Part shown: positions 1-64,000 of the stretch, piece after piece | Layout: the number at the start of each line of letters is the position of its first letter | How positions within the stretch are numbered: the stretch's first letter is position 1 | Source of the DNA: Candidatus Poribacteria bacterium | GTDB lineage: Bacteria > Poribacteria > WGA-4E > WGA-3G | NCBI GenBank assembly: GCA_022827625.1 | Contig: JAJEIE010000019.1 | Span: forward strand, 1 to 64,000 | Length of the DNA stretch: 64,000 bases | Reading direction: 5' to 3' | Notes under the pieces: model-generated | Database searches by the model: none | Told to the model about the DNA's origin: nothing | What the model saw: the letters and a program-made list of their open reading frames with translations, nothing else | Translations under genes and position numbers: made by a program

Positions 1-61
1 TTATAGGTGCGACGCGCCCGTTTTTGTTTGTGCTTTCGTTTTTTTATAACGCTTACCAGCT

Positions 62-138
62 ACCAGTCTTTAACCCCTGTTTAGTGGGTAGGCAGACAAC
101 TTGCCGAGAAGCAAGCCTAAACATGTCTGCCAACTGGT
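62..138 (+). ncRNA. Nested stem structure, possible RNA element
   Basis: Nested inverted repeats are visible: ACCAGT (62-67) pairs with ACTGGT (133-138), GGCAGAC (91-97) with GTCTGCC (125-131), and CTTGC (100-104) with GCAAG (111-115). Together they form a multi-stem structure just upstream of a second hairpin at 193-232. In IS200/IS605 elements the 3' end of tnpB and the right end encode such a structured guide RNA scaffold, and this is the inferred role. One frame (3-140) stays open from the window edge but matches no TnpB motif I recognise, so the transposase link is unproven. Confidence 0.3.
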
Positions 139-192
139 AAGATTATTATAGCACTTTTTGACACTTTCTGTCAAGAAAAAAAATAGAGAAGT

Positions 193-232
193 GGGCATTC
201 CTCCCAAGCATAAATACTTGGGTTTCCTGCCC
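193..232 (+). mobile_element. Hairpin resembling an IS200/IS605 right end
   Basis: An outer stem GGGC (193-196) / GCCC (229-232) encloses an inner perfect stem CCCAAG (203-208) / CTTGGG (217-222), with the symmetric spacers ATTCCT and TTTCCT between them. Hairpins with 'ATTCCT...TTTCCT' shoulders are typical of IS200/IS605-family ends (recalled, not searched). The methyltransferase start codon follows only 9 bases later, so an element may have inserted directly upstream of that gene. No transposase is inside the window. Confidence 0.4.
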
Positions 233-241
233 GAAGATTAG

Positions 242-1036
242 ATGAAAACTACAAGACCCAGACAATACTGGGACGATTACGCATCCCGATTCAAGAATCG
301 AAGTTTGGCAGAAACTTATGCGTTACGACCCCCGTATCCAGAGGAGATGTATGAAATACTTCTCAGTTTGCTGGGAGAATCACGAGGAAAAGTTCTTGAT
401 GTTGGATGTGGTCCAGGAAAGATAGCACGGGCACTCGTCAATCATGTAGATAGCGTTGATGCCGTTGACTTCTCACAGGAGATGATCCGAGTGGGAAAGT
501 CACTCGTTAATGGCGATCACTCAAACCTTCGGTGGATTCGTGGGCCTGTTGAGACAGTAAAGTTGTATCCACCTTACGATATGGTAACGGCTGGTGCGAG
601 TATTCACTGGATGGAGTGGTGTGTGGTTTTTCCGAGGTTCAAAGAAGTACTAACGACAGATGGACACCTTGTCATTATTGATGGAGATCGGCCTATTGAA
701 TCGCCTTGGCACGATGCAGAACTTTCCTTAATCTACAAGTATTCCACTAACAGACACCATGAGCCAATTGATCTGATTCAAGAACTCGTGGATAGAGGAC
801 ATCTACGCTTGGTTGGAGATAAGTGGACACAACCCGTTAACTTCTCGCAATCGCTTACAGACTACGTGCAGTCCTTTCATTCGAGAGAAAGCATGTCCAA
901 AGAACACATGGGACAGAAGAACGCCAAGGCATTTGATGCCGAACTCTCGCATGTATTATCTGACTTTGTTGATGATAAAGGATTTCTGACTTTTCACTTA
1001 GAAGCAAGGGTTACTTGGGGAAGACCCCTGGCATGA
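242..1036 (+). CDS. Class I SAM-dependent methyltransferase
   Basis: A 264-residue soluble protein. Motif I, VLDVGCGPGK (about residues 51-60), is the glycine-rich S-adenosylmethionine loop of class I methyltransferases. An acidic residue closes the next strand (VDAVDFSQEM), as expected for ribose binding. The substrate cannot be told from sequence; the fold resembles small-molecule methyltransferases of the UbiE/Methyltransf_11 type. No Shine-Dalgarno sequence precedes the ATG, and the IS-like hairpin ends 9 bases upstream, so the native promoter may have been displaced. The next gene, an APH-like kinase, follows 56 bases downstream on the same strand. Confidence 0.8.
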   Translation: MKTTRPRQYWDDYASRFKNRSLAETYALRPPYPEEMYEILLSLLGESRGKVLDVGCGPGKIARALVNHVDSVDAVDFSQEMIRVGKSLVNGDHSNLRWIRGPVETVKLYPPYDMVTAGASIHWMEWCVVFPRFKEVLTTDGHLVIIDGDRPIESPWHDAELSLIYKYSTNRHHEPIDLIQELVDRGHLRLVGDKWTQPVNFSQSLTDYVQSFHSRESMSKEHMGQKNAKAFDAELSHVLSDFVDDKGFLTFHLEARVTWGRPLA

Positions 1037-1092
1037 AACGAGAAATTACGCATCCACCTATTATATTGGCTTGGCACTGATAATGGAGGAAT

Positions 1093-1965
1093 ATGCTCCA
1101 ACTGACTGAGAATAACTACTACGCAGCGATTACTGAAAACTTCCCTCAATTACCGATTGAAACATGGGAACCGCTCTACGAAGGTTGGGCGAATCGGACG
1201 TTTCTGGTCAACCAGCGGATAGTCTTTCGCTTCCCTAAACATCAGGTCGCAGCGCACAGCTTGGTACGTGAGATACGTTTACTAACCGAACTTGCACCTA
1301 CCGTTCCCTTGCCTATTCCCCAGTATCTCTACCACGGGCAACCCACACAACATTACCCACTCGTGTTTGGCGGATATACCTTCATTAACGGAACGCCACT
1401 GAATCAGTGTTCACCACAAGTACAATCAGCAACGTGGTGGCAACCGCCGTTAGGAGCTTTTCTCACCGCGCTGCATCGCTTTCCTATAGACCGTGTGCAA
1501 GACTTATTTGAGTCCGACGTTTATACGACATCACAGGCATGGCAGGAAGGGATAACCAAGATGTGGGGAAAAATACAAACCTGCATCTTTCCAAGACTTA
1601 CTCACCGACAGCAAGAAGAAATTACCGCCTATTTTGAGCAGGTGATGGCAAATCCGTCTATCTTTTCCTTCACCCCCGTCTTTATTCACCAAGATTTTTA
1701 TTCACACAACATTCTCGTTGATGTTGATACGGAAACCGTTACTGGAATTATTGATTGGGGAAGTTGCACGGTTGGTGACCCGGCAGAAGATGTTGGGGAT
1801 TTAAGGGCTTACTACGATGGCATTGTTGACGATGGATGGGAGGCTCGCTGTGCTTTTTATCGACGTACCGCCCCGTTTCCGGATTTACTCTATGTTCTTG
1901 AACATAACCAGCAGGAAAAGGTGGCATCAATCATAGAAAAGATTAACGCGTTATGGATACCATGA
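1093..1965 (+). CDS. Aminoglycoside phosphotransferase (APH) family kinase
   Basis: A 290-residue cytosolic protein of the APH/choline kinase superfamily. The catalytic loop HQDFYSHN (H199, D201, N206) and the metal-binding IIDWGS (D221) fit the Brenner and DFG-like motifs. The N-terminal lobe has the expected glycine and lysine region (EGWANRTFLV, FRFPKH). APH-family enzymes phosphorylate antibiotics, but many environmental members act on sugars, amino alcohols or unknown metabolites, so a resistance function should not be assumed. An AGG-containing site sits just before the ATG (ggaggaat). A gene-poor 146-base gap with no recognisable signal separates it from the convergent membrane protein. 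Confidence 0.8.
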   Translation: MLQLTENNYYAAITENFPQLPIETWEPLYEGWANRTFLVNQRIVFRFPKHQVAAHSLVREIRLLTELAPTVPLPIPQYLYHGQPTQHYPLVFGGYTFINGTPLNQCSPQVQSATWWQPPLGAFLTALHRFPIDRVQDLFESDVYTTSQAWQEGITKMWGKIQTCIFPRLTHRQQEEITAYFEQVMANPSIFSFTPVFIHQDFYSHNILVDVDTETVTGIIDWGSCTVGDPAEDVGDLRAYYDGIVDDGWEARCAFYRRTAPFPDLLYVLEHNQQEKVASIIEKINALWIP

Positions 1966-2111
1966 GCCAACTCACACGATTGCGACGGTTCTTTAGTTTT
2001 CTTGTTGGGACGATGTTGAGGGATATACGCACCTATTCTGCCTAAAAACTCTGTCAAATCTATGTGATGATTCTAACAGAAGTTCTACCGCATCATAAAT
2101 GTATTGCTCGG

Positions 2112-4247
2112 TCAATTTTGTCCCGAAAGGCGAAAGTTCGGTCCGCCATCTGTCGACCGAATCGTAAAACCGCTCCAACCCCATCTTTTGTATCTACTTT
2201 TTTCATGGGTATATATCACTTGCGTTAAATGTTCATCCGTAATCGTGATATGGTAACGCCTATCAATCGTCTCATTTCCTACGGGAACCTGCAATCGCTG
2301 AATCTGTTTCTCACCATTCGCGATAAGGTTTACCGCTAACGGTTCAGGTCTATCCTCTTCATCTGCTATATTTGCGCTGAAATGGCATATCACTTCATAC
2401 CTTCCATTCGGAAGTGCGACTCGGAAAACCGCATCTTCTTGCCCCAAAATGCTATCTGTATAAGGTTGTGGAACCCCCAATTTGTTTAGTGAGTTTATAC
2501 GCTCTGACGCTGTTAACCAGCCGTATTTTCCATCAGTGTAAGTTGTATCCACATACACAGGGATATGCCCCGATGTTGTCTGACCATCTTCGGGCTGCAT
2601 GTCAAAAGCAAGGACAGTTTCACCACCCCACATCTCTGGATCGGGGGACTTGCGTTTGCGGCGATAGAGTCGGTTGTAGTCGTTAGAGTCGAGCAGGTCA
2701 TACTCTTCCTCCAGCCCGGCAACGTCGCCGTATTCTGTCCGCCAGATAATAGCAAAATCGGCAAGATATTTCTCTTCCCTATCCTCTTCCTCCTTATACC
2801 GTAGCGGAAAATGATCCGTGTCTGCCTCGTAGTTGTCGAGGTAAGCGATTCCTTTGTAAACTGCCAGTAAGCATTCGAGATGACCGAAGGGTTCAACGTA
2901 TTTCGGTTCAAAACCGAGCGAGTCTGAAAAACCGCCCCATTCCCCCGGTTCGCTCATGAGGATTGTATCTTCCGCGTCCATACCTTCTAACGAGAGCGCG
3001 GTGGTGATGTCTCGGTTCAGCAAGGTATAAGTGTGGACATTGTAACCGAGATGCCATAAGGATAAAGCGATAATGATTCCTGCTGCTGCGTAGTTCACGT
3101 ACCGATGCGCATTAACAGCAAAGAACGGAATCAAGATAAGGAATATGTACAGATGAAACCGATCGTTTATCCAACCCCCGCTATAGCCAGACCACGGGGC
3201 TATGAAAAACATTGCGGTGATAAAGACTGACATGATCAGGAACCCGTCCATTTGTGTCACAACGCGAGTCCAGAGTCGTTCGCCTGTCTCTTTCCATGCT
3301 TCTGATTTACGGAATTGATAGGACGCTCGGATTCTATTGATGATTGTGAGGACAATGGCGATAGCAAAAAAGACCAGCAATACCCGTCCAATCAGCACGT
3401 GATCATCCCGGAAAGAGACTAAGGATTTCATGCCGAAGAAGTAGTCTGTTACCCATTCAAAACCTTTATGATTGCTATTTCCGCCATGCGTGTTGGTGAG
3501 GTAGAAATAGTAGGAAAACATGATAAAGTAAGCAGGTACAAGCGCACCGAGGAAGGACAGTGTCGGCTTGAGTGTCGCCACACCCTCCTTAAGTCGACGC
3601 ATCAACGGTTGTGATGTCTCCTTATGCCCCCATATCCCCTGCAGGGCATCATAAACCGATAAGAAGATGGGGAAGAACGTCAGTGACATGAGGAGCAATA
3701 CATAAGAGTGATAGTGCGTGAGGTAGGTCACCAACGACAACACGTATATGACAATGATGTTTGTCAGTCGAAGTTTATCTTTGACTCGCCACCAGTAACC
3801 CAGCGTAAAGAAAAACAGGGACATACTAAGGACAAAGTTATAAAAACCCATGTGAAGCAGGTAGTTGTAGGCATACATAAACCCAAGCAGTCCAAAGATC
3901 ATATTTCTTTTCGCAATGCCGTTGATGAAATAGAAAAGGGAGAGCGGTAGGAGACCAATACAGAGCGTCAGTACTATCTTTTCACAAACAAGCGGCGGGA
4001 AAACGTACAACAGCACGAGCAGCATCGCGTGCGAGGTCCAGTTGGGAAAGATCGTTGCATTGAGTTCGTAGACTTCACGGAGTCGATAGTTTTCGTGTTT
4101 GTGATATTCCTTCACCACGTAGGAGTTGTAAATGTGGCTCGCCCCATCTTGCGTCGGGAAGTACTTAAAACCCCAGACCGGCAGGAGGTGTAACACCATC
4201 AAAACAATGACTGTAACATACCCGATGGACAATCGACCTATCTTCAT
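2112..4247 (-). CDS. GT-C-like multi-pass membrane protein with C-terminal carbohydrate-binding-like domain
   Basis: A 711-residue protein with about ten hydrophobic segments across residues 7-430, then a soluble C-terminal half. The first helix is followed by a loop containing TQDG (32-35) and H38, the place where GT-C glycosyltransferases carry their acidic catalytic motif, so a lipid-linked sugar transferase is inferred. The tail from about residue 540 (VLAFDMQPEDG, DGKYGWL, NGRYEVICHF) resembles the galactose-binding/malectin-like beta-sandwich fused to polysaccharide-active enzymes. It stands alone on the minus strand, facing away from the plus-strand cluster at 4.4 kb. The substrate is unknown, and a pure transport or unknown role is possible. 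Confidence 0.6.
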   Translation of the reverse strand: MKIGRLSIGYVTVIVLMVLHLLPVWGFKYFPTQDGASHIYNSYVVKEYHKHENYRLREVYELNATIFPNWTSHAMLLVLLYVFPPLVCEKIVLTLCIGLLPLSLFYFINGIAKRNMIFGLLGFMYAYNYLLHMGFYNFVLSMSLFFFTLGYWWRVKDKLRLTNIIVIYVLSLVTYLTHYHSYVLLLMSLTFFPIFLSVYDALQGIWGHKETSQPLMRRLKEGVATLKPTLSFLGALVPAYFIMFSYYFYLTNTHGGNSNHKGFEWVTDYFFGMKSLVSFRDDHVLIGRVLLVFFAIAIVLTIINRIRASYQFRKSEAWKETGERLWTRVVTQMDGFLIMSVFITAMFFIAPWSGYSGGWINDRFHLYIFLILIPFFAVNAHRYVNYAAAGIIIALSLWHLGYNVHTYTLLNRDITTALSLEGMDAEDTILMSEPGEWGGFSDSLGFEPKYVEPFGHLECLLAVYKGIAYLDNYEADTDHFPLRYKEEEDREEKYLADFAIIWRTEYGDVAGLEEEYDLLDSNDYNRLYRRKRKSPDPEMWGGETVLAFDMQPEDGQTTSGHIPVYVDTTYTDGKYGWLTASERINSLNKLGVPQPYTDSILGQEDAVFRVALPNGRYEVICHFSANIADEEDRPEPLAVNLIANGEKQIQRLQVPVGNETIDRRYHITITDEHLTQVIYTHEKSRYKRWGWSGFTIRSTDGGPNFRLSGQN

Positions 4248-4373
4248 TATGCTTCAACCTCAGCAACGTGTGTTGTCTTTCCAATGCTATTTGCGTCTTA
4301 TTCTATTAGATTTTCCTTTTTGTTGCAAGACACAAAATTTTGCGTGCTGTTGGCGAAGTTTGCAAATCAAAAC

Positions 4374-4402
4374 TTGCCTTCTATTCTAAATTGTGATAAA
4401 CT
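4374..4402 (+). promoter_or_regulatory. Possible sigma-70-type promoter
   Basis: TTGCCT (4374-4379) and TAAACT (4397-4402) are 17 bases apart, each matching its consensus hexamer at four of six positions. The site lies 29 bases upstream of the small gene at 4431 and could drive the plus-strand run to 7574. The rest of the 183-base gap (4248-4430) shows nothing else. Confidence 0.35.
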
Positions 4403-4430
4403 ACTCTCAAGATTATGGAGGGAATAAACC

Positions 4431-4658
4431 ATGGTAAGGGAAGTGCAAACTGCTCAGAATGTATGGCCGATGCTAACGGAGGTTGTATTCGTTCCGCATG
4501 CACAGGGCGAGTATCAACGACTTACGGAGGTGTTAGATAATTTAATCGATGTCGTAGGTGAGGATGAAGATCATCCCTTGGCTTCACTGATGGAAGTCAT
4601 CGGTGTGTTGATTGAAAAATATGAAGACGAACATGTTCCAGAATTGACAGAGATATAA
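4431..4658 (+). CDS. HigA-like antitoxin N-terminal domain, no DNA-binding half
   Basis: A 75-residue acidic protein. The pattern EYQRLTEVLDNLID...HPLASLMEVIGVLIEKYEDEH resembles the N-terminal region of HigA-type antitoxins (COG5499-like), in which a helix-turn-helix domain normally follows. Here a stop codon comes straight after that region and the next gene begins 15 bases later, so the DNA-binding half is absent. A strong GGAGG precedes the ATG. No HigB/RelE-type toxin is adjacent. It could be a remnant, a freestanding neutralising domain or an unrelated small protein. Confidence 0.55.
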   Translation: MVREVQTAQNVWPMLTEVVFVPHAQGEYQRLTEVLDNLIDVVGEDEDHPLASLMEVIGVLIEKYEDEHVPELTEI

Positions 4659-4673
4659 CCTATAGATTGGGAA

Positions 4674-5267
4674 ATGGAAATTCCGAGTATTATTATCATC
4701 GACAATGCGTCGCAGGCAGGCACTTATGTCCTGCGGATTCGCCTTAAAAAAGACACTACATTGCAATTCGGACGGTTCAAGAAAGGGAAACTTATTTCAC
4801 TGCCTGCGGGTGATTATGTCTATGTAGGTTCTGCCCTTTCGGAAAAAGGGGCAACCTCACTCGCCCGACGACTTATTAGACACGCAACGCGGAGTGGTAA
4901 TAAACCACCACACACTATTCGGGAAGAAATGATGACTCGGTTCGCCGAATGTGATTTGGGACCTCGTGATCTGTTACCGAAACGCGGCAAAACCTTGCAC
5001 TGGAACGTCGATTTTCTGTTGGATCTACAATCGGCGGAGATTAAAAATATCCTCGCTATCCGTTCTCCTGAACGTTTGGAAAATAGAATTGCCAAATGCT
5101 TGGAACGCGATCCACGGACAGAGATTATTGAACCCGGTTTGGGTGCCAATGATGCACCGGGTAGCACACACCTGTTACGCCTCCGAACAAACAACATATC
5201 ATGGGCATCCCTAATGACGCTCATAGCAGAAAAAGTCTTAAATCAAACAAACAATATTGAAGGTTGA
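4674..5267 (+). CDS. DUF123 (GIY-YIG-like) domain protein
   Basis: A 197-residue protein. The core [11 protein letters not shown] (about residues 43-53) and the following LARRLIRH helix match DUF123, a GIY-YIG-related domain often fused or adjacent to endonuclease III in archaea and bacteria. Here it stands alone. The HWNVDFLL segment (about 107-114) is also a DUF123 hallmark. The biochemical activity of DUF123 is not established as far as I know; a nucleic-acid role is inferred from the fold. The Shine-Dalgarno sequence is weak. It lies 15 bases after the HigA-like gene and 34 bases before the aminopeptidase, consistent with co-transcription. Confidence 0.75.
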
Positions 5268-5301
5268 AATCTCTTTAATTTTAACGACTTCTGAGGTAAC
5301 T

Positions 5302-6414
5302 ATGCACGATCCACGACTTGATAAACTCGCAGACGTTCTCACAACCCACTCCACCAAGATCCAGCCCGGCGAATTTGTGCTCATTGAAGGCATTGACATT
5401 CCGCAGGAAATGGTTATCGCGCTCATCCGTTCTGTGCGAAAAGCCGGTGGCATTCCGCTCGTTGAACTCAAGCAGAACCGTATCCAACGTGAAATCATTC
5501 TCAATGGAGACGATGCTGGGATAAAATTGATGGGTGAATACGAAATATATCGTATGAAAAAGGTGCAGGCGTACATCGGCATACGCGGTAGCCATAACAT
5601 TACGGAGTTGTCGGATGTCCCGTCGGAGGCGATGCAGCGGTATCAAAAGCATTGGATTCGCCCGCTCAACGATATCCGCGTCCCGAAAACGAAGTGGGTT
5701 GTCCTACGGTGGCCCTACCCGGCGATGGCGCAGCAGGCACAGATGAGCACAGAGGCGTTCGAGGATTACTATTTCGATGTTTGCACGCTCGATTACAGTC
5801 GAATGGAACGCGCCATGGAACCCCTCAAGGCTCTCATGGAAGAAACGGATGAAGTCCACATCGTCGGTGAGGATACCGATTTACGGTTCAGCATCAAGGA
5901 CATACCCGTTATTCCATGTGCCGGTGAATATAATATACCTGATGGAGAATGCTTCACCTCCCCGGTTCGAGATTCCGTCAACGGCACTATCCATTTCAAC
6001 ACACCTACAATCTATCAAGGTACAACCTTTACAGACATCCGACTCCGCTTTGAAAACGGCAAAATCGTCGAAGCATCGGCGAATAACACGGAAAGACTCA
6101 ACGCCATTCTTGATACCGACGAAGGTGCACGCTATATCGGCGAGTTTGCCATTGCCTTCAACCCTTACATCACAAATCCAATGCTCGATATCTTGTTCGA
6201 TGAGAAGATCGCTGGCTCTTTCCACTTCACACCCGGTCAGGCTTACGAGGAAGCGGATAACGGTGTCCGTTCCGCTGTCCATTGGGATATGGTGATGATT
6301 CAAACACCGGAATATGGGGGTGGCGAAATGTCCTTTGACGGGAACCTGATTCGCAAGGATGGACGGTTTGTCCACTCCGCATTGGAAGCACTGAACCCGG
6401 AGAATTTGGTATGA
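5302..6414 (+). CDS. M29-family metalloaminopeptidase
   Basis: A 370-residue cytosolic exopeptidase of the thermophilic aminopeptidase (M29, AmpS/PepS) family, which releases N-terminal residues using a dinuclear metal site. The usual ligands are present: E216 in PDGECF, E281 in GEFAIAF, H308 in SFHFTPG, and H327/D329 in VHWD. The start is placed at 5302, where GAGGT lies 5 bases upstream; an in-frame ATG 45 bases earlier would add 15 unrelated residues. The stop overlaps the next start as ATGA, so the two genes are translationally coupled. Confidence 0.85.
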
Positions 6415-6896
6415 GTAGAAAACAACACCCCGTATACGGCGATCCACAACGATTTGAAGTCGTCGCTGATTTTATTGCGTCACGATACGGCAATGAGATC
6501 CAGTCGGTTGCCGATGTTGCCGGTGGGAAGGGGATATTGACGCGGCTTCTGAAAAAAAAGAAGAACTTTGAATGTGAACTCATTGATCCGCGACGCACTG
6601 TACTCAAAGGTATTGAACATCGACCTGAACAATTTGATCCCGATATGGCGGATTATTATGACCTGTTAGTCGGACTCCATCCCGATGGTGCGTTGCGTCA
6701 ATTGGGAGAGGCAGCACTCATTCGTCCCGCCGTCATAATTCCGTGCTGCAACTTCTGGGATGAACACCGTCGCGGGCAATATGAATTGTTAATGGCAATT
6801 GAGGATTTCTATCGCCGGCACTCCGTCCGGTTTGAACGGATTGAACTCGACTTCAAGGGACCGAAGAATATCGCTATTGTATCTGAACCCGCTTGA
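6411..6896 (+). CDS. Methyltransferase-like protein
   Basis: A 161-residue protein whose N-terminal part, [16 protein letters not shown] (about 31-46), looks like a class I methyltransferase motif I with an alanine in the glycine loop. It continues with an acidic strand end (ELIDPRR), a LHPDGAL segment and IPCCNFW near residue 110. This layout resembles short methyltransferase-like proteins of unknown substrate; the C-terminal part of the fold seems reduced. Its ATGA overlap with the M29 peptidase implies coupled expression. The function is not recognised beyond the fold. Confidence 0.6.
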
Positions 6897-6944
6897 ACAT
6901 AAGTTAAGTGCTGTCTCCAATGTTTTGTAACCACAATTCGGCTT

Positions 6945-7574
6945 ATGAGAAAATGGATTCTCACGGCAATCGGAATCAGCCTCTCGTTCGCATTGGGATA
7001 CCTCTTTCTTGAAGGAAGCCGTTATAGCCAACTGCTCGGTTTTTTCGGGTATATGAGCGTTGCCTGCACGATAATCCCATTGCCGACACCACCCTATGTC
7101 ATCGCACTCGGAAAAGTCTTTGATCCGGTCCTCGTGGCTCTCGCTGGATCGGTCGGGAATTGCATTGCCGCATTTGTAGAATATCGCTTGCTGCTTTGGA
7201 TCTTTTCAAAAACTGAACTTCAGTCTCGCCTCGAAACCAGCCGCATCTTCCAACGGTTTTCCTACTATTTTCGTCGTATGGCGTTCGTATGTCTAATTTT
7301 CACTGGGTTCACGCCAATCCCCTTTGAACCTTTTCGATTCGCCGCGATTTTGGCAGGCTATAATCTCACCTTGTATCTGCTGGCAGTTTTGCTCGGACGT
7401 TTTCCACGCTATTATCTTATGGCACTCCTCGGCGACCGATTCCAGATCCCAACACACTATCTGATTATCCTTCTCATCCTTTTGATTACCATTCCTGTAG
7501 TGGGAATGTTGGTCAGACGTTACACGTCTGCTGACAATGACGGCGGGGTAGCCAAGCACACAACAGAGAACTGA
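6945..7574 (+). CDS. VTT-domain (DedA/YqaA-like) membrane protein
   Basis: A 209-residue integral membrane protein with about five hydrophobic segments. The core IIPLPTPPYVIALGKVFDP (residues 45-63), followed by AGSVGNCIAAFVEY and FTGFTPIPFEPFRFAAI, matches the VTT (formerly SNARE-associated) domain, with its re-entrant proline loop and conserved arginine. DedA-superfamily members act in membrane lipid homeostasis, some as undecaprenyl-phosphate or phospholipid transporters; which applies here is unknown. It follows the methyltransferase-like gene by 48 bases on the same strand. Confidence 0.75.
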   Translation: MRKWILTAIGISLSFALGYLFLEGSRYSQLLGFFGYMSVACTIIPLPTPPYVIALGKVFDPVLVALAGSVGNCIAAFVEYRLLLWIFSKTELQSRLETSRIFQRFSYYFRRMAFVCLIFTGFTPIPFEPFRFAAILAGYNLTLYLLAVLLGRFPRYYLMALLGDRFQIPTHYLIILLILLITIPVVGMLVRRYTSADNDGGVAKHTTEN

Positions 7575-7602
7575 AAACTGAGTGCCTTTGCGGATTTCTC
7601 TA

Positions 7603-7631
7603 TTGCCGTTTTCTTGGCAATCGACTATACT
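7603..7631 (+). promoter_or_regulatory. Probable sigma-70-type promoter
   Basis: TTGCCG (7603-7608) and TATACT (7626-7631) are separated by 17 bases. It reads toward the sulfatase 200 bases downstream, and the resulting leader would contain the palindromic repeat at 7684-7743. Confidence 0.4.
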
Positions 7632-7683
7632 TAACGTAAGTTTGAATTATGGTGAATTCAATAATTAATTGGACACTCCTGTC

Positions 7684-7743
7684 GTACCGCAAACTGTTAG
7701 TTTGCGTGACAGTCCCTACACACAAACTAACAGTTTGTGCTAC
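7684..7743. repeat. REP/MITE-like inverted repeat, copy 1
   Basis: A 60-base element whose outer 21 bases on each side are inverted copies (19 of 21 match). Each arm contains the self-palindromic core AAACTGTTAGTTT. A second copy lies at 15966-16021 with the same arms and a different centre. No transposase is associated, so it is best called a REP- or MITE-like non-autonomous repeat. The rest of the 7575-7833 gap holds the promoter-like sequence at 7603-7631 and nothing else seen. Confidence 0.75.
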
Positions 7744-7833
7744 AAGTGTTCACATATTTTTGGGTTTTACTATAAGATCTAAGTTATGCATAGTTTTCTA
7801 TCTCTATAAGACTGAATACCGAAAAGGAATAAT

Positions 7834-9270
7834 ATGGCACGACAACCCAATATTCTATTTCTCCTCACCGATCAGCAACGTTTCGATTCACTCGGCTGCA
7901 ACGGTGCACCAATTTGCAGAACACCTGCCGTTGACGAAATCGCTGCGACAGGTATGCGATTTACAAACGCCTATACCCCGATCGCCCTCTGTTCACCCGC
8001 ACGCGGGTCGCTCCTCACTGGACTTTATCCACACAATCACGGGCAGCTATCGAATATGGGGAACTTCAACGGCGTATTTGCAAATCAAATTCTCGACAAA
8101 CCGGCATACCCGAAACTCTTGACAGAGGCAGGCTATCGGGTGAGTTGTGTCGGTAAGTGGCATCTCGCTAAAGAAGGCGATACGGAATTCTGGGGTTACG
8201 ACAAGTGGCATCCGTATCGCGAGTGGCATCAGTGGCTTCGTGATGACGGTATTGACTTCCGAATTGATAGAGACGCTGTTCAACCCTTTGAATGGGGCGG
8301 TGAGGCACCTTTCTATGGAAGACACCCGCTCCCCGCAGAACGGACGATGGAGGCGTGGACCGCAGATAAAACAATTGCGTTGCTCAACGGTTATGCGGAT
8401 TCTGAACAACCCTTTATGATTGCCTCGAACTTCTTCGGACCGCATTTCCCGTATGCCGTGCCTGCACCTTACGACACAATGTACGATCCCGATAGCGTTG
8501 AACGGTGGGGGAACTTTGATGAGCAGTTCATCAACAAACCGCTTATTCAGCAGAAAGAGATGCTCCGTTGGAACGCCAGCCATCTGACATGGCCCGATTG
8601 GCAGAAAGTCATCGCTGCCTATTGGGGATACTGTACTTTCATTGACGATCAGGTCCGACGAATCCTTGACTGCCTCGAAGCAAGCAATTTGGCGGAAAAT
8701 ACGATTATTATCTTTTCAACCGATCACGGCGATATGCTCGGCAGCCATCGGCTTTTCAACAAAGGTTTCCACATGTACGAGGAGACGCACCACATCCCCC
8801 TCGTTATTCGCTGGCACGACGCAACATCACCCGGCACGACGTGTGATGAATTTGTGAACCTTGTAGACCTCATGCCGACTTTTTTGGAACTCGGTGGCGC
8901 GGTAGGTCCTGGGAATCTTGACGGTAGATCCATTGTGCCTTTGTTAAGAGGGGAAACCGTAGATGATTGGCCCGATGATGTGTTCGCCGAATTTCACGGG
9001 TACGAGCCGACGCTTGCTTCCGTCAGAATGGTGCGGACGGATTCTTGGAAGTACGTCTACAATCCTTACAGTGAAGATGAACTCTACGACATGAAGAGCG
9101 ACCCACACGAACTCCATAACTTGGCAGGACACTTGGGGTACAAACATGTCCTCCGCCGTATGAAAGCACGTATGGTTGATCGTTTGCGTGAAACGAGAGA
9201 CAATATCGTCATGGATGGCGGATGGCAGAGCAATTCCTTTGATCTGCTCATTTCAGGACGGGAACGGTAG
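7834..9270 (+). CDS. Type I (formylglycine) sulfatase, S1 family
   Basis: A 478-residue sulfatase. It opens with PNILFLLTDQQR, the first metal-binding aspartate region. The signature CSPARGSLLTG begins at C53, which is converted to formylglycine in active enzymes (C-x-P-x-R intact). Later metal and substrate residues sit in FSTDHGDMLGSH. It cleaves sulfate esters, probably from carbohydrate, but the substrate subfamily cannot be read by eye. There is no signal peptide, so it is probably cytosolic unless exported another way. AAGGA lies 6 bases before the ATG. No formylglycine-generating enzyme gene is in the window. Confidence 0.9.
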   Translation: MARQPNILFLLTDQQRFDSLGCNGAPICRTPAVDEIAATGMRFTNAYTPIALCSPARGSLLTGLYPHNHGQLSNMGNFNGVFANQILDKPAYPKLLTEAGYRVSCVGKWHLAKEGDTEFWGYDKWHPYREWHQWLRDDGIDFRIDRDAVQPFEWGGEAPFYGRHPLPAERTMEAWTADKTIALLNGYADSEQPFMIASNFFGPHFPYAVPAPYDTMYDPDSVERWGNFDEQFINKPLIQQKEMLRWNASHLTWPDWQKVIAAYWGYCTFIDDQVRRILDCLEASNLAENTIIIFSTDHGDMLGSHRLFNKGFHMYEETHHIPLVIRWHDATSPGTTCDEFVNLVDLMPTFLELGGAVGPGNLDGRSIVPLLRGETVDDWPDDVFAEFHGYEPTLASVRMVRTDSWKYVYNPYSEDELYDMKSDPHELHNLAGHLGYKHVLRRMKARMVDRLRETRDNIVMDGGWQSNSFDLLISGRER

Positions 9271-9386
9271 GACTCGCGATAACGGTTTTTGCTCGGAAAC
9301 TTGGGTTTGAAAAAAATGTGGAAATGTGATAGCATGTCTATCAAAATCCCATCCTTTCTCACCGAACCGCAAGGAAAATTAAGAAA

Positions 9387-11573
9387 ATGATTATCAAAAT
9401 TGATGAGAGTTATCGCCATAAAAGAGACCTCACCGAACAACAACTCTTGGGAGTCGTTGAGCAGAATACACCCGATACTATCAAAACACCCCTTTTTCCG
9501 CAAGATGAACCAAAGACATTCACATTCCATCTTGATAAGGAACTCATCGAGCGTTTGGATCTCTGGGAATGGTTCCGCAATTACGCCAAGGAAGCACAGG
9601 TCTCGACTGCGGGTATCCGTGGTCCACAAAATATTCTATACCCGTGGGACACCCGTTTCCCCATTAACCAGGTCGGAATTGTCTTGGCAACGCTCGGCAA
9701 AAGTCTTGTCGCTAACGAAACCGCGGACAGAAAACTTGTTGAAAAAATTACGGGATGTGAAGTCCGTTATAACTCGCAAAAATATGTAGAATTCATCGCA
9801 CGCATCCAAGCTGCACAAGGCATTCGCACATACGTCCCGAAAGCGTTTGGGACGCTGCCCATCTGGATGGCATCCTTTTTGATTTTCATGCTGGATCTCG
9901 ACGGTGGTGAACACGTCACGTCAAGTCACTCCGTCAGCACCAAAAACGCTACTAAGGACCTCAACAATCAGGGGAGTCAATATCTACCCGAAGAGTCCAT
10001 GCGGTTTGTTAAAAAGATTGAAGAGATTCTCAAAACCGCTGAAGCAGACGGCTATCCTATTCAGTTCAGTGCTGTTACTGACGATCACATCGATTTTGAA
10101 CGGTTAGATGAACTCCACGACGGTGTGCAGCTTTATGTCGGCTATCTCAAAAATGGGGTCGCTACAGAGGCAAATCTTAACCTCATTCGCGCAGCTAAAC
10201 CGCCGATTGTTGTCGATTGTGTCGGTGGATGTATGTATCGTCCGATGCGTGCTATCTTTGAGCGGTTAGGTATCGCTGATTCTGTTAACTGGTTACACGT
10301 TGAAGCAGACCCGCTTTATCACAACATCGGGAAACTCAATCGGAACCCGAAGACGGGTGAGGCTGAATTTTATGATCTCGGCTGCGATTTTAGTATCCTT
10401 GATGTCGTCAAGTCCACGGATTATGCGACCAAGCTCAAGGCGCAACCCATCGGCACCGTCATTGAAGCGACCGATCCGGATGGCGACCGACTTGTCGTCT
10501 GTGAAATAGAAGACGCATCGCGAGCAGAAACATTAGAACATCTCGGTGTTGATTTTCTTGATCTCGGTGATAACCGGCTCCTAACGATTTACACGCCGAA
10601 TCAGGCGTTTCTTATGTTGATGGATTTCTATGCGAAGCAACTCAGAACTTCTGGACGCTGGGAAAACCATCCGCGGTTCATGATTAAGACGACACCCTCC
10701 GCGCTCGCTTGGGATCAGTGGGGTGAGGCAAACGATGTTCATGTCATTAACGTACCCGTAGGTTTCAAGGAAATCGCTGCAATTATGAAAAAAATTGAGC
10801 GGCAAATCGCTGACGCACCAGACGCACCCGTCGTTATCCAAGATGTCTACGGCGAAACGATTTCACTCGGTGTACAACCAAGACTCATTTTCGCCGGTGA
10901 AGAGAGTGGGGGAATGATTACCGGTCCTGAGGAACTCATTCGGAGTCAAGGCGGGCGCACTGCTATTGCGATGCGTGAGAAGTCGGCAGGCGAGTCTATG
11001 GTACTCCTCACGGCACTCGCTGCGCATTGTAAACAGGAAAATATACCGCTGTCTGATTACCTTGTCGCTGTTTTTGCCGAAAGCCAAATCACTGCAACGT
11101 GTGATGTCAGGGAAGACATTACCTATTACAATGAATCTGAACCGAACCCGGAAAAACTTCGCGCAGCAAAGCTCGAAGGTGAGACGAAACGCGACAAAAA
11201 CGATCTGTTTTTCCTCGGTATCGCTATTGCACTCCGCGATGGGAAAATAGATATGAATCAGGCACGTGCAATCCTTTCAGACGCGCTTCCGGGTCTTAAT
11301 TTTGATGATCTTGAGGATGTTCGATTTGTTGGAGACGGGAGTTATCTCAAATTCCGTGATAAGTGTGTTGAAGTCCGAAAGTCCGGCACTGATGCTAAAA
11401 CCAAAGCCTACGCTTCTGGCGGCGATAAGGAGGAGTGTCGGAAGTTCGCCAAAGTCTTCGGTGAGGCGAGCGGTGAATTAACCGAACTTTATACCGAACA
11501 AATAGGTCAAAATTACTTAAGGGATGTTGAAAAGAGAGCACGGCAGATTTATGATGCATTTCAGGCGAGTTAA
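9387..11573 (+). CDS. Divergent alpha-D-phosphohexomutase family protein
   Basis: A 728-residue protein, longer than usual (about 450-580) for phosphoglucomutase/phosphomannomutase. The four signature regions are recognisable in order: the catalytic serine loop reads TSSHS (178-182, S180) in place of TASHN; the metal-binding loop DPDGDR (363-368) is intact; the sugar-binding loop is GEESGG (504-509); and the phosphate-binding loop is RKSGTD (from 664). An N-terminal stretch of about 75 residues precedes STAGIRG. The enzyme probably isomerises a phosphorylated hexose, but the changed serine loop leaves the substrate open. It follows the sulfatase by 116 bases of featureless sequence. Confidence 0.8.
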   Translation: MIIKIDESYRHKRDLTEQQLLGVVEQNTPDTIKTPLFPQDEPKTFTFHLDKELIERLDLWEWFRNYAKEAQVSTAGIRGPQNILYPWDTRFPINQVGIVLATLGKSLVANETADRKLVEKITGCEVRYNSQKYVEFIARIQAAQGIRTYVPKAFGTLPIWMASFLIFMLDLDGGEHVTSSHSVSTKNATKDLNNQGSQYLPEESMRFVKKIEEILKTAEADGYPIQFSAVTDDHIDFERLDELHDGVQLYVGYLKNGVATEANLNLIRAAKPPIVVDCVGGCMYRPMRAIFERLGIADSVNWLHVEADPLYHNIGKLNRNPKTGEAEFYDLGCDFSILDVVKSTDYATKLKAQPIGTVIEATDPDGDRLVVCEIEDASRAETLEHLGVDFLDLGDNRLLTIYTPNQAFLMLMDFYAKQLRTSGRWENHPRFMIKTTPSALAWDQWGEANDVHVINVPVGFKEIAAIMKKIERQIADAPDAPVVIQDVYGETISLGVQPRLIFAGEESGGMITGPEELIRSQGGRTAIAMREKSAGESMVLLTALAAHCKQENIPLSDYLVAVFAESQITATCDVREDITYYNESEPNPEKLRAAKLEGETKRDKNDLFFLGIAIALRDGKIDMNQARAILSDALPGLNFDDLEDVRFVGDGSYLKFRDKCVEVRKSGTDAKTKAYASGGDKEECRKFAKVFGEASGELTELYTEQIGQNYLRDVEKRARQIYDAFQAS

Positions 11574-11574
11574 T

Positions 11575-11695
11575 AGCGATCAGCAATCGGCAGTCAGTGC
11601 TCAGAAGAATAGCGGTCAACAGTCAACCAGAGGATGTAATTGCGCCAAAAACCTCTTTACTGAAGGCTGAAAGCCGATGGCTGGTGGCTAATAAA
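11575..11695. repeat. Intergenic repeat related to 21755-21862
   Basis: Contains CAATCGGCAGTCAG and AACCTCTTTACTGAAGG followed by AAAGCCGA. Reversed, the second part matches the repeat at 21755-21862 (TCGGCTTTCAGTAAAGAGG), and the first part recurs at the 3' end of the methyltransferase at 18788. It is a non-coding dispersed repeat of unknown origin. Confidence 0.6.
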
Positions 11696-11708
11696 AAAGG
11701 AGATTATT

Positions 11709-12794
11709 ATGTTCAGAACGATTATCGCCTTATTCGGTGTCGCGTTCCTTTTTGCTTTCGCGACGGTCGCCCATGCAGAGTGGACCGTCCTCCGCGAGGA
11801 TGATATCCTTCGCGGCGATGGCATTGAAGGCATGTTACACGATGTCTATTTCATGGATAACCAGAACGGTTTGGTCGTTGGAGATAGGGGTTTAATATTG
11901 GTGACAACCGATGGTGGCACGACTTGGGGGAGAAAAGAAGTTGATATGCGGCCTCCAGGTGCTGGGCAAAGACCAGGTGGACCTCCCGGCGGTGGTGGAC
12001 CGCCAGCGGGTATGTTCGGCGGCGGTGGGGGTTCACCGCTCTATCATATCTATTTTGTAGATGAAAATCTCGGATATATAATCGGGGGGCGAGGGACTAT
12101 CTTAAAAACCGAAGACGGTGGCAAAACTTGGGCACGGAAAATGGCAAGGAGTGCTAACCCGAACCCCGGACGTGGTGGAAGAGGCGGCGGCATTCGCGCC
12201 AATTTGATGGGCATCCAGATGATTAGTGAAACGACCGGTTTCATCGCTGGGTCGGAAAATACAATTCTCAAGACCACGGATGGCGGTGAAACGTGGGTCG
12301 GCAGCTCGGAACGCGCACGCGTCGGCGAAACCCGGAACAATCTTGAAGGTCTTTGGTTCGTTTCCCCTACAACCGGATGGGTTATCGGTTCATTTGGAAC
12401 CCTCATGCATACCACGGATGGTGGTGAAACGTGGGAGAAACGCAACCCAGGCTTCGATAATAATCTCTTCGGTATTCACTTCCTTGATGAAAATACCGGT
12501 TGGATTTGTGGACAGGAGGGTTTAATCCTACATACCGCTGATGGCGGTGCGACGTGGAACCAGCAAAAAACCGAGTCCTATGACGATCTCCACGATATTA
12601 TCTTTGTCGATGCGATGGTCGGTTGGGCAGTCGGCGGTTTCAATTCCGTTCTCCACACCACCGATGGCGGCGCGACATGGACGGTATCGAATATACCCGG
12701 TGCCGCAAATCTCAAGGGCGTTCATGCAACCGATCAGAACCACTGTTGGACGATTAACGATTGGGGTGTCATCGCAGGATATAAAGGAGAGTAG
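11709..12794 (+). CDS. Secreted Ycf48-like beta-propeller protein
   Basis: A 361-residue protein with an N-terminal signal peptide (residues 1-23, cleaved after VAHA). It has about six repeats of the type ILKTTDGGETW, alternating with GWVIGSFGT-like strands, the pattern of Ycf48/BNR-type propellers. In oxygenic organisms Ycf48 helps photosystem II assembly, but in other bacteria the fold is a general secreted scaffold, and that is assumed here. A Pro/Gly-rich insert (about residues 80-108) interrupts the second blade. A strong AAGGAG precedes the ATG. It lacks the C-terminal W-G motif found on other secreted proteins here. Confidence 0.75.
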   Translation: MFRTIIALFGVAFLFAFATVAHAEWTVLREDDILRGDGIEGMLHDVYFMDNQNGLVVGDRGLILVTTDGGTTWGRKEVDMRPPGAGQRPGGPPGGGGPPAGMFGGGGGSPLYHIYFVDENLGYIIGGRGTILKTEDGGKTWARKMARSANPNPGRGGRGGGIRANLMGIQMISETTGFIAGSENTILKTTDGGETWVGSSERARVGETRNNLEGLWFVSPTTGWVIGSFGTLMHTTDGGETWEKRNPGFDNNLFGIHFLDENTGWICGQEGLILHTADGGATWNQQKTESYDDLHDIIFVDAMVGWAVGGFNSVLHTTDGGATWTVSNIPGAANLKGVHATDQNHCWTINDWGVIAGYKGE

Positions 12795-12887
12795 TTGTCA
12801 GTTATCGGTTGTTGGTTATCGGTTAAAAGATTTTTTGCGATAAATTTCTCTTAGCTAACAACTGATAACTAAAATCAGGAGAAATCA
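12795..12887. repeat. Imperfect inverted repeat between genes
   Basis: The left half (GTTATCGGTTGTTGGTTA) and right half (TAGCTAACAACTGATAACT) are inverted relatives, so transcripts could fold into a long hairpin. It belongs stylistically to the CAGT/GGTTATC repeats at 11575, 21755 and 28785, and could attenuate read-through from the propeller gene into the oxidoreductase. Confidence 0.5.
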
Positions 12888-14099
12888 ATGTCAGAACTGA
12901 GAAGCCATAAAGTTACCATGCTCGGCACGGGGCTCATCGGAATGTTTTATACGATGACGCTCCACAATCAACGCGGCGCAGACCGCGTCCAGAGTGTCTA
13001 TTCTCGGCGTGAAGCGCGCGCAACTGCGTTCGCCGAAGAGTGGAACATCCCGCACGCCACAACCGATTTAGCAGCGGCTATAAACCACCCTGAGACCGAT
13101 ACTGTCGTCATCGGGTTACCCAACAACTTACACCTGAAAGCCGTCGAACTCGCTGCAGCAGCCGGTAAAGCTATTCTCTGCACGAAACCGCTTGGGCGAA
13201 CCGCTGAAGAGGCGAAAGCGATGTTGGACATCGTTGAAAACGCAGGTGTATTTGGCGGATACCTTGAAGACCTTGTCTATCCTCCCAAAACCCTCAAAGC
13301 CTTAGAATCCGTACAAAACGGCGCACTCGGTAAGATTTTGTGGGTGCGTTCCCGCGAAACGCATCCGGGTCCCCACAGCGACTGGTTCTGGGATCTCGAA
13401 CAGGCGGGTGGCGGTGCTATCGTCGATATGGGATGCCACTGCATCGAGATCATCCGAAACTTTGTTGGCAAAAACAACAAACCGCTTGAGGTGATGTGCT
13501 GGGCGGATACGCTTGTGCATCCGATTGATGCGGAGGATCACGGCATCGCACTCATCCGATTTGAGAGCGGCGCGATGGGACAGTTCGAGGTCGGCTGGGC
13601 GTTCCGTGGTGGAATGGATTTACGCGACGAGGTCTCTGGGAGCGAGGGGACTATTTGGCTCAACCATTGGCTCCGGACAGGTTTTGAGATGTTCACGGCT
13701 GTCGGACAAGGCGGTTATGTCGCTGAGAAAGCAGAAAGCGATACGGGTTGGCTCTTCCCCGTCGGCGATGAAGTCGCTGAACTCGGCTATCGGGATATGT
13801 TTCTCGATATGTTCAACGCAATAGACGAAGGACGGGAACCGTTGGAGACTTTCTACGATGGGTACGTCGTCAACGCCATCATTGATGCCTGCTATAAATC
13901 GGCGAAATCCAAACAGTGGGAATCGGTTGAAATTCAGGATTGGCGAGGCACAACGGAAACTACTGACGCTCAAGTGGGTCAGTCGGATGCCGATGAACGA
14001 TATGCGCCACTCAAAAGTGAGCGGATGCCCGATGGTAGAATGAAGCGCATCTTCCGGGATCGAGAAACCGGAGAGATTATTGAACGCGTGGAAGATTAG
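12888..14099 (+). CDS. Gfo/Idh/MocA family oxidoreductase
   Basis: A 403-residue NAD(P)-dependent oxidoreductase. The Rossmann start [10 protein letters not shown] (about 13-22) and the [12 protein letters not shown] segment (about 98-109), which carries the family's lysine in the [ED]KP-like motif (here TKP), place it in the family. [16 protein letters not shown] (about 167-182) supplies the usual D-x-G-x-H. Members oxidise or epimerise sugars, inositols and related polyols, and the real substrate is unknown. The last about 40 residues are polar and variable. GGAGA precedes the ATG. It sits among genes for sulfated or complex carbohydrate use. Confidence 0.85.
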
Positions 14100-14219
14100 A
14101 TAAGAATGATGTCCAATTGCGATTTGACTTAGGTGACACTTGGTTCAGAGTGGAGTAATTGCGGGTTGTATCAGTATTGTTTATCAAACGATCTGAACTA
14201 TAAAAAGGAGGAACTCCAA

Positions 14220-14981
14220 ATGACTCAAATGCTAACAATCACTGTGGTCTTACTCTGTCTTGGAATGAGCAGTTTCGCTGCGTTTGAAGAGGAAACCGTG
14301 TTATTATACCTCTTCGATGAAGAGACAGCCGATGAAGCCACAGACCTATCCGAGTTTGAGAATCATGGTGAAATCGTTGATGCTGAATGGACAGCGGACG
14401 GAAAGAATGGTGGCGGATTGGTCTTTGATGGCGCAAGTACGCTTATTGAAGTGCCGCATCACGACAGCCTCGTTCCCGGCGGCGACGAGTTGACAATCGA
14501 GGCGTGGTTCAAACCGAATTCGTTTCCCGCAGGACACCCACCTATTGCGAGAAAAGGCTCCGTTGCTGAAAGTGGATGGGGATTTGATACACCCGGTGGA
14601 CAGATTCGTGGATTCGTCTATACCGCCCCAGGTGCCGCTGCCGTTGCACAAGGGGCAACACAGATGAAATTGGACACATGGCATCACGTCGCTATGGTCT
14701 ACGACGGCTCGGAGGTTCGCATCTATCTCGATGGTGAAGAGGATGGGAAAGTTGATCGGAAAGGGGACATCAACGAGAATCAAGCCTCTGTCTGGATCGG
14801 CAAAAAAGCGAACGAGAGCGTCTGGCTCGACGGCACATTGGATGAACTCCGTATTCTCAACGTTGCTATCTCGGAAGAGCAGATTCAGGAGGATATGGAG
14901 GGGATCGCTTTTGCCGTGGAAGTCACGGACAAACTCACAACGACGTGGGGACGGATTAAAACGGAGATCCACCGCCGTTAG
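14220..14981 (+). CDS. Secreted LamG-domain protein with C-terminal W-G-R-I-K tag
   Basis: The start is set at 14220, where AAAGGAGGAAC lies just upstream and the product opens with a signal peptide (MTQMLTITVVLL...SSFA). An upstream in-frame ATG at 14133 would bury that signal. The 253-residue product is one LamG/concanavalin-A-like jelly-roll domain: VLLYLFDEETADEA at the N-side, VEVPHHDSL, EAWFKPN, WHHVAMVYDGSEVRIYLDG and WIGKKANESVWLDGTLDEL. Such domains bind glycans or mediate adhesion. The final residues, DKLTTTWGRIKTEIHRR, carry the tag shared with five other signal-peptide proteins in this window. The PhyH gene follows on the same strand. Confidence 0.75.
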   Translation: MTQMLTITVVLLCLGMSSFAAFEEETVLLYLFDEETADEATDLSEFENHGEIVDAEWTADGKNGGGLVFDGASTLIEVPHHDSLVPGGDELTIEAWFKPNSFPAGHPPIARKGSVAESGWGFDTPGGQIRGFVYTAPGAAAVAQGATQMKLDTWHHVAMVYDGSEVRIYLDGEEDGKVDRKGDINENQASVWIGKKANESVWLDGTLDELRILNVAISEEQIQEDMEGIAFAVEVTDKLTTTWGRIKTEIHRR

Positions 14982-15002
14982 CACATGGAGGATATGATAG
15001 CA

Positions 15003-15857
15003 ATGATAGATACAAGTTGGCTGGAATACTGTGCCACGAACGAGCAGCTCAAGGCGTTTAACGACACGGGGTACCTCATTGTTGAGGACGCTATAAGCCC
15101 TGAAATGGTAGATGCGTTAGAGGCGGTCGCAGATCGGCTTGATACAGAAGAACGTGCCAAAACTGGACTCGCACCCCATAAATTGTTATCAAAGTTCCGA
15201 ACTGTCATTGAAGACGACATACTCTTGGAACTGCTTGACAATAAGAAAGTATTTCCGCTCCTCTGGGACATTCTCGGTTGGAACATCCAACTCTATATAT
15301 CGCATCTCATCATGTATCCGCCGGAACCCGCAGATACACCCCGTATTGCCAAAGCGGCGCATTGGCATCAGGACGGCGGTAGACCCGTGCCAGAAATGGA
15401 GCGTCCGCACCCCCGACTCTCTTTGAAGGTAAGTTACTGGTTGACGGATGTGACTGACCGTGACAACGGCGCAATGCGTCTGATTCCGGGGAGCCATAAA
15501 CTCGACACCCGACCGCCAAACAGGGATAACGATCCTGATGGCGATCCAGAAGGTGCGATGGATCTACTCGTTAAACGCGGTACAGCTGTTCTTTTTGACC
15601 GACGGATGTGGCACTCTCGCGGTTGGAATTTTTCTGATGTAACGCGGAAGGTCTTGTTTATGGGGTATAGTTATCGTTGGTTGCGTGGGTTGGATTACAA
15701 CCTCATGCCAGAGGAGGTCCTTGAGAAGTGCGACCCGATTCGGCGGCAATTGCTCGGTGACGGCGTGGACGTTAAAGGCTGGTGGCAACCTACGGATGCA
15801 GATGTCCCGCTAAAGACTTGGATTGCCGAACATCGCGGTGAGGAATATCTGCGGTAG
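15003..15857 (+). CDS. Phytanoyl-CoA dioxygenase (PhyH) family protein
   Basis: A 284-residue Fe(II)/2-oxoglutarate-dependent oxygenase. The iron-binding triad is visible as H122-x-D124 (HQD) and H204 (MWHSRG), with a downstream arginine (TRKVLF) that would bind 2-oxoglutarate. Family members hydroxylate lipids or small metabolites, and the substrate is not evident. The start is taken at 15003 because GGAGG at 14987-14991 is then 11 bases away; ATGs at 14985 and 14994 sit on or too near that site. The gene lies 21 bases after the LamG gene and may be co-transcribed. Confidence 0.85.
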   Translation: MIDTSWLEYCATNEQLKAFNDTGYLIVEDAISPEMVDALEAVADRLDTEERAKTGLAPHKLLSKFRTVIEDDILLELLDNKKVFPLLWDILGWNIQLYISHLIMYPPEPADTPRIAKAAHWHQDGGRPVPEMERPHPRLSLKVSYWLTDVTDRDNGAMRLIPGSHKLDTRPPNRDNDPDGDPEGAMDLLVKRGTAVLFDRRMWHSRGWNFSDVTRKVLFMGYSYRWLRGLDYNLMPEEVLEKCDPIRRQLLGDGVDVKGWWQPTDADVPLKTWIAEHRGEEYLR

Positions 15858-15965
15858 AGAGTTTTGTAAATTCCTCCGTGCTTCATCTCTCCTTTAGCGT
15901 TTCTCTTGAATTTTAGGACAGAATATCGGATAATTATAGTAAGATGGGAAAATATGTGGACTTAT

Positions 15966-16021
15966 GTAGCATAAACTGTTAGTTTGTGCAGAAGGGGACG
16001 CAAACTAACAGTTTGCGCTAC
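15966..16021. repeat. REP/MITE-like inverted repeat, copy 2
   Basis: The same element as 7684-7743: the outer 21-base arms are inverted with 19 of 21 matches and contain AAACTGTTAGTTT, and the right end reads GCGCTAC. The centre (gcagaaggggacg region) differs from copy 1, as expected if only the arms are conserved. It lies in the gap 15858-16101, where nothing else was seen. Confidence 0.75.
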
Positions 16022-16101
16022 AATACGGAGGTCCACGTAATTGTACGATAAAAGAAGTGTCCAAAAATGGGTTGGGATGATGATGTTGGAGGGATATGGC
16101 G

Positions 16102-16518
16102 ATGGATAGGGAAGAATTGATTCTTGAGAAATTATCCGAACTTTCAGAAAATGTCAAAGACCTACGGAAAAACGTAGACAGTTTACAGAAAGATATAACT
16201 GATGTGAAGATACAACAAGCTGATGATCGCCGTCGGTCGGAAACTGCGGATGTGCAACTCGCTGCGAGTTTGGAACGCATAGAGTCCAAGTTAACGACAG
16301 ATTTGCAACGAGTGGAAGCCGAGGTAAAAACAGATTTGCAACGGGTAGAATCCGAGGTAAAAACAGATTTACGACGGGTGGAAGCCAAAATCGATGGGGT
16401 TATCACTAATATAGGCGAGCGTAAGGCTGATACCAACGAACGGTGGAAAATCGGTGGTATTATTGTCTCTACTGCTATAGCGATTTTGGCATTCATCAAG
16501 TCGTTTTTCTTTTCCTAA
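16102..16518 (+). CDS. Small coiled-coil protein with C-terminal membrane anchor
   Basis: A 138-residue charged protein. Residues 1-110 are a long predicted coiled coil. It includes three tandem 11-residue units (TTDLQRVEAEV, KTDLQRVESEV, KTDLRRVEAKI) that are also repeated as 33-base units at 16294-16392. A single hydrophobic segment at the C-terminus (IGGIIVSTAIAILAFI) and a short positively charged approach make it a tail-anchored membrane protein. The shape resembles DUF1640 or phage XhlA-like proteins, but no family is certain. The ATG at 16102 is preferred over 16096 because GGAGGG then lies about 8 bases away. Confidence 0.6.
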   Translation: MDREELILEKLSELSENVKDLRKNVDSLQKDITDVKIQQADDRRRSETADVQLAASLERIESKLTTDLQRVEAEVKTDLQRVESEVKTDLRRVEAKIDGVITNIGERKADTNERWKIGGIIVSTAIAILAFIKSFFFS

Positions 16519-16522
16519 GATT

Positions 16523-16786
16523 TTATTGCGTGTTTTTTTCATTATCATCAGATTTTTGGGGCGGTATACGCTTGGATGGATCATAGTACGAGACGTATTT
16601 TACCCCATTCCGTTTATCCTCTTCCTGCATTGCTTTCAAATACGCGTAATATTCGCCTGGGTTCTTAAATTGGGCACTGATCTCTGCTTTGATTCTATAA
16701 CATTCTTCAAGGATAGGATCGGTATACGTTTCAGGATCAAACTTTGGATGTTTTTCTGGCGTTTCTTTCATCTGACTGTTCTCCAT
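16523..16786 (-). CDS. Small acidic protein, possible antitoxin-like family
   Basis: An 87-residue protein. The stretch DPILEECYRIKAEISAQFKN...YLKAMQEEDKRNGVKYVSY resembles a widespread family of short proteins of the DPIxEExRxIRxE type found beside type II toxins in cyanobacteria and related genomes; that resemblance is from memory. It begins 4 bases after the sialidase stop on the same strand, so the two are co-transcribed. The ATG at 16786 is chosen because longer versions overlap the sialidase end. No toxin partner is visible. Confidence 0.55.
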   Translation of the reverse strand: MENSQMKETPEKHPKFDPETYTDPILEECYRIKAEISAQFKNPGEYYAYLKAMQEEDKRNGVKYVSYYDPSKRIPPQKSDDNEKNTQ

Positions 16787-16790
16787 TAGT

Positions 16791-17855
16791 TCAAATCGAA
16801 TCCTCACCATCTGTTAGCCAAGCCAAGTCGAACTTCGCAAACGACAACATCTCGGAACGATGTTCTTTACCGCATTCGTAGAGACAACATATCTCCATAT
16901 CCGAAGCGATACAGAGATCCGAATACGCCGCAGGACCGGCATGCAAAACTTTGCCGCGACTCCAACTTTGACACTCATCATAACTGATACGAATCGTCAT
17001 CCGCTCACGACTCTCACTGGCGGGGTTGGAGAACAAGATACGGTTTTTGTCGTGCTGATTGGCATCCGTATATCGCACCATACTCGCCTGACAAATCGGT
17101 TCAACGAGATCCTCTTCATAGCCGAATTCTGTGAATGTGTCGCCATTATCGCTACTCCATGCATAAGCACGCCGCTTTGGTGCGACATAGTTCCGACAGT
17201 TAAAATAGAGTCCACCGTCCACCGTTTCAACGACAACCGATTCATTCGTCCCGGGTTGTGCTTTGCCACCAATCTGCCACGTTTCACCGCCATCGTCGCT
17301 GACAATCAGGTGTGAGTAGCCGTATTCGGCGTAGTTCCGCTCGTTTCCAAGCACATGGTCACACGGAATCACCAATCTACCATTTGCGAGTTGAATCCCG
17401 TGACAGGGACCTGTTGCATACCATGTCCACGCTTCATCTTTGGTTGTCGCAGTGATTTCTCTCGATTCCGCCCAAGTTTCCCCGTCGTCATTGCTTGAGG
17501 TTACCCAGACAGTCCGCGGTGCTTTTCCCGCAACAATCTTCCCTTCCGCACCGTCGGCGAGATTCTTACAGAATAAGAGCCAGATTGTGCCGGAATCACG
17601 GTCAACGACTGGGGCAGGATTGCCATCCGTATCAGTTCCTGTAGAGACAGCGATTTGCATCGGCTCCCAACTCTCGCCGTTGTCGAAACTCCGTTTCAGG
17701 ACGATATCGATATTTCCTGAGTCTCCACCGCCTGTGCGTCTGCCTTCACAGAACGCCAACAGCGTTCCGTTGTTAGATCGAACAAGCGCGGGAATCCGAA
17801 AGGTATGGTATCCTTCCGTTCCCGCCGTGAAAAGGGGACGCTCTGTTTTGTGCAT
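16791..17855 (-). CDS. Sialidase-type BNR-repeat glycosidase (GH33-like)
   Basis: A 354-residue six-bladed propeller of the sialidase/neuraminidase superfamily. The N-terminal FRIPALV (about 20-26) is the arginine-bearing RIP motif that opens the active site. Four Asp-box repeats follow: SFDNGESW, SNDDGETW, SDDGGETW and SSDNGDTF. An internal glutamate and later arginines are compatible with catalysis, but full triad assignment needs alignment. No signal peptide is present, so a cytosolic or cell-associated enzyme acting on imported sialosides is inferred; BNR proteins without sialidase activity also exist. Confidence 0.8.
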   Translation of the reverse strand: MHKTERPLFTAGTEGYHTFRIPALVRSNNGTLLAFCEGRRTGGGDSGNIDIVLKRSFDNGESWEPMQIAVSTGTDTDGNPAPVVDRDSGTIWLLFCKNLADGAEGKIVAGKAPRTVWVTSSNDDGETWAESREITATTKDEAWTWYATGPCHGIQLANGRLVIPCDHVLGNERNYAEYGYSHLIVSDDGGETWQIGGKAQPGTNESVVVETVDGGLYFNCRNYVAPKRRAYAWSSDNGDTFTEFGYEEDLVEPICQASMVRYTDANQHDKNRILFSNPASESRERMTIRISYDECQSWSRGKVLHAGPAAYSDLCIASDMEICCLYECGKEHRSEMLSFAKFDLAWLTDGEDSI

Positions 17856-17908
17856 ACTTGTGCGCTCCTAATGGGATTTGACAATCAAAATAGATAATGG
17901 TGCCGTAA

Positions 17909-17927
17909 GGGTTGGGTCTCCCAACCC
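17909..17927. repeat. Hairpin repeat of the GTAGG family
   Basis: A perfect 8-base stem GGGTTGGG/CCCAACCC with a three-base loop, preceded by GTAA. One of at least eight short hairpins in the window that share a GTAGG-like flank but differ in stem sequence. Confidence 0.65.
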
Positions 17928-17953
17928 ATTCGTTTTGTGAACTGGTGTATATC

Positions 17954-17972
17954 GGGCGAGATGACCTCGCCC
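17954..17972. repeat. Hairpin repeat of the GTAGG family
   Basis: A perfect stem GGGCGAG/CTCGCCC with loop ATGAC. Read on the minus strand it begins GTAGGGGCGAGG, placing it in the same family as 17909-17927, only 26 bases away. It sits between the divergent ends of the sialidase and LamG genes. Confidence 0.65.
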
Positions 17973-18010
17973 CTACTACGAATATTGAACATGGACCTCA
18001 AAACACATTA

Positions 18011-18730
18011 TCACTTGGTTCGTTTGATCCGTGACCATGTTGTTGTGAGTTTTCCGATTGGTTGGACATCTGCCGGATCGTCCATTACAAACTCATCGGG
18101 TTGCTTTTGGTGATCAGAGAGTCGCAATCCATCAACGACACAATTCGTTGGGAATCTGGGGTCGGGTGGAGAGGCGTTGTTGATTTCAAAGGTTTCCGCA
18201 AACACAGTCGGTCCTTTTTTGAAATCAGCCTCCCCTTCAAGTTTGCCATCTAAATAGAGTTTCAATCCATCGGGTCCCCATGTCCCCGCCATGTGATGAT
18301 GCTCTCCCGTTTTCCAGTCGAGTGCTTCACTGTTAGCATTATGCCACGACCCTGCGCTTTTAATTCGCATCTGTGCGATCCCACCCGTGTTGAACTGCAG
18401 AAATACCGCATCAGTCCCGCGTTTGTAAGTCATGAACGTAAAGAGTTCACCGGCGATGTCGCTGGTATCCAGCCCCATCGTTACCCACAACTCAACGCTC
18501 CCTTCGTCGAGATTAACGAAACGGTCTTCCACAGGGAAGTGAATAACATCCCCAACTGCTTCGCTAACAAAACCATTACCGTATTTACCGGGCTTGAAGA
18601 CCCCACCGGGAACGGTACCACCCTCTTTTTCAACTTCCGCTTTGCTCTCTAACGCAGAAAAAAAGGTCTCCTCTGCTATAGCAACAGAGACACAAAGCAA
18701 CATAATTGTCAAAAGACATAACGTTTTCAT
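18011..18730 (-). CDS. Secreted LamG-domain protein with C-terminal W-S-R-I-K tag
   Basis: A 239-residue protein with a signal peptide (MKTLCLLTIMLLCVSVAIAEE) and one concanavalin-A-like jelly-roll domain: VELWVTM, HHMAGTWGPDGLKLYLDGKLEGEADF and a terminal NCVVDGLRLSDH. It is a distant relative of the LamG protein at 14220. A glycan-binding or adhesive role is inferred. The last residues, GKLTTTWSRIKRTK, match the shared C-terminal tag, with serine in place of glycine after the tryptophan. It is probably monocistronic, with GAGGCG upstream of the ATG. Confidence 0.75.
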   Translation of the reverse strand: MKTLCLLTIMLLCVSVAIAEETFFSALESKAEVEKEGGTVPGGVFKPGKYGNGFVSEAVGDVIHFPVEDRFVNLDEGSVELWVTMGLDTSDIAGELFTFMTYKRGTDAVFLQFNTGGIAQMRIKSAGSWHNANSEALDWKTGEHHHMAGTWGPDGLKLYLDGKLEGEADFKKGPTVFAETFEINNASPPDPRFPTNCVVDGLRLSDHQKQPDEFVMDDPADVQPIGKLTTTWSRIKRTK

Positions 18731-18787
18731 GAGACGCCTCCTATTTAGATTGACGTAGATTCGACATAATGGAACATAAATAGAGAA

Positions 18788-19609
18788 TCAATTGGTTGCT
18801 GACTGCCGATTGCCTATCGGTTTTCTGCAGAGCGCGTATACGTAAGGCGAGGTCAACTGCTGATTTGGCACCCGCATCGCCGCCAATAGATTCCCAATAA
18901 CAATATCTGTCAGGTTAACGCATTTACAAAGGACTTCGTGTCCCCATCTGCCAATCACCGCCCGCCACGGTGAATAATCGACGACGCTCAACTTCAGAGG
19001 ACCCCCCGTATATCCATACTCGGTGACATGAAATCCAGCGTCCTGTAACGCCGCAGCAAGACCCACAGGTGGAATAACTTCGTGGGTCGCCAGGAGTTTC
19101 GGACTAGCGACGCGGGCTATCGGTGTATACATACCACGTAAATTCGGCGTTATTGTAAGCATTGTGCCTCCCGGTTTCAGGAGGCTGTGCATCTCTTCCA
19201 AGATCGCTTGCGGTGTACTGAAATGTTCAATTAATCCCATTGAGTAAACAAAATCGAACACAGCCTGCTGCGCTTTGGCAAAATCGAACAGGTCTTCACA
19301 GATGATTGTGCCTTTCGCTCCAGCAAGGGCAAGATTGCGTTCGGCGAGTTGACACCCCAATTCTGAAAAGTCAACGCCGTAGCAATCGCTTTCGTAGTTT
19401 CGAGCAAGATACGGAAGCCACAACGAATCGGCGCAGCCCAACTCAATCAGCGTTGGTTCTTTAAACCCGGCAAGTGCGAGATGAAACAGCTGAGCGAGTT
19501 GGCGGTTCGCCACATAAGCCCAACGTAAATGCCGCACCTTATGCTGTTGCCCATCCCAGAGCGTCGTCCAATAGGATTCATCTGTTAGGGGTGTAACTCG
19601 TGAATCCAT
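18788..19609 (-). CDS. Class I SAM-dependent methyltransferase
   Basis: A 273-residue methyltransferase. The glycine-rich loop is replaced by LIELGCADSLWLPYLA, a looser motif I, followed by YGVDFSELGCQLAE and a conserved DFVYSMGLIEHF segment. The start is fixed at 19609, one base after the stop of the DUF2851 gene, because GGAGGAG lies just upstream; a longer frame would read into that gene. The final ten residues (PIGNRQSATN) are encoded by repeat sequence shared with 11575-11695, so the natural C-terminus may have been altered. The substrate is unknown. Confidence 0.75.
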   Translation of the reverse strand: MDSRVTPLTDESYWTTLWDGQQHKVRHLRWAYVANRQLAQLFHLALAGFKEPTLIELGCADSLWLPYLARNYESDCYGVDFSELGCQLAERNLALAGAKGTIICEDLFDFAKAQQAVFDFVYSMGLIEHFSTPQAILEEMHSLLKPGGTMLTITPNLRGMYTPIARVASPKLLATHEVIPPVGLAAALQDAGFHVTEYGYTGGPLKLSVVDYSPWRAVIGRWGHEVLCKCVNLTDIVIGNLLAAMRVPNQQLTSPYVYALCRKPIGNRQSATN

Positions 19610-19610
19610 A

Positions 19611-21071
19611 CTAACTCTCCTCCAGTAGAACCGCGTCGTGTTCCAAAATAGGGCAGAGGTCGCAAAGTCGGTCAGCACAGTAATTCTTGTAAAGACGGAT
19701 GACCCCTTGTTCAATTTTTGCTGTCGGGTTTAAGTGCCGCAGCTGCTGTGTTTCAGTGAAAATCTGTTCATCAACTTTACGTATAATGTTGTTCCCTTTT
19801 GATTTATATCCGGCACTATAGAGTCGGAGGACGGTGTCCTGTAGAAGCCGACTTTCCGCTTCAACTGCCCAAACATAGGCGGCTGGTAGAATTTTATTGA
19901 TGATAATCTCCAAGGCGCGATCTTTGCCAATCAACGCTGTTTTGCGTCTGCTTTCCAAACCGAAGTTAGAATGCTTCTCCCAATAGCTAGTCGGTTCGAG
20001 CATCAGCAGTGTACAGAGTGCTGTTATGATACTTCGTAACTGCCGCTCTGTATGTGCGGACAATGCCTTTTCACAGGTGGGTAGAAAGTACATCATTAAA
20101 CTACCTTGACACTGATAGATTAACCGGCTCATCGCTGCAATACGCCGCGTTGGGTGATTAAGAGGTCTGCTTGTAAAACTCCAACGTGCCTCCGTCATAC
20201 GGGCAGGCAGTTCAGCGTATGCTGAAGCCGACCACAATGCCTCTAATGCCACGATGCTTGGATCGCTTGTTACCTCAGTTGGTAGCGGTTTCTCCCGTTG
20301 TGATGGCAAGAGTCCGGCGACCCCAAAGAGAATCGCCTGAATCTCTAATTCGGATTTCTGATCGAAATCCGCGAATGGAATGTGTTGTGCCAACTCGCGC
20401 ATCGCTTTGCTGTTGCGTGCATATCCGAGTGCCTCCATGATACCTTCATAGAGGAGTTGCTCGAAGTCGAGCCGCGTTCTCAACAGACGCATCGATTCGG
20501 CTTTTTCTAAGAAACGTTCACGTCCTAACGATTCAAAAACGCCTTTCAGGACCTCCATGTTGAGCTGCTTACCTGTAACCCGACAGATACCTTCTTCTGT
20601 TGTTGTATCTTCCGTGTCGTCATACAAATCGCCGGTATCTACCGCAATCCATTTTAGGAGTTCTAAAGTCGAGATACGTTTGCCGTTCTGCAGGCGCGTC
20701 CGTAGATTGAAGTCGTCATTAAAAAACACAGCGTGCAGAATAACACGGTTGTATCTCGAATTGAGATGGTGTTTATGCGCATACCACTCCGAAGATCGGA
20801 CGTGGATTTCAACATCGCCGATTTGGAGCTTGCCATCAATCTCGATCTCAGCGTGCATGAAATCGGGACCTTCGTTATGGTTCCAGATACCCGGTTTCAG
20901 CACACGAATCGCGCGTCTATCAATTGCCTCCATGTTGGTGTCGAAAAAACGCTGCTCATTCCACAACTTTTGAACAAACGCCTCGTCTACTTTATCCAGG
21001 TCTGGCTTGTAGGTCTCATCGAGTTCCCTGAACTGTTTAAAGATGTATTCGATTTTTTCTGCATCATTCAT
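19611..21071 (-). CDS. DUF2851 family protein
   Basis: A 486-residue protein matching DUF2851. Hallmarks are PGIWNHNEGPDFMHAEIEI (about residues 59-77), VEIHVRSSEWYAHKHHLN (about 88-105) and YNRVILHAVFFND. The C-terminal part has a cysteine pair (CDLCPIL). The function is unknown; the D-x-E-I/V-E-I-H pattern has the look of a nuclease-like core, but this is my inference. It sits between thiE (22 bases upstream) and a methyltransferase (1 base downstream), forming a three-gene minus-strand operon. Confidence 0.8.
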   Translation of the reverse strand: MNDAEKIEYIFKQFRELDETYKPDLDKVDEAFVQKLWNEQRFFDTNMEAIDRRAIRVLKPGIWNHNEGPDFMHAEIEIDGKLQIGDVEIHVRSSEWYAHKHHLNSRYNRVILHAVFFNDDFNLRTRLQNGKRISTLELLKWIAVDTGDLYDDTEDTTTEEGICRVTGKQLNMEVLKGVFESLGRERFLEKAESMRLLRTRLDFEQLLYEGIMEALGYARNSKAMRELAQHIPFADFDQKSELEIQAILFGVAGLLPSQREKPLPTEVTSDPSIVALEALWSASAYAELPARMTEARWSFTSRPLNHPTRRIAAMSRLIYQCQGSLMMYFLPTCEKALSAHTERQLRSIITALCTLLMLEPTSYWEKHSNFGLESRRKTALIGKDRALEIIINKILPAAYVWAVEAESRLLQDTVLRLYSAGYKSKGNNIIRKVDEQIFTETQQLRHLNPTAKIEQGVIRLYKNYCADRLCDLCPILEHDAVLLEES

Positions 21072-21093
21072 AGACGTTTCCGTGTGTTTTGAC

Positions 21094-21723
21094 TTATTTC
21101 GCTCCGTGAATTTCGTTCAGTAGATTTTGTGTTGCAACATCCGGTTCAGGATGCGCGCAAACAGCGGAAATCACAGCAATACCGTGTGCACCCGCCTGAA
21201 TGACATCACCTGCAGTTTCGACACCGATGCCACCAATAGCGATAACTGGACACGCCGCAATATCGCACATCCGACGGAGGCGTTCTAATCCTTTCGCCAG
21301 TTCCGCGTCCGGTTTTGAGGTCGTGCCGTAGATCGGACCGAACCCGATGTAATCAGCACCTTCCGTAATCGCTTCGAGTATTTTTTCCTCAGTTCGGGCA
21401 GATGCTCCGAGGATGGCTTCCGGCGGTAAAATCCGTCTCCCGATAGAGACTCGCATATCGTCTTGTCCGAAATGTGCACCTGCTGCCCCGACAGCCAATG
21501 CGATGTCCGCTCTGTCATTTACAATCAATGGGACCTTGTGCGCCTCGCATACCTTCTGCATCGCTTCTGCTGTTGTGACTAATTCACGGGTCGTTCCCTG
21601 TTTTTGCCGAAATTGCACCGTGTCAGCACCGCCTTGAATCGCCAGTTCTGCCAGTTCCGCGTGTGTGAATCGAGATTGCAGCGTCGTATCTGTGATAACG
21701 TGAAGAACACCGATCTTTTTCAT
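21094..21723 (-). CDS. thiE: Thiamine-phosphate synthase
   Basis: A 209-residue TIM-barrel enzyme that joins hydroxymethylpyrimidine pyrophosphate and thiazole phosphate in thiamine synthesis. Diagnostic segments are VQFRQK (36-41), LIVNDRADIALAVGAAGAHFGQDD, ADYIGFGPIYGTTSKP and IAIGGIG, which bind the pyrimidine, magnesium and thiazole phosphate. The length is standard. No TPP riboswitch is apparent upstream. Other thiamine genes are absent, so its tie to DUF2851 downstream is positional only. Confidence 0.9.
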   Translation of the reverse strand: MKKIGVLHVITDTTLQSRFTHAELAELAIQGGADTVQFRQKQGTTRELVTTAEAMQKVCEAHKVPLIVNDRADIALAVGAAGAHFGQDDMRVSIGRRILPPEAILGASARTEEKILEAITEGADYIGFGPIYGTTSKPDAELAKGLERLRRMCDIAACPVIAIGGIGVETAGDVIQAGAHGIAVISAVCAHPEPDVATQNLLNEIHGAK

Positions 21724-21754
21724 CTTGGCATGTCCCGCAAAATGTGATAGATTA

Positions 21755-21862
21755 TAGATAGCGGTCAGCAGTCAGGTCGCTTCGCTTTCGGCTTTCAGTA
21801 AAGAGGTTTTCGTTATAACAGAAACCTCTTGTTACTGATTGCTGATTGCTGATTGCTAATTT
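21755..21862. repeat. Complex repeat with hairpin and heptad array
   Basis: Contains a 9-base stem AAGAGGTTT (21801-21809) / AAACCTCTT (21822-21830), then three perfect heptads CTGATTG (21835-21855). The left part (TCGGCTTTCAGTAAAGAGG) matches 11575-11695 in reverse. The element occupies most of the thiE to SGNH-hydrolase intergenic space. Confidence 0.65.
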
Positions 21863-21887
21863 AGTATAGCACATAAGGAGACACTTT

Positions 21888-22523
21888 GTGAATAATTTGT
21901 TATTTCAATCTGGAGATAAAGTGCTTTTCATTGGGGATAGTATTACAGATTGTGGTCGGCGGGACGCACACGCACCGTTCGGACACGGTTACGTCCGCAA
22001 AATAACGGAACTTATCACCGCAAAATATCCCGAACGCGACATTGCTTATGTCAATAAAGGTATTGGTGGTGATATTGTTGAAGGTTTAGAGCGTCGATGG
22101 GACCCTGATGTCATTGCCGAAGCACCCGATTGGCTGTCGGTGAAAATCGGTATCAACAACGCCAGTCGGCAGCATGGAGAGGGTGTTTCTACGGAAGAAT
22201 ATCTGCCTATTTGGGAAGCGTGCTATCGTCGGATTCTCACACGCGCTAAAAACGAATTAGGTGCCTCGCTCTTTCTATTTGAAATTTTCTATATTGAAGA
22301 AGATGTTGACATGCCACGTCCGTTGGCTGTAGATGCTTACAACGAGAGCATTCACAGGCTTGCTGAAGAATTTGGCGCACGGTTGATACCGACAAATGCT
22401 GCTTTTGATCTTGCTGTTGCTGCCCGTCCCGGCGCGCTCTGGACAACCCAAGACGGTGTTCATCCGAATGCCGAGGGACATACCTTGATGGCGTTGGAAT
22501 TCCTCAAACAGGCGGCGTGGTAA
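21888..22523 (+). CDS. SGNH/GDSL-family hydrolase
   Basis: A 211-residue esterase-like protein. The block I motif FIGDSIT carries the catalytic serine (S18), block II glycine is in KGIGGD, block III reads GINNAS (asparagine present), and block V DGVHPNAEGH supplies D189 and H192. The start is GTG, supported by AAGGAG 9 bases upstream. There is no signal peptide, so it is probably cytosolic. Carbohydrate deacetylation or ester hydrolysis is likely, but the substrate is unknown. The heptad repeat lies immediately upstream. Confidence 0.85.
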   Translation: MNNLLFQSGDKVLFIGDSITDCGRRDAHAPFGHGYVRKITELITAKYPERDIAYVNKGIGGDIVEGLERRWDPDVIAEAPDWLSVKIGINNASRQHGEGVSTEEYLPIWEACYRRILTRAKNELGASLFLFEIFYIEEDVDMPRPLAVDAYNESIHRLAEEFGARLIPTNAAFDLAVAARPGALWTTQDGVHPNAEGHTLMALEFLKQAAW

Positions 22524-22578
22524 GTTTCCACTGCAGATACGCTTTGATGGCGTTTTGGAGAAAAATACGGGGTTATTG

Positions 22579-23439
22579 TTACGGCAGAACGCCGTCCGCC
22601 TGACGTTTTAGGATTTCAATGAATGCCTGTTCACGTTGTTCGTTATATTCGGTAGCAAGTCGTCGAGCATCAGTTCGGTTGCCCCAATAAAAGTGCCATC
22701 CAACCAAAGAGATACCTGCACAATCGACATATCGCCGTTCGCGAACCGCATCTGCTGCGAGATAAATGAACGTCCCCGTGACGGCTGCTGAGAAGATCGC
22801 CTCTTTAACGTTCCCTGTATACAACTGCCCACTTCCGGGGATAATTGTAGAAAGCCATCCTGCCATTTCGAGTGATTTCAGGGATAGTGGTGTTTCATTG
22901 AGAACGGTGTCTGCTAATTGACGTGCTTTTTCTTTTTCAGGGCGATTGATCTCAGCCGCGTCCGCTCGCCGAAATTCCGTGATTGCCTTGTTCCAATCAG
23001 ACGTGTGAACGTAGCACCAACCCCGTAAGTAGTGTGCCGCTGCTATGACTTCCACGTCTTTACTCCTGTTCAGGAGTTCAAAAAGCATTGTTCGTGCGAG
23101 TGCGTATTTCTCTGCATCAAAATGGAGCTGCCCGAGCATCAACTGGCTCTGAAACCGCAGCGGTGAATTCGGATGGATGGCTGAAAATTCTCGAAAGCTT
23201 CGTTCAGCGAGTTCAGGTAGGTTTTGATGGTAATAACTCTGGGCGATCCGATAGTCTGCTGTGTCTCTGAGTGGGGTATTGGGATGATAGAACAGGAGTC
23301 GTTTATAGGCACGTCTCGCCGCTTGGTAATCGCCTGATTCAAAAAGCTGCTCGGCATAACGAGGCTGCTGATTTTCCTCGGAAGAGATGCCGCCAATTGT
23401 GAGGACTATGATGGAGAGTAAACAAGACGCTGTTGACAT
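22579..23439 (-). CDS. TPR protein with DUF5683-like membrane domain, paralogue A
   Basis: A 286-residue protein with a signal peptide or anchor (MSTASCLLSIIVLTIGG). Three to four TPR-like units follow (AEQLFESGDYQAARRAYKRLLFYHPN; ADYRIAQSYYHQNLPELAERSF). A C-terminal hydrophobic part begins WLSTIIPGSGQLYTGNVKEA, the PGxGQxY turn of DUF5683. The start is placed at 23439, one base after the stop of the upstream paralogue; a longer frame overlaps it. The layout resembles BamD/YbgF-like envelope scaffolds. It is the last gene of the ECF-sigma operon. Confidence 0.65.
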   Translation of the reverse strand: MSTASCLLSIIVLTIGGISSEENQQPRYAEQLFESGDYQAARRAYKRLLFYHPNTPLRDTADYRIAQSYYHQNLPELAERSFREFSAIHPNSPLRFQSQLMLGQLHFDAEKYALARTMLFELLNRSKDVEVIAAAHYLRGWCYVHTSDWNKAITEFRRADAAEINRPEKEKARQLADTVLNETPLSLKSLEMAGWLSTIIPGSGQLYTGNVKEAIFSAAVTGTFIYLAADAVRERRYVDCAGISLVGWHFYWGNRTDARRLATEYNEQREQAFIEILKRQADGVLP

Positions 23440-23440
23440 G

Positions 23441-24358
23441 TTAGAACCTGGCGTGCCACAATGTGAGTTTAACATTGTCGTTTGGCGTTGATATTGCCCC
23501 GAATAATCCGGAATCCCTAATTTCCTGTTGGATTTGATTCCGAAAATATACTTCATGCTGCAGATTGAATGTTTCCGCCGCTTGAATACCCTGATAGATG
23601 TTGTTTCCATAAAGGAGCAAACCGAGGGCTGCTACCGGAATAGCAACTTCATAGCGTTCTTCTCTGGTATAATAGACGCTCGCGCTCCCTAACACCGCCA
23701 CACTCATAAAGGTGTAGAATCCATCTACACGCCTTCCACTGTAAATCTGTCCACTTCCCGGAACCAACGCTGAAAGCACACCCGCAACCGTTGGAGAACG
23801 ACGCGGCAAAATATCAACGTTTTCTACGATGCCTGCCAACCTCGCACTTACTTCACCCAACAGACTTTGTGGATCGGCTGAGGAGACATCGTTCCATATT
23901 CGACTCGCCTCTACCCATTCGTTTCTTTCTATATGGACCATACCGATCGTAAACTGCGCGAGCGGTGCTAAATCGCTGCGCTTGTGCTCGGTAAGAAAAT
24001 TTTCGAGTGCAGCAATCCCACGTTCTTTATCACCTAAGAGGATGTGACACTGAGCGATGTTGTTTGTAGAACGTTCAACAAGTGGACTGTCCGGGTAGGT
24101 ATCAATCAGAAACTGATAGGCACGCATTGCCTTCTCCAATTGTCCAGCGTTCTGATAGGATGCAGCAACACGGAAGGCTACGAAGTCGATATGTACGGTA
24201 TCGGGGTATAGAAAGAGAATCCGTTTATACTCATGAGCGGCGTTGAGGTAGTCGCCTTCTTGGAAGAGCGAATCTGCGAAGTCAGACCCCGATGCTGAGG
24301 CACGCATCGGGAGGACGCATAGGAAAATTAAAGCGGAGACGGAAAGAAAAGTCTTCAT
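23441..24358 (-). CDS. TPR protein with DUF5683-like membrane domain, paralogue B
   Basis: A 305-residue paralogue of the following gene. It has a signal peptide (MKTFLSVSALIFLCVLPMRASA), TPR-like units (DSLFQEGDYLNAAHEYKRILFLYPD; RVAASYQNAGQLEKAMRAYQFLIDTYPDSP; STNNIAQCHILLGDKERG), then VLSALVPGSGQIYSGRRVDG and two hydrophobic segments. The two paralogues are adjacent and coupled, so a recent or functional duplication is likely. An envelope complex is inferred, but no partner is proven. Its ATG overlaps the CvpA stop as ATGA. Confidence 0.65.
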   Translation of the reverse strand: MKTFLSVSALIFLCVLPMRASASGSDFADSLFQEGDYLNAAHEYKRILFLYPDTVHIDFVAFRVAASYQNAGQLEKAMRAYQFLIDTYPDSPLVERSTNNIAQCHILLGDKERGIAALENFLTEHKRSDLAPLAQFTIGMVHIERNEWVEASRIWNDVSSADPQSLLGEVSARLAGIVENVDILPRRSPTVAGVLSALVPGSGQIYSGRRVDGFYTFMSVAVLGSASVYYTREERYEVAIPVAALGLLLYGNNIYQGIQAAETFNLQHEVYFRNQIQQEIRDSGLFGAISTPNDNVKLTLWHARF

Positions 24359-24849
24359 TTGGAATCAAGTTGTTTTTGTACATGCTGTTTACTAACTGCC
24401 CAAACCCGATTACCAATATCGAGGAGTTGTGGGGCAAAACGAGAATTCGCAATCTCGTTTTTGAAACCATCGCCAGCATAGGTGTTGAGAAGAATGAGCG
24501 CGAAGGCGATTAAAAGTCCGCCTGAAGCGATACCGAAACAGAGACCGAGAAGACGGTTTAACCAACCCAACACTCCCTTTTCAATAATTCGCTGGATGCG
24601 TTCAAAGAGCGTATCAACTATAATGGAGGTAACGATAATAAGAACAACGATACTCGTCCATTTCGCGAAGGTTGGATTTTCTATGAATTTTTGGATGAAT
24701 CTCGCGAGGGCGGGCCAAAATTGACACGCAGCCGCGAAACCCGCACCGAGCGCGAATATCCCCCAAGCACTCCGAGTGAAACCTGCACGGTAACAACTCA
24801 GCCCGGCTAATGCAACAAGAATGAGGATACCGATATCTAATTTCGTCAT
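24355..24849 (-). CDS. CvpA family membrane protein
   Basis: A 164-residue protein with four hydrophobic segments. It matches the CvpA (colicin V production) family: the N-terminal DIGILILVALAGLSCYRAGFTRSAWG carries the conserved small-residue and glycine pattern, and the RLLGLCFGIASGGLLIAFALILL helix is typical. CvpA proteins affect envelope stress and purine-linked phenotypes in enterobacteria; their molecular role is uncertain. The ATGA overlap with the TPR paralogue and the preceding metalloprotease-like gene suggest an envelope-remodelling operon. Confidence 0.75.
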   Translation of the reverse strand: MTKLDIGILILVALAGLSCYRAGFTRSAWGIFALGAGFAAACQFWPALARFIQKFIENPTFAKWTSIVVLIIVTSIIVDTLFERIQRIIEKGVLGWLNRLLGLCFGIASGGLLIAFALILLNTYAGDGFKNEIANSRFAPQLLDIGNRVWAVSKQHVQKQLDSK

Positions 24850-24888
24850 CGTTTGTATGTTAGGTATGGGAAGTTTGGAAGTTATGCC

Positions 24889-25980
24889 TCAGCACACACC
24901 TGCTAACGGTATTTCCGCCAAAGTCTGCTCAAACACCTTTTCGACTGCGTCTTCTATCTGAGTGCCGTTGCTGAGTTCATAGAGGAGTTCGCGAATTTTT
25001 GGGAAACCGAATCGCTGAATGAGAAAGTCTGCTATCGCTGCGGATTGGATGTAGGCTAATTTCCGGGATTTCGCAGGCAGTTCGCTAAACGGTTCGCTCA
25101 AGGTAGAGAAGGAGAGAAGGTACTTTTTCTCAACTGCGTGTTCTAACGCAAATCGTTCAGATTGGAGCATTGGACGTGCAAGGCTCTGTGCGAGTCCTTC
25201 GTTAAGCCACATCGGGCAGTGTCCTTGGGTCAAGTAATGGACTAATAGATGGACCCACTCGTGTCGGAGTAGCGCGTATAGGATACTCAGCACCGGTTCA
25301 CCGGCTCCACAGTATGCCACGTGAATGCTGCCGTCATATCGCCCGCTCGCCCATTTCGGGAGAGAACGTTCTGACTCTGTCCTCCCGTTTGTGTTTGTAA
25401 TTGAGATGGGGACTTGGACAATGGGGTAGCACCCCAACATCTCGCCGAGTTCCGTCCGGGTTTGATGAATGAGACGGTAGATATTCCACACTGTCTCGGG
25501 TTTCATTGGTGAATGACAGGTGAGATCGAAAAATTCAGAATTTATAACCAGTTGCGGGGATGTCGTAGCGTCTCCCTGCAAGCGTTCGAGAAATTCTTGG
25601 GACGGTGGTTCCCGAAAGTCATCCGTACAAATCAGTGTGTCATAACACGCTTTTTCATCAAGAATGCGTGCTTGCCGCCGCAGCGCTGTCGGTGAATCCG
25701 GGCATAATCGCAGGGCGATGTCAAGGCATGCCAACGCCTTGTCCCACTGACCGACCATCTCGTATGCTTTCGCAAGGTCTGCATAGATGTAGTGGTGCTG
25801 TGCTGCTCCTAATCTCAAGCCAGCGAGGTAGTGTTGGATGGCTTCAACGTAGCACGCTTTTCCGTAGCTGAGCGTCGCTTGCTGAAAATGCGATAATGCC
25901 AGTGAACTGGTCTGGTTTAAGTACACTGCCTCTATAAGGAATGGAAGTGCATTGAAGGGTGCGTCCCCAATGCACAGCAC
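24889..25980 (-). CDS. TPR and peptidase MA-like protein
   Basis: A 363-residue protein. The N-terminal about 100 residues form TPRs (FQQATLSYGKACYVEAIQHYLAGLRLGAAQ; ADLAKAYEMVGQWDKALACLDIALRLCPDSP). The C-terminal part has HEWVH (around residue 240) and NEGLA (around 259), the zinc-binding arrangement of gluzincin/peptidase MA-like enzymes. The start is GTG, supported by GGAG about 8 bases upstream. There is no signal peptide, so a cytosolic or inner-face role is inferred. It lies 32 bases after the FHA gene and 39 bases before CvpA, within the sigma-factor operon. Confidence 0.65.
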   Translation of the reverse strand: MLCIGDAPFNALPFLIEAVYLNQTSSLALSHFQQATLSYGKACYVEAIQHYLAGLRLGAAQHHYIYADLAKAYEMVGQWDKALACLDIALRLCPDSPTALRRQARILDEKACYDTLICTDDFREPPSQEFLERLQGDATTSPQLVINSEFFDLTCHSPMKPETVWNIYRLIHQTRTELGEMLGCYPIVQVPISITNTNGRTESERSLPKWASGRYDGSIHVAYCGAGEPVLSILYALLRHEWVHLLVHYLTQGHCPMWLNEGLAQSLARPMLQSERFALEHAVEKKYLLSFSTLSEPFSELPAKSRKLAYIQSAAIADFLIQRFGFPKIRELLYELSNGTQIEDAVEKVFEQTLAEIPLAGVC

Positions 25981-26012
25981 AATCCTTCTCCTACGTGACT
26001 ATGAATATTCCT

Positions 26013-26660
26013 TTATTTGACGTTGACGACTTTAAGACTGACTTTTCCACATTTTAGCGTAGTCCCGGGTTGAACCCGTGTCTGTGTCTCAACACGTTCA
26101 TCGTTGACGTAAGTTGTCTCGGAGCTTCCTAAATCTGTGACGTATACATCTTCATCTTTCTGTTCAAATCGGATGTGTAAACGAGAAAGCGTTTGGATTG
26201 TGTCGTAACGTTTCAATTCCTCTGAAGGCACGGTCGGCTGTTCAGCGTCCCAACGGTCTATTGTATCAGCGTTCGGTAGAGACGCGTCGATCTGCATGAT
26301 TTCGGTAGTCTCACTCCCCATACCGTGCGGACTATAGCCGAGTTGCGGCTCCAGCCCATCAGTGGAAACCGTTTCTGGTGCTTCCCCACGAATTTCCGCC
26401 ATCACGCGTGCTCTCACCCGTTCTTCCGATCCAGGGCGCGGCATAATATTTTCTCGCTCTTCGAAGCGATAGTGCGCGAAGTCGACCAACTGCTTCAAGG
26501 GTCGGAACACCGGCGAACTATTGAATTCCTTCAGAAGACGTTTCTGTTTCCGTGATAATCTTTCGTTTTTTAGCCAACGCGTGTAGGCTTCCAACATCTC
26601 TGCTTTTTTCAATTCATCCGCGGAGATATCAAGCCTCCGCGATTTCCTCCAGAAGCGCAT
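26013..26660 (-). CDS. FHA-like domain protein beside ECF sigma factor
   Basis: A 215-residue protein. The N-terminal half is charged and helical (residues 15-75) without the HxxxCxxC motif of zinc anti-sigma factors. The C-terminal part, YDTIQTLSRLHIRFEQKDEDVYVTDLGSS...TYVNDERV, follows the FHA pattern, which normally binds phosphothreonine; the usual NGT is degenerate (SETTYVND). AGGAGG 10 bases upstream supports the ATG at 26660 rather than 26687. Position right after the ECF sigma factor suggests it could act as an unusual regulator; that is inference. Confidence 0.6.
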   Translation of the reverse strand: MRFWRKSRRLDISADELKKAEMLEAYTRWLKNERLSRKQKRLLKEFNSSPVFRPLKQLVDFAHYRFEERENIMPRPGSEERVRARVMAEIRGEAPETVSTDGLEPQLGYSPHGMGSETTEIMQIDASLPNADTIDRWDAEQPTVPSEELKRYDTIQTLSRLHIRFEQKDEDVYVTDLGSSETTYVNDERVETQTRVQPGTTLKCGKVSLKVVNVK

Positions 26661-26674
26661 AACAGTTAATCCTC

Positions 26675-27289
26675 CTAATATATCCATTGGATACCTTTAG
26701 CAATCAAAATTTTCCGCAATTCTTCTGTACACCGAAAAATCCAGATTTTCACAGTGCCGTCTTTCCGGTTCAGAATGCGGGCGATTTCTGCAATACTATA
26801 ACCTTCCAAGTGTCGCAGCATCCATGCAATACGATGGTTGGGTTTCGTTACCTGTTCAAGTGCACCTTCCAAGATTCTTTGGGCTTCCGCAGCTTCAAAT
26901 TCTTGGTCGGGTCCCGGACGTGGGTCCTCGTATTGACTCAGCGGCTGTTCGTCCTCATCGGGTAAACCACTGAGCGGACGCTCTCGGATCCGGTCGCGTT
27001 TCCGTATCGCGTCAATAATCGTGTTTCGGGCCACCGTATTTAGCCATGCTTGAAAACTGCCCTGCTCTGTGTTCCATTTGCCCAGTTTTTGCCAGACCTT
27101 AATAAACACATCTGAGGCGACCTCTTCCGCATCTTGATAGTTCCCAAGCATCCGGTGGGCTTTGTTATATACCCACTTATAGTGCTTGTCGAACAATTGC
27201 CTAAACGCAGCATCATTACCCGCTTTCGCTTGCGTCGCGAGATAGGTGTCTTCGACAGCAGATAAGTCGTTAGTTGTTTGGCGCGCCAT
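26675..27289 (-). CDS. ECF-type RNA polymerase sigma factor
   Basis: A 204-residue sigma-70-family ECF factor. Region 2 is about residues 25-95 (FRQLFDKHYKWVYNKAHRML; DAEEVASDVFIKVWQKLGKW; FQAWLNTVARNTIIDAIRKR). Region 4 is about 140-195 (QVTKPNHRIAWMLRHLEGYSIAEIARILN), with the helix-turn-helix GTVKIWIFRCTEELRK. A linker of about 35 acidic, proline-rich residues separates them. It heads a six-gene minus-strand operon. The 263 bases upstream (27290-27552) are AT-rich, with no promoter I could assign and no gene. Confidence 0.85.
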   Translation of the reverse strand: MARQTTNDLSAVEDTYLATQAKAGNDAAFRQLFDKHYKWVYNKAHRMLGNYQDAEEVASDVFIKVWQKLGKWNTEQGSFQAWLNTVARNTIIDAIRKRDRIRERPLSGLPDEDEQPLSQYEDPRPGPDQEFEAAEAQRILEGALEQVTKPNHRIAWMLRHLEGYSIAEIARILNRKDGTVKIWIFRCTEELRKILIAKGIQWIY

Positions 27290-27552
27290 TATTATCTGCT
27301 CCTTTACCTATTAAAGACCTTATAGCAGGCTAAATGATATAACGTAGATGTACCCAATTGCGTTTCAATATATCGAAAAAGAATTAAGGAAAATGGCACG
27401 CTGTGGAGAATTAACGCGCAATAAATATATGAAAAAATAAACATCTCAAGAAAGAAGTTATTCTAATTTTACTCTATTTTTTCACGCTATGTCAAGAAAA
27501 AAACAAGTTTTGTCTGATTTTCGCTGTTTTTGGTGTCTTTAAGAACGGATTG

Positions 27553-28656
27553 CTATGCGGAACGGGCTTGGAATCCTGGAGATTCTAAGTCAGATCGTAT
27601 TTCATCCAATACCACTGTCGCATAACCGCCTGCGGGAAGTGTAAAGTTGAAATGGATCCCGGTATTGTCAACTGCTGAAACTTCATGGCAGTGCATCCGC
27701 ATCCGGAGTGCTCTGCGTGTACCCGGTAGCCGGATACCCATAACCTTGCGAAATGCTTCAAAACGGATCCCTTCATCAACAAGAATTGAGGTCTCTAGTG
27801 CTAACACATCGTCGGTTGGCAGACGCATTTTATATCCGAAGATCGGTCCTGATGGACTGATTTCAAGAGCATCCGCACGTCGCTGTTCAATGCTTGCATC
27901 TGTAACAAGAAAGAATGCGCCATTACTGTGTTTTACCGCAAGGTCGCCAGCAAGGAGTTTGCCTAAATGGGGTGAGCGTTTCTCCAGCAGGCGATTGAAC
28001 AGATATGCTTGATACGCCGACAGAAATAGTTTCCGAAGCCGATGCGGAATACATAAGACCGCTCGCTCAGCGGATTTTCGCGCGAATTCCCGTTGCATGC
28101 GTTGGGTAATATCGTTTGCTCGTGGTGTGTCATCTGTGAGCATGTAGCGAACAACCTTTTCCCATTCCGATTTCATGAGTGCTTTGCCAATCAGGTGTGA
28201 ATCGTTTTTGTTTCCAAATCTCTGTGCACCGAACCGATTTGGCACCCCTTCAGTTGCCAATCGTTCCATGACTGTTTTAATTGCAGGGAGGCGGTCTTGT
28301 GCTAAGTCGCGGACTGTGATCCGAAAACGGTTACCGCGGAGGTGTCCTACTCTCAATTTATGCGCGTGCCTTTCTGCCCATAAAACTTCAATAACAGGCT
28401 GCTCAATCTTCAAAACCCGTTCTGGTGGCACACCTGCTACAGATAATATCTGGGTTGTGACCGCATTTTTATCTTTCAATCCGGCGTAACCGAAATCTCG
28501 CGCCGGTACTTGGAGTTCCCGCGCAAGTCGGTTGATCGCTTCTAATGTACTTACGTTCCGTTTTTGGATCGCAAAGAAGGTGTGTGTCCCTTCACGCGAG
28601 GGTTCATAAAGCGGGAGTTCTTCAACAATGAAATCTTCTGGCGCGATTTTGAACAT
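27553..28656 (-). CDS. truD: tRNA pseudouridine(13) synthase
   Basis: A 367-residue enzyme that makes pseudouridine at tRNA position 13. The catalytic aspartate is D62 in GLKDKNAVT. GHLRGNRFRITVR and GVPNRFGAQRFG are further TruD signatures, and YQAYLFNRLL lies in the C-terminal half. It is convergent with no partner gene. Confidence 0.9.
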   Translation of the reverse strand: MFKIAPEDFIVEELPLYEPSREGTHTFFAIQKRNVSTLEAINRLARELQVPARDFGYAGLKDKNAVTTQILSVAGVPPERVLKIEQPVIEVLWAERHAHKLRVGHLRGNRFRITVRDLAQDRLPAIKTVMERLATEGVPNRFGAQRFGNKNDSHLIGKALMKSEWEKVVRYMLTDDTPRANDITQRMQREFARKSAERAVLCIPHRLRKLFLSAYQAYLFNRLLEKRSPHLGKLLAGDLAVKHSNGAFFLVTDASIEQRRADALEISPSGPIFGYKMRLPTDDVLALETSILVDEGIRFEAFRKVMGIRLPGTRRALRMRMHCHEVSAVDNTGIHFNFTLPAGGYATVVLDEIRSDLESPGFQARSA

Positions 28657-28784
28657 TTTGCCTGCTTTCGGTGGGGTTGCTATTAAATTTTTATTTGTCT
28701 ATGCAAAATTATTGCGTTTGTGGAATGTATTCTCTTTATTTATTATAAGAATTATCACCTTGTTTGTCAAATCGTACTACTGAC

Positions 28785-28830
28785 AGTTAACGGCTGATGA
28801 AAACTGATAACTGAGTCCTCCAGAGGTAGC
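28785..28830. repeat. Short repeat-like intergenic stretch
   Basis: GACAGTTAACGGCTGATG followed by AAACTGATAACTGAGTCC resembles the CAGTTATC/GATAACT repeats at 12795-12887. It probably belongs to the same dispersed family. The remaining gap (28657-28903) holds the promoter-like site below and AT-rich sequence. Confidence 0.4.
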
Positions 28831-28838
28831 AATATTGT

Positions 28839-28867
28839 TTGCTATCTGCGGTTAATTGTGATATACT
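28839..28867 (+). promoter_or_regulatory. Probable sigma-70-type promoter
   Basis: TTGCTA (28839-28844) and TATACT (28862-28867) are 17 bases apart, and the ferredoxin-fusion ATG is 37 bases downstream. It would drive that gene and bioA. Confidence 0.45.
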
Positions 28868-28903
28868 TAATATCGAAGTATCTACTACAAAAAGGAGGGG
28901 GAA

Positions 28904-30163
28904 ATGGCTTACATAATTTGTGAACCGTGCGTTGACGTGATGGATACTGCATGTGTTGATGTCTGTCCGGTGGATTGCATACATACCACAGAGGGCGAAA
29001 ACCAGCTTTATATCAATCCTGATGAATGTATTGACTGCGCTGCGTGTGAACCCGCATGTCCGGTTGACGCAATCGCAATGGAAAGTGATGTGCCAGCCGA
29101 GTGGCAACCGTTCATTGAGATAAACCGTAAATTTTTCGAGACATTCGTTAAACCTGAAACCGCAGATAGTGGAGAGGGTGAGGCTGGAACGACGGGGAGA
29201 GGGAAGGAACAGGGCATTCCCGAAGAATTCGCACAAGTGCCGGAGCTTCCAGAGTCAAGGCTGCGTGCCCCTTTTAATCTTTTGGTCCTGCTCTTGCAAC
29301 CGCTACTCGGTGCCTTTTCAGCAGGTTTTAAAACACGGCTTGAAGAGATGGCAGGGAACCCGGTCGTCTTTAGTGCAGCGGTATCAACCGGTATTAATGC
29401 GCTCATCAATATAACGCTCTATCCGCTTGTCCTTTTCTTGATCGGTGTAAGAGGGGAAAGTGCAAGCCTATTCACCAATGAAGGTAATTTGATGATCTTC
29501 TTGGGAATAGTGATTGCAATCGCTGAAGGTGTTTATCGGTTTAAAGACGAATTCAACTCAACAGTCGATCAACCGCGTTATGGTGCGGCGTTCTACGGTT
29601 GGATTGCTTCGTTAGTTGCGACACCGGTGCTGATCGGCTTACGTTCTGCTCTCGTTGTTACGCCGACACAAGCGCGTACGACGGTACCCGGGTCCGTTGA
29701 TACTGGTGGCACGCTCTACTCTGATGACGTGCGGGAACGCTACAGACGCTACGGTATGGTGAATCGTATCACAGAAAAGGCGAGCCACTACGAAGTTGAA
29801 ATTGAGTTTCCCAGATGGGTGCCTAATTCCGTTAGTAAAGAGGCGTACAATCTTCCGGATCGCATGCCCGACTACACCTATGAAATTAATCTCAGTTCTC
29901 CGTATATGCCGGACGCAACACCCGCTCCTGAAAGTGTTTTAACCGTTCAGACCCAGTTGGATGATCCGAGATTCGCTCCCATATTAGGGCGCGCAAGTTC
30001 GTTCCCAAACGGCTTCACGAATATCCTACCGCTCTCAGGACAACCGGAGGACTTTCAGGCGATTTATCGGGATAAAGTGCTAACGATTGTCGTTGCCAAA
30101 AATGGGAGTTGTGACGCGCTCGGACTTGAACCGACAGTCCATTACGCCAAACTCAAGGGATAG
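28904..30163 (+). CDS. Seven-iron ferredoxin fused to membrane and Hsp20-like domains
   Basis: A 419-residue fusion. Residues 1-55 are a 7Fe ferredoxin: C9, C17 and C52 would hold a 3Fe-4S cluster and C21, C42, C45 and C48 a 4Fe-4S cluster. A Gly-rich acidic linker (about 75-100) leads to a membrane part with about four hydrophobic segments (LLVLLLQPLLGAF, NALINITLYPLVLFLIG and others). The C-terminal about 130 residues (HYEVEIEFPRW, NILPLSGQPEDFQAIYRDK, VLTIVVAK) fit the Hsp20/alpha-crystallin pattern. I know of no established family with this order. AAGGAGG precedes the ATG. bioA follows by 18 bases. Confidence 0.7.
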   Translation: MAYIICEPCVDVMDTACVDVCPVDCIHTTEGENQLYINPDECIDCAACEPACPVDAIAMESDVPAEWQPFIEINRKFFETFVKPETADSGEGEAGTTGRGKEQGIPEEFAQVPELPESRLRAPFNLLVLLLQPLLGAFSAGFKTRLEEMAGNPVVFSAAVSTGINALINITLYPLVLFLIGVRGESASLFTNEGNLMIFLGIVIAIAEGVYRFKDEFNSTVDQPRYGAAFYGWIASLVATPVLIGLRSALVVTPTQARTTVPGSVDTGGTLYSDDVRERYRRYGMVNRITEKASHYEVEIEFPRWVPNSVSKEAYNLPDRMPDYTYEINLSSPYMPDATPAPESVLTVQTQLDDPRFAPILGRASSFPNGFTNILPLSGQPEDFQAIYRDKVLTIVVAKNGSCDALGLEPTVHYAKLKG

Positions 30164-30181
30164 TCAAACCCGTTAGAGACT

Positions 30182-31528
30182 ATGGTTGATAAAGAGACGC
30201 TTGCTGCTTGGGATAAGCGTTACCTCTGGCACCCATTTACACAAATGCAGGATTGGTTGGCAGAGGCACCCGTTATTATTGCGCGTGGTGAAGGGTGTTA
30301 CCTCATTGATGTTGATGGGAATCGGTATATTGACGGTGTGGCTTCTATGTGGACGAGCGTCCATGGGCACAACCATCCCGAGTTAAACACCGCACTCAAA
30401 ACACAGGTGGATAAGGTCGCGCATAGCACGTTGCTCGGTTATAGCAACATTCCGGCGATTGAACTTGCAAAAAAATTAGTAGAACTCACGCCGGTAGGAC
30501 TCAATAAGGTATTTTATTCTGATAATGGTTCAACCGCTGTCGAAATTGCGTTGAAGATGGTGTATCAGTACTGGCAGCACAAGGGTGAACCGCAACGGAA
30601 ACTGTTTGTTCATTTTGATAACGCATACCACGGCGATACGATAGGGGCTATGAGTGTCGGCGGCATTGATAGTTTCCACGCGACCTTTGATTCCCTCCTT
30701 TTCAAAGGGATCCGTGTATCTACGCCTGACACCTATCGTTCCCGCAATACCAACGACTCGGTGATTAAAACCCAATGGCTCAATGCGGTGGAAAATACCC
30801 TGTCTGTGCATAGCGGGCAAATCGCAGGTATCATTTTGGAGCCGTTAATTCAGGGTGCTGGCGGTATGCTTCTTTCACCCAGAGGGTTTCTGAAAGAGCT
30901 CTCTGCCTTGGCGAAACAGTGGAAAACACTTCTTATTGTTGACGAAGTGATGACCGGGTTTGGACGCACCGGCAAAATGTGGGCATGTGAACACGAATCT
31001 ATCACACCCGACCTCTTATGCACGGCGAAAGGACTCGCAGCCGGTTATCTCCCTCTCGCTGCGACGTTAACCACGGACGAAATCTATAACGCCTTCCTCG
31101 GTGAATATAGGGACCTCAAAACCTTTTTCCACGGACATACTTTCACGGGCAATCCGTTAGCGTGTGCCGTCGCGTTAGAAAATATCGCTATTTTCGAGCG
31201 CGAAAATCTTCTTTCCCGACTCCAACCTACGATTGCACACTTCAAAAACCGGCTTCAAGAATTCTACAGACTGTCGCATGTCAGCGATGTCCGTGTGTGC
31301 GGACTTGCCGCAGGTATAGACTTAATGAAAAACCCAGATACCCATACGCCTTATCCGTTTGAGGAGAAGGTAGGTATCCGGGTTTGTAAAGAGGCACTCA
31401 CCCGTGGCGCGCTACTCCGTCCACTTGTCAATACGATCGTCTTGATGCCCCCATTGCAGATTTCGGTGCCAGCGTTAGATACACTGCTGGACATCGTTTA
31501 TGCGTCAATTGAAGCGGTGCCAGAGTGA
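30182..31528 (+). CDS. bioA: Adenosylmethionine-8-amino-7-oxononanoate aminotransferase
   Basis: A 448-residue PLP-dependent class III transaminase of biotin synthesis, using S-adenosylmethionine as amino donor. WHPFTQMQDW near the start is diagnostic for BioA. DEVMTGFGRTGKMWACEH and the PLP lysine K283 in CTAKGLAAG confirm the fold. The length is normal. Other bio genes are not in the window, and its pairing with the ferredoxin fusion (18-base gap) is odd but could reflect iron-sulfur demand of BioB; that is speculation. Confidence 0.9.
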   Translation: MVDKETLAAWDKRYLWHPFTQMQDWLAEAPVIIARGEGCYLIDVDGNRYIDGVASMWTSVHGHNHPELNTALKTQVDKVAHSTLLGYSNIPAIELAKKLVELTPVGLNKVFYSDNGSTAVEIALKMVYQYWQHKGEPQRKLFVHFDNAYHGDTIGAMSVGGIDSFHATFDSLLFKGIRVSTPDTYRSRNTNDSVIKTQWLNAVENTLSVHSGQIAGIILEPLIQGAGGMLLSPRGFLKELSALAKQWKTLLIVDEVMTGFGRTGKMWACEHESITPDLLCTAKGLAAGYLPLAATLTTDEIYNAFLGEYRDLKTFFHGHTFTGNPLACAVALENIAIFERENLLSRLQPTIAHFKNRLQEFYRLSHVSDVRVCGLAAGIDLMKNPDTHTPYPFEEKVGIRVCKEALTRGALLRPLVNTIVLMPPLQISVPALDTLLDIVYASIEAVPE

Positions 31529-31540
31529 AATTTAAAAAAA

Positions 31541-31565
31541 TAGGACGGGTTTTAAACCCGCCCTA
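31541..31565. repeat. Hairpin repeat of the GTAGG family, convergent-gene spacer
   Basis: A near-perfect palindrome: TAGG and CGGGTTT answered by AAACCCG and CCTA. It lies between the convergent bioA and propeller genes and could terminate both, but there is no T-run. Confidence 0.6.
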
Positions 31566-31582
31566 CGATTCGTTAAAACCTT

Positions 31583-33721
31583 TTAGAAACCGCCGCGGCG
31601 CACTGCCATGTTTTGTGCCCTGTCTGTTACCTGAATGGTGATGGTGTGTGCCCCTTCAGAGAGTTCACCGGTTTCCAGGAGAAGTTTCTCCTGCTTGGAG
31701 TCAAAGATGCCGTCCTCTGGGAAGATGGCTTTCCAGTGCTCATCGTTGTCAATCTTATAAACCGCTTTCTCAATTGGGGTGCTCATGTCTGTGACATCAC
31801 AGGCAACTTGATAAGTGCCGTTACCGTTCGCAGTGACCTGAATTTCCCCGATAGCGGGTTGGGTGTTATCTATGTCAAACGGCATGCTGACCTTCTCAAC
31901 AGATTTCGCCCAGCCAACCGGGTTGCTGAGTTTGTCAGTTGCGACAACTTTCACTGTATAGCGTCCATCTCCGACAGTGGTGATATCCCATTCGTGTTCC
32001 GCTTTTGACAGTTCTTTTTTCAGAAGTCGCCAGTTATTCTCCGTAACCGCTTTGTAGTAGACAGTATACTGCAAAGTGTCGTCATTTGCGTCTTCCACTT
32101 TCCAGTTAATTTTCCAGTTTTTAGATGGCGTGCTGTTTCCAGTGCTGGATCCACCACTACTGCCACCACGCGCGCCCGGTGGTGCTAATCCACCGGAGGG
32201 ACGCCGTCCTTGCTCTCTGTTCCCGCTGCCACTGCCGTCATCTATTTCAATGCTGGTAAACCTCGGCTCAATATTAGTCTGCACAGAGGCAAGCGTTACC
32301 TTCTTCAAGATGGGCGTTTGCGTGGTATTACTGGTCGTAATCTTGGCACGCCATTGGATGTACTGTGCATCGGCGTTCGGAATCTGAGAACCTTCTGCGG
32401 TTGTGAGTTCCTCTGACCAATCGTTCCATGTATCGTCCGGCTTTTTGGTGTTACCGGTACGGGTTGAGAAGGAGATAGCCGTTCCTTCTGCCGTTTCGGC
32501 TTCCCATGCGAGTTTACCCCAACGCGAGAGGCTTTGTGCATCGTGGACCGTTGATTCAAGCGTGCCTGATTCGACATAGGTCGTTGTGAGCGTAAAGAGT
32601 TTACCGGGATTTCCGGTTGCGAGGAGGGTTCGGGTGTTGCCGTCTATCTCTTTTTGGTGTATTGCGATGACTTGGTTCGCTGCGCATTTTCCGACTTCAA
32701 TGTGATCGCCAGTCATCGGGTTGATGCGATAGAGTTTCCCATCATCTCCGGTACCTACAAGGATTTGGGTGTCGCTTTCGAGGACAATCGCCAAGATGAG
32801 CGGTTCCGGCGAATTCCAAATGGGCGCGATAGTGCCGTCTGGACGAATCTTGTAGATGTTGGATTTGTTTTCTTGAGGGGCGCCACCGCCAGGTGGGGGT
32901 GGACCGCTCGGCGTCGGTGGTCCATTTGCGCCTCGGCGACCTCTTGAGGGTTCCGCGGGTGCCGAGGTAACAACTGCGGCGTAGAGGTTCCCTTGGCTAT
33001 CCATTTCCAAGGCGCGCACCTCTTTTTCGTCCGCTTGATAGATAACTTTCGCTGTGCCGTCGTTCATAACGTGATAGATGATCCCGTTGTCGCTACTTCC
33101 GGCATAAAATCCGTTTTCTGCTGCCAACAACGTCATGAGATTTTTCTCTTCAGCATCAAAGAGAACGCTGGATTCACCCTCTGGTGTGATTTTGTAGATT
33201 TTACCATCCGTGCCTGTCGCAGCGTAGAGATTGCCCGCATCGTCAAATTGCAACGACCATACGTATTTATCACCTTCATTGAGAATCGTCTGTGGCGGTG
33301 TTGTCGCGTCAGTGATTTTGTAAATCAATCCATCCGGTCCTGTACCAGCATAGAGAACATCGTCGGGTCCAATGGCGAGGCTGTAAATTGTAACTTCAGG
33401 TGAGTTATAGTAAAGTTCAGCGGTGTCTCCATCGGCGTTAATTTTATAGATTTTTCCTTCGTTACCAGTGCCAACGTAGAGGTTGCCTGCTGAATCCTCA
33501 ACAAGCGCCCAAACCTGAGTCTCTTTGAGTTTCGTGAAAGATTCGATTTTAGGAGACAACATAACGTCGCCGGTACTTGTAAATGAAAGATCTTTAGGTT
33601 TGCCTGCCTCAAAATCGGCGTGATTTTGCTGTTCCCACAACGAAGTCTTGACGGCGAGTGCGACATTTGTGAGCATAAAAACGGTTAAAATAAGACTCCA
33701 AAAGGAGATGACACGGCGCAT
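31583..33721 (-). CDS. Secreted NHL/beta-propeller protein with C-terminal Ig-like part
   Basis: A 712-residue protein with a signal peptide (MRRVISFWSLILTVFMLTNVALA). Residues 60-350 carry repeated blades such as ENGFYAGSSDNGIIYHV and DDVLYAGTGPDGLIYKITD (NHL/propeller type). The later part (about 530-700) has beta-sandwich strands (WKINWKVEDANDDTLQYTVYYKA, DGRYTVKVVATDKLSNPVGW). Two Gly/Pro/Ser-rich inserts interrupt it (about 265-290 and 500-535). A binding or scaffold role outside the cell is inferred. No W-G tag is present; it ends MAVRRGGF. Confidence 0.7.
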   Translation of the reverse strand: MRRVISFWSLILTVFMLTNVALAVKTSLWEQQNHADFEAGKPKDLSFTSTGDVMLSPKIESFTKLKETQVWALVEDSAGNLYVGTGNEGKIYKINADGDTAELYYNSPEVTIYSLAIGPDDVLYAGTGPDGLIYKITDATTPPQTILNEGDKYVWSLQFDDAGNLYAATGTDGKIYKITPEGESSVLFDAEEKNLMTLLAAENGFYAGSSDNGIIYHVMNDGTAKVIYQADEKEVRALEMDSQGNLYAAVVTSAPAEPSRGRRGANGPPTPSGPPPPGGGAPQENKSNIYKIRPDGTIAPIWNSPEPLILAIVLESDTQILVGTGDDGKLYRINPMTGDHIEVGKCAANQVIAIHQKEIDGNTRTLLATGNPGKLFTLTTTYVESGTLESTVHDAQSLSRWGKLAWEAETAEGTAISFSTRTGNTKKPDDTWNDWSEELTTAEGSQIPNADAQYIQWRAKITTSNTTQTPILKKVTLASVQTNIEPRFTSIEIDDGSGSGNREQGRRPSGGLAPPGARGGSSGGSSTGNSTPSKNWKINWKVEDANDDTLQYTVYYKAVTENNWRLLKKELSKAEHEWDITTVGDGRYTVKVVATDKLSNPVGWAKSVEKVSMPFDIDNTQPAIGEIQVTANGNGTYQVACDVTDMSTPIEKAVYKIDNDEHWKAIFPEDGIFDSKQEKLLLETGELSEGAHTITIQVTDRAQNMAVRRGGF

Positions 33722-33815
33722 TAAAAGTACCCTCCTATAGGGTTATTTAGGCGAGACTTGAAAAGTGATGTAGCAAGCTGCCAAATTTAAGTTTTTGTAT
33801 ATAATTTATTTAGCC

Positions 33816-35735
33816 TTATTCAGCGTTCCTGTCAACAACCAATCGAATGATACCGCTGCCAAAGATAACGTAATCTGTGGCGACCTTGTCCATTTGTAGC
33901 GTCGTCGCCGAGGTATATCCACTATCCCCGGTCTGCTTTGCGGTGTTCATTACAGACATAACTGAAGGTGGCAGACTCTCGAATTCTTCTCCTTGAACGG
34001 TAAGGCCCGGTTCGGGCACAAAGAGTTCCATGATAATATCGGAGTTCCGTTCACCGCGCTGCAGCAGTTTGATGAGTTGGTTGATGTTTTTGTGGCGAAA
34101 ATTAAGTGGCGCACGGGACCGCTGCCAGGACTCGTGAAAATTCGCATTTCCGGCGAGGAGTGTGACAAGCCCTTCTGGCGCATCCTTAGGAATAGTGATC
34201 GTACCGGTCTGTGTTACAGGTGCTTCGAGATAGGGCTGCAATGTTATTTCTACTGCAACGGTATCTCCAGGGCGGTAGCGAAGTTTATCCATCCGAAGGC
34301 TCTGAATCCGCGCTGTACGTCGTTTATCTCCTATTTTCAGATCGAGTGTAACGTTCTCAACTTGAACCTTTGTATAAGGATTGATGCCGAGTTGGAACAT
34401 TGGTGACATGAGCGTCTGCATGACCCCAAACCCGGGGGATCCTCTGGAAGAATATATGTTCTTATAGACTAATTCGCGGTTCTTGAGGTCGGGATGTTCT
34501 TTCAGCGTGATGGTTGCTTCCATATTGAGGGTGTAATCTCCCAGATAAAACTCAAGTGTGTCCATGAGCATCCACGCCGCCATGCCTGTGTAAATCGGAG
34601 ATAAACTGCGATGCCGAATCACTTCGTATGACTTCTGATGTCGCTTACTATCGGCGGTCTGCACATTGACATTTACAGGAATATAACTCGGGTGTTTTCC
34701 GATGATACCCGCAATGGCAGGATCCCTATCTTGCACTAAAGTCCCGATGGGCTGCGTCGGTGATGCTATTTTGGAGGAGCGGGAACGGCTTGGAAGGATA
34801 AAATGCACATACCCACCAGAAAGCGGGATATTGACGTTACCCTCTGCAGATGCAGAATGTCCATAAGCGAGGAGTTCATTACCATCTATGTAAGTGATTG
34901 TCCCATAACCAAAAAATGCAACATCACCCCGGACAAATTCCGTCCCGATCATCTGTCCCTCTTCAACCGGCGATTCCTTAACGGGACCTCCACCGCCTGA
35001 TGCTTGGACCGGCGTAAAATTGAGTTTATCAAACATCGGCTTGATAAATCGTATGACCTCCGAATTAAGGGTTGGAAGTGTGACAGGGATAGATAATCGC
35101 GCGGATCTCATTTGGGAAGGCATATCGGTAACACTGTCACGCCACATTTCATCAAAAGCACGTGGCACCTGTGCGACCTGACCATCGCGGAGCAGAGACT
35201 GACCGGTATCCAATCCATATTGATGCATCGCTGCGGAAGCATCGAGGTTAAAGAGTTGAGCACCTTCGTAGCTTAAATTGGGTTTCATCCCACGCTGTGC
35301 GACTTTCAACATTAATTCAAAGGGGGTTACCCCAAAACCGTTGGCATGTTCTCGCTGGTTAAAGTAACCGAGAGAAAGTGCCCCCATGAGGCGTCCGTCA
35401 ATGTATATTGGACTACCACTCATACCGCCGGCAACACCCGTGCGTTTAAAGTTGTCGCTCAACCCCTTCATCCATACCACATGCCATCCTGGGATAAAGT
35501 TGTGTTCAACGCTGACAACTTCACATTCAAATTCTTCCACCGTTGTCCCGGAAAAGACCGTGTAGCCTTTCCCTTTCATACCCGGTTTCACTTCGGACAA
35601 CGGCATAAATTTTTCAGCATCCCACTCAATCTGCGAATAACTGTGAGGCACAGCCAAGTAGAACACTATAAGCGCACAAAGCAAAATTTTACCTATACCG
35701 ATAAAATTTATCTTTGCTGTACATTCCTTTTTCAC
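33816..35735 (-). CDS. SpoIVB-type (S55) peptidase-like secreted protein
   Basis: A 639-residue protein. After an N-terminal signal peptide, residues about 40-140 match the S55 core: LSEVKPGMKGKGYTVFSG, EEFECEVVSVEHNF and TGVAGGMSGSPIYIDGRLMGA, with the GMSGSP segment carrying the nucleophilic serine region. GHSASAEG later resembles the histidine-bearing region. The start is a GTG at 35735, with GAGGAG 8 bases upstream; the longer ATG version adds 17 residues that spoil the signal peptide. It lies 94 bases upstream of the propeller gene, so the two may be co-transcribed. Confidence 0.75.
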   Translation of the reverse strand: MKKECTAKINFIGIGKILLCALIVFYLAVPHSYSQIEWDAEKFMPLSEVKPGMKGKGYTVFSGTTVEEFECEVVSVEHNFIPGWHVVWMKGLSDNFKRTGVAGGMSGSPIYIDGRLMGALSLGYFNQREHANGFGVTPFELMLKVAQRGMKPNLSYEGAQLFNLDASAAMHQYGLDTGQSLLRDGQVAQVPRAFDEMWRDSVTDMPSQMRSARLSIPVTLPTLNSEVIRFIKPMFDKLNFTPVQASGGGGPVKESPVEEGQMIGTEFVRGDVAFFGYGTITYIDGNELLAYGHSASAEGNVNIPLSGGYVHFILPSRSRSSKIASPTQPIGTLVQDRDPAIAGIIGKHPSYIPVNVNVQTADSKRHQKSYEVIRHRSLSPIYTGMAAWMLMDTLEFYLGDYTLNMEATITLKEHPDLKNRELVYKNIYSSRGSPGFGVMQTLMSPMFQLGINPYTKVQVENVTLDLKIGDKRRTARIQSLRMDKLRYRPGDTVAVEITLQPYLEAPVTQTGTITIPKDAPEGLVTLLAGNANFHESWQRSRAPLNFRHKNINQLIKLLQRGERNSDIIMELFVPEPGLTVQGEEFESLPPSVMSVMNTAKQTGDSGYTSATTLQMDKVATDYVIFGSGIIRLVVDRNAE

Positions 35736-36117
35736 AACATTTACTCCTCTCTGAACTATTGAAAATCTGTTTATATTCATGACCATGATTTCTCTTGCAA
35801 ATTACTTAAATAGTAAACTCTCTAATTCGCCTTTTCGCTGTTCCAATCTCCCAATTGAGGTCTCTGGCTGGTGGGAAAATGTGTAGGTTTTTACTTGTCC
35901 TCAGGGCAAAAAGGGTGATTCTAATGTAAAGTATTGAGCGGCCTACGAATGCAGTAAAAACATAGTGTTATCTATTATACCTAATGAGAGATTTGATGTC
36001 AACTGGAATTGGCAAAAATCTCAGGGCTATTACGCGTGTTTCCTTGCTTTTGACTTGTTCTTTTTCTCTTGCCGTGTTATTATTCTTAAAAAACGGTTGA
36101 GGAGCTGCACGCATAGC

Positions 36118-37659
36118 ATGTCAAATACCGCTTGCATTCTCGCAATCGACCAGGGGACAACAGGTACTACTGCTCTCCTTGTTGATGTAGACGGCAACAT
36201 CATTGCACGAGGCTATCAAGAATTCACGCAATACTATCCCCACCCGGGTTGGGTAGAACACGATCCAGAGGAAATTTGGGACGCGACCCTCCAAGCAATA
36301 GACGCACTTTTTGATGACCGTCCGTTGAACATTATCGCTATTGGGATTACAAACCAACGCGAGACCACGCTCGTTTGGGACAGAGAAACAGGAAAACCGA
36401 TCCACCCAGCGATTGTCTGGCAGTGTCGGCGCACTGCTGATATGTGTACTTCTCTTGAGAAGCAGGGCGTTGCTGGAGAGATAAAAGCGAAAACCGGTCT
36501 TCTACTTGATGCCTACTTTTCTGGAACAAAAATAGCGTGGATTCTGGATCACGTCAGCGGTGCACGAGAACGGGCGGCACGGGGCGAACTCGCATTCGGA
36601 ACGGTAGACACTTGGCTGCTGTGGAAACTAACGGATAAAGCCGTCCATAAGACCGATTATACAAACGCGTCGCGCACGCTACTCTTTAATATCAACACAC
36701 TTTCATGGGACGAAACACTTTTGGAAATGTTCAACGTTCCACGGTCCGTGTTGCCTGAAGTCTGCCCTTCTGTGAGCAATTTCGGGACAGCCAATTTCTA
36801 TCGCAATTTTTGGCTTGAAACCTTCGGTAAAAATGTATCTTTAGACGGCATTCCGATTGCTGGCATCGCTGGCGACCAACAAGCAGCACTTTTCGGTCAA
36901 TTGTGCACAAATCCTGGTATGGCGAAAAACACTTATGGCACAGGGTGTTTTCTCATGCTGAATACGGGGAATGAAAAAGTTGAAACGGAGACAGGACTGT
37001 TAACGACACTCGCTTGTAGTTTAGATGAGAATCCGGTTTATGCCTTGGAGGGGAGTGTTTTTGTTGCGGGTGCTGCTGTCCAATGGCTCCGAGATGGTAT
37101 TGAGATTATCAGTAGCGCACAGGAAACCGAGGAAATCGCAAGGCGTATACCCGATTCAGGCGGTGTTTTCGTTGTTCCTGCCTTTACTGGGCTTGGCGCG
37201 CCGTATTGGGATCCGGAAGCACGGGGTGCGATTCTCGGCTTAACGCGAGGCACCACGCGCCAGCAGATTGTCCGGGCGACTTTAGAGGCGATTGCTTATC
37301 AATCAGCGGATGTCGTTACCGCAATGCTTGATGAGACAGACGTGAAAATCGACCGGTTACGCGTGGATGGCGGTGCGACCGCGAACGACTTCCTTATGCA
37401 GTTCCAAGCGGATATTCTGGGGATTGATATAGAACGACCGGCACAAATAGAATCGACCGGACTCGGTGCCGCATACCTTGCTGGAATTACAACCGGAATC
37501 TGGGACAACATTGAGGCGTTAGAAACACGTCGCGCTCGGCACGCTCAGATCGCAACCGGTGCTACGAACGCAAAGACCTTTTCACCCCAAATTGATGCCG
37601 ACCAACGCAGTCAAAAACTCACACAGTGGAAAAGAGCCGTACAACGAGTGATGGGTTAA
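36118..37659 (+). CDS. glpK: Glycerol kinase
   Basis: A 513-residue FGGY-family kinase that phosphorylates glycerol. AIDQGTTGTTALLVD near the N-terminus is the phosphate-1 motif, GITNQRETTLVWDRETGKP and VWQCRRTADMC are glycerol-kinase signatures, and GDQQAALFGQ, NTYGTGCF and FTGLGAPYWDP complete the family pattern. The ATG at 36118 is used because GAGGAG lies upstream and a longer frame gives an unrelated N-terminus. The upstream gap (35736-36117) shows nothing firm. The sensor kinase begins one base after the stop. Confidence 0.9.
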   Translation: MSNTACILAIDQGTTGTTALLVDVDGNIIARGYQEFTQYYPHPGWVEHDPEEIWDATLQAIDALFDDRPLNIIAIGITNQRETTLVWDRETGKPIHPAIVWQCRRTADMCTSLEKQGVAGEIKAKTGLLLDAYFSGTKIAWILDHVSGARERAARGELAFGTVDTWLLWKLTDKAVHKTDYTNASRTLLFNINTLSWDETLLEMFNVPRSVLPEVCPSVSNFGTANFYRNFWLETFGKNVSLDGIPIAGIAGDQQAALFGQLCTNPGMAKNTYGTGCFLMLNTGNEKVETETGLLTTLACSLDENPVYALEGSVFVAGAAVQWLRDGIEIISSAQETEEIARRIPDSGGVFVVPAFTGLGAPYWDPEARGAILGLTRGTTRQQIVRATLEAIAYQSADVVTAMLDETDVKIDRLRVDGGATANDFLMQFQADILGIDIERPAQIESTGLGAAYLAGITTGIWDNIEALETRRARHAQIATGATNAKTFSPQIDADQRSQKLTQWKRAVQRVMG

Positions 37660-37660
37660 A

Positions 37661-39370
37661 ATGCGACTCCAATGGAAATACTCTCTTGTTATTAATCTCT
37701 GTGTCATAGCGATCCTTGTGGCGTTTTACTTTTTTGATAGCACCCGGGTCCGAAATGAGATGTACGCGCTTCACGCTTTAGGGGCAGAACGCGGGGCTGA
37801 ACTGAAGAAAATCGTTGAAAATACGATTCTTGACGCTGTTGTCAGGGAGATTGAGACGACAAAGCGGCTTGATGCACGTCGATTAGATCAGATACTGAAT
37901 AGGCTGAAGTGGGAACATCCAGATATGAAGGATGTGCTAAATGTCCACATCTCATTGAATGATACCCGTGTGCGTTCGAGTCTGCTTGCCCGTGAAGATG
38001 CCGTTGACATAAATCTGGATGCGGCAGACCTGGCGCAAATTGAGTCGAAAGGGGCAACGATACGGACTGTTGAAGGACAGAACGCAACGGCTATGGTCAT
38101 TAAATACACTGTTGTTTTGACTGGACCAAGCCCGGTTGAGTTAGATCCGAGTGGTATCGCATACGCGTCAATACTTGATGAAGGGGCATTGCCGTATGAT
38201 GTCTGGTATGATGTTTGGTGGAGGATGTTTGGTGAAGAGGTCTATGTACCAGATGAACCGGTGATACCTGAGGAGAAAGGTAGGCGTTGGCGAGTTACCG
38301 ATCAGGAAAAAGGCGATCTCTATAATTTATGGAGGCAAGATGATATCTTATGGATTCAGAGATCGTTAACGGGTTACATACAAGTACTTTTTGATGTGCC
38401 TTATATTGGTAGGTCGATTCGCTACTCGTTGCTAATGCACGCCATACTCATCGTGATTGTTGGCGCATTACTCGTCATCCTCATTGATTTAACAACGAAT
38501 CATCTCATTATGCGACCGCTGGAACGCATGACCCGGATTATTCAGAGCGCGGAGCGCGGGAATTTATCAACGCAAGCGGATTATTCGTCAGATGAAATCG
38601 GCAAGGCGACCTATAATCTCGCAAGAATGCTCTGGCAATTGCGCGACTCCCATTCAAAACGGATTGCTGCTTTAGGACAATTTGCCGCAGGGGTCGCTCA
38701 CGAAATTCGGAATCCGCTAAACTCAATCGGTATGACGGCGCAGCATCTGAAATCTGTTTTTTCTCAATCCGAAGTTAAACCAGCGGATATTGAGGAGGCA
38801 AAAGAACTTTTGGATATTGTTGATGAAAAAATAACCGAACTCAAACAGACTTCAGAACAGTTCCTCACTTTGAACCGTCCGAGAAAATTAAATGTGGCAC
38901 CGATAAATCTCAATGCACTCATGGATCGTGTGTTATCTGAGTTCACACTCATTGCTGAAGAGGCAAAAGTTCAGGTAATTAGAAATTACGATAAAACTTT
39001 GCCTGATATTCCATTGGATCCAGGTTTAATGCAACAGACACTCTTTAATCTTGTACAGAATAGCGTCCAAGCGATGCCAAAGGGTGGCAGTATTTATGTT
39101 ACGACCATGATCGATGAGATAGATGAGACATCTCGACAGATCGTCCTCGAAATTCGGGATACCGGCATCGGCATTCCTGAAGAGATTCAGGAACAGATTT
39201 ACGACGCATATTTTACAACAAAGGACGCTACCGGTGGGATCGGTCTCGGACTGGCGATCTCCCATCAGATTATCACTGCACATAAAGGTAAGATTGAAGT
39301 CCGAAGCAAAATGGGAATGGGAACGGCTTTTAAAATCAGTTTCACGCTTGATCGGGATCACGCCCCTTAA
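37661..39370 (+). CDS. NtrC-type sensor histidine kinase
   Basis: A 569-residue membrane sensor. TM1 is about residues 7-25, an extracytoplasmic domain spans about 26-260, TM2 about 263-285, and HAMP follows. H347 in GVAHEIRNPLNS is the phosphoacceptor. The ATPase part has NLVQNSVQA (N box), DTGIGIP (G1) and GIGLGLAI (G2). The gene starts one base after glpK and precedes a sigma-54 activator by 31 bases, making a paired system whose signal is unknown. The HAEIRNP/VAHEIRNP type usually pairs with NtrC-like regulators. Confidence 0.85.
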   Translation: MRLQWKYSLVINLCVIAILVAFYFFDSTRVRNEMYALHALGAERGAELKKIVENTILDAVVREIETTKRLDARRLDQILNRLKWEHPDMKDVLNVHISLNDTRVRSSLLAREDAVDINLDAADLAQIESKGATIRTVEGQNATAMVIKYTVVLTGPSPVELDPSGIAYASILDEGALPYDVWYDVWWRMFGEEVYVPDEPVIPEEKGRRWRVTDQEKGDLYNLWRQDDILWIQRSLTGYIQVLFDVPYIGRSIRYSLLMHAILIVIVGALLVILIDLTTNHLIMRPLERMTRIIQSAERGNLSTQADYSSDEIGKATYNLARMLWQLRDSHSKRIAALGQFAAGVAHEIRNPLNSIGMTAQHLKSVFSQSEVKPADIEEAKELLDIVDEKITELKQTSEQFLTLNRPRKLNVAPINLNALMDRVLSEFTLIAEEAKVQVIRNYDKTLPDIPLDPGLMQQTLFNLVQNSVQAMPKGGSIYVTTMIDEIDETSRQIVLEIRDTGIGIPEEIQEQIYDAYFTTKDATGGIGLGLAISHQIITAHKGKIEVRSKMGMGTAFKISFTLDRDHAP

Positions 39371-39401
39371 AATTGGGTGTGCATAGGAGGAGGGCTGGAC
39401 G

Positions 39402-40793
39402 ATGGCATCTATACTACTTGTAGACGATGACCGGGCACAACTGACAATTCTACAGCGTATCTTAAAACGCGAGGGTTACACCGTTGAAGTCGTTGGCGAT
39501 AGTAAAGCCGCGCTTGAGCGTTTGGACAAGCAGATGTTTGATCTCGTGATCAGCGATATGTGGATGTCCTCACGGTTTGAAGGACGCGAGTTGCTTCGGG
39601 AAATTAAACGGACAGACCCCGACCTACCTGTCCTTATCATGACAGCCTACGCCGAACTTAACGATGCAGTCAACCTCGTTGCCCATGAGGGGGCATTCTA
39701 CTATCTTGAGAAACCTATTCAGGTGGATGTGCTTAAACGGGAAGTCAAACACGCCTTACAGACCCGCGGCGCACTTGGAGACACTGAAGACGGGAGCGAC
39801 GCTGCAACGCCTGACATTCAGATGGATGAAATTATCGGTGAAAGTGAACGGATGCAGGAGCTTTTCAAAAATATGGCACGGATCCTTCATCGCGGGGTGA
39901 CACAAGTCCTTATTACGGGTGAAACCGGTTCTGGAAAAAGTCTAATTGCACGGGCACTCCATAAACACGGAAACCGAAAAGACAAGCCTTTCATAGCGAT
40001 TAACTGTGGTGCCATCCCGGATACGCTCATTGAGAGTGAACTCTTTGGGCACGAAAAGGGGGCGTTTACGGACGCGGCGCAGCAGAAAAAGGGGCTTTTT
40101 GAGGTGGCAAACCACGGTGTGCTTTTTCTTGATGAAATTGGCGACTTGCCTGTTCAGACGCAGAGCAAACTCTTACAAGTCCTTGAGGAACGGGAAATAC
40201 GTCGGATTGGCGGAACCCAGAGTATCAAAGTGGATGTCTGTGTGATTGCTGCGACGAATAAGGATCTCATTCAGGCAGTTCGAGACGGTGCTTTTCGAGA
40301 CGACCTCTATTTCCGGCTCAATGTGATTCCGATCCATGTTCCCCCCCTTCGGGAACACCCGGAAGATATTCCGTTGCTCGTGAATTTTCTGATCCAAAAG
40401 TTTAGCAACGAATACGCTGAGGCACTCCCGAAACAGGTCACGCCGCAAGCGATGTCCGCACTCAGAAGGTATCAGTGGCCCGGCAATATTCGACAGTTAG
40501 AAAATTATCTGCGTCGTATCTTTGTACTCTCAGAAAATGAGGTCATTGATATGGACGAACTGCCGCCTGAGATTTTGGACACCTCACTCCCAACCACCGA
40601 TCTTGAGTTTGATATTCCTGAGGAAGGGGTCTCTCTTGATGATATTATCAAGGAATATATCTGTAGCGCATTAGCGAAAAGTAACGGCACACAGATTCAA
40701 GCCGCGAAATTGCTTGGTATTTCGAGACGGAAACTTCAGCATCGGATGCAGAAATATGGACTTCAAAGCCAGGATTTCAAAACCCTTTCGTAA
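39402..40793 (+). CDS. NtrC-family sigma-54-dependent response regulator
   Basis: A 463-residue activator. The receiver domain (1-125) has acidic DDD at 8-10 and the phosphoacceptor D52. The AAA+ domain has Walker A GETGSGKS (173-180), Walker B VLFLDEIGD and the sigma-54 contact loop GAFTDA (220-225), where D224 replaces the usual glycine. A Fis-type helix-turn-helix is at the C-terminus (IQAAKLLGISRRKLQHRM). It is expected to activate sigma-54 promoters when phosphorylated by the upstream kinase. GGAGGAGG precedes the ATG. Confidence 0.9.
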   Translation: MASILLVDDDRAQLTILQRILKREGYTVEVVGDSKAALERLDKQMFDLVISDMWMSSRFEGRELLREIKRTDPDLPVLIMTAYAELNDAVNLVAHEGAFYYLEKPIQVDVLKREVKHALQTRGALGDTEDGSDAATPDIQMDEIIGESERMQELFKNMARILHRGVTQVLITGETGSGKSLIARALHKHGNRKDKPFIAINCGAIPDTLIESELFGHEKGAFTDAAQQKKGLFEVANHGVLFLDEIGDLPVQTQSKLLQVLEEREIRRIGGTQSIKVDVCVIAATNKDLIQAVRDGAFRDDLYFRLNVIPIHVPPLREHPEDIPLLVNFLIQKFSNEYAEALPKQVTPQAMSALRRYQWPGNIRQLENYLRRIFVLSENEVIDMDELPPEILDTSLPTTDLEFDIPEEGVSLDDIIKEYICSALAKSNGTQIQAAKLLGISRRKLQHRMQKYGLQSQDFKTLS

Positions 40794-40799
40794 TCGCTA

Positions 40800-41243
40800 T
40801 TAATACCGTAGGATTTGTGGGTCAATCTCCTGTGCCCATCGATCGATGCCCCCGAGTAGACATTTGACCGATTTAAAACCGAGTTGTTGTAAAAGAAACG
40901 CTGCATCAAGGCTGCGCATGCCCCAATGGCAATAAACCACCACTTCACTTCCGGGTTTGATGTCCCGAAATCGTTTCAACAGCTCCCCCAACGGAATTGA
41001 GATAGCACCTTCAAGGTGAACCATCTGGTATTCCCACGCTTCCCGCACATCCAAGAGAACAAACGATTTACCGGTGTTCATCATTTCTTCGAGATGCTGT
41101 GGCGTGATGGTATACGTATCCGTGTCCAGCGGAAAAATCGCCTCTACCACACTCGGCGCAGCCTTCGGTAATTTCCGATCCCGCGCCTTTGCAGTAAAAG
41201 ACCACCGTATTTTTCTCAATGCTTTCTTGATACGTTTGAACAT
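40800..41243 (-). CDS. Rhodanese-like domain protein
   Basis: A 147-residue protein with one rhodanese domain: FVLLDVREAWEYQMVHLEGAISIPLGEL, the active-site C105 in VVYCHWGMRS, and the C-terminal CLLGGIDRWA. It would carry or transfer sulfane sulfur. A basic N-terminus precedes the domain. It is convergent with the response regulator (6-base gap). Confidence 0.85.
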   Translation of the reverse strand: MFKRIKKALRKIRWSFTAKARDRKLPKAAPSVVEAIFPLDTDTYTITPQHLEEMMNTGKSFVLLDVREAWEYQMVHLEGAISIPLGELLKRFRDIKPGSEVVVYCHWGMRSLDAAFLLQQLGFKSVKCLLGGIDRWAQEIDPQILRY

Positions 41244-41399
41244 TTTTGTTTTCTTGTAGGATCGAGTGTTTTTGCTTGGAGTTTTTGCTTGGGTATTTCT
41301 GCGGATTTCCCCTGCTCGCTCCTGTAGTAAATTATGTAAATAAGTTTACATATATTCTGTAGAAGCACTCTCCGAATCGCGACCCAACCGCTGTGAGTC

Positions 41400-41415
41400 G
41401 GGAATCGGAGTTCCC
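41400..41415. repeat. Hairpin repeat of the GTAGG family
   Basis: GGGAA/TTCCC stem with a six-base loop. On the minus strand it is introduced by CTGTAGGA. The remaining 41244-41470 gap holds AT-rich sequence; TAATTGTAGAATCCACTA recurs in altered form near 47420. Confidence 0.5.
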
Positions 41416-41470
41416 TCCTACAGTTCAGATGTAAAGTTAATTGTAGAATCCACTACTGTATTACAAACCG

Positions 41471-43501
41471 TTAGAAGTTCACCGTGACCCCTAACGTCGG
41501 AACGATCGGAAAAAGCGGTTCTTCGTCAATTTCACAACCGATAACGGCAGCTGTTCCTTCATCTCGCACTTCACTGAATGCGTACTGGTCTACGTTTGTG
41601 TTGTTGTATAAATTCAAAATCTGGAAATACCAAGACAACTCCCACCGTTGGTAAGAGCTCCGTTTGGTAATGCGAAAATCGAGGCTATGGTATGCAGGCA
41701 TTCGCGCCGAATGTGTATCACCGAACTGTCGATCGCAGGCGATACCACCATCGGGTAACCAAACCTCTCTGTGTGTAAGTGGCGTTCTCGGTTCACCCGT
41801 ATGGAAACGCCAACTCAGGTAGAGATGCCAAGTCGGTGCGAACTGGTAATTACTGCTAATGGCGAAAGCGTGCCGCCGATCATACTGACGAAAAATGGTT
41901 TTTCCCCCTGCGATCTCTTCTGCAATGCCGAACGCATAACCGAGTGTCCATGCCAAACGGCTGGAAACCGTATGCGTCATAAATACATCAACGCCTCTTG
42001 CTGTTCCAGATTCAGGTGGCACGAAAACCTGATTCTGGCGGCCGAACTCGCGAAGTCGCCCGACAAGGTTATCAAACGTGTTATAATAGCCTTCAATACT
42101 TACCAAAAAATTATCAGTCGGCGTATACTCGGTCCCGATGATATAATGTATCGCTTGCTCGGCTCGTCCGGCTGTCTCCATCCCATCTTCCACTGGAATT
42201 CCCATCAGATGGACGGGTTGGTGATAAATTCCCCATGCCCCCCGCAAGGTGAGGTTTTCTGTAGGTTTCACCGCCAAAGCGACCCGCGGTCCAATTTCAT
42301 AACGCTGTATACCTTCTTCTCGATACTGCTGGTAGAGATAACGTCCGCCGATATTGAGGGCGAGTTTCGGATGCAGCTGCCATTCGTCCTGCAAAAAGGC
42401 GTTAAATTCATTCCCTTGAGCATCAACATCAGCGAGAATCGGCTTGTAGACGTTTATACCCGCTTGTCGTTCTTGAACGTTGTATTGATATTGTCCTGCT
42501 AACCATCGCCACGTTGCACCACTACGTAACGTATGTTTTTCAAAAAGGTTTGCTGTGAGTTCCGCTTTTGTTCCGAAAAATCGGAAATCGCGATCATCAA
42601 TATCTGCTTTACCTGTCATTCTATCCTGACGTGAGGTGCCAGTAAAAACAAACACATCCGTCCAGTGTGAAGTGCCAAAGGTGTGCCGCCACTTCATCCA
42701 AGCGGTCGTATTGTCGTATCGAGAATCCAAGTTATTATCTTCATCGTCCACGCGAATCCGATTTTTATCCCAACCGTAAAGTCCATTGAGGGTGAGCGTA
42801 TCTGCGGGTGTCATCTGATAGGTGAGTTTGCTATAGACATCGGCATACTGCGGTTTATAGTTTTCGTCGATGTCCATCAGGACGAGAATCAGATCGATAT
42901 ACCCGCGTCGTGCTGACAGGAGCCAACTGACCTTATCGGTGAGGGGTCCTTCCAGGGTAGCCGTGGCGTTAATTAAGTCTACGCCAAAATTGGCGGAGAA
43001 TTCTTCGGTATTTGGTGTTCTTGTTGTGATGTCAAAGACCCCGGACATCTTCTCTCCGTATTCTGCAGGGAAACCGCCAATGAGGAGTTCGGTGCTCTGA
43101 ATGAGATCGATACCGATGAGTGAGACCGCACCGCCGAAGTCCTGAAGATGATACGGATTGTAGAGTTCCATTCCGTCTAATCTGACCGAAATATCATCTT
43201 TTTCACCGCCGCGGACGCTGAATCGCGCACTGTAATCGCTCGAAACCACACCCGGGAAGATGTGTCCTGCCCGCATTACGTCATTGTCAATGAGTGGAAA
43301 ACGTTCAATCTCTTGTTTGGACAAAGCGATTCTTGCGGAAGTGCCGTCATAGATTGTAAAGCGACCGGGCGTTACAACGATCTTTTCTATGCGTACGGGT
43401 TCGGTCTCCTCTTCAGCGAAAGCTGTGAGCAGGCTTACGCATCCAAGAAGTAGGACGCAAGAAATCAAGGATAGTGTACGCCGAAAACGAGTGTTGAACA
43501 T
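41471..43501 (-). CDS. TonB-dependent outer-membrane receptor
   Basis: A 676-residue protein with a signal peptide (FRRTLSLISCVLLLGCVSLLTAFA). A plug domain begins near residue 35 (VRIEKIVVTPGRFTIYDG) and includes SVRGGEKDDISVRLDGMELYNPYHL. About twenty alternating strands of a beta barrel end in the aromatic terminus LGVTVNF. No carboxypeptidase-like domain is present. The substrate is unknown; no siderophore or vitamin genes are adjacent. The ATG at 43501 is chosen because GAGAGG lies 7 bases upstream. Confidence 0.85.
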   Translation of the reverse strand: MFNTRFRRTLSLISCVLLLGCVSLLTAFAEEETEPVRIEKIVVTPGRFTIYDGTSARIALSKQEIERFPLIDNDVMRAGHIFPGVVSSDYSARFSVRGGEKDDISVRLDGMELYNPYHLQDFGGAVSLIGIDLIQSTELLIGGFPAEYGEKMSGVFDITTRTPNTEEFSANFGVDLINATATLEGPLTDKVSWLLSARRGYIDLILVLMDIDENYKPQYADVYSKLTYQMTPADTLTLNGLYGWDKNRIRVDDEDNNLDSRYDNTTAWMKWRHTFGTSHWTDVFVFTGTSRQDRMTGKADIDDRDFRFFGTKAELTANLFEKHTLRSGATWRWLAGQYQYNVQERQAGINVYKPILADVDAQGNEFNAFLQDEWQLHPKLALNIGGRYLYQQYREEGIQRYEIGPRVALAVKPTENLTLRGAWGIYHQPVHLMGIPVEDGMETAGRAEQAIHYIIGTEYTPTDNFLVSIEGYYNTFDNLVGRLREFGRQNQVFVPPESGTARGVDVFMTHTVSSRLAWTLGYAFGIAEEIAGGKTIFRQYDRRHAFAISSNYQFAPTWHLYLSWRFHTGEPRTPLTHREVWLPDGGIACDRQFGDTHSARMPAYHSLDFRITKRSSYQRWELSWYFQILNLYNNTNVDQYAFSEVRDEGTAAVIGCEIDEEPLFPIVPTLGVTVNF

Positions 43502-43634
43502 CCTATCGCCTCTCAGCATTTTTTATATCGCAATTGTAACACATTCTAACGGTTGCAGTCAATGTTTTAGCAGTTGGACGGGCAGAGCCATTCAATTCTC
43601 CAGTAATTTTGATCTCCTCTCTAAGCACTCTTTG

Positions 43635-43659
43635 CTGTAGGAGCGAGCTGTGCTCGCGA
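43635..43659. repeat. Hairpin repeat of the GTAGG family
   Basis: CTGTAGGAGCGAGCT followed by GCTCGCGA makes a stem of GAGCGAGC-type arms. Its reverse complement recurs almost exactly inside the restriction-modification gene at 58587-58612. Confidence 0.7.
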
Positions 43660-43686
43660 TATTATATGCCACACACTTCATTTGAT

Positions 43687-43715
43687 TTGACCTGTTAAAC
43701 TCTATATGGTATAAT
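43687..43715 (+). promoter_or_regulatory. Strong sigma-70-type promoter
   Basis: TTGACC (43687-43692) and a perfect TATAAT (43710-43715) are 17 bases apart. Transcription would begin near 43722, only about three bases before the terpene-cyclase ATG, so the message may be leaderless. Confidence 0.65.
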
Positions 43716-43724
43716 ATCCATAAG

Positions 43725-45464
43725 ATGAAAGAACAAGCCAAATTTGCCTTGACGCAAGGCGTTACCGCTTTGCTCACACAACAACGCGAAGAAGGTGTTT
43801 TTGAGGGGCAACTCTCCTCCAGTACCTTCCCGACTTGCGCGTATGCTTGGATTCAGCTTGCGCAAGGTGAAACGCCAGACCCAAATCTTACCCAATGGTT
43901 CGTCACCCATCAAAACGAAGACGGTTGTTGGGGATTGGATACAGCGAACATATCCAACGCTGAAGCAACCCGATTTGCCCATTTGATTCTGGAACAGATT
44001 CATCTCCGTTCGTCAGACCCGTCTCTCCAAGACCCTCTCGCGTCCGTCCCAGAAATCCCGCCACACCTCGCGCTCGTCAAATTGGCTTATGCCGCTTTCG
44101 ATCAATTCGATTGGAATGAACTGACACTCTCAGAGAAGGCACTGCCTCTCATGAAACTTGCCAGACAATTGACAAAAATTCCGCTGCTTGGCAGTCGATT
44201 GAAACCCCCGCGGCATCGTTTGCCACCTGTGGCTCTGTTCAATACCCCAATGTTTGATACCTTCTTCATCGCCGAGCAGCATACGCTTGTCCCCGTTTTC
44301 ATTTTAATTGAACTGAATACCAGGCGTCGTCCTGAGATGATTGCGTCGCTCGTTGCTTGGTTGAAAGCACGAGTCCTCAGTGATGGGAGTTGGTTTCGTG
44401 TGAACTATATCACGGCACTTTCCGTTTTGGCACTCATTGAATTAGAAAAGAAGTGGGAACCAGATAAAGATACTGCTGCATTTATTCAGCGTGGTCTTGA
44501 CTGGCTTCGTACTACCAGAAACCCTGATGGTGGGTGCAGAGAGGCGTTGAACCTGAACGTTTGGGATACTGCGCTAAGCATCATGGCTCTAACAGAATTG
44601 TGTTCTGAAAGCAGCAGTGCCGTCCCGCTGAATCTTGAAGTAACTGATGAAGTAGGGCGCGCAGCACAGTGGCTCGTCGAACACCAGAACGCTGATGGGG
44701 GTTGGGCGTTTTCGGGGTTAGACGATAGCACGCTTCCAAGCGATGCCGACGATACCGCACTCGGCACCTTAGCACTCCTCCGTTCACTTCGTGTAAGTCC
44801 ACCCGTTAATCGAGACGCTTTAGAGGATTCGGTTCGCCGCGGTGTCGGATGGCTAAAGACACAGCAAAGTCGGGATGGGAGTTGGAGCACCTATCAACCC
44901 GGACAGGGTGATGTTGGGTGCGTCAGTATCACGGCACATGCGATTGAGGCACTCTTTGAATTGAATCGGAGCGATTTTGTAGATAAACCCGATATGCATC
45001 GTGAGATGGATCGGGGTATCCGCTGGCTTCGCAAGCAAATTAACCGTGAAGGTTATTGGCGGGATCTCTGGTTGGCGAAAGATACCTACGGGACGGCGTG
45101 CGCCATTGTTGTCCTTGTCAAGGTCGGACTGAAAGAAGTACCTGAAGTCCAACGGGGTGCTGAATGGTTGGAACGCAGTCAAAACGCAGATGGCGGTTGG
45201 GGTGAGGATATGTTCGGAAACCCGACTGAAAGCACTGTAGAGCAGACGGCGTGGAGCACGTATGCCCTTCTACTCGCTGCGCCAGAAAAACGTGCGGTTC
45301 AAGACGGTATAGCCTTTTTGCTCAAACATCAGCGAGAAGAGGGTTCATGGCCCGAGCAGTCTGTCGGTATCTATTGGGAAATTATCGGTGGATACGCCGA
45401 TCCGATTTATGCTTCTGTCTTTCCCATACTTGCGCTAAATCAGTTTTTGCGAACACCTTTGTAG
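43725..45464 (+). CDS. Class II terpene cyclase/squalene-hopene cyclase-like protein
   Basis: A 579-residue protein of alpha-alpha barrel repeats with several QW-type motifs (TQQREEGVFEGQ, NQNADGGWAFSG, QQSRDGSWSTYQ, QKSQNADGGWGED-like). SDADDTA places the acid motif D340-A-D342-D343, equivalent to the protonating DxDD of class II terpene cyclases. It is somewhat shorter than squalene-hopene cyclase (about 630). The product could be a hopanoid or a diterpenoid. There is no clear ribosome-binding site. The stop codon lies inside a hairpin repeat, and a glycosyltransferase follows. Confidence 0.7.
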   Translation: MKEQAKFALTQGVTALLTQQREEGVFEGQLSSSTFPTCAYAWIQLAQGETPDPNLTQWFVTHQNEDGCWGLDTANISNAEATRFAHLILEQIHLRSSDPSLQDPLASVPEIPPHLALVKLAYAAFDQFDWNELTLSEKALPLMKLARQLTKIPLLGSRLKPPRHRLPPVALFNTPMFDTFFIAEQHTLVPVFILIELNTRRRPEMIASLVAWLKARVLSDGSWFRVNYITALSVLALIELEKKWEPDKDTAAFIQRGLDWLRTTRNPDGGCREALNLNVWDTALSIMALTELCSESSSAVPLNLEVTDEVGRAAQWLVEHQNADGGWAFSGLDDSTLPSDADDTALGTLALLRSLRVSPPVNRDALEDSVRRGVGWLKTQQSRDGSWSTYQPGQGDVGCVSITAHAIEALFELNRSDFVDKPDMHREMDRGIRWLRKQINREGYWRDLWLAKDTYGTACAIVVLVKVGLKEVPEVQRGAEWLERSQNADGGWGEDMFGNPTESTVEQTAWSTYALLLAAPEKRAVQDGIAFLLKHQREEGSWPEQSVGIYWEIIGGYADPIYASVFPILALNQFLRTPL

Positions 45465-45466
45465 GA

Positions 45467-45480
45467 GGGGTTGTAACCCC
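45467..45480. repeat. Hairpin repeat of the GTAGG family
   Basis: GGGGTT/AACCCC stem immediately after the cyclase stop codon; GTAGGAG leads into it and supplies that stop (TAG). Confidence 0.55.
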
Positions 45481-45505
45481 GAATTGCCCATAACTGAGAT
45501 CCCCT

Positions 45506-46192
45506 ATGCAGACATTCCGAAAAATCTCGGTTATTATGCCGGTTCTAAACGAGGCAAAGATTTTAGAGAAAACCCTCTCTCAACTCCAACCGGAACTAAA
45601 ATCTCATGAACTCATCGTTGTAGATGGTGGGAGTACGGATGACTCGGTTGGTATCGCAGAAAAATATGGAAAGGTAATTGTATCAGAGCGTGGCAGGGCA
45701 AAACAGTTGAACGCTGGCGCGACGGCAGCGATGGGTGACATCCTCATCTTCCTGCACGCCGATATCTGGCTTGAATCGGGAGCATTGACGGCGGTAGTGT
45801 CGGCACTCTCTTCAGGTTATGTCGGGGGTGGATTTCGTCAGAAGATTGATGGCAAGTGTTTCCTGTATCGCCTGATTGAGATAGCCGGAAATATGCGGGG
45901 CAAGTATCTAAAGGTATTTTATGGCGATAGCGGTATTTTCCTCGCGCGGACGGATTTTGAGAAAATCGGAGGCTTTCCAGATGTTCCGATTCTGGAGGAG
46001 ATGGAATTTTCAAGGGACCTACGGCGACTCGGCAAGACGACACTCCTGACCCCCTATATCCATATATCGGCGAGGCGTTGGGAGGCGAGAGGAATTGTTA
46101 GAACAACGCTAAACAATTGGCTGATTACTTTGCTCTATTTTTTCGGCGTTTCGCCAGAGAAACTTGCGAGACTCTATCGCCATATCCGGTAG
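45506..46192 (+). CDS. GT2-family glycosyltransferase, TIGR04283-like
   Basis: A 228-residue GT-A-fold glycosyltransferase. VIMPVLNEAKILEKTL opens the nucleotide-binding fold, VVDGGSTDDS holds the first aspartate, and FLHADIW supplies the metal-binding DxD-like pair. ERGRAKQLNAGA and YGDSGIFLARTDFEKIGGFPD match the TIGR04283 type, often found near radical-SAM/selenodomain or arsenosugar genes, none of which is seen here. It follows the cyclase by 41 bases on the same strand, so glycosylation of a terpenoid is conceivable but unproven. Confidence 0.8.
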   Translation: MQTFRKISVIMPVLNEAKILEKTLSQLQPELKSHELIVVDGGSTDDSVGIAEKYGKVIVSERGRAKQLNAGATAAMGDILIFLHADIWLESGALTAVVSALSSGYVGGGFRQKIDGKCFLYRLIEIAGNMRGKYLKVFYGDSGIFLARTDFEKIGGFPDVPILEEMEFSRDLRRLGKTTLLTPYIHISARRWEARGIVRTTLNNWLITLLYFFGVSPEKLARLYRHIR

Positions 46193-46201
46193 TTGCAACT
46201 A

Positions 46202-47185
46202 CTACTCGCGCTTCATTTTTCCCCATATCGTTGTTAATGAAGACTTTGTCGGTTCAACGGGCAATGGTGAAATATCAGGCAGCCAATCTGCTTGGTAATT
46301 GCTGCCTTTACTTGTGAGTTGTTGAGGTTTACCGCCTTCCACGCTAATCTTAAAGAGTTGTCGCTCTCTTCTGGCATCGTCAAAGCGTTTTTCATAGAGA
46401 ATCTCGTTCCCGTCTGTAGACCAAGTGGGGTGGTTGACAATCGGTTCTTTAACAAGGTGCTTTACCCAGGTGCCGTCTCGGTCGGCAATGTAAAGCGAGA
46501 GTTTATCGTCTACTCTCAGGGGCCCCGCGTGATTTTCGGGCCACTTGAAGGCGGCAAAAGCGAGGCTGTCTCCGGCGGGAGACCATGCTGGATACCACAT
46601 CACAAATTTCAGGTCTGGCAGCAGCACGCTTACGGTTTTGGTGGTCACATTAATGATCCGAATGCCTCCACTCCCTTTCCAATCGTAAGCAATCTCTGAA
46701 CCGTCAGGCGACCATTCGGGGTTGACACTTCCCCAGCTTGTCAATGTCAAACGCCTCTCAGCATGTCCGGTTACCGTGGCAATTTTTATAGCATTCTCTT
46801 CAGGGGTTACATAAGCAATCCGTTTTCCATCGGGAGACCATGTGGGCTGTTCTCTGTGTTCTATTTGGCGGAAGACGCGTCGAACGTTTGTGCCGTCTGC
46901 GTCCATGAGATAAAGATCGCGCACCCTCGCAGTGCGGTCTGAGACAAACAGGATCTGTGTTCTATCGGGTGACCAAGTCGGATCAAAATCATCAGCACGA
47001 TGTCGCGTCAAATTGACCTGCTTGCTTCCATCGGCATTCATGATGTAAATTTCTTTATTTCCATCGCGGGTTGATGTGAAGACAATTTCTCTGGTCGTCG
47101 CAGCATCTACGATAGTTGGACACACGGACTGGCACAACACGACCGAGGCGATAATGAAAAAAAGTTTTGATGTAGTGTGTTTCAT
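46202..47185 (-). CDS. Secreted TolB-like propeller with C-terminal W-G-K-M-K tag
   Basis: A 327-residue protein with a signal peptide (residues 1-29, ending VDAA) and about six TolB/DPP-type blades: KEIYIMNADGSKQVNLT, DPTWSPDRTQILFVSDR, PTWSPDGKRIAYVT, PEWSPDGSEIAYDW, PAWSPAGDSLAFAA and PTWSTDGNEILYEK. Such propellers bind proteins or glycans. It ends SSLTTIWGKMKRE, the tag shared with five other secreted proteins here. It is convergent with the glycosyltransferase (9-base gap). GGAGGGT lies upstream of the ATG. Confidence 0.8.
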   Translation of the reverse strand: MKHTTSKLFFIIASVVLCQSVCPTIVDAATTREIVFTSTRDGNKEIYIMNADGSKQVNLTRHRADDFDPTWSPDRTQILFVSDRTARVRDLYLMDADGTNVRRVFRQIEHREQPTWSPDGKRIAYVTPEENAIKIATVTGHAERRLTLTSWGSVNPEWSPDGSEIAYDWKGSGGIRIINVTTKTVSVLLPDLKFVMWYPAWSPAGDSLAFAAFKWPENHAGPLRVDDKLSLYIADRDGTWVKHLVKEPIVNHPTWSTDGNEILYEKRFDDARRERQLFKISVEGGKPQQLTSKGSNYQADWLPDISPLPVEPTKSSLTTIWGKMKRE

Positions 47186-47380
47186 CAGAGTACCCTCCAG
47201 AAGGCAGAGACTGACAGGCTATGTTACGGACTATACTACGGAAGAAATGCACAGACGAACAGGTCTATGCTACATTAGTTAAAGACACAATTTTAGAGCG
47301 GAAAGGGTGCATAATTTCAGAAAAAAGATTTTTTATTTTAGTGGATCCGAAAAATAAATGAACACTTTTCTCCCCCGGTA

Positions 47381-47402
47381 GGTGCGGTTTCCTAACCGCA
47401 CC
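47381..47402. repeat. Hairpin repeat of the GTAGG family
   Basis: Perfect 9-base stem GGTGCGGTT/AACCGCACC with loop TCCT. It lies in the otherwise gene-free stretch 47186-47559, followed by TAATTACAGAATCTACTATA, which resembles sequence near 41440. Confidence 0.7.
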
Positions 47403-47487
47403 GATGCGAAGTGTATAAGTAATTACAGAATCTACTATAATGAACATTCTAACACTTTTCTGAATATATGCAACGCTAAAAAAAGAA

Positions 47488-47526
47488 ATGCCCCCGCACT
47501 GCTTGAACAGCACGGAGGCATTTTTT
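47488..47526. terminator. Bidirectional rho-independent terminator
   Basis: A strong G+C-rich imperfect stem (ATGCC...GGCAT arms) with a short loop around TTGAA, flanked by six T residues on the right and an A-rich run on the left. On the minus strand it would end transcripts of the gene at 47560-48432. Confidence 0.75.
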
Positions 47527-47559
47527 AGAGATGTTAGGACAGTCAGTCCTGTCTCAATA

Positions 47560-48432
47560 TTAGCGAGTTTGCTTGAGGGTACCCCAAGTCGTCGCCAACT
47601 TATTTTTCGCTTCAACGTTGAATTCCGCTTCGTCTGCGAGCCAGTTATTGATGAATTCAGCAACCCCAATACCGCGGATGTCGGTATTGCCTGGCCATTC
47701 TGGTTTGGCAGATTGCCACATGGCAGCAATCATACCTGTGCCGTCCGGACCGGGTTCTTTGCTGATAGCAACAGCAGGATCGGCGTTGTTTTTGTCGGCT
47801 TCTCCGAAAATAACGAGATCCCAATCTGAGCCGTCGAACTGCTCTACGTGCCATGGACGATCAGAGGTGAAATCCTCCATTGACGGGATGACCTCTGCCC
47901 CGAGTTTGGTCGGTTTCATTGCACCAACCCGGGCACCAAAACTGAGTCCGGGAATGTCAAAGACATTCGCAGCACCGTCGGGGCCGTTGTTTGGACTTCG
48001 CACACCACCTTCGTAGCTCATATAGAAGATCCAGTCTGCGACGTTAATGACGATATTGCCTGCTTCAACAAAATTCTCGACGTTAGATCCGTCTGGATCT
48101 TTATTCGGGAATTCATAAAGTGCACTCGGGCACGTTCCGCAAGCGAGGATGATAACGTCTTGTTGCCCGTTATCCGTATGCTCGATGGCCCATTTGGCAA
48201 GCGGGGAATCACCACCTTCTTCATCGCCGTCACCGAAATCTTCAATGCTGTCAAACAATGATTTGACCCCTGGATCGTCTTTAATGACTGCAACGTTCTC
48301 TCGGACAGCTTTATCGCTGATCCATCCCGGGTTCGTAGGTCCCGAGTAGAACGCCAAGTCGTTGGCTGAGACTATAGCCACGCAGCTGGTGAACGCGAAA
48401 ATGGCTATTCCCAAATAGACATAAAGTTTCAT
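47560..48432 (-). CDS. Secreted protein of unknown fold with W-G-T-L-K tag, paralogue 1
   Basis: A 290-residue protein with a signal peptide (MKLYVYLGIAIFAFTSCVAIVSA). The mature part begins NDLAFYSGPTNPGWISDKA, then GDGDEEGGDSPLAKW, DVIILACGTCPSALY, NVADWIFYMSYEGG and FDIPGLSFGARVGAM. The alternating strand pattern suggests a Rossmann or glutamine-amidotransferase/ThuA-like fold, but I do not recognise a family. It is about 55-60 percent similar by eye to the next gene. It ends NKLATTWGTLKQTR. The start at 48432 is supported by AGGAGGT 10 bases upstream. Confidence 0.75.
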   Translation of the reverse strand: MKLYVYLGIAIFAFTSCVAIVSANDLAFYSGPTNPGWISDKAVRENVAVIKDDPGVKSLFDSIEDFGDGDEEGGDSPLAKWAIEHTDNGQQDVIILACGTCPSALYEFPNKDPDGSNVENFVEAGNIVINVADWIFYMSYEGGVRSPNNGPDGAANVFDIPGLSFGARVGAMKPTKLGAEVIPSMEDFTSDRPWHVEQFDGSDWDLVIFGEADKNNADPAVAISKEPGPDGTGMIAAMWQSAKPEWPGNTDIRGIGVAEFINNWLADEAEFNVEAKNKLATTWGTLKQTR

Positions 48433-48527
48433 GATGTGCAGTACCTCCTTTTTGGTTGCCATCATTATGAGTTAATTAGGTATATGGGTAGCGCGTGCGC
48501 GCCACCCACAGTTTGAATAAAAAATAA

Positions 48528-49400
48528 CTATTGACCGGATTTAATTCTGCCCCAAGTTGTCGCTATTTTATCTTGGGCTTCTACCGGTGTTGCGATACTG
48601 CCATGTTCCATGAGCCAGTTGGCGATGAATTCGATAACGCCGCTCGCCCGCGGGTCGTCGCCTTCCCAATCGGGTTGTGCTTTCTGCCACATCGCGGCGA
48701 TGATACCGCCATAAGTCGTATTCACAGCAACGGCTGGATCGGAGGAATTGGGATCGTCATTTGAGACAGCAAAAGGGGTGACTTCCCAATCTGTGCCATC
48801 GAATTGTTCAAGATGCCAGGGACGGTCAGACTGAAATTCGACAAGTGAAGGGAGATATGTTTCTCCGGCTTCCGTTGGGACCTGCGGTCCACCTCTGGCA
48901 CCAAAACTGAGTCCCGGAATGTCAAAGACATTCGCAGCACCATCCGCAGCATTGTTTGCGCTGCGAGTTCCACCTTCGTAGCTCATATACAAGATCCAGT
49001 CAGCGACGTTAATGAAAACGTTCCCATCTTCAATGAAGTCCTCGATGTTAGAACCATCTGGGTCCGCGTTCGGGAATTGATAGATTGCGCTCGGTGCCGT
49101 CCCGGATGCAGCAATGAAAACGTCCTGTTGTCCGTTGCCAGTGTGTGCCTGCATCCATAAACCTAAGGGTGAGTCGTAACCGACTTCATCACCATCTCCA
49201 TAGTTTTCAATACTTTCAAAGATGGCTTGCATCTGAGAATCGTTCATGATGGTTTCAGCATTCGCAATTGCAGCGTCTTCTGAAATCCAACCCGGATTCG
49301 TGGGACCCGAATAGATTGCCAAGTCCGCCGCAAACCCGCTTGTCAAAGCGAGTGCTAAAAGCGATAAGCTAAGTGCTGATAATAAAAAAAGTTGTTTCAC
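48528..49400 (-). CDS. Secreted protein of unknown fold with W-G-R-I-K tag, paralogue 2
   Basis: A 290-residue paralogue of the previous gene. It has a signal peptide (KQLFLLSALSLSLLALALTSGFA), the same SGPTNPGWIS mature start, and shared DVFIAASGTAPSAIYQF, VADWILYMSYEGG, FDIPGLSFGARGG and DRPWHLEQFDGTDWE segments. It ends DKIATTWGRIKSGQ. The start is GTG with GGAGG 10 bases upstream. It is separated from paralogue 1 by 95 bases, and the tandem pair probably arose by duplication. No function is known to me; a secreted sensor, binder or hydrolase is possible. Confidence 0.75.
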   Translation of the reverse strand: MKQLFLLSALSLSLLALALTSGFAADLAIYSGPTNPGWISEDAAIANAETIMNDSQMQAIFESIENYGDGDEVGYDSPLGLWMQAHTGNGQQDVFIAASGTAPSAIYQFPNADPDGSNIEDFIEDGNVFINVADWILYMSYEGGTRSANNAADGAANVFDIPGLSFGARGGPQVPTEAGETYLPSLVEFQSDRPWHLEQFDGTDWEVTPFAVSNDDPNSSDPAVAVNTTYGGIIAAMWQKAQPDWEGDDPRASGVIEFIANWLMEHGSIATPVEAQDKIATTWGRIKSGQ

Positions 49401-49463
49401 GATAATAGAGCCTCCGTTTTAGAACTAAGTTGGTGATTTTTGTGTTTTCTTGAAACTGAAACG

Positions 49464-50195
49464 CTACCGTTTGAGGCTTGCCCATGTTACAGCAAGCTTG
49501 TTTTGAGGTTCAACCGATAGACTAACCTCGTTGGGGTTATCGTAAAGATAAAGGTTATCAATATAATAGTGTTGGAGTTGATTCGTGTGGAACCCGAGTA
49601 CCCCTTTAGGGTGCAGGTTTTTGGGATCGTTCATATCAGAAACCTTTTGAAATACGAGTTCGCCCTGCCGTTTGATGTAAAGTTCAAAATTACTACCCTT
49701 GCCGAGCAAACCCAATGTATACCACTGCTTTGTTTCGATAGGAATTGGGAATTCGGCTCTAAAATCGCGATACTCGTTCCATGTACCCCGATCGTTGCCT
49801 TCACGCTTGTACCAGCGCGCCGAATTCGGGCGACCAAATCCGTTAGCAGGTGTGACAATTAATTGGTAGAAATGATAATCCTCGTTGGCACGAAATAGGA
49901 TCTCCATTTTGCTCGGAAAATCATCATCTTCAAACAGATAGAAATCAAGGCGAAGTCCAAAATCTTCAAACTCGACGACTCCGTACCCAAAATCGACCTC
50001 GCCGTTGCCGTCACCAGCGAGTCTATGGATTTCCAGATAACCGCGGTTCACATCCCAAGACTCATCCTGCCCCTTCCAGTACTTATCTTTAAGTTTGCCT
50101 TCAAAGTCGTCTGCCACTAAGAGTTTCGCATTACCTATCTGAGAAACAAGCAGAAAACATAAGGCAAGGTAAAAGAGAATAGTAGCTTTTAGCAT
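49464..50195 (-). CDS. Secreted DUF1080-like jelly-roll protein with W-A-S-L-K tag
   Basis: A 243-residue protein with a signal peptide (MLKATILFYLALCFLLVSQIGNA). The body (VADDFEGKLKDKYWKG, DESWDVNRGYLEIHR, KMEILFRANEDYHFYQLIV, TKQWYTLGLLGKGSNFELYIKRQGE, KGVLGFHTNQLQHYYIDNLYLY) fits the LamG/DUF1080 jelly roll that binds or cleaves glycans. It ends NKLAVTWASLKR, the tag with alanine after tryptophan. The upstream ATG at 50216 is rejected because GAGGTGCC precedes the chosen start. Confidence 0.75.
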   Translation of the reverse strand: MLKATILFYLALCFLLVSQIGNAKLLVADDFEGKLKDKYWKGQDESWDVNRGYLEIHRLAGDGNGEVDFGYGVVEFEDFGLRLDFYLFEDDDFPSKMEILFRANEDYHFYQLIVTPANGFGRPNSARWYKREGNDRGTWNEYRDFRAEFPIPIETKQWYTLGLLGKGSNFELYIKRQGELVFQKVSDMNDPKNLHPKGVLGFHTNQLQHYYIDNLYLYDNPNEVSLSVEPQNKLAVTWASLKR

Positions 50196-50301
50196 AATAG
50201 GCACCTCCATAAGCATAAAATGCTACTTTAATTATAATCTATCTTACCGATATTTGTCAAATCTTCTTTATTCTTCTTCCGTTTCACTTTCGCCAATCCC
50301 G

Positions 50302-51192
50302 TTATTCTGCCAATCCGTGTTCGCTGAGAGCCACATCGGAGAATTGGCTCTGTTCTTGAAACTTTCCACTTCCGTCGTTGTTATAGAGAAAGTTCACGTC
50401 TGCGTCGTTTGCGACATAGAGATCGGCGTCCCCGTCAGCGTCGTAGTCAGCGAAGGTAGCACCTAACCCACGCGCCGCAACATTATCGAAACCTGCTGCT
50501 GCTGTATTCTCTGTGAAAGTGCCGTCGCCATTATTGCGAAAAAAGGTGTCTTTTACGCCGTCGTAGACGCGTGGACTGCAGTAAACCAAAATACCATTGA
50601 CCCGGCATGGCGTGTGCGTTTCCACAGAGAAATTCACGTAATTGGCGACGTAGAGATCCAAATCACCATCTGCATCTACATCTGCGAATGCACACCCTGC
50701 GCTCCACTCAGGGACTTGGACGCCGGCTTCCGTTGTGCGGTTTGTGAAAGTTCCATCACCATTGTTTTGGTAAAGGACGTTGGCACCGAAATTGGTTACG
50801 TACAGATCAAGCCAACCGTCATTGTCGTAATCACCAACACAAACACCGGCACCGTAGCCTCGATCGCCAACGCCGCTTGCTTCGGTTACATCGACGAAGT
50901 GCCCGGTGCCATCATTACGATAGAGACGATTCATTGCGTCTGGAACGGTGTGTGATGCGTCCAAATCAGCGCCGTTGACGAGGTAAATATCTACATCGTT
51001 GTCGTTGTCGTAATCAAATAGGGCAACACCGGAACCGAGCGTTTCGACAAAATACTTCTTGTAACTACGTCCGTCCTCGTGATGGAATGTAACGCCGCTT
51101 TCGTTTGTGACATCTGTGAACGTGACATTCGGTTGTCCGATGGAATTGGAGATAATAAGAAGGCTGAATAATAATGGGAATGCAATCTTCAT
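50302..51192 (-). pseudogene. Truncated FG-GAP/VCBS-repeat secreted protein
   Basis: A 296-residue product with a signal peptide and at least four FG-GAP-type calcium-binding units, each with DYDNDG or DADGD: ALFDYDNDNDVDIYLVNGAD, CVGDYDNDGWLDLYVTNFGAN, AFADVDADGDLDLYVANYVNF and TFADYDADGDADLYVAND. In full-length relatives (ASPIC/UnbV proteins, about 500-600 residues) the GLAE position is followed by further repeats and an UnbV domain. Here a stop follows GLAE directly, and no continuation is found downstream. It is therefore probably broken, or a short paralogue. It has no W-G tag. Confidence 0.6.
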
Positions 51193-51205
51193 GAATGAAA
51201 AGTGC

Positions 51206-51390
51206 CTATGCGGTTTGCGGCTCTGTTAAATCAACAGTCTTAATCCAGGATGCATTTTTGGGGGTTCTCCGCGGACTATCGGATCCTTTCTGAGAAACTC
51301 TTCTTCAACTTTTCGTGGAATCCATACCTCTGTATAAAGATCTCGCAATAGAGAAAGCAGGTTGATCCCCAAGAGTCCCACGCATGTGCC
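51206..51390 (-). pseudogene. PIN-domain (DUF3368-like) gene remnant with frameshift
   Basis: Minus-strand reading gives GTCVGLLGINLLSLLRDLY, then TEVWIPRKVEEEFLRKDPIV. After a C5A5 run (in the antisense of about 51255) the reading continues in another frame as NASWIKTVDLTEPQTA. DTCV..LL...WIP..V..E and SWIK.VDL are typical of the first part of PIN/DUF3368 nucleases. The catalytic aspartate is replaced (GTCV), a stop precedes it, and no methionine is in frame, so this is a decayed VapC-like toxin fragment. It abuts the FG-GAP gene start. Confidence 0.6.
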
Positions 51391-51456
51391 TTAAAACTCA
51401 AACTAATGGACGTGAATATAGATTAACGAAACGGTATATATGAATAAATCTTCGTT

Positions 51457-51598
51457 AAAAATGTTACACCTATGTTCCATTTGATGTGTTGCCTATAACG
51501 TTAGAGAATCCAGTCACCATAAGGGTTTGTAGGTGTTTAATTTTCGATTTCTCTCTTGTGTGGAAAAAAACGAATTTGGCGAAAAGTGTAACATTTTT
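51457..51598. repeat. 142-base segment bounded by a 13-base inverted repeat
   Basis: AAAAATGTTACAC (51457-51469) is a perfect inverted match to GTGTAACATTTTT (51586-51598). The interior is AT-rich with no gene. It could be a MITE-like element or a long-loop structure. The wider gap 51391-51985 contains this, the left arm of the 39-base inverted repeat, and the direct repeat at 51651/51803. Confidence 0.35.
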
Positions 51599-51604
51599 TT
51601 ATCG

Positions 51605-51643
51605 CCAAATCAACGGTATGAATGCCGTGTGGCATTCCCCGGG
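51605..51643. repeat. 39-base inverted repeat, left arm
   Basis: It matches the reverse complement of 52652-52690 at 37 of 39 bases. The arm itself contains the palindrome GAATGCC/GGCATTC. It bounds a 1086-base segment that contains the HicB-like and small antitoxin-like genes. Confidence 0.75.
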
Positions 51644-51650
51644 TTATTAG

Positions 51651-51819
51651 GAATTGGCGGTTAGCAAGAAATTTATGTAGTCCGCTGGAAATGTTTGTGT
51701 CGGTTTCCGCGCCGGGATTTTGGAGATTGATACGTTATTCCTCTCTTTGGAAAGTCTTATAATATATTATACTATTTTTGCTAACTGATGTCAAGTTAAA
51801 ATGAATTGGCGGTTAGCAA
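51651..51819. repeat. Direct repeat pair GAATTGGCGGTTAGCAA
   Basis: A perfect 17-base direct repeat at 51651-51667 and 51803-51819, with AT-rich sequence between. After the second copy the sequence continues in a TGGTTGTTAGTGGTTGG pattern, so it may belong to the dispersed CAGTTATC/heptad family. Confidence 0.5.
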
Positions 51820-51985
51820 ATGGTTGTTAGTGGTTGGTAGATAGCGGTTGGGTGTCTTCGAGGATTTAGTGTCAAAAACTTTACACACCTATTTAGGCGC
51901 GATCTCTGGATGGCGACTGCTTTACTTAACCTGCTATACTACGGATATGAGGTGTTATCTCAGAGACGATAGGTTCTACCTCATC

Positions 51986-52231
51986 TCACGAGGCAGATAC
52001 CACCGTTTCCAACCACACGGGCCCCTTCGCGTCAGGAATCTGGGTATTTTCGGGCAATGAGCGTCCCATTTCCTGATATAATTCGAGGACTGCCGCAAAA
52101 GCATCTTTGACGTTTTCTAATGCTTCTTCTAACGAATCACCTTCGGTAACTAACTCCGGCAACAGCGGAGAAGTGACTGTATATCCGCCTTCAACTTGAG
52201 GTGTTAGCAGCAGTGGTATTTTGTATTCCAT
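51986..52231 (-). CDS. Orphan HicB-like antitoxin
   Basis: An 81-residue protein with a HicB fold: YKIPLLLTPQVEGGYTVTSPLLPELVTEGDSLEEALENVKDAFAAVLELYQE. It resembles the partial RNase H-like domain of HicB, which neutralises the HicA RNase. The usual C-terminal DNA-binding domain is missing, as in the short HicB types. The downstream 125 minus-strand bases contain no HicA reading frame, so it is an orphan. GGAGG is upstream of the ATG. It lies inside the 39-base inverted-repeat segment. Confidence 0.75.
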   Translation of the reverse strand: MEYKIPLLLTPQVEGGYTVTSPLLPELVTEGDSLEEALENVKDAFAAVLELYQEMGRSLPENTQIPDAKGPVWLETVVSAS

Positions 52232-52275
52232 CAAAATCCTCCATCTCTCAGTTTCTCGATCTGTTTTCTATTCTT

Positions 52276-52308
52276 CCGCTTCAGCGGAGCGGTATGTCTA
52301 TAACACGC
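52276..52308. repeat. GCGGAGCG-TATGTCTATA repeat, copy 1
   Basis: CGCTTCAGCGGAGCGG is followed by TATGTCTATA and CGCG. It is a near-identical copy of 52600-52635. A repeat of this form (inverted GCTCC/GGAGC core followed by a TATGTxTATA tail) occurs between genes in many unrelated bacteria, as I recall. Confidence 0.55.
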
Positions 52309-52356
52309 GGGGATTTCGGAGTTTCCCGCTTCTGAATCGCGACGATTGCTCTTTTC

Positions 52357-52581
52357 TTATGTGCTGGTTTCAGCGCCCTGTTCTATCAATTCGCTCGGAT
52401 GAATTGATAAGTATTCTTTCACTTCCAGGTTCATCCGATCGATTTCGGCAAGGAAACCACCCGCGGAGAGTCTATAATTCTGTGGATTGGTTTCAACTTC
52501 TCGGAGTTTTTCGACCTGCTTTTGAAAATGCCTGATGCGCGTTAGGGTTGCCTCAAGTTCTTGATTGTTCTGAATCATCAT
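52357..52581 (-). CDS. Small helical protein, possible antitoxin
   Basis: A 74-residue protein: QELEATLTRIRHFQKQVEKLREVE, then GFLAEIDRMNLEVKEYLSIHPSEL. It resembles a family of short proteins placed next to type II toxins in cyanobacteria and poribacteria-like genomes (recalled). No toxin is adjacent. It starts directly beside the GCGGAGCG repeat and lacks a recognisable ribosome-binding site, so the exact start is uncertain. It lies within the 39-base inverted-repeat segment with the HicB-like gene. Confidence 0.5.
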   Translation of the reverse strand: MMIQNNQELEATLTRIRHFQKQVEKLREVETNPQNYRLSAGGFLAEIDRMNLEVKEYLSIHPSELIEQGAETST

Positions 52582-52599
52582 CGGTTTTTAATTTTTTCG

Positions 52600-52635
52600 C
52601 TCCAGCGGAGCGATATGTCTATAGAAAATCGCGTA
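52600..52635. repeat. GCGGAGCG-TATGTCTATA repeat, copy 2
   Basis: CGCTCCAGCGGAGCGA followed by TATGTCTATAG, the counterpart of 52276-52308 about 324 bases away in the same orientation. The 52582-52979 gap also holds the right arm of the inverted repeat and a degenerate TCTGAACCAGGATTTATAG unit near 52745; no gene was seen. Confidence 0.55.
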
Positions 52636-52651
52636 TCCAAATTCCCGCACT

Positions 52652-52690
52652 CCCGGGGAATGCCATAAGGCATTCATACCGTTGATTTGG
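52652..52690. repeat. 39-base inverted repeat, right arm
   Basis: The reverse complement of this arm matches 51605-51643 at 37 of 39 positions; the two differences lie in the loop of the inner palindrome. It marks the right boundary of the 1.1-kb segment. Confidence 0.75.
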
Positions 52691-52979
52691 AGTGCTATGT
52701 ATAACGAAGTTAAGAAGTGATCCGAGAACCCTCCATTGTTCATTGTCTGAACCAGGATTTATAGGATTGCCAAGATAAATAAAACAGCCAGAACGTTCTC
52801 CTCTGTGAAACTGGCAGCGGTTTTGAAATGGGGGATTAGGTTTTGCTTCTACTCCTGTTTCAGCAGTGGGGCAATGTTTTCTGGCAGTTCAACACTATTT
52901 CCTCTTCAAAGTAGGCAACGTTTTTGTATTGCTTACAAACCGCAGCGATGAATATTTATTCCTATACCTTTAGCAGTTG

Positions 52980-54740
52980 TCAGATCTGATTTAGTTCTTT
53001 CCATTCTTCTAATAACTGCAACCGCGCTGCGCTTCGGTTGCGATAAACTGTGGCATCATCTGGATTGAGTTGTATTGCCTTATCAAAGTCTCCAATGGCA
53101 TTGCTAAACTCACCTTTTCGAGCATAAGCAACTCCGCGACCGCTATAGAAATTAGCCTCATCTGGATTGAGTTGTATTGCCTTACCAAAATCTTTGATGG
53201 CGTTGTTAAAATCCCCTTTTTGGGAGTAAGTATTGCCTCGACTATAATAGGTTGTAGCATCATTCGGGTTGAGTTGTATCGCTTTGTCAAAATCATTAAT
53301 GGCATTGCCAAACTCACCTTTTTGAGCATAAGCAACTCCGCGACCGCTATAGAAATTAGCCTCATTCGGATTGAGTTGTATTGCCTTACCAAAATCTTTG
53401 ATGGCGTTGTTAAAATCCCCTTTTTGGGAGTAAACATTGCTCCGCCTATAATAGGCATTGGCATTATCAGGGTTGAGCTGCACTACGGTGTTACAGTCCT
53501 CAATGGCTTTGTCAAAATCCCCCTTCTCACCATACGCAAGGCCCCGATCATTATAGGCACCGGCATGAGCGGGATTGAGTTGTATTGCTTTATCAAAATC
53601 TTTGATGGCGTTATCAATCTCGCCTTTGTTACCGTAAATGGTACCCCGACTGTAATAGGCATCAGCATCATCAGGATTGAGATGTATTATGGTATTATAG
53701 TCCTCAATGGCTTTGTCAAAATTCTCCTTCTTACTATAAGCAGTACCACGATTGTTATAAGCACCGGTGTGAGCGGGATTGAGTTGTATTGCCTTATCAA
53801 AGTCTTTGATGGCGTTATCAATCTCGCCTTTGTTACCGTAAATGGTACCCCGACTGTAATAGACATCAGCATCATCAGGATTGAGTCGTATTGCGGTGTT
53901 ATAGTTCCCAATGGCCTTGTCAAAATCACCTATAACAGCATAAACGTTTCCCCGATTTTTATAGGCTGTAGTCATATTGGGATTGAGTCGTATTGTGGTG
54001 TTATAGTCCTTAATTGCGTTATCAAAATCTTCTTTGTTGAAGTAAACAAGACCACGATTATTATGGGCACCAGCATAATCGGGATTAAGTTGTGTAGCCC
54101 TGTTAAAATTTTTGATGGCATTGTCAAAATCACCTTTATCGCCGTAAGCAACGCCGCAGTTATTATAGGCATTAGCATTATGTGGGTTGAAGTTGATAGC
54201 ATTAGAATATGCTTGAATTGCCATATCCTGTTGTCCGAGCATCATCAGAATATTCCCGTGTTGCAACATCAATTCCGAAGAAACCTTAAATGGCGGATCC
54301 GTCTGAGACTGTAGTTTGTTGATGGTATTTCGGATACCCTCTACTACGCTCTGCCAGCCTTTGCTCTGAGGGCACCATTCGTCAATAGGTAAGCCTCTGT
54401 CAGGAAGAGCTTGGAAATCACTCAGTTGATGATTGAACCAGTCACAACTCTCAAGGATAATTGGAATAATCCTGATTTCCGCATTTAGTGCCGAGGCGAA
54501 TTCTTTATTACAGTTTTCAGATTCAAGGCTATCAGCAGAGGTGAGATAGAGCAGGAGGTCGGAATCCGCAAGATTGCTGAAGATAGCATCACGCCATTTG
54601 TCACCTGGTAGAATTTCGTTGTCGTGCCAGATATCTATTATACCTTCACGTTTCAGAAGGGCAAGACGTGTTATCAATTCGTCTTTTTCTATTGTATTTT
54701 TATGTGAGTAGGTGATAAAAACTTTTAAAGGTTCACTCAC
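52980..54740 (-). CDS. TIR-domain protein with twelve TPRs
   Basis: A 586-residue protein. Residues 1-140 form a TIR domain: VFITYSHKN, then IDIWHDNEILPGDKW, SDLLLYLTSADSLESENCNKE (E80 is the probable NAD-hydrolase glutamate) and PIILESCDWFNHQ. Residues from about 165 carry twelve 34-residue TPRs. Units 5 and 7, 9 and 11, and 10 and 12 are nearly identical, showing recent 204-base duplications. The GTG start at 54740 is supported by GGAGGAG; the upstream ATG version is unlikely. TIR-TPR proteins act in bacterial immunity through NAD depletion; the trigger is unknown here. Confidence 0.8.
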   Translation of the reverse strand: MSEPLKVFITYSHKNTIEKDELITRLALLKREGIIDIWHDNEILPGDKWRDAIFSNLADSDLLLYLTSADSLESENCNKEFASALNAEIRIIPIILESCDWFNHQLSDFQALPDRGLPIDEWCPQSKGWQSVVEGIRNTINKLQSQTDPPFKVSSELMLQHGNILMMLGQQDMAIQAYSNAINFNPHNANAYNNCGVAYGDKGDFDNAIKNFNRATQLNPDYAGAHNNRGLVYFNKEDFDNAIKDYNTTIRLNPNMTTAYKNRGNVYAVIGDFDKAIGNYNTAIRLNPDDADVYYSRGTIYGNKGEIDNAIKDFDKAIQLNPAHTGAYNNRGTAYSKKENFDKAIEDYNTIIHLNPDDADAYYSRGTIYGNKGEIDNAIKDFDKAIQLNPAHAGAYNDRGLAYGEKGDFDKAIEDCNTVVQLNPDNANAYYRRSNVYSQKGDFNNAIKDFGKAIQLNPNEANFYSGRGVAYAQKGEFGNAINDFDKAIQLNPNDATTYYSRGNTYSQKGDFNNAIKDFGKAIQLNPDEANFYSGRGVAYARKGEFSNAIGDFDKAIQLNPDDATVYRNRSAARLQLLEEWKELNQI

Positions 54741-54912
54741 GAATTTCTCTCCTCCACAATACGGACTACCTAACGAAAACAATAACATGCAAGGTAAAAG
54801 AGGTCAACTGAATTTCACAGCGCGGATAGAAGAACATCTTGTTTAACACTGAAGCGGCTTGGAATACTGGATTTGAGGTTAGGTTGACCTTTATCGGTAA
54901 CCAGAGATTTCT

Positions 54913-56334
54913 CTATCTGTCACCATGCTTAGCAAACGGCAGTTGTATTGGGGACTTGCGAATATCACCGTTCTCTGAAGAGTAGTGGGCTTGGAAAAAC
55001 TTGAAATCAGTTCGATTGTTTTCTCGACATTTCCTTTGAACAACATCAATAATTTTCAGTCTATCCTCGTCAGATATCTTAATGCCAAAAATAATCCCTT
55101 TCAACGAATTGAAGTTGTAGGTTAGTTCTCTATTATTTGCCTCACTGAATTCACCCAAACTATCACTTAAAATTAAACGATATTCCTGCTCATACGCCCA
55201 ATCTTTGGTTTTGATAGTAATATCTCGAAAAAAATTATCCCAATAGTTTTTTCTCCAAGCACTTTCATCGCCATCAGACCCAATATGAGCGGCACATTCA
55301 GAGATGTTACCATCCTGATCCGTGTACCATAGTTTTCTAAGTGCAGCCACTGGCAACCTACAGATAGTCCTAAAGAAATCAATCTCACCCGGTCTATCTG
55401 CATAACGGACCTCATAGAACGGTATCGTTATAGACCCACTACCGGTTTTTCGATTTAACTCCAAGTTGTTCAATTCACCCGTTTTCACAGTCTCAAAAAT
55501 CAAACATGCGCCCTTATGATTATCCCCATAATTCCCCCACACAGATGAGTTGTGGTAACTCTTCATAAAACAGGCAGTGTACCACTCAGGCCAAAGCAGC
55601 CTTTCAAGTTGTCCAATATATATCTTGGGAAAATCAAACGATACTAGTTGATTATTTTCCCCTAATATTCCTGTGCAAATCATCTGGCTGTTGTATTGCT
55701 GAATAAGTCTTTGGTTATTATCTATCATATCACTGAAGAAAAAAGCCTGGTCAAGTTCCTCCTCGCTACTAGCTTTTTCAGCGAGTTTTACCCAAGCAAG
55801 GATCCCTTTAATCAACATTTTAACAGGTAATTCTTCAGGCAGTTGAGGCATCTTGGAAATAAGTCCATGCTTAATGTATGATTTTGGTATTTCTGTTAAA
55901 AGTAAAGAATGTATAACTCGGAGATAACATGCGATTTGGTTATATCTGATTTTGAGTTTCGCGTTCCCCATTGCCACAATAACCTCGCGCATTCTTGGCA
56001 GATTGAGAAAATTGTGCCAAATGTCATCAAATAAGCTCTCCTCTAAAGGTGTTGGGAATTCATTCCAACCTTCTAAAATTGGGATGTTACCCGAATCTAA
56101 TTTTATAGAGTCCCTATATTTGATGAATAGCAAATAATTCCGGTGTAGGCAAAAAACGTAGTGTTTGAAAAAATTAGTCCAGACAATCTCATCTCCACTC
56201 CACACAATATCTCGGAAACCTTCCATTGGGTCATTTAGCTGTTCTGGACTGGCAAAATAGATAGTCTGTTTTTCAAGTTCTTGATATTCCCCTAATAGAG
56301 CGTTTATACTTCTGAATCTAAAGAATTCTGCCAT
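54913..56334 (-). CDS. DUF2971 family protein
   Basis: A 473-residue protein. The N-terminal FFRFRSINALLGEYQELEKQTIYFASPEQLNDPMEGFRD matches the DUF2971 start. MKSYHNSSVWGNYGDNHKGACLIFE (about 258-282) is its second hallmark, and PFYEVRYADRPGEI and YEQEYRLILSD follow. The function is unknown; the domain is seen in accessory and defence regions, and an ADP-ribosyltransferase-like fold has been suggested in my memory but not verified. It lies between TIR-TPR and the type IIG gene, all minus strand, with separate gaps of 172 and 75 bases. Confidence 0.7.
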   Translation of the reverse strand: MAEFFRFRSINALLGEYQELEKQTIYFASPEQLNDPMEGFRDIVWSGDEIVWTNFFKHYVFCLHRNYLLFIKYRDSIKLDSGNIPILEGWNEFPTPLEESLFDDIWHNFLNLPRMREVIVAMGNAKLKIRYNQIACYLRVIHSLLLTEIPKSYIKHGLISKMPQLPEELPVKMLIKGILAWVKLAEKASSEEELDQAFFFSDMIDNNQRLIQQYNSQMICTGILGENNQLVSFDFPKIYIGQLERLLWPEWYTACFMKSYHNSSVWGNYGDNHKGACLIFETVKTGELNNLELNRKTGSGSITIPFYEVRYADRPGEIDFFRTICRLPVAALRKLWYTDQDGNISECAAHIGSDGDESAWRKNYWDNFFRDITIKTKDWAYEQEYRLILSDSLGEFSEANNRELTYNFNSLKGIIFGIKISDEDRLKIIDVVQRKCRENNRTDFKFFQAHYSSENGDIRKSPIQLPFAKHGDR

Positions 56335-56409
56335 TTTACCGCCATCCTGACTTTTGTTCTTTTAGATTAATAATACCACATCTAACAAGCAAATTTCAAC
56401 CGAGATCCA

Positions 56410-59400
56410 CTATTTCCCCTTCAAACTCCTCGCCTTCCGCAGCCGAGATTCCACAAGCCTAACAACTGCCTCATACACGCCATCCCGTTCGCCTTGTGTG
56501 AGATTAAGGGCATCGAAAATAATTGCATCAAGGGCGCGGTGATCAGGTTGATTGATTTCATCGAAAATTGACAGAACGTCCCGCTGTTTCATCAGTTCAA
56601 GGGCTTGGCTTAAACTTTCCCCGCTTTGGGCAGCAATACAGTCGGGGGATATGAAATCGAAACTCAGAATGTCAGGACCATAGGTTGTTAGCAAACCATC
56701 TCCCAAATTGACTCTACCGTATATTTCAGAAACAAGCACCGCTAAAGTGGAATTGGCAATTGCATTTGCAGATTGAATTGTGTTTCTATTATGAAGCGTC
56801 GCGATAAAGACAACATCGCCAGCCAGCAAAGATGGCGTTTCGTTAATCGGAGTCCAATTCCTTCTATCACGGAAGCGCAGGATAAGCCAATCAAAAGGTG
56901 ACTGTTCACCCAAATCCCACCAGCGTGCCCTTGACCGACAACTCGGTCTCTGATGAAACCCTTGCGTCTCACCCCACTTGATATATTCTAACGCAGCCGT
57001 TCCCGCTAACGCTGCTTTATCTGCATGACACATAAATAACTTGAACTGCAATTCGTTTGGGTCAACACGGATATTCTTACATTCTCGCGGACTCTTGATA
57101 ACAGGTTTCAGATATTCCGACTCAATCCCCCATTCCTGAATCCGTTCAGCGTCGAGATAGAAGAATTCATTTGCACCGGTTGTGAAACCGCGTCGCACTT
57201 CAGCAACGTCTCCCAGACGCACCAATTTATCCTTTCCCTTTTCTAAGATCGTCCAATAAATGTCCGGGGCGCGGAGGTATTTCCCACCCCATTTGTCGCC
57301 TGTATATTTATTTTCACGCGTGCCTGCTTGTGCTAACTCGGTATACGTTCGCGTTCGCTCCCGACGGTTTTCTACATCTGGGTCACCGATAAACGTCTTG
57401 AACGTGAGGAAACGCATACAAGAATCTGCATCAGGTATTCCGTTGGAGAGAATACTCACAATGGTGTTAATATCGGCACTCTCAAACTCACGTTCTGCTT
57501 CACTGTGGCAAATAACTCCACCCGTTGTGTTCTCCAATACATACTGCTGCAACGGGGCACCGTAGTTGACATCCAGCCAACTGTTAGAACAGATGAACGT
57601 GTGGGTACCGCTTGGACTCAGCAATTGCAGCCCGCGCTCATAGAAATAAACGTAAAGGTCTGCTGCGCCGGTGTAACAGGTATAGTGCTGTTTCAACGTG
57701 GGTTTAAGGTCTTTGATCTTCTCTTGGCGGACATAAGGCGGGTTGCCAATCACGACATCAAATCCGTCTGTGATACCGAACATCCATTCAGGGTCAAAAA
57801 AGTCTGCAGAGGCGTTCTGGTCATAAGGATCCCACTGTGCAATCTTTTCAGTCGTCTCGCTCGGAAACCCGTCCTGTTGCAGCAACGCGCTAATCTCAGT
57901 CCGGAGCTCTGCATCGCGGTTTCTATAATGGTCTTTCGTGCGTGGGGTTCGCGCCGTGAAGTGTCTGCGACGCACCTCCTCCAATGTCTTCTCTTTGCTA
58001 TCTATCTCTGGATTCCGAAAGGTCATTTGTGCAGGTTTCTCCACGCCGAAGAGCGTGTTCGCCGCAACAAACTTCGTTTCCAGATTCGGCAACGGACGTA
58101 CACCGCGGTTTTCGCGCGTGTCGTCTATTTTTTGCTCAACAATCAATGAAATAAAGAACCGGAGTTTGGCAATCTGTGTGGCAATGGGTTGGATGTCTAC
58201 GCCGTAGATGCAGTTCTCTATGAGGTAGAGTTTTCTGCCGTAGTCGAGTGCGTTGCGCTCAAATGCCTCGTTGATGTTCTCAATCTCTCGTTCGAGTTCG
58301 TCAATCGTGCTCTCGCGGATAACACTATCGTCAATCTTTTCGGCAGTCGCAATGGTGCTTTGGACTCTATCAATCTGGCGTTGTCGCCATTGGGCATTGC
58401 GGGGATCGAGTTTGCTGAGCAAGAAGACGAGTTTGTGGAGGATACCCATCGGGAAGGCCCCGGAACCGCAGGCTGGATCCAGAATCTTTAGCGTATCGAT
58501 GGCGGTGATGAGGTGTTGAATTTCAATATCGGTGAATTGATGGGGTTCGTCGTTGTAGGCAAGGAGGCGCCGGAGTTTGGTCTCGGTCGCGAGCGGGAGC
58601 TCGCTCCTACAGAGGAGTGCGTTTTGGAGGTAGGCGATGAGGGATTCGTCTACCATGTAGTTGACGATCTCGCGGGGAGTGTAGAAAGAGCCGGTCTGCT
58701 TTCTTGCAGTCGTGCCGGTTTCGGGGTTGTAGGCAGCGAGTAGGTTTTCAAATACTTGACCGAGCAACTCAGGGTCCAAGGCGACTTCTTCCTCTATTGG
58801 TGTGTTCTCGGCAATCGTGAACTTGTAACGGTTGAGGATGTGGATTAACCCCCGCACGGTATATCGGCTGTTCTTTGTGCCGTAGACGGCATTAAGATTG
58901 ACCGCCTGCGGTTCGGAGAAGAAAAGTTCGTTCGGGACACAGAGCGGGTTGTCCTTCCTATCAGAAAAACCGTCAACACGTAGGATTTTCTTTTTTTCGT
59001 CTGGCGCGGGCTTGTCAAGGCATTCAAACAAGCCGCCGTTGAGGAAGGGTATGGTCTCAAACAGGCACAGTGCCGCGTCTGGGTCTCTGAAATAGCGTTT
59101 GTAGCGGTAAAGTGAGGTGATGTTATAGTGCTGTCGTCCCTCCCCTCGAAACTTACGATTGTTCGGTTTTTCAGATGTGTTCATTTCCTGATTCAGCGTG
59201 GCGAAAAATAGGTTTTGGAGAACTGCTTTGTAGTACGTGCTTTCCTCGGCATCCAGATTCGTCAGCAGCTCAGTTATCGCTTCTTCGTCAAAAAGTGTAT
59301 TGGGGACAAGGTCTTTCTCCTTGAGAAACCAGACGAAGATGAACCGCGTAATCAAACGGATGATGCACGTGGCATTGCGGACGGTTTCATCTTCACCTGC

Positions 59401-60147
59401 ATCCGATGGGAACGTCACTCTATCAACTGCCCAGAAATACCAATCGGCGATCTCTTTGAAGAAGCGTCTGTTGAGTTCAGAGATGTCCAACGTCTGCTGC
59501 CATGCCTGATGGAGTTCAAGGAAGTTCGTAAATTCGTGCTGCTGATAGAGGGCATCCAGTGACAACTCTGCCAAGATGTCAAGGTGTGCGCGATGTGGAC
59601 TGCCAACGTCTATGTCCTTGATAAGCGTTACCTTTTCAAGCACATCTAACTCAGGATTCCGTTGACTCGGTCTGCGATTGATAATGGCGAAGGTCAGGGC
59701 GCGTCCATGCTGAAAAATCAGGAGTGCTGGCATGGCGAACAATTTATTGACTTCTCGTGTGATATTGGCAAGTGCGGTGCGGGAGTAGGTGGCTTCTTTG
59801 AGTTTGACGGCGAGAAAGAGATAGGATTGATAGATACTCTCATCAACGCCTGCGTCCTCATGGAAGGTTATCATCTCTTGGGTGTGCTGTCTGATTTCAT
59901 CAGCGGTGAGTTGAAAAAGAAAATCGACGGTCTGCCATTCGTGGAAGCGTGCTTTCGCGGGGTTTATCTCCTTATCAGGGTCAAAGTCTTCGAGGAATGC
60001 TTCCGGGGTGTTAGCCTCTCGGTTAAGGGTGCGTTGGCTCTCGTAACCTAACACCTTGAGGAGATGGGTTGCGTTCTCGGCGAGGTTTCCGTCTGTGAAG
60101 TTCCTCAGCGCGCGTTGGATGTCGGTTCTGATATGTGTTTCGGGCAT
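56410..60147 (-). CDS. Type IIG restriction-modification enzyme, Eco57I-like
   Basis: A 1245-residue single-chain restriction and methylation enzyme. The N-terminal part (about 1-250) has DESIYQSYLFLAVKLKEATYSR and PHRAHLDILAEL, typical of the Eco57I-type family. SAM motif I is LDPACGSGAFPMG (about residue 555) and the adenine-methylation motif IV is IGNPPYVRQE (about 802). The rest is a TaqI-like specificity region with LRLGDVAEVRRGFTTGANEFF. The ATG at 60147 is favoured, with AAAGGA upstream. A GTAGG-family palindrome is embedded in frame at 58587-58612. No separate methyltransferase or specificity subunit is next to it. Confidence 0.85.
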   Translation of the reverse strand: MPETHIRTDIQRALRNFTDGNLAENATHLLKVLGYESQRTLNREANTPEAFLEDFDPDKEINPAKARFHEWQTVDFLFQLTADEIRQHTQEMITFHEDAGVDESIYQSYLFLAVKLKEATYSRTALANITREVNKLFAMPALLIFQHGRALTFAIINRRPSQRNPELDVLEKVTLIKDIDVGSPHRAHLDILAELSLDALYQQHEFTNFLELHQAWQQTLDISELNRRFFKEIADWYFWAVDRVTFPSDAGEDETVRNATCIIRLITRFIFVWFLKEKDLVPNTLFDEEAITELLTNLDAEESTYYKAVLQNLFFATLNQEMNTSEKPNNRKFRGEGRQHYNITSLYRYKRYFRDPDAALCLFETIPFLNGGLFECLDKPAPDEKKKILRVDGFSDRKDNPLCVPNELFFSEPQAVNLNAVYGTKNSRYTVRGLIHILNRYKFTIAENTPIEEEVALDPELLGQVFENLLAAYNPETGTTARKQTGSFYTPREIVNYMVDESLIAYLQNALLCRSELPLATETKLRRLLAYNDEPHQFTDIEIQHLITAIDTLKILDPACGSGAFPMGILHKLVFLLSKLDPRNAQWRQRQIDRVQSTIATAEKIDDSVIRESTIDELEREIENINEAFERNALDYGRKLYLIENCIYGVDIQPIATQIAKLRFFISLIVEQKIDDTRENRGVRPLPNLETKFVAANTLFGVEKPAQMTFRNPEIDSKEKTLEEVRRRHFTARTPRTKDHYRNRDAELRTEISALLQQDGFPSETTEKIAQWDPYDQNASADFFDPEWMFGITDGFDVVIGNPPYVRQEKIKDLKPTLKQHYTCYTGAADLYVYFYERGLQLLSPSGTHTFICSNSWLDVNYGAPLQQYVLENTTGGVICHSEAEREFESADINTIVSILSNGIPDADSCMRFLTFKTFIGDPDVENRRERTRTYTELAQAGTRENKYTGDKWGGKYLRAPDIYWTILEKGKDKLVRLGDVAEVRRGFTTGANEFFYLDAERIQEWGIESEYLKPVIKSPRECKNIRVDPNELQFKLFMCHADKAALAGTAALEYIKWGETQGFHQRPSCRSRARWWDLGEQSPFDWLILRFRDRRNWTPINETPSLLAGDVVFIATLHNRNTIQSANAIANSTLAVLVSEIYGRVNLGDGLLTTYGPDILSFDFISPDCIAAQSGESLSQALELMKQRDVLSIFDEINQPDHRALDAIIFDALNLTQGERDGVYEAVVRLVESRLRKARSLKGK
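58587..58612. repeat. GTAGG-family palindrome inside the RM gene
   Basis: It encodes part of LCRSELPLATETK in frame. The reverse complement (CTGTAGGAGCGAGCTCCC...) differs from the intergenic copy at 43635-43659 only in the loop. This shows the repeat can move into or be tolerated within coding sequence. Confidence 0.7.
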
Positions 60148-60245
60148 GGTTGGTTTTCCTTTAGGGTTATATCTGTTTAGTTTATACGATTTTTCGAGGA
60201 TGTGCAAGTGTTAATTTAGATGTTTTCCCGTTTTCCCGCGTCCGG

Positions 60246-60274
60246 TTGCAATAAAACGGCAAACTCGCTACAAT
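60246..60274 (+). promoter_or_regulatory. Probable sigma-70-type promoter
   Basis: TTGCAA (60246-60251) and TACAAT (60269-60274) are 17 bases apart, 43 bases upstream of the TPR gene ATG. It is divergent from the RM gene, whose start lies about 100 bases away. Confidence 0.5.
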
Positions 60275-60316
60275 ATGAGCAGGTTTAATCTGTCAATTTG
60301 ATTTGGAGAAAAATCA

Positions 60317-62191
60317 ATGTCTTGTCGTCAATCTGTCATTTGGATGTGTGTTCTTCTCATCGCTATTGGGAGTTCGACGCTCGCAAACGAAGCGGCGATG
60401 TCCCTATTTGCACAAGGGGTCAAAGAATTAAACGCCGAAAAGTTTGACACTGCGCTTGAGACATTCGAGCGGGTTACGACACTCGCGCCTGATTTTGCCG
60501 ATGCACACTATCACCTCGGATTGGTTTACTACCAGAGAGCGGAATTCCCAAAAGCGATTGAAGCGTTCACCCGAACTTTAGAACTGCTGCCGCGGGACAT
60601 AGATGCTCTCATCAAATTAGGATTGGCTTCCCATAAAGCGGGCGATATAGATGCCGCCGATACCCGAACGAAACGTGCCTTCTATGAACAAGCAGTCGCA
60701 GCATATCAAACCGCCCTTGACATTCGACCGCATAACGTAGAGGCACTCAACAATTTAGGGCTTGCGTATCAAGAATTGGATCGGTTTGACGAGGCAATTT
60801 CAGTATATGAGGAAGGGTTGGCACTCAGTCCAGACCAACCGCAACTGCATGCCAATCTCGCAACGGCTCGTGACCTACGAGCTGGCATTTATTCGCTCGC
60901 TGCGCATCGACATTATCAGGTAGGTGTGCGTGCCGAGCAAGCCGGACGAACAGAAGTGGCAATAGCGGCTTGGAAACAAGCCGTTGCTGAAAGCCCAAGA
61001 TATTTGAAACTGTATCTGCAGTTGGCTGACCTCTACTTTGAAAAGGGCGAATACGATCAGGCAATTCAGACGTATCTTTCGGCAATTGCGTTGGTATCCG
61101 AAAATCAGATTTCTCAGCCGACAGGCACAGCGAACATTTTCTATAATCTCGGTAACAGTTATTTACGCGCACAACAATTGGAAGCGGCGGTCTCCGCCTA
61201 CCGACAAGCAGTGGATATAAATCCTGAGATGGTAAGTGCTTGGGCAAACATGGGTACTGCTTTACTTGAAATGGAGCGGTTTGATGCTGCTATTATGGCG
61301 TGTCAGTCGGCACTCAAGGTGCATACCACTACGCTTTCCTTGGGCAAAGTTTCGGGTGTGTCTCCGTCTGAATTAAGCAATATTGAATTCACCCTCAAGA
61401 CGGCTCAAAATATAAAAGCAGGCGAATACACAATGCAGGCGTATCGCTTATGGAGACAGGGATTTTCTGCGGGAAACCGTGGCGATATACGGGCTGCTCT
61501 TAAGTTATGGAAGCAGGCGGTCGCGCTGAGTCCTCACTACGCAACGGCATATGAAAATTTAGCGTGGGGGTATTTCAACCTCAAACAGTTTGACAATGCG
61601 ATCCAAGCAGCGAAAACTGTTCAAACGGTTCATCCGCATCCACAGGTCGCACAATTGATTGAATTCGCGAGTGAACTTAAGACGGGAAAATACCCTTTTG
61701 AGGCGTATCAGCTCTGGGAACAGGGACGGCGTGCCGGTGCAGCGGGGAATCTGGAGGCGGCGGTTGCGCTGCTCTCGCAAGCAATCGCAGCAGGACCCGA
61801 ATTTGCGGCGGCATACAATACGTTGGCATGGCTCTACGCCGATAAATTGGGAACGAACTTAGCAGAAGCGGAGAAGTTGGCAAAACGTGCCCTCGAACTC
61901 GACCCGGATGCAACGCATATTAATGATACCCTTGGATGGATACTGTATAAGCAAGGACGGTACGCTGAAGCCCTTACCGTGTTTGAACAGGCACTCGCGC
62001 ACGCGCCGGACAACGCTGAATACCTATATCACGGCAGTTTGGCTGCAATGAAAAATGGTCAGACCTCCCAAGCACTGGAATATCTAAACCGAGCCGTCGC
62101 CCTGGATGCGCGCATCAGACAGAGAGTCGAAACCCAGAGCGAATTCGATGCCATCCGTTTTACACCAGCATTCCGTTCTCTCATCCGATGA
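60317..62191 (+). CDS. Secreted tetratricopeptide-repeat protein
   Basis: A 624-residue protein with a signal peptide (MSCRQSVIWMCVLLIAIGSSTLA) and about a dozen TPRs grouped in three blocks, each starting with a similar AxxxWxxGxxAGxxGxxxxA line (HRHYQVGVRAEQAGRTEVAI, YRLWRQGFSAGNRGDIRAAL, YQLWEQGRRAGAAGNLEAAV). It is a periplasmic or outer-membrane scaffold by inference; such proteins often accompany type II secretion or pilus systems. It is convergent with the GspD-like gene (14-base gap). It lacks the W-G tag. Confidence 0.75.
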   Translation: MSCRQSVIWMCVLLIAIGSSTLANEAAMSLFAQGVKELNAEKFDTALETFERVTTLAPDFADAHYHLGLVYYQRAEFPKAIEAFTRTLELLPRDIDALIKLGLASHKAGDIDAADTRTKRAFYEQAVAAYQTALDIRPHNVEALNNLGLAYQELDRFDEAISVYEEGLALSPDQPQLHANLATARDLRAGIYSLAAHRHYQVGVRAEQAGRTEVAIAAWKQAVAESPRYLKLYLQLADLYFEKGEYDQAIQTYLSAIALVSENQISQPTGTANIFYNLGNSYLRAQQLEAAVSAYRQAVDINPEMVSAWANMGTALLEMERFDAAIMACQSALKVHTTTLSLGKVSGVSPSELSNIEFTLKTAQNIKAGEYTMQAYRLWRQGFSAGNRGDIRAALKLWKQAVALSPHYATAYENLAWGYFNLKQFDNAIQAAKTVQTVHPHPQVAQLIEFASELKTGKYPFEAYQLWEQGRRAGAAGNLEAAVALLSQAIAAGPEFAAAYNTLAWLYADKLGTNLAEAEKLAKRALELDPDATHINDTLGWILYKQGRYAEALTVFEQALAHAPDNAEYLYHGSLAAMKNGQTSQALEYLNRAVALDARIRQRVETQSEFDAIRFTPAFRSLIR

Positions 62192-62205
62192 CAACCGTTC
62201 CGGAC

Positions 62206-64000
62206 CTATTCCTTTGTGCTCTTCGTTTCTTTTTCAATACTACCGTTGTTCTGCCAATCCTGTGCTTTCTCCTTGAGTTTCTCAAGGTCTTCCGGATTGT
62301 TGATATCGACGATGTGTGGCGTTATGATGATGACAATCTCCGTATCTTCGACAGCCGTTTCGGTATTTTTGAAGAGTCTACCGATTAAGGGGATGTCGCC
62401 TAAGATTGGGAGTTTGTTTTCTATCTCTTTCTGCTTTTTGCGGATAATACCGCCAACGACAATCTGTTGCCCGTCTTCAACATCAATATAGACGCTTATG
62501 GCGTTGTCATCGGTGATCGGCGCATTGAAGTCCGTAAACTCAATAAAATTGCTGGCACTGATGTTTTCAATGTCCATACCGATTGTCCGTTTGCCGTCTT
62601 CGCTGACTTGCGATTTGGCAATGTAAGGTGTAACTGAAATGTTAATACCCACCGGTGGATCGATAAAATCATAGTTGAAAAGGGGTTGCGAAACAGCCTC
62701 CCCTAAAATGCTGGTGGTGTCAACACTTTGGAGATACGGAATTCGGCGACCACTACTCCACGTAGCGTTCCAAGAGTCTCGTGTGAGAAGGGACGGCGTT
62801 GAAAGGGTTTGGACCTTGTTTTCACGCATAAGGGCATGGAGGAGCGACATGTATTCCTTCGTTGCTAAGCCGAGGTTAAACCCAGAAATCTCTTGTTCAA
62901 GTCCGAGCTGGCTCTCAAATTCACCAATAAGTGGGTTGCCCGGTGCGACGGAGGCACCAAAGATTCTTTTTTCCTGTGCCGTGAGTTCGATACCAAGTTT
63001 AGTGGTTTCGTCGAGGGTGACTTCCAGAATCTGAATATCTATCCAGACCTGTCCGCGAACGAAGTCTAACTTCTCAATGAGTGCCCTGACAGCCGGAAGG
63101 TATCGCTGCCGCGTTGTGACAATCAAGGAATTGGTATCCGCATCAGCAAAGACTGTGACTTTTCCGCGCAGAGAGTTAATATCTTGCTGTTCCTGTCTGC
63201 CACCCGAAGCAAAGAAACGACTGAAACTAAAGCCTCCATCGCCGCCTTCCTCTCCTTCCCAGACCTGCTGAAGGACTTCCTGGAGATGATCGGCATTGCC
63301 ATACTCAAGTCGGATTGCCTCTGTAATCTCCCTTTGCCCCTCTGGCGTCGCGACATCCATAGAGTTGATAAACTCTGTGATGAGATCGAAATTCCGTTGT
63401 GTCGCCGTTGAGACAATAACTGCATTCAGCGTCGGGTACGCTTCAGCAGTAACGTTGCCTGCCAATGAGCCTTGCGTCTGGTTGCGTTGGCGTTCGGCGA
63501 GGAAGAAGAAAAAGTTTCCGCTGTTCCCAGAGCTACCTTGATAGACGTTGTTGATGACGGCTGCAACGTTTTCCGCATCGGCGTATTTGAGTTTATACAT
63601 CCGAGTGCCCCATTCCTGATCGGGCATATTGACATCGAGTTTTTTGATGAGTCCGTCAATCGTTTCAAAGTTCTGTGCACTGGTAGAGATGAGAATGGCA
63701 TTGAGGCGTAAATCCGCGACGATGTGTACCTCACCTTGCACGCCAAATCCGGTGCTACCTTCGCTGAGTTCTCCGCGTCGCGCGCGGCGTTCACGTTCCC
63801 ACCACGGGAGATCTCTATCGGAACCGGCTCCGCCTTCAAACAGGTCCTGTAGACTCGTCACAAGGGTTTCGGCATCGGCGAACTGAAGAAAATAGAGTCG
63901 AATCTCTTCTTGCGTTTGCTCTTGATCGAGCTCGTTAATAACCTTTTCAATAATGGAAAAATTACGAGGATCCGAGGCGACAACGATAATGTTGAGTCGG
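62206..64000 (-). CDS. GspD-type secretin, 5' end beyond window
   Basis: At least 597 residues, open to the window edge, so the N-terminus is missing. Repeated N-domain units each have a LxAxPRxxxIxxLIxxLD-like line (LNIIVVASDPRNFSIIEKVI, LNAILISTSAQNFETIDGLI, LNAVIVSTATQRNFDLITEF, TNSLIVTTRQRYLPAVRALI). The secretin domain has VWIDIQILEVT, VQTLSTPSLLT, PVGINISVTPYI, GQQIVVGGIIRKKQ and the terminal PILGDIPLIGRLF with IIITPHIV. This is the outer-membrane pore of type II secretion or a related pilus. Glu/Gly/Arg-rich inserts lie in two N-domains. Confidence 0.85.
   Translation of the reverse strand, partial: RLNIIVVASDPRNFSIIEKVINELDQEQTQEEIRLYFLQFADAETLVTSLQDLFEGGAGSDRDLPWWERERRARRGELSEGSTGFGVQGEVHIVADLRLNAILISTSAQNFETIDGLIKKLDVNMPDQEWGTRMYKLKYADAENVAAVINNVYQGSSGNSGNFFFFLAERQRNQTQGSLAGNVTAEAYPTLNAVIVSTATQRNFDLITEFINSMDVATPEGQREITEAIRLEYGNADHLQEVLQQVWEGEEGGDGGFSFSRFFASGGRQEQQDINSLRGKVTVFADADTNSLIVTTRQRYLPAVRALIEKLDFVRGQVWIDIQILEVTLDETTKLGIELTAQEKRIFGASVAPGNPLIGEFESQLGLEQEISGFNLGLATKEYMSLLHALMRENKVQTLSTPSLLTRDSWNATWSSGRRIPYLQSVDTTSILGEAVSQPLFNYDFIDPPVGINISVTPYIAKSQVSEDGKRTIGMDIENISASNFIEFTDFNAPITDDNAISVYIDVEDGQQIVVGGIIRKKQKEIENKLPILGDIPLIGRLFKNTETAVEDTEIVIIITPHIVDINNPEDLEKLKEKAQDWQNNGSIEKETKSTKE

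Follow-up and report, generated by a model that had tools for sequence, protein, structure and literature searches.

The stretch of DNA analysed here (the window, positions 1 to 64,000 of contig C26 from a poribacterial genome of 5.02 Mb in 41 contigs, 95% complete) encodes six proteins that end in a common C-terminal tag. The tag is a conserved motif that stands at the C-terminus of proteins with signal-peptide-like N-termini whatever domain precedes it, has been selected at the protein level, is present throughout the phylum Poribacteria and recurs in a second lineage. Our preferred explanation, which we consider probable but not secured, is that an unidentified partner in the envelope recognizes this tag, which has no transmembrane (TM) helix, once Sec has exported the proteins, and brings them to the cell surface or outer envelope or docks them there. 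The tag meets the criteria of a sorting signal in being close to the C-terminus, on exported proteins and independent of the domain. Its C-terminal confinement, its signal-peptide carriers and the lack of a single ancestral domain support the original prediction of an export, anchoring or modification signal.

A six-frame regular-expression search recovered all six predicted motifs at the expected genes and found no seventh copy in the 64-kb window (Table 1). The six proteins had been described as differing in their domains, which holds for the LamG and TolB/PD40 propeller proteins, but only four families are represented, as the 14220 and 18011 proteins are both LamG proteins and the 47560 and 48528 proteins are paralogues with 56-58% identity and a ThuA-like fold. 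A DUF1080-like domain, also predicted, could not be confirmed for the 49464 protein. Other signal-peptide-like proteins of the window lack the tail (for example 11709-12794, 23441-24358, 31583-33721 and 60317-62191), and it is therefore no general feature of exported proteins. Adjoining the tagged cluster, an ORF at 50302-51192 encodes a signal-peptide FG-GAP/UnbV-like protein that stops mid-repeat and looks truncated.

Table 1. Tags and tagged proteins of the window (window positions), and type IX secretion loci elsewhere in the same genome
Feature	Position	Strand	Basis
Tag VEVTDKLTTTWGRIKTEIHRR + stop, of LamG protein 14220-14981	14916..14981	+	Six-frame regex, profile
LamG (Laminin_G_3) protein, signal peptide, tagged	14220..14981	+	Pfam, AlphaFold2 model
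Tag VQPIGKLTTTWSRIKRTK + stop, of LamG protein 18011-18730	18011..18067	-	Six-frame regex, profile
LamG protein, signal peptide, tagged	18011..18730	-	Pfam
Tag VEPTKSSLTTIWGKMKRE + stop; 1 additional residue ahead of core	46202..46258	-	Six-frame regex, profile
TolB/PD40 beta-propeller, signal peptide, tagged	46202..47185	-	Pfam
Tag VEAKNKLATTWGTLKQTR + stop	47560..47616	-	Six-frame regex, profile
Paralogue of 48528 protein, signal peptide, tagged	47560..48465	-	
Tag VEAQDKIATTWGRIKSGQ + stop; in the model detached from domain, pLDDT about 41	48528..48584	-	
ThuA-like fold protein, signal peptide, tagged	48528..49400	-	
Tag VEPQNKLAVTWASLKR + stop	49464..49514	-	Six-frame regex, profile
Protein without Pfam match, signal peptide, tagged	49464..50216	-	
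Type IX secretion loci, window's genome	L315:7973-14743 (C31); L304, L305, L306, others		

A profile built from the six window tails was used for a six-frame search of the genome, and the best 150 of 208 candidates were examined; all tag counts are lower bounds. When the ORFs were read, 147 of these 150 matches proved to be true tails near a stop codon, giving at least 147 in the 5.0 Mb genome and bearing out the restriction to C-termini that had been proposed as a check. In all but one of the 147, the conserved Lys lies 1-9 residues ahead of the stop. The three remaining matches comprised one fragment and two motifs located ~90 residues before the protein end (C14:50179 and C7:60456). Anchored on the Trp, the consensus reads L-[AP]-V(131/147)-[ED]-[PA](135/147)-x-[GD]-K(131)-L(125)-[AT]-T(110)-T(105)-W-[GA](141)-x-[LI](131)-K, with a few variable residues after it; the counts for W and K are inflated because both served as anchors. 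The tag is ~18 residues long, with about 14 constrained positions in the logo and little information before position -13, and the logo also confirmed that the tail contains neither a hydrophobic helix nor an LPXTG motif. Scores above 15 bits were reached by 143/147 real tails and by 0/2,940 shuffled tails, and 17 further stretches of this genome, with 324 ORFs, gave no profile match above 10 bits. Proteome-wide statistics refer to the search matches and these 17 sampled 20-kb stretches. Five tags were seen on ORFs of 32-42 residues without a signal peptide (C29:106476, C25:90229, C24:12681, C33:42412 and C32:35831), which are probably frameshifted genes or assembly errors.

Signal-peptide carriers, another proposed check, were the rule genome-wide: 137 of 139 full-length tagged ORFs had a signal-peptide-like N-terminus by a home-made heuristic, which is permissive and approximate (84/223 background ORFs also pass). 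Only one of these 137 proteins has a lipobox and only one an internal TM segment. Pfam searches of 142 tagged proteins matched 47 families in total, led by Laminin_G_3 (75 proteins), PD40 propellers (10) and 3-keto-disaccharide hydrolase (7), with Lamin tail (4), CBM9 (4), F5/8 (3) and Kelch (3) among the others. A single ancestral domain, named beforehand as a possible refutation, does not explain the tag, given the many Pfam families among its carriers.

The original prediction had also stated that the codons of the tag differ between genes, and the core DNA indeed differed in all 147 copies. Third-base identity at fourfold-degenerate positions was mostly 0.26-0.35, compared to 0.25-0.29 expected from codon usage, with Ala at +1 (0.56) as the exception. 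Codon variation together with near-expected third bases points to selection on the peptide rather than to a translated DNA repeat. That the tag itself lacks a function, being merely a translated mobile repeat or a stretch inherited along with a single ancestral domain, is hardly credible in view of the 147 differing cores, their mostly near-random third bases and the many unrelated folds involved, although the share of LamG proteins (75/142) means that descent accounts for part of the copies.

AlphaFold2 models of the unrelated 14220 and 48528 (48531) proteins both displayed a confident domain and a detached, partly helical tail with a pLDDT of about 40-60. The core has a helical moment of 0.45, compared to 0.30 for shuffled sequences, and a mean net charge of +2.7; this charge, with the amphipathic pattern L-4/W0/L+3, suggests a short helix bound via its Trp face. 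In addition, several specific residues are conserved although the folds that carry them are unrelated, which favours recognition by one protein over generic membrane binding, and sporadic occurrence on unrelated exported proteins is how a signal with a partner behaves. For PEP-CTERM, the same argument for a partner was made from its sporadic distribution (PMC1569441). In the mechanism that we propose, Sec would export the protein, whose N-terminal signal peptide would be cleaved off (both inferred from sequence), and the folded domain would then display a basic segment, V-[ED]-P-x-x-K-L-[AT]-T-T-W-G-x-[LI]-K, that is exposed and mobile. The dedicated partner, whose existence and action after export are inferred, would reside in the periplasm or outer membrane and bind the tag, probably in the form of a short amphipathic helix whose L(-4), W(0) and L(+3) share one face, and would bring the protein to the cell surface or outer envelope or dock it there. 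This destination is deduced from the types of protein and by analogy, without localization data.

We found the tag in all 85 of the Poribacteria genomes surveyed (22 genera and 10 families, single-contig genomes included), with between 27 and more than 105 matches each at E up to 0.01. When 84,980 species were scanned with an exact degenerate pattern, 78 of the 80 loci among the matches listed were named Poribacteria, and other lineages may exist beyond these. All 128 profile matches at the 80 loci lie within 12 residues of the ORF end, again in keeping with confinement to C-termini. Outside the phylum, the order of Pseudomonadota that includes the MAG G086 has the tag in two of 43 genomes (G086 and G111) and in none of the other 41. 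Contamination was rejected as the source of these tags, which are taken to be native: the G111 matches are scattered across a 2.84 Mb contig and one tag locus in both genomes shares its lon/aminotransferase synteny. The carriers in G111 and G086, which have export signals and terminate in the tag, are a family without a Pfam match (trypsin-like by eye) and metalloprotease-like ankyrin lipoproteins. One gene for the latter in G111 (L342:6722-9715) begins 22 bp after a weak match to the type IV minor pilin ComP.

The lon neighbour shared by both Pseudomonadota genomes, together with the short, exposed position of the tag near the C-terminus, would also fit a mark for processing or turnover, recognized by an envelope protease as a degron or C-terminal processing site. 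We nevertheless judge this very improbable: the residues that follow the conserved Lys vary in number (1-12) and kind, unlike the final residues of known C-terminal degrons, Lon is cytosolic whereas the tagged proteins are exported, and the adjacency concerns one locus only.

The Planctomycetota MAG G085 has three tag matches, one of them on a protein 72% identical to a poribacterial one. These may reflect contamination, which is not excluded, or transfer. Two viral contigs from IMG/VR encode a LamG protein ending in GLKVEPKLKLTTTWGEVK[KR] (L361:12770-13693 and L362:6403-6558), and T4-like replication genes are present on at least one of them; the phages may use the host sorting route.

This distribution bears on a further reading, in which the tag is a dockerin- or cargo-peptide-like docking peptide that assembles exported proteins on a periplasmic or surface scaffold and has no role in transport. 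Many modular binding proteins end in this short, amphipathic, basic and detached peptide, which would suit such a function, as would the clustering of tagged genes, 59 of 150 of which have another within 2.5 kb (21.9 expected). However, different types of carrier in two phyla and on phage contigs mean that the scaffold would have to be common, and none has been identified, so that we regard docking without transport as unlikely.

The tag can be compared with several known systems. Like PEP-CTERM, which is read by exosortase, the tag is a short C-terminal region found on many unrelated signal-peptide proteins, in many copies per genome and sporadically over lineages. It differs in lacking a TM helix and the PEP-helix-basic architecture, and the criteria for PEP-CTERM (PEP motif, TM helix and basic cluster) are not met, as the logo contains no hydrophobic segment and an internal TM segment occurs in 1/137 proteins. 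Exosortase was rejected as the partner: even at E up to 1, PF09721 matched nothing in the genome of the window, which is 95% complete. LPXTG motifs, read by sortase, are likewise C-terminal and act after export, but the tag has neither LPXTG nor a hydrophobic helix, as judged from the logo and the TM check. The peptides that load cargo into encapsulins and microcompartments are also short, amphipathic and C-terminal, following a flexible linker; their cargoes, however, are cytosolic, whereas tagged proteins carry signal-peptide-like N-termini (137/139).

The type IX secretion system (T9SS) requires closer attention. Its C-terminal domain (TIGR04183) is likewise a signal without a TM helix at the end of proteins that Sec exports in diderm bacteria and, like the tag, is found in Poribacteria. 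The genome of the window encodes a divergent SprA-like protein of 2,257 residues, to which TIGR04189 aligns in several collinear segments; all 20 relatives tested have a counterpart (21/21 Poribacteria genomes). It also encodes three PorU-like C25 peptidases, one of them beside a PorV-family gene, 17 PorV-family matches and TIGR04183 sorting domains on about 50 proteins. Judged by these matches, Poribacteria encode a predicted divergent T9SS, contrary to a 2014 study that found sorting domains in the phylum but no Por structural genes (PMC3909097). The presence of such a system makes it the obvious candidate partner, and the tag could be a minimal T9SS signal, defining a second, short class of substrates, for which a PorV-like shuttle or a PorU-like sortase would provide recognition and an SprA-like channel the way out. 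Besides these components, the two internal tags at C14:50179 (L307) and C7:60456 (L308) are in line with this possibility, since both stand immediately ahead of a TIGR04183-type domain; they imply that processing may not require a free C-terminus beforehand, a point against the reading that we favour, and one may speculate that both proteins would end in the tag once the sorting domain was removed.

Other observations speak against a T9SS signal. Apart from these two exceptional proteins, the criterion for a type A T9SS substrate is not met, as TIGR04183 was not among the families matched by the 142 tagged proteins. The domain spans ~72 positions compared to ~18 residues for the tag, and their sequences are unrelated. 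T9SS is found in phyla besides Poribacteria, whereas 78/80 loci among the matches listed in the pattern scan are poribacterial. Moreover, SprA was matched in none of the 43 genomes made up of G086, G111 and their 41 relatives, which excludes T9SS as a necessary partner: if the mechanism is the same in both lineages, the tag does not need SprA. We therefore doubt that the tag is a T9SS signal.

A single export or sorting gene that accompanies the tag had been proposed as a further check, and neither of the two candidates examined fills this role, with exosortase absent from the genome and SprA missing from the second tagged lineage. Around the tagged genes, G111 and G086 have no transporter in common, and the families that these regions share with the examined poribacterial DNA are mostly common housekeeping ones. 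PorV-family genes are no nearer to tag genes than their density predicts, by inspection and without formal statistics.

Searches of NCBIfam, Pfam and the PDB revealed no entry matching the tag (the best solved structure, at E 0.13, was unconvincing), and literature searches returned no paper with any of six literal motif strings and nothing relevant on a poribacterial sorting signal. C-terminal sorting signals are already known as a kind; the novelty of the tag lies in its sequence, in the absence of both a TM helix and a folded domain, and in the lack of a known partner. It is conceivable, and we put this forward tentatively, that a protein sorting or outer-membrane export pathway not yet described, and separate from T9SS, exosortase and sortase, uses the tag as its substrate signal. 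Such a pathway would serve more than 100 proteins in each Poribacteria genome and would have spread to phages and to at least one lineage of Pseudomonadota.

Taken together, the common ~18-residue tag on hundreds of exported poribacterial proteins with unrelated domains resembles an unrecognized address label for a protein-sorting route with machinery yet to be identified, and exosortases were likewise predicted from a class of C-terminal signals that was found first. The small second lineage, with tagged genomes and untagged sisters, makes the partner gene findable by comparative genomics. In the uncultured, sponge-associated Poribacteria, which are prominent in marine sponge microbiomes, this unnamed signal marks one of the largest sets of exported proteins, and it would permit a sequence-based listing of these proteins and of their possible contacts with the sponge.
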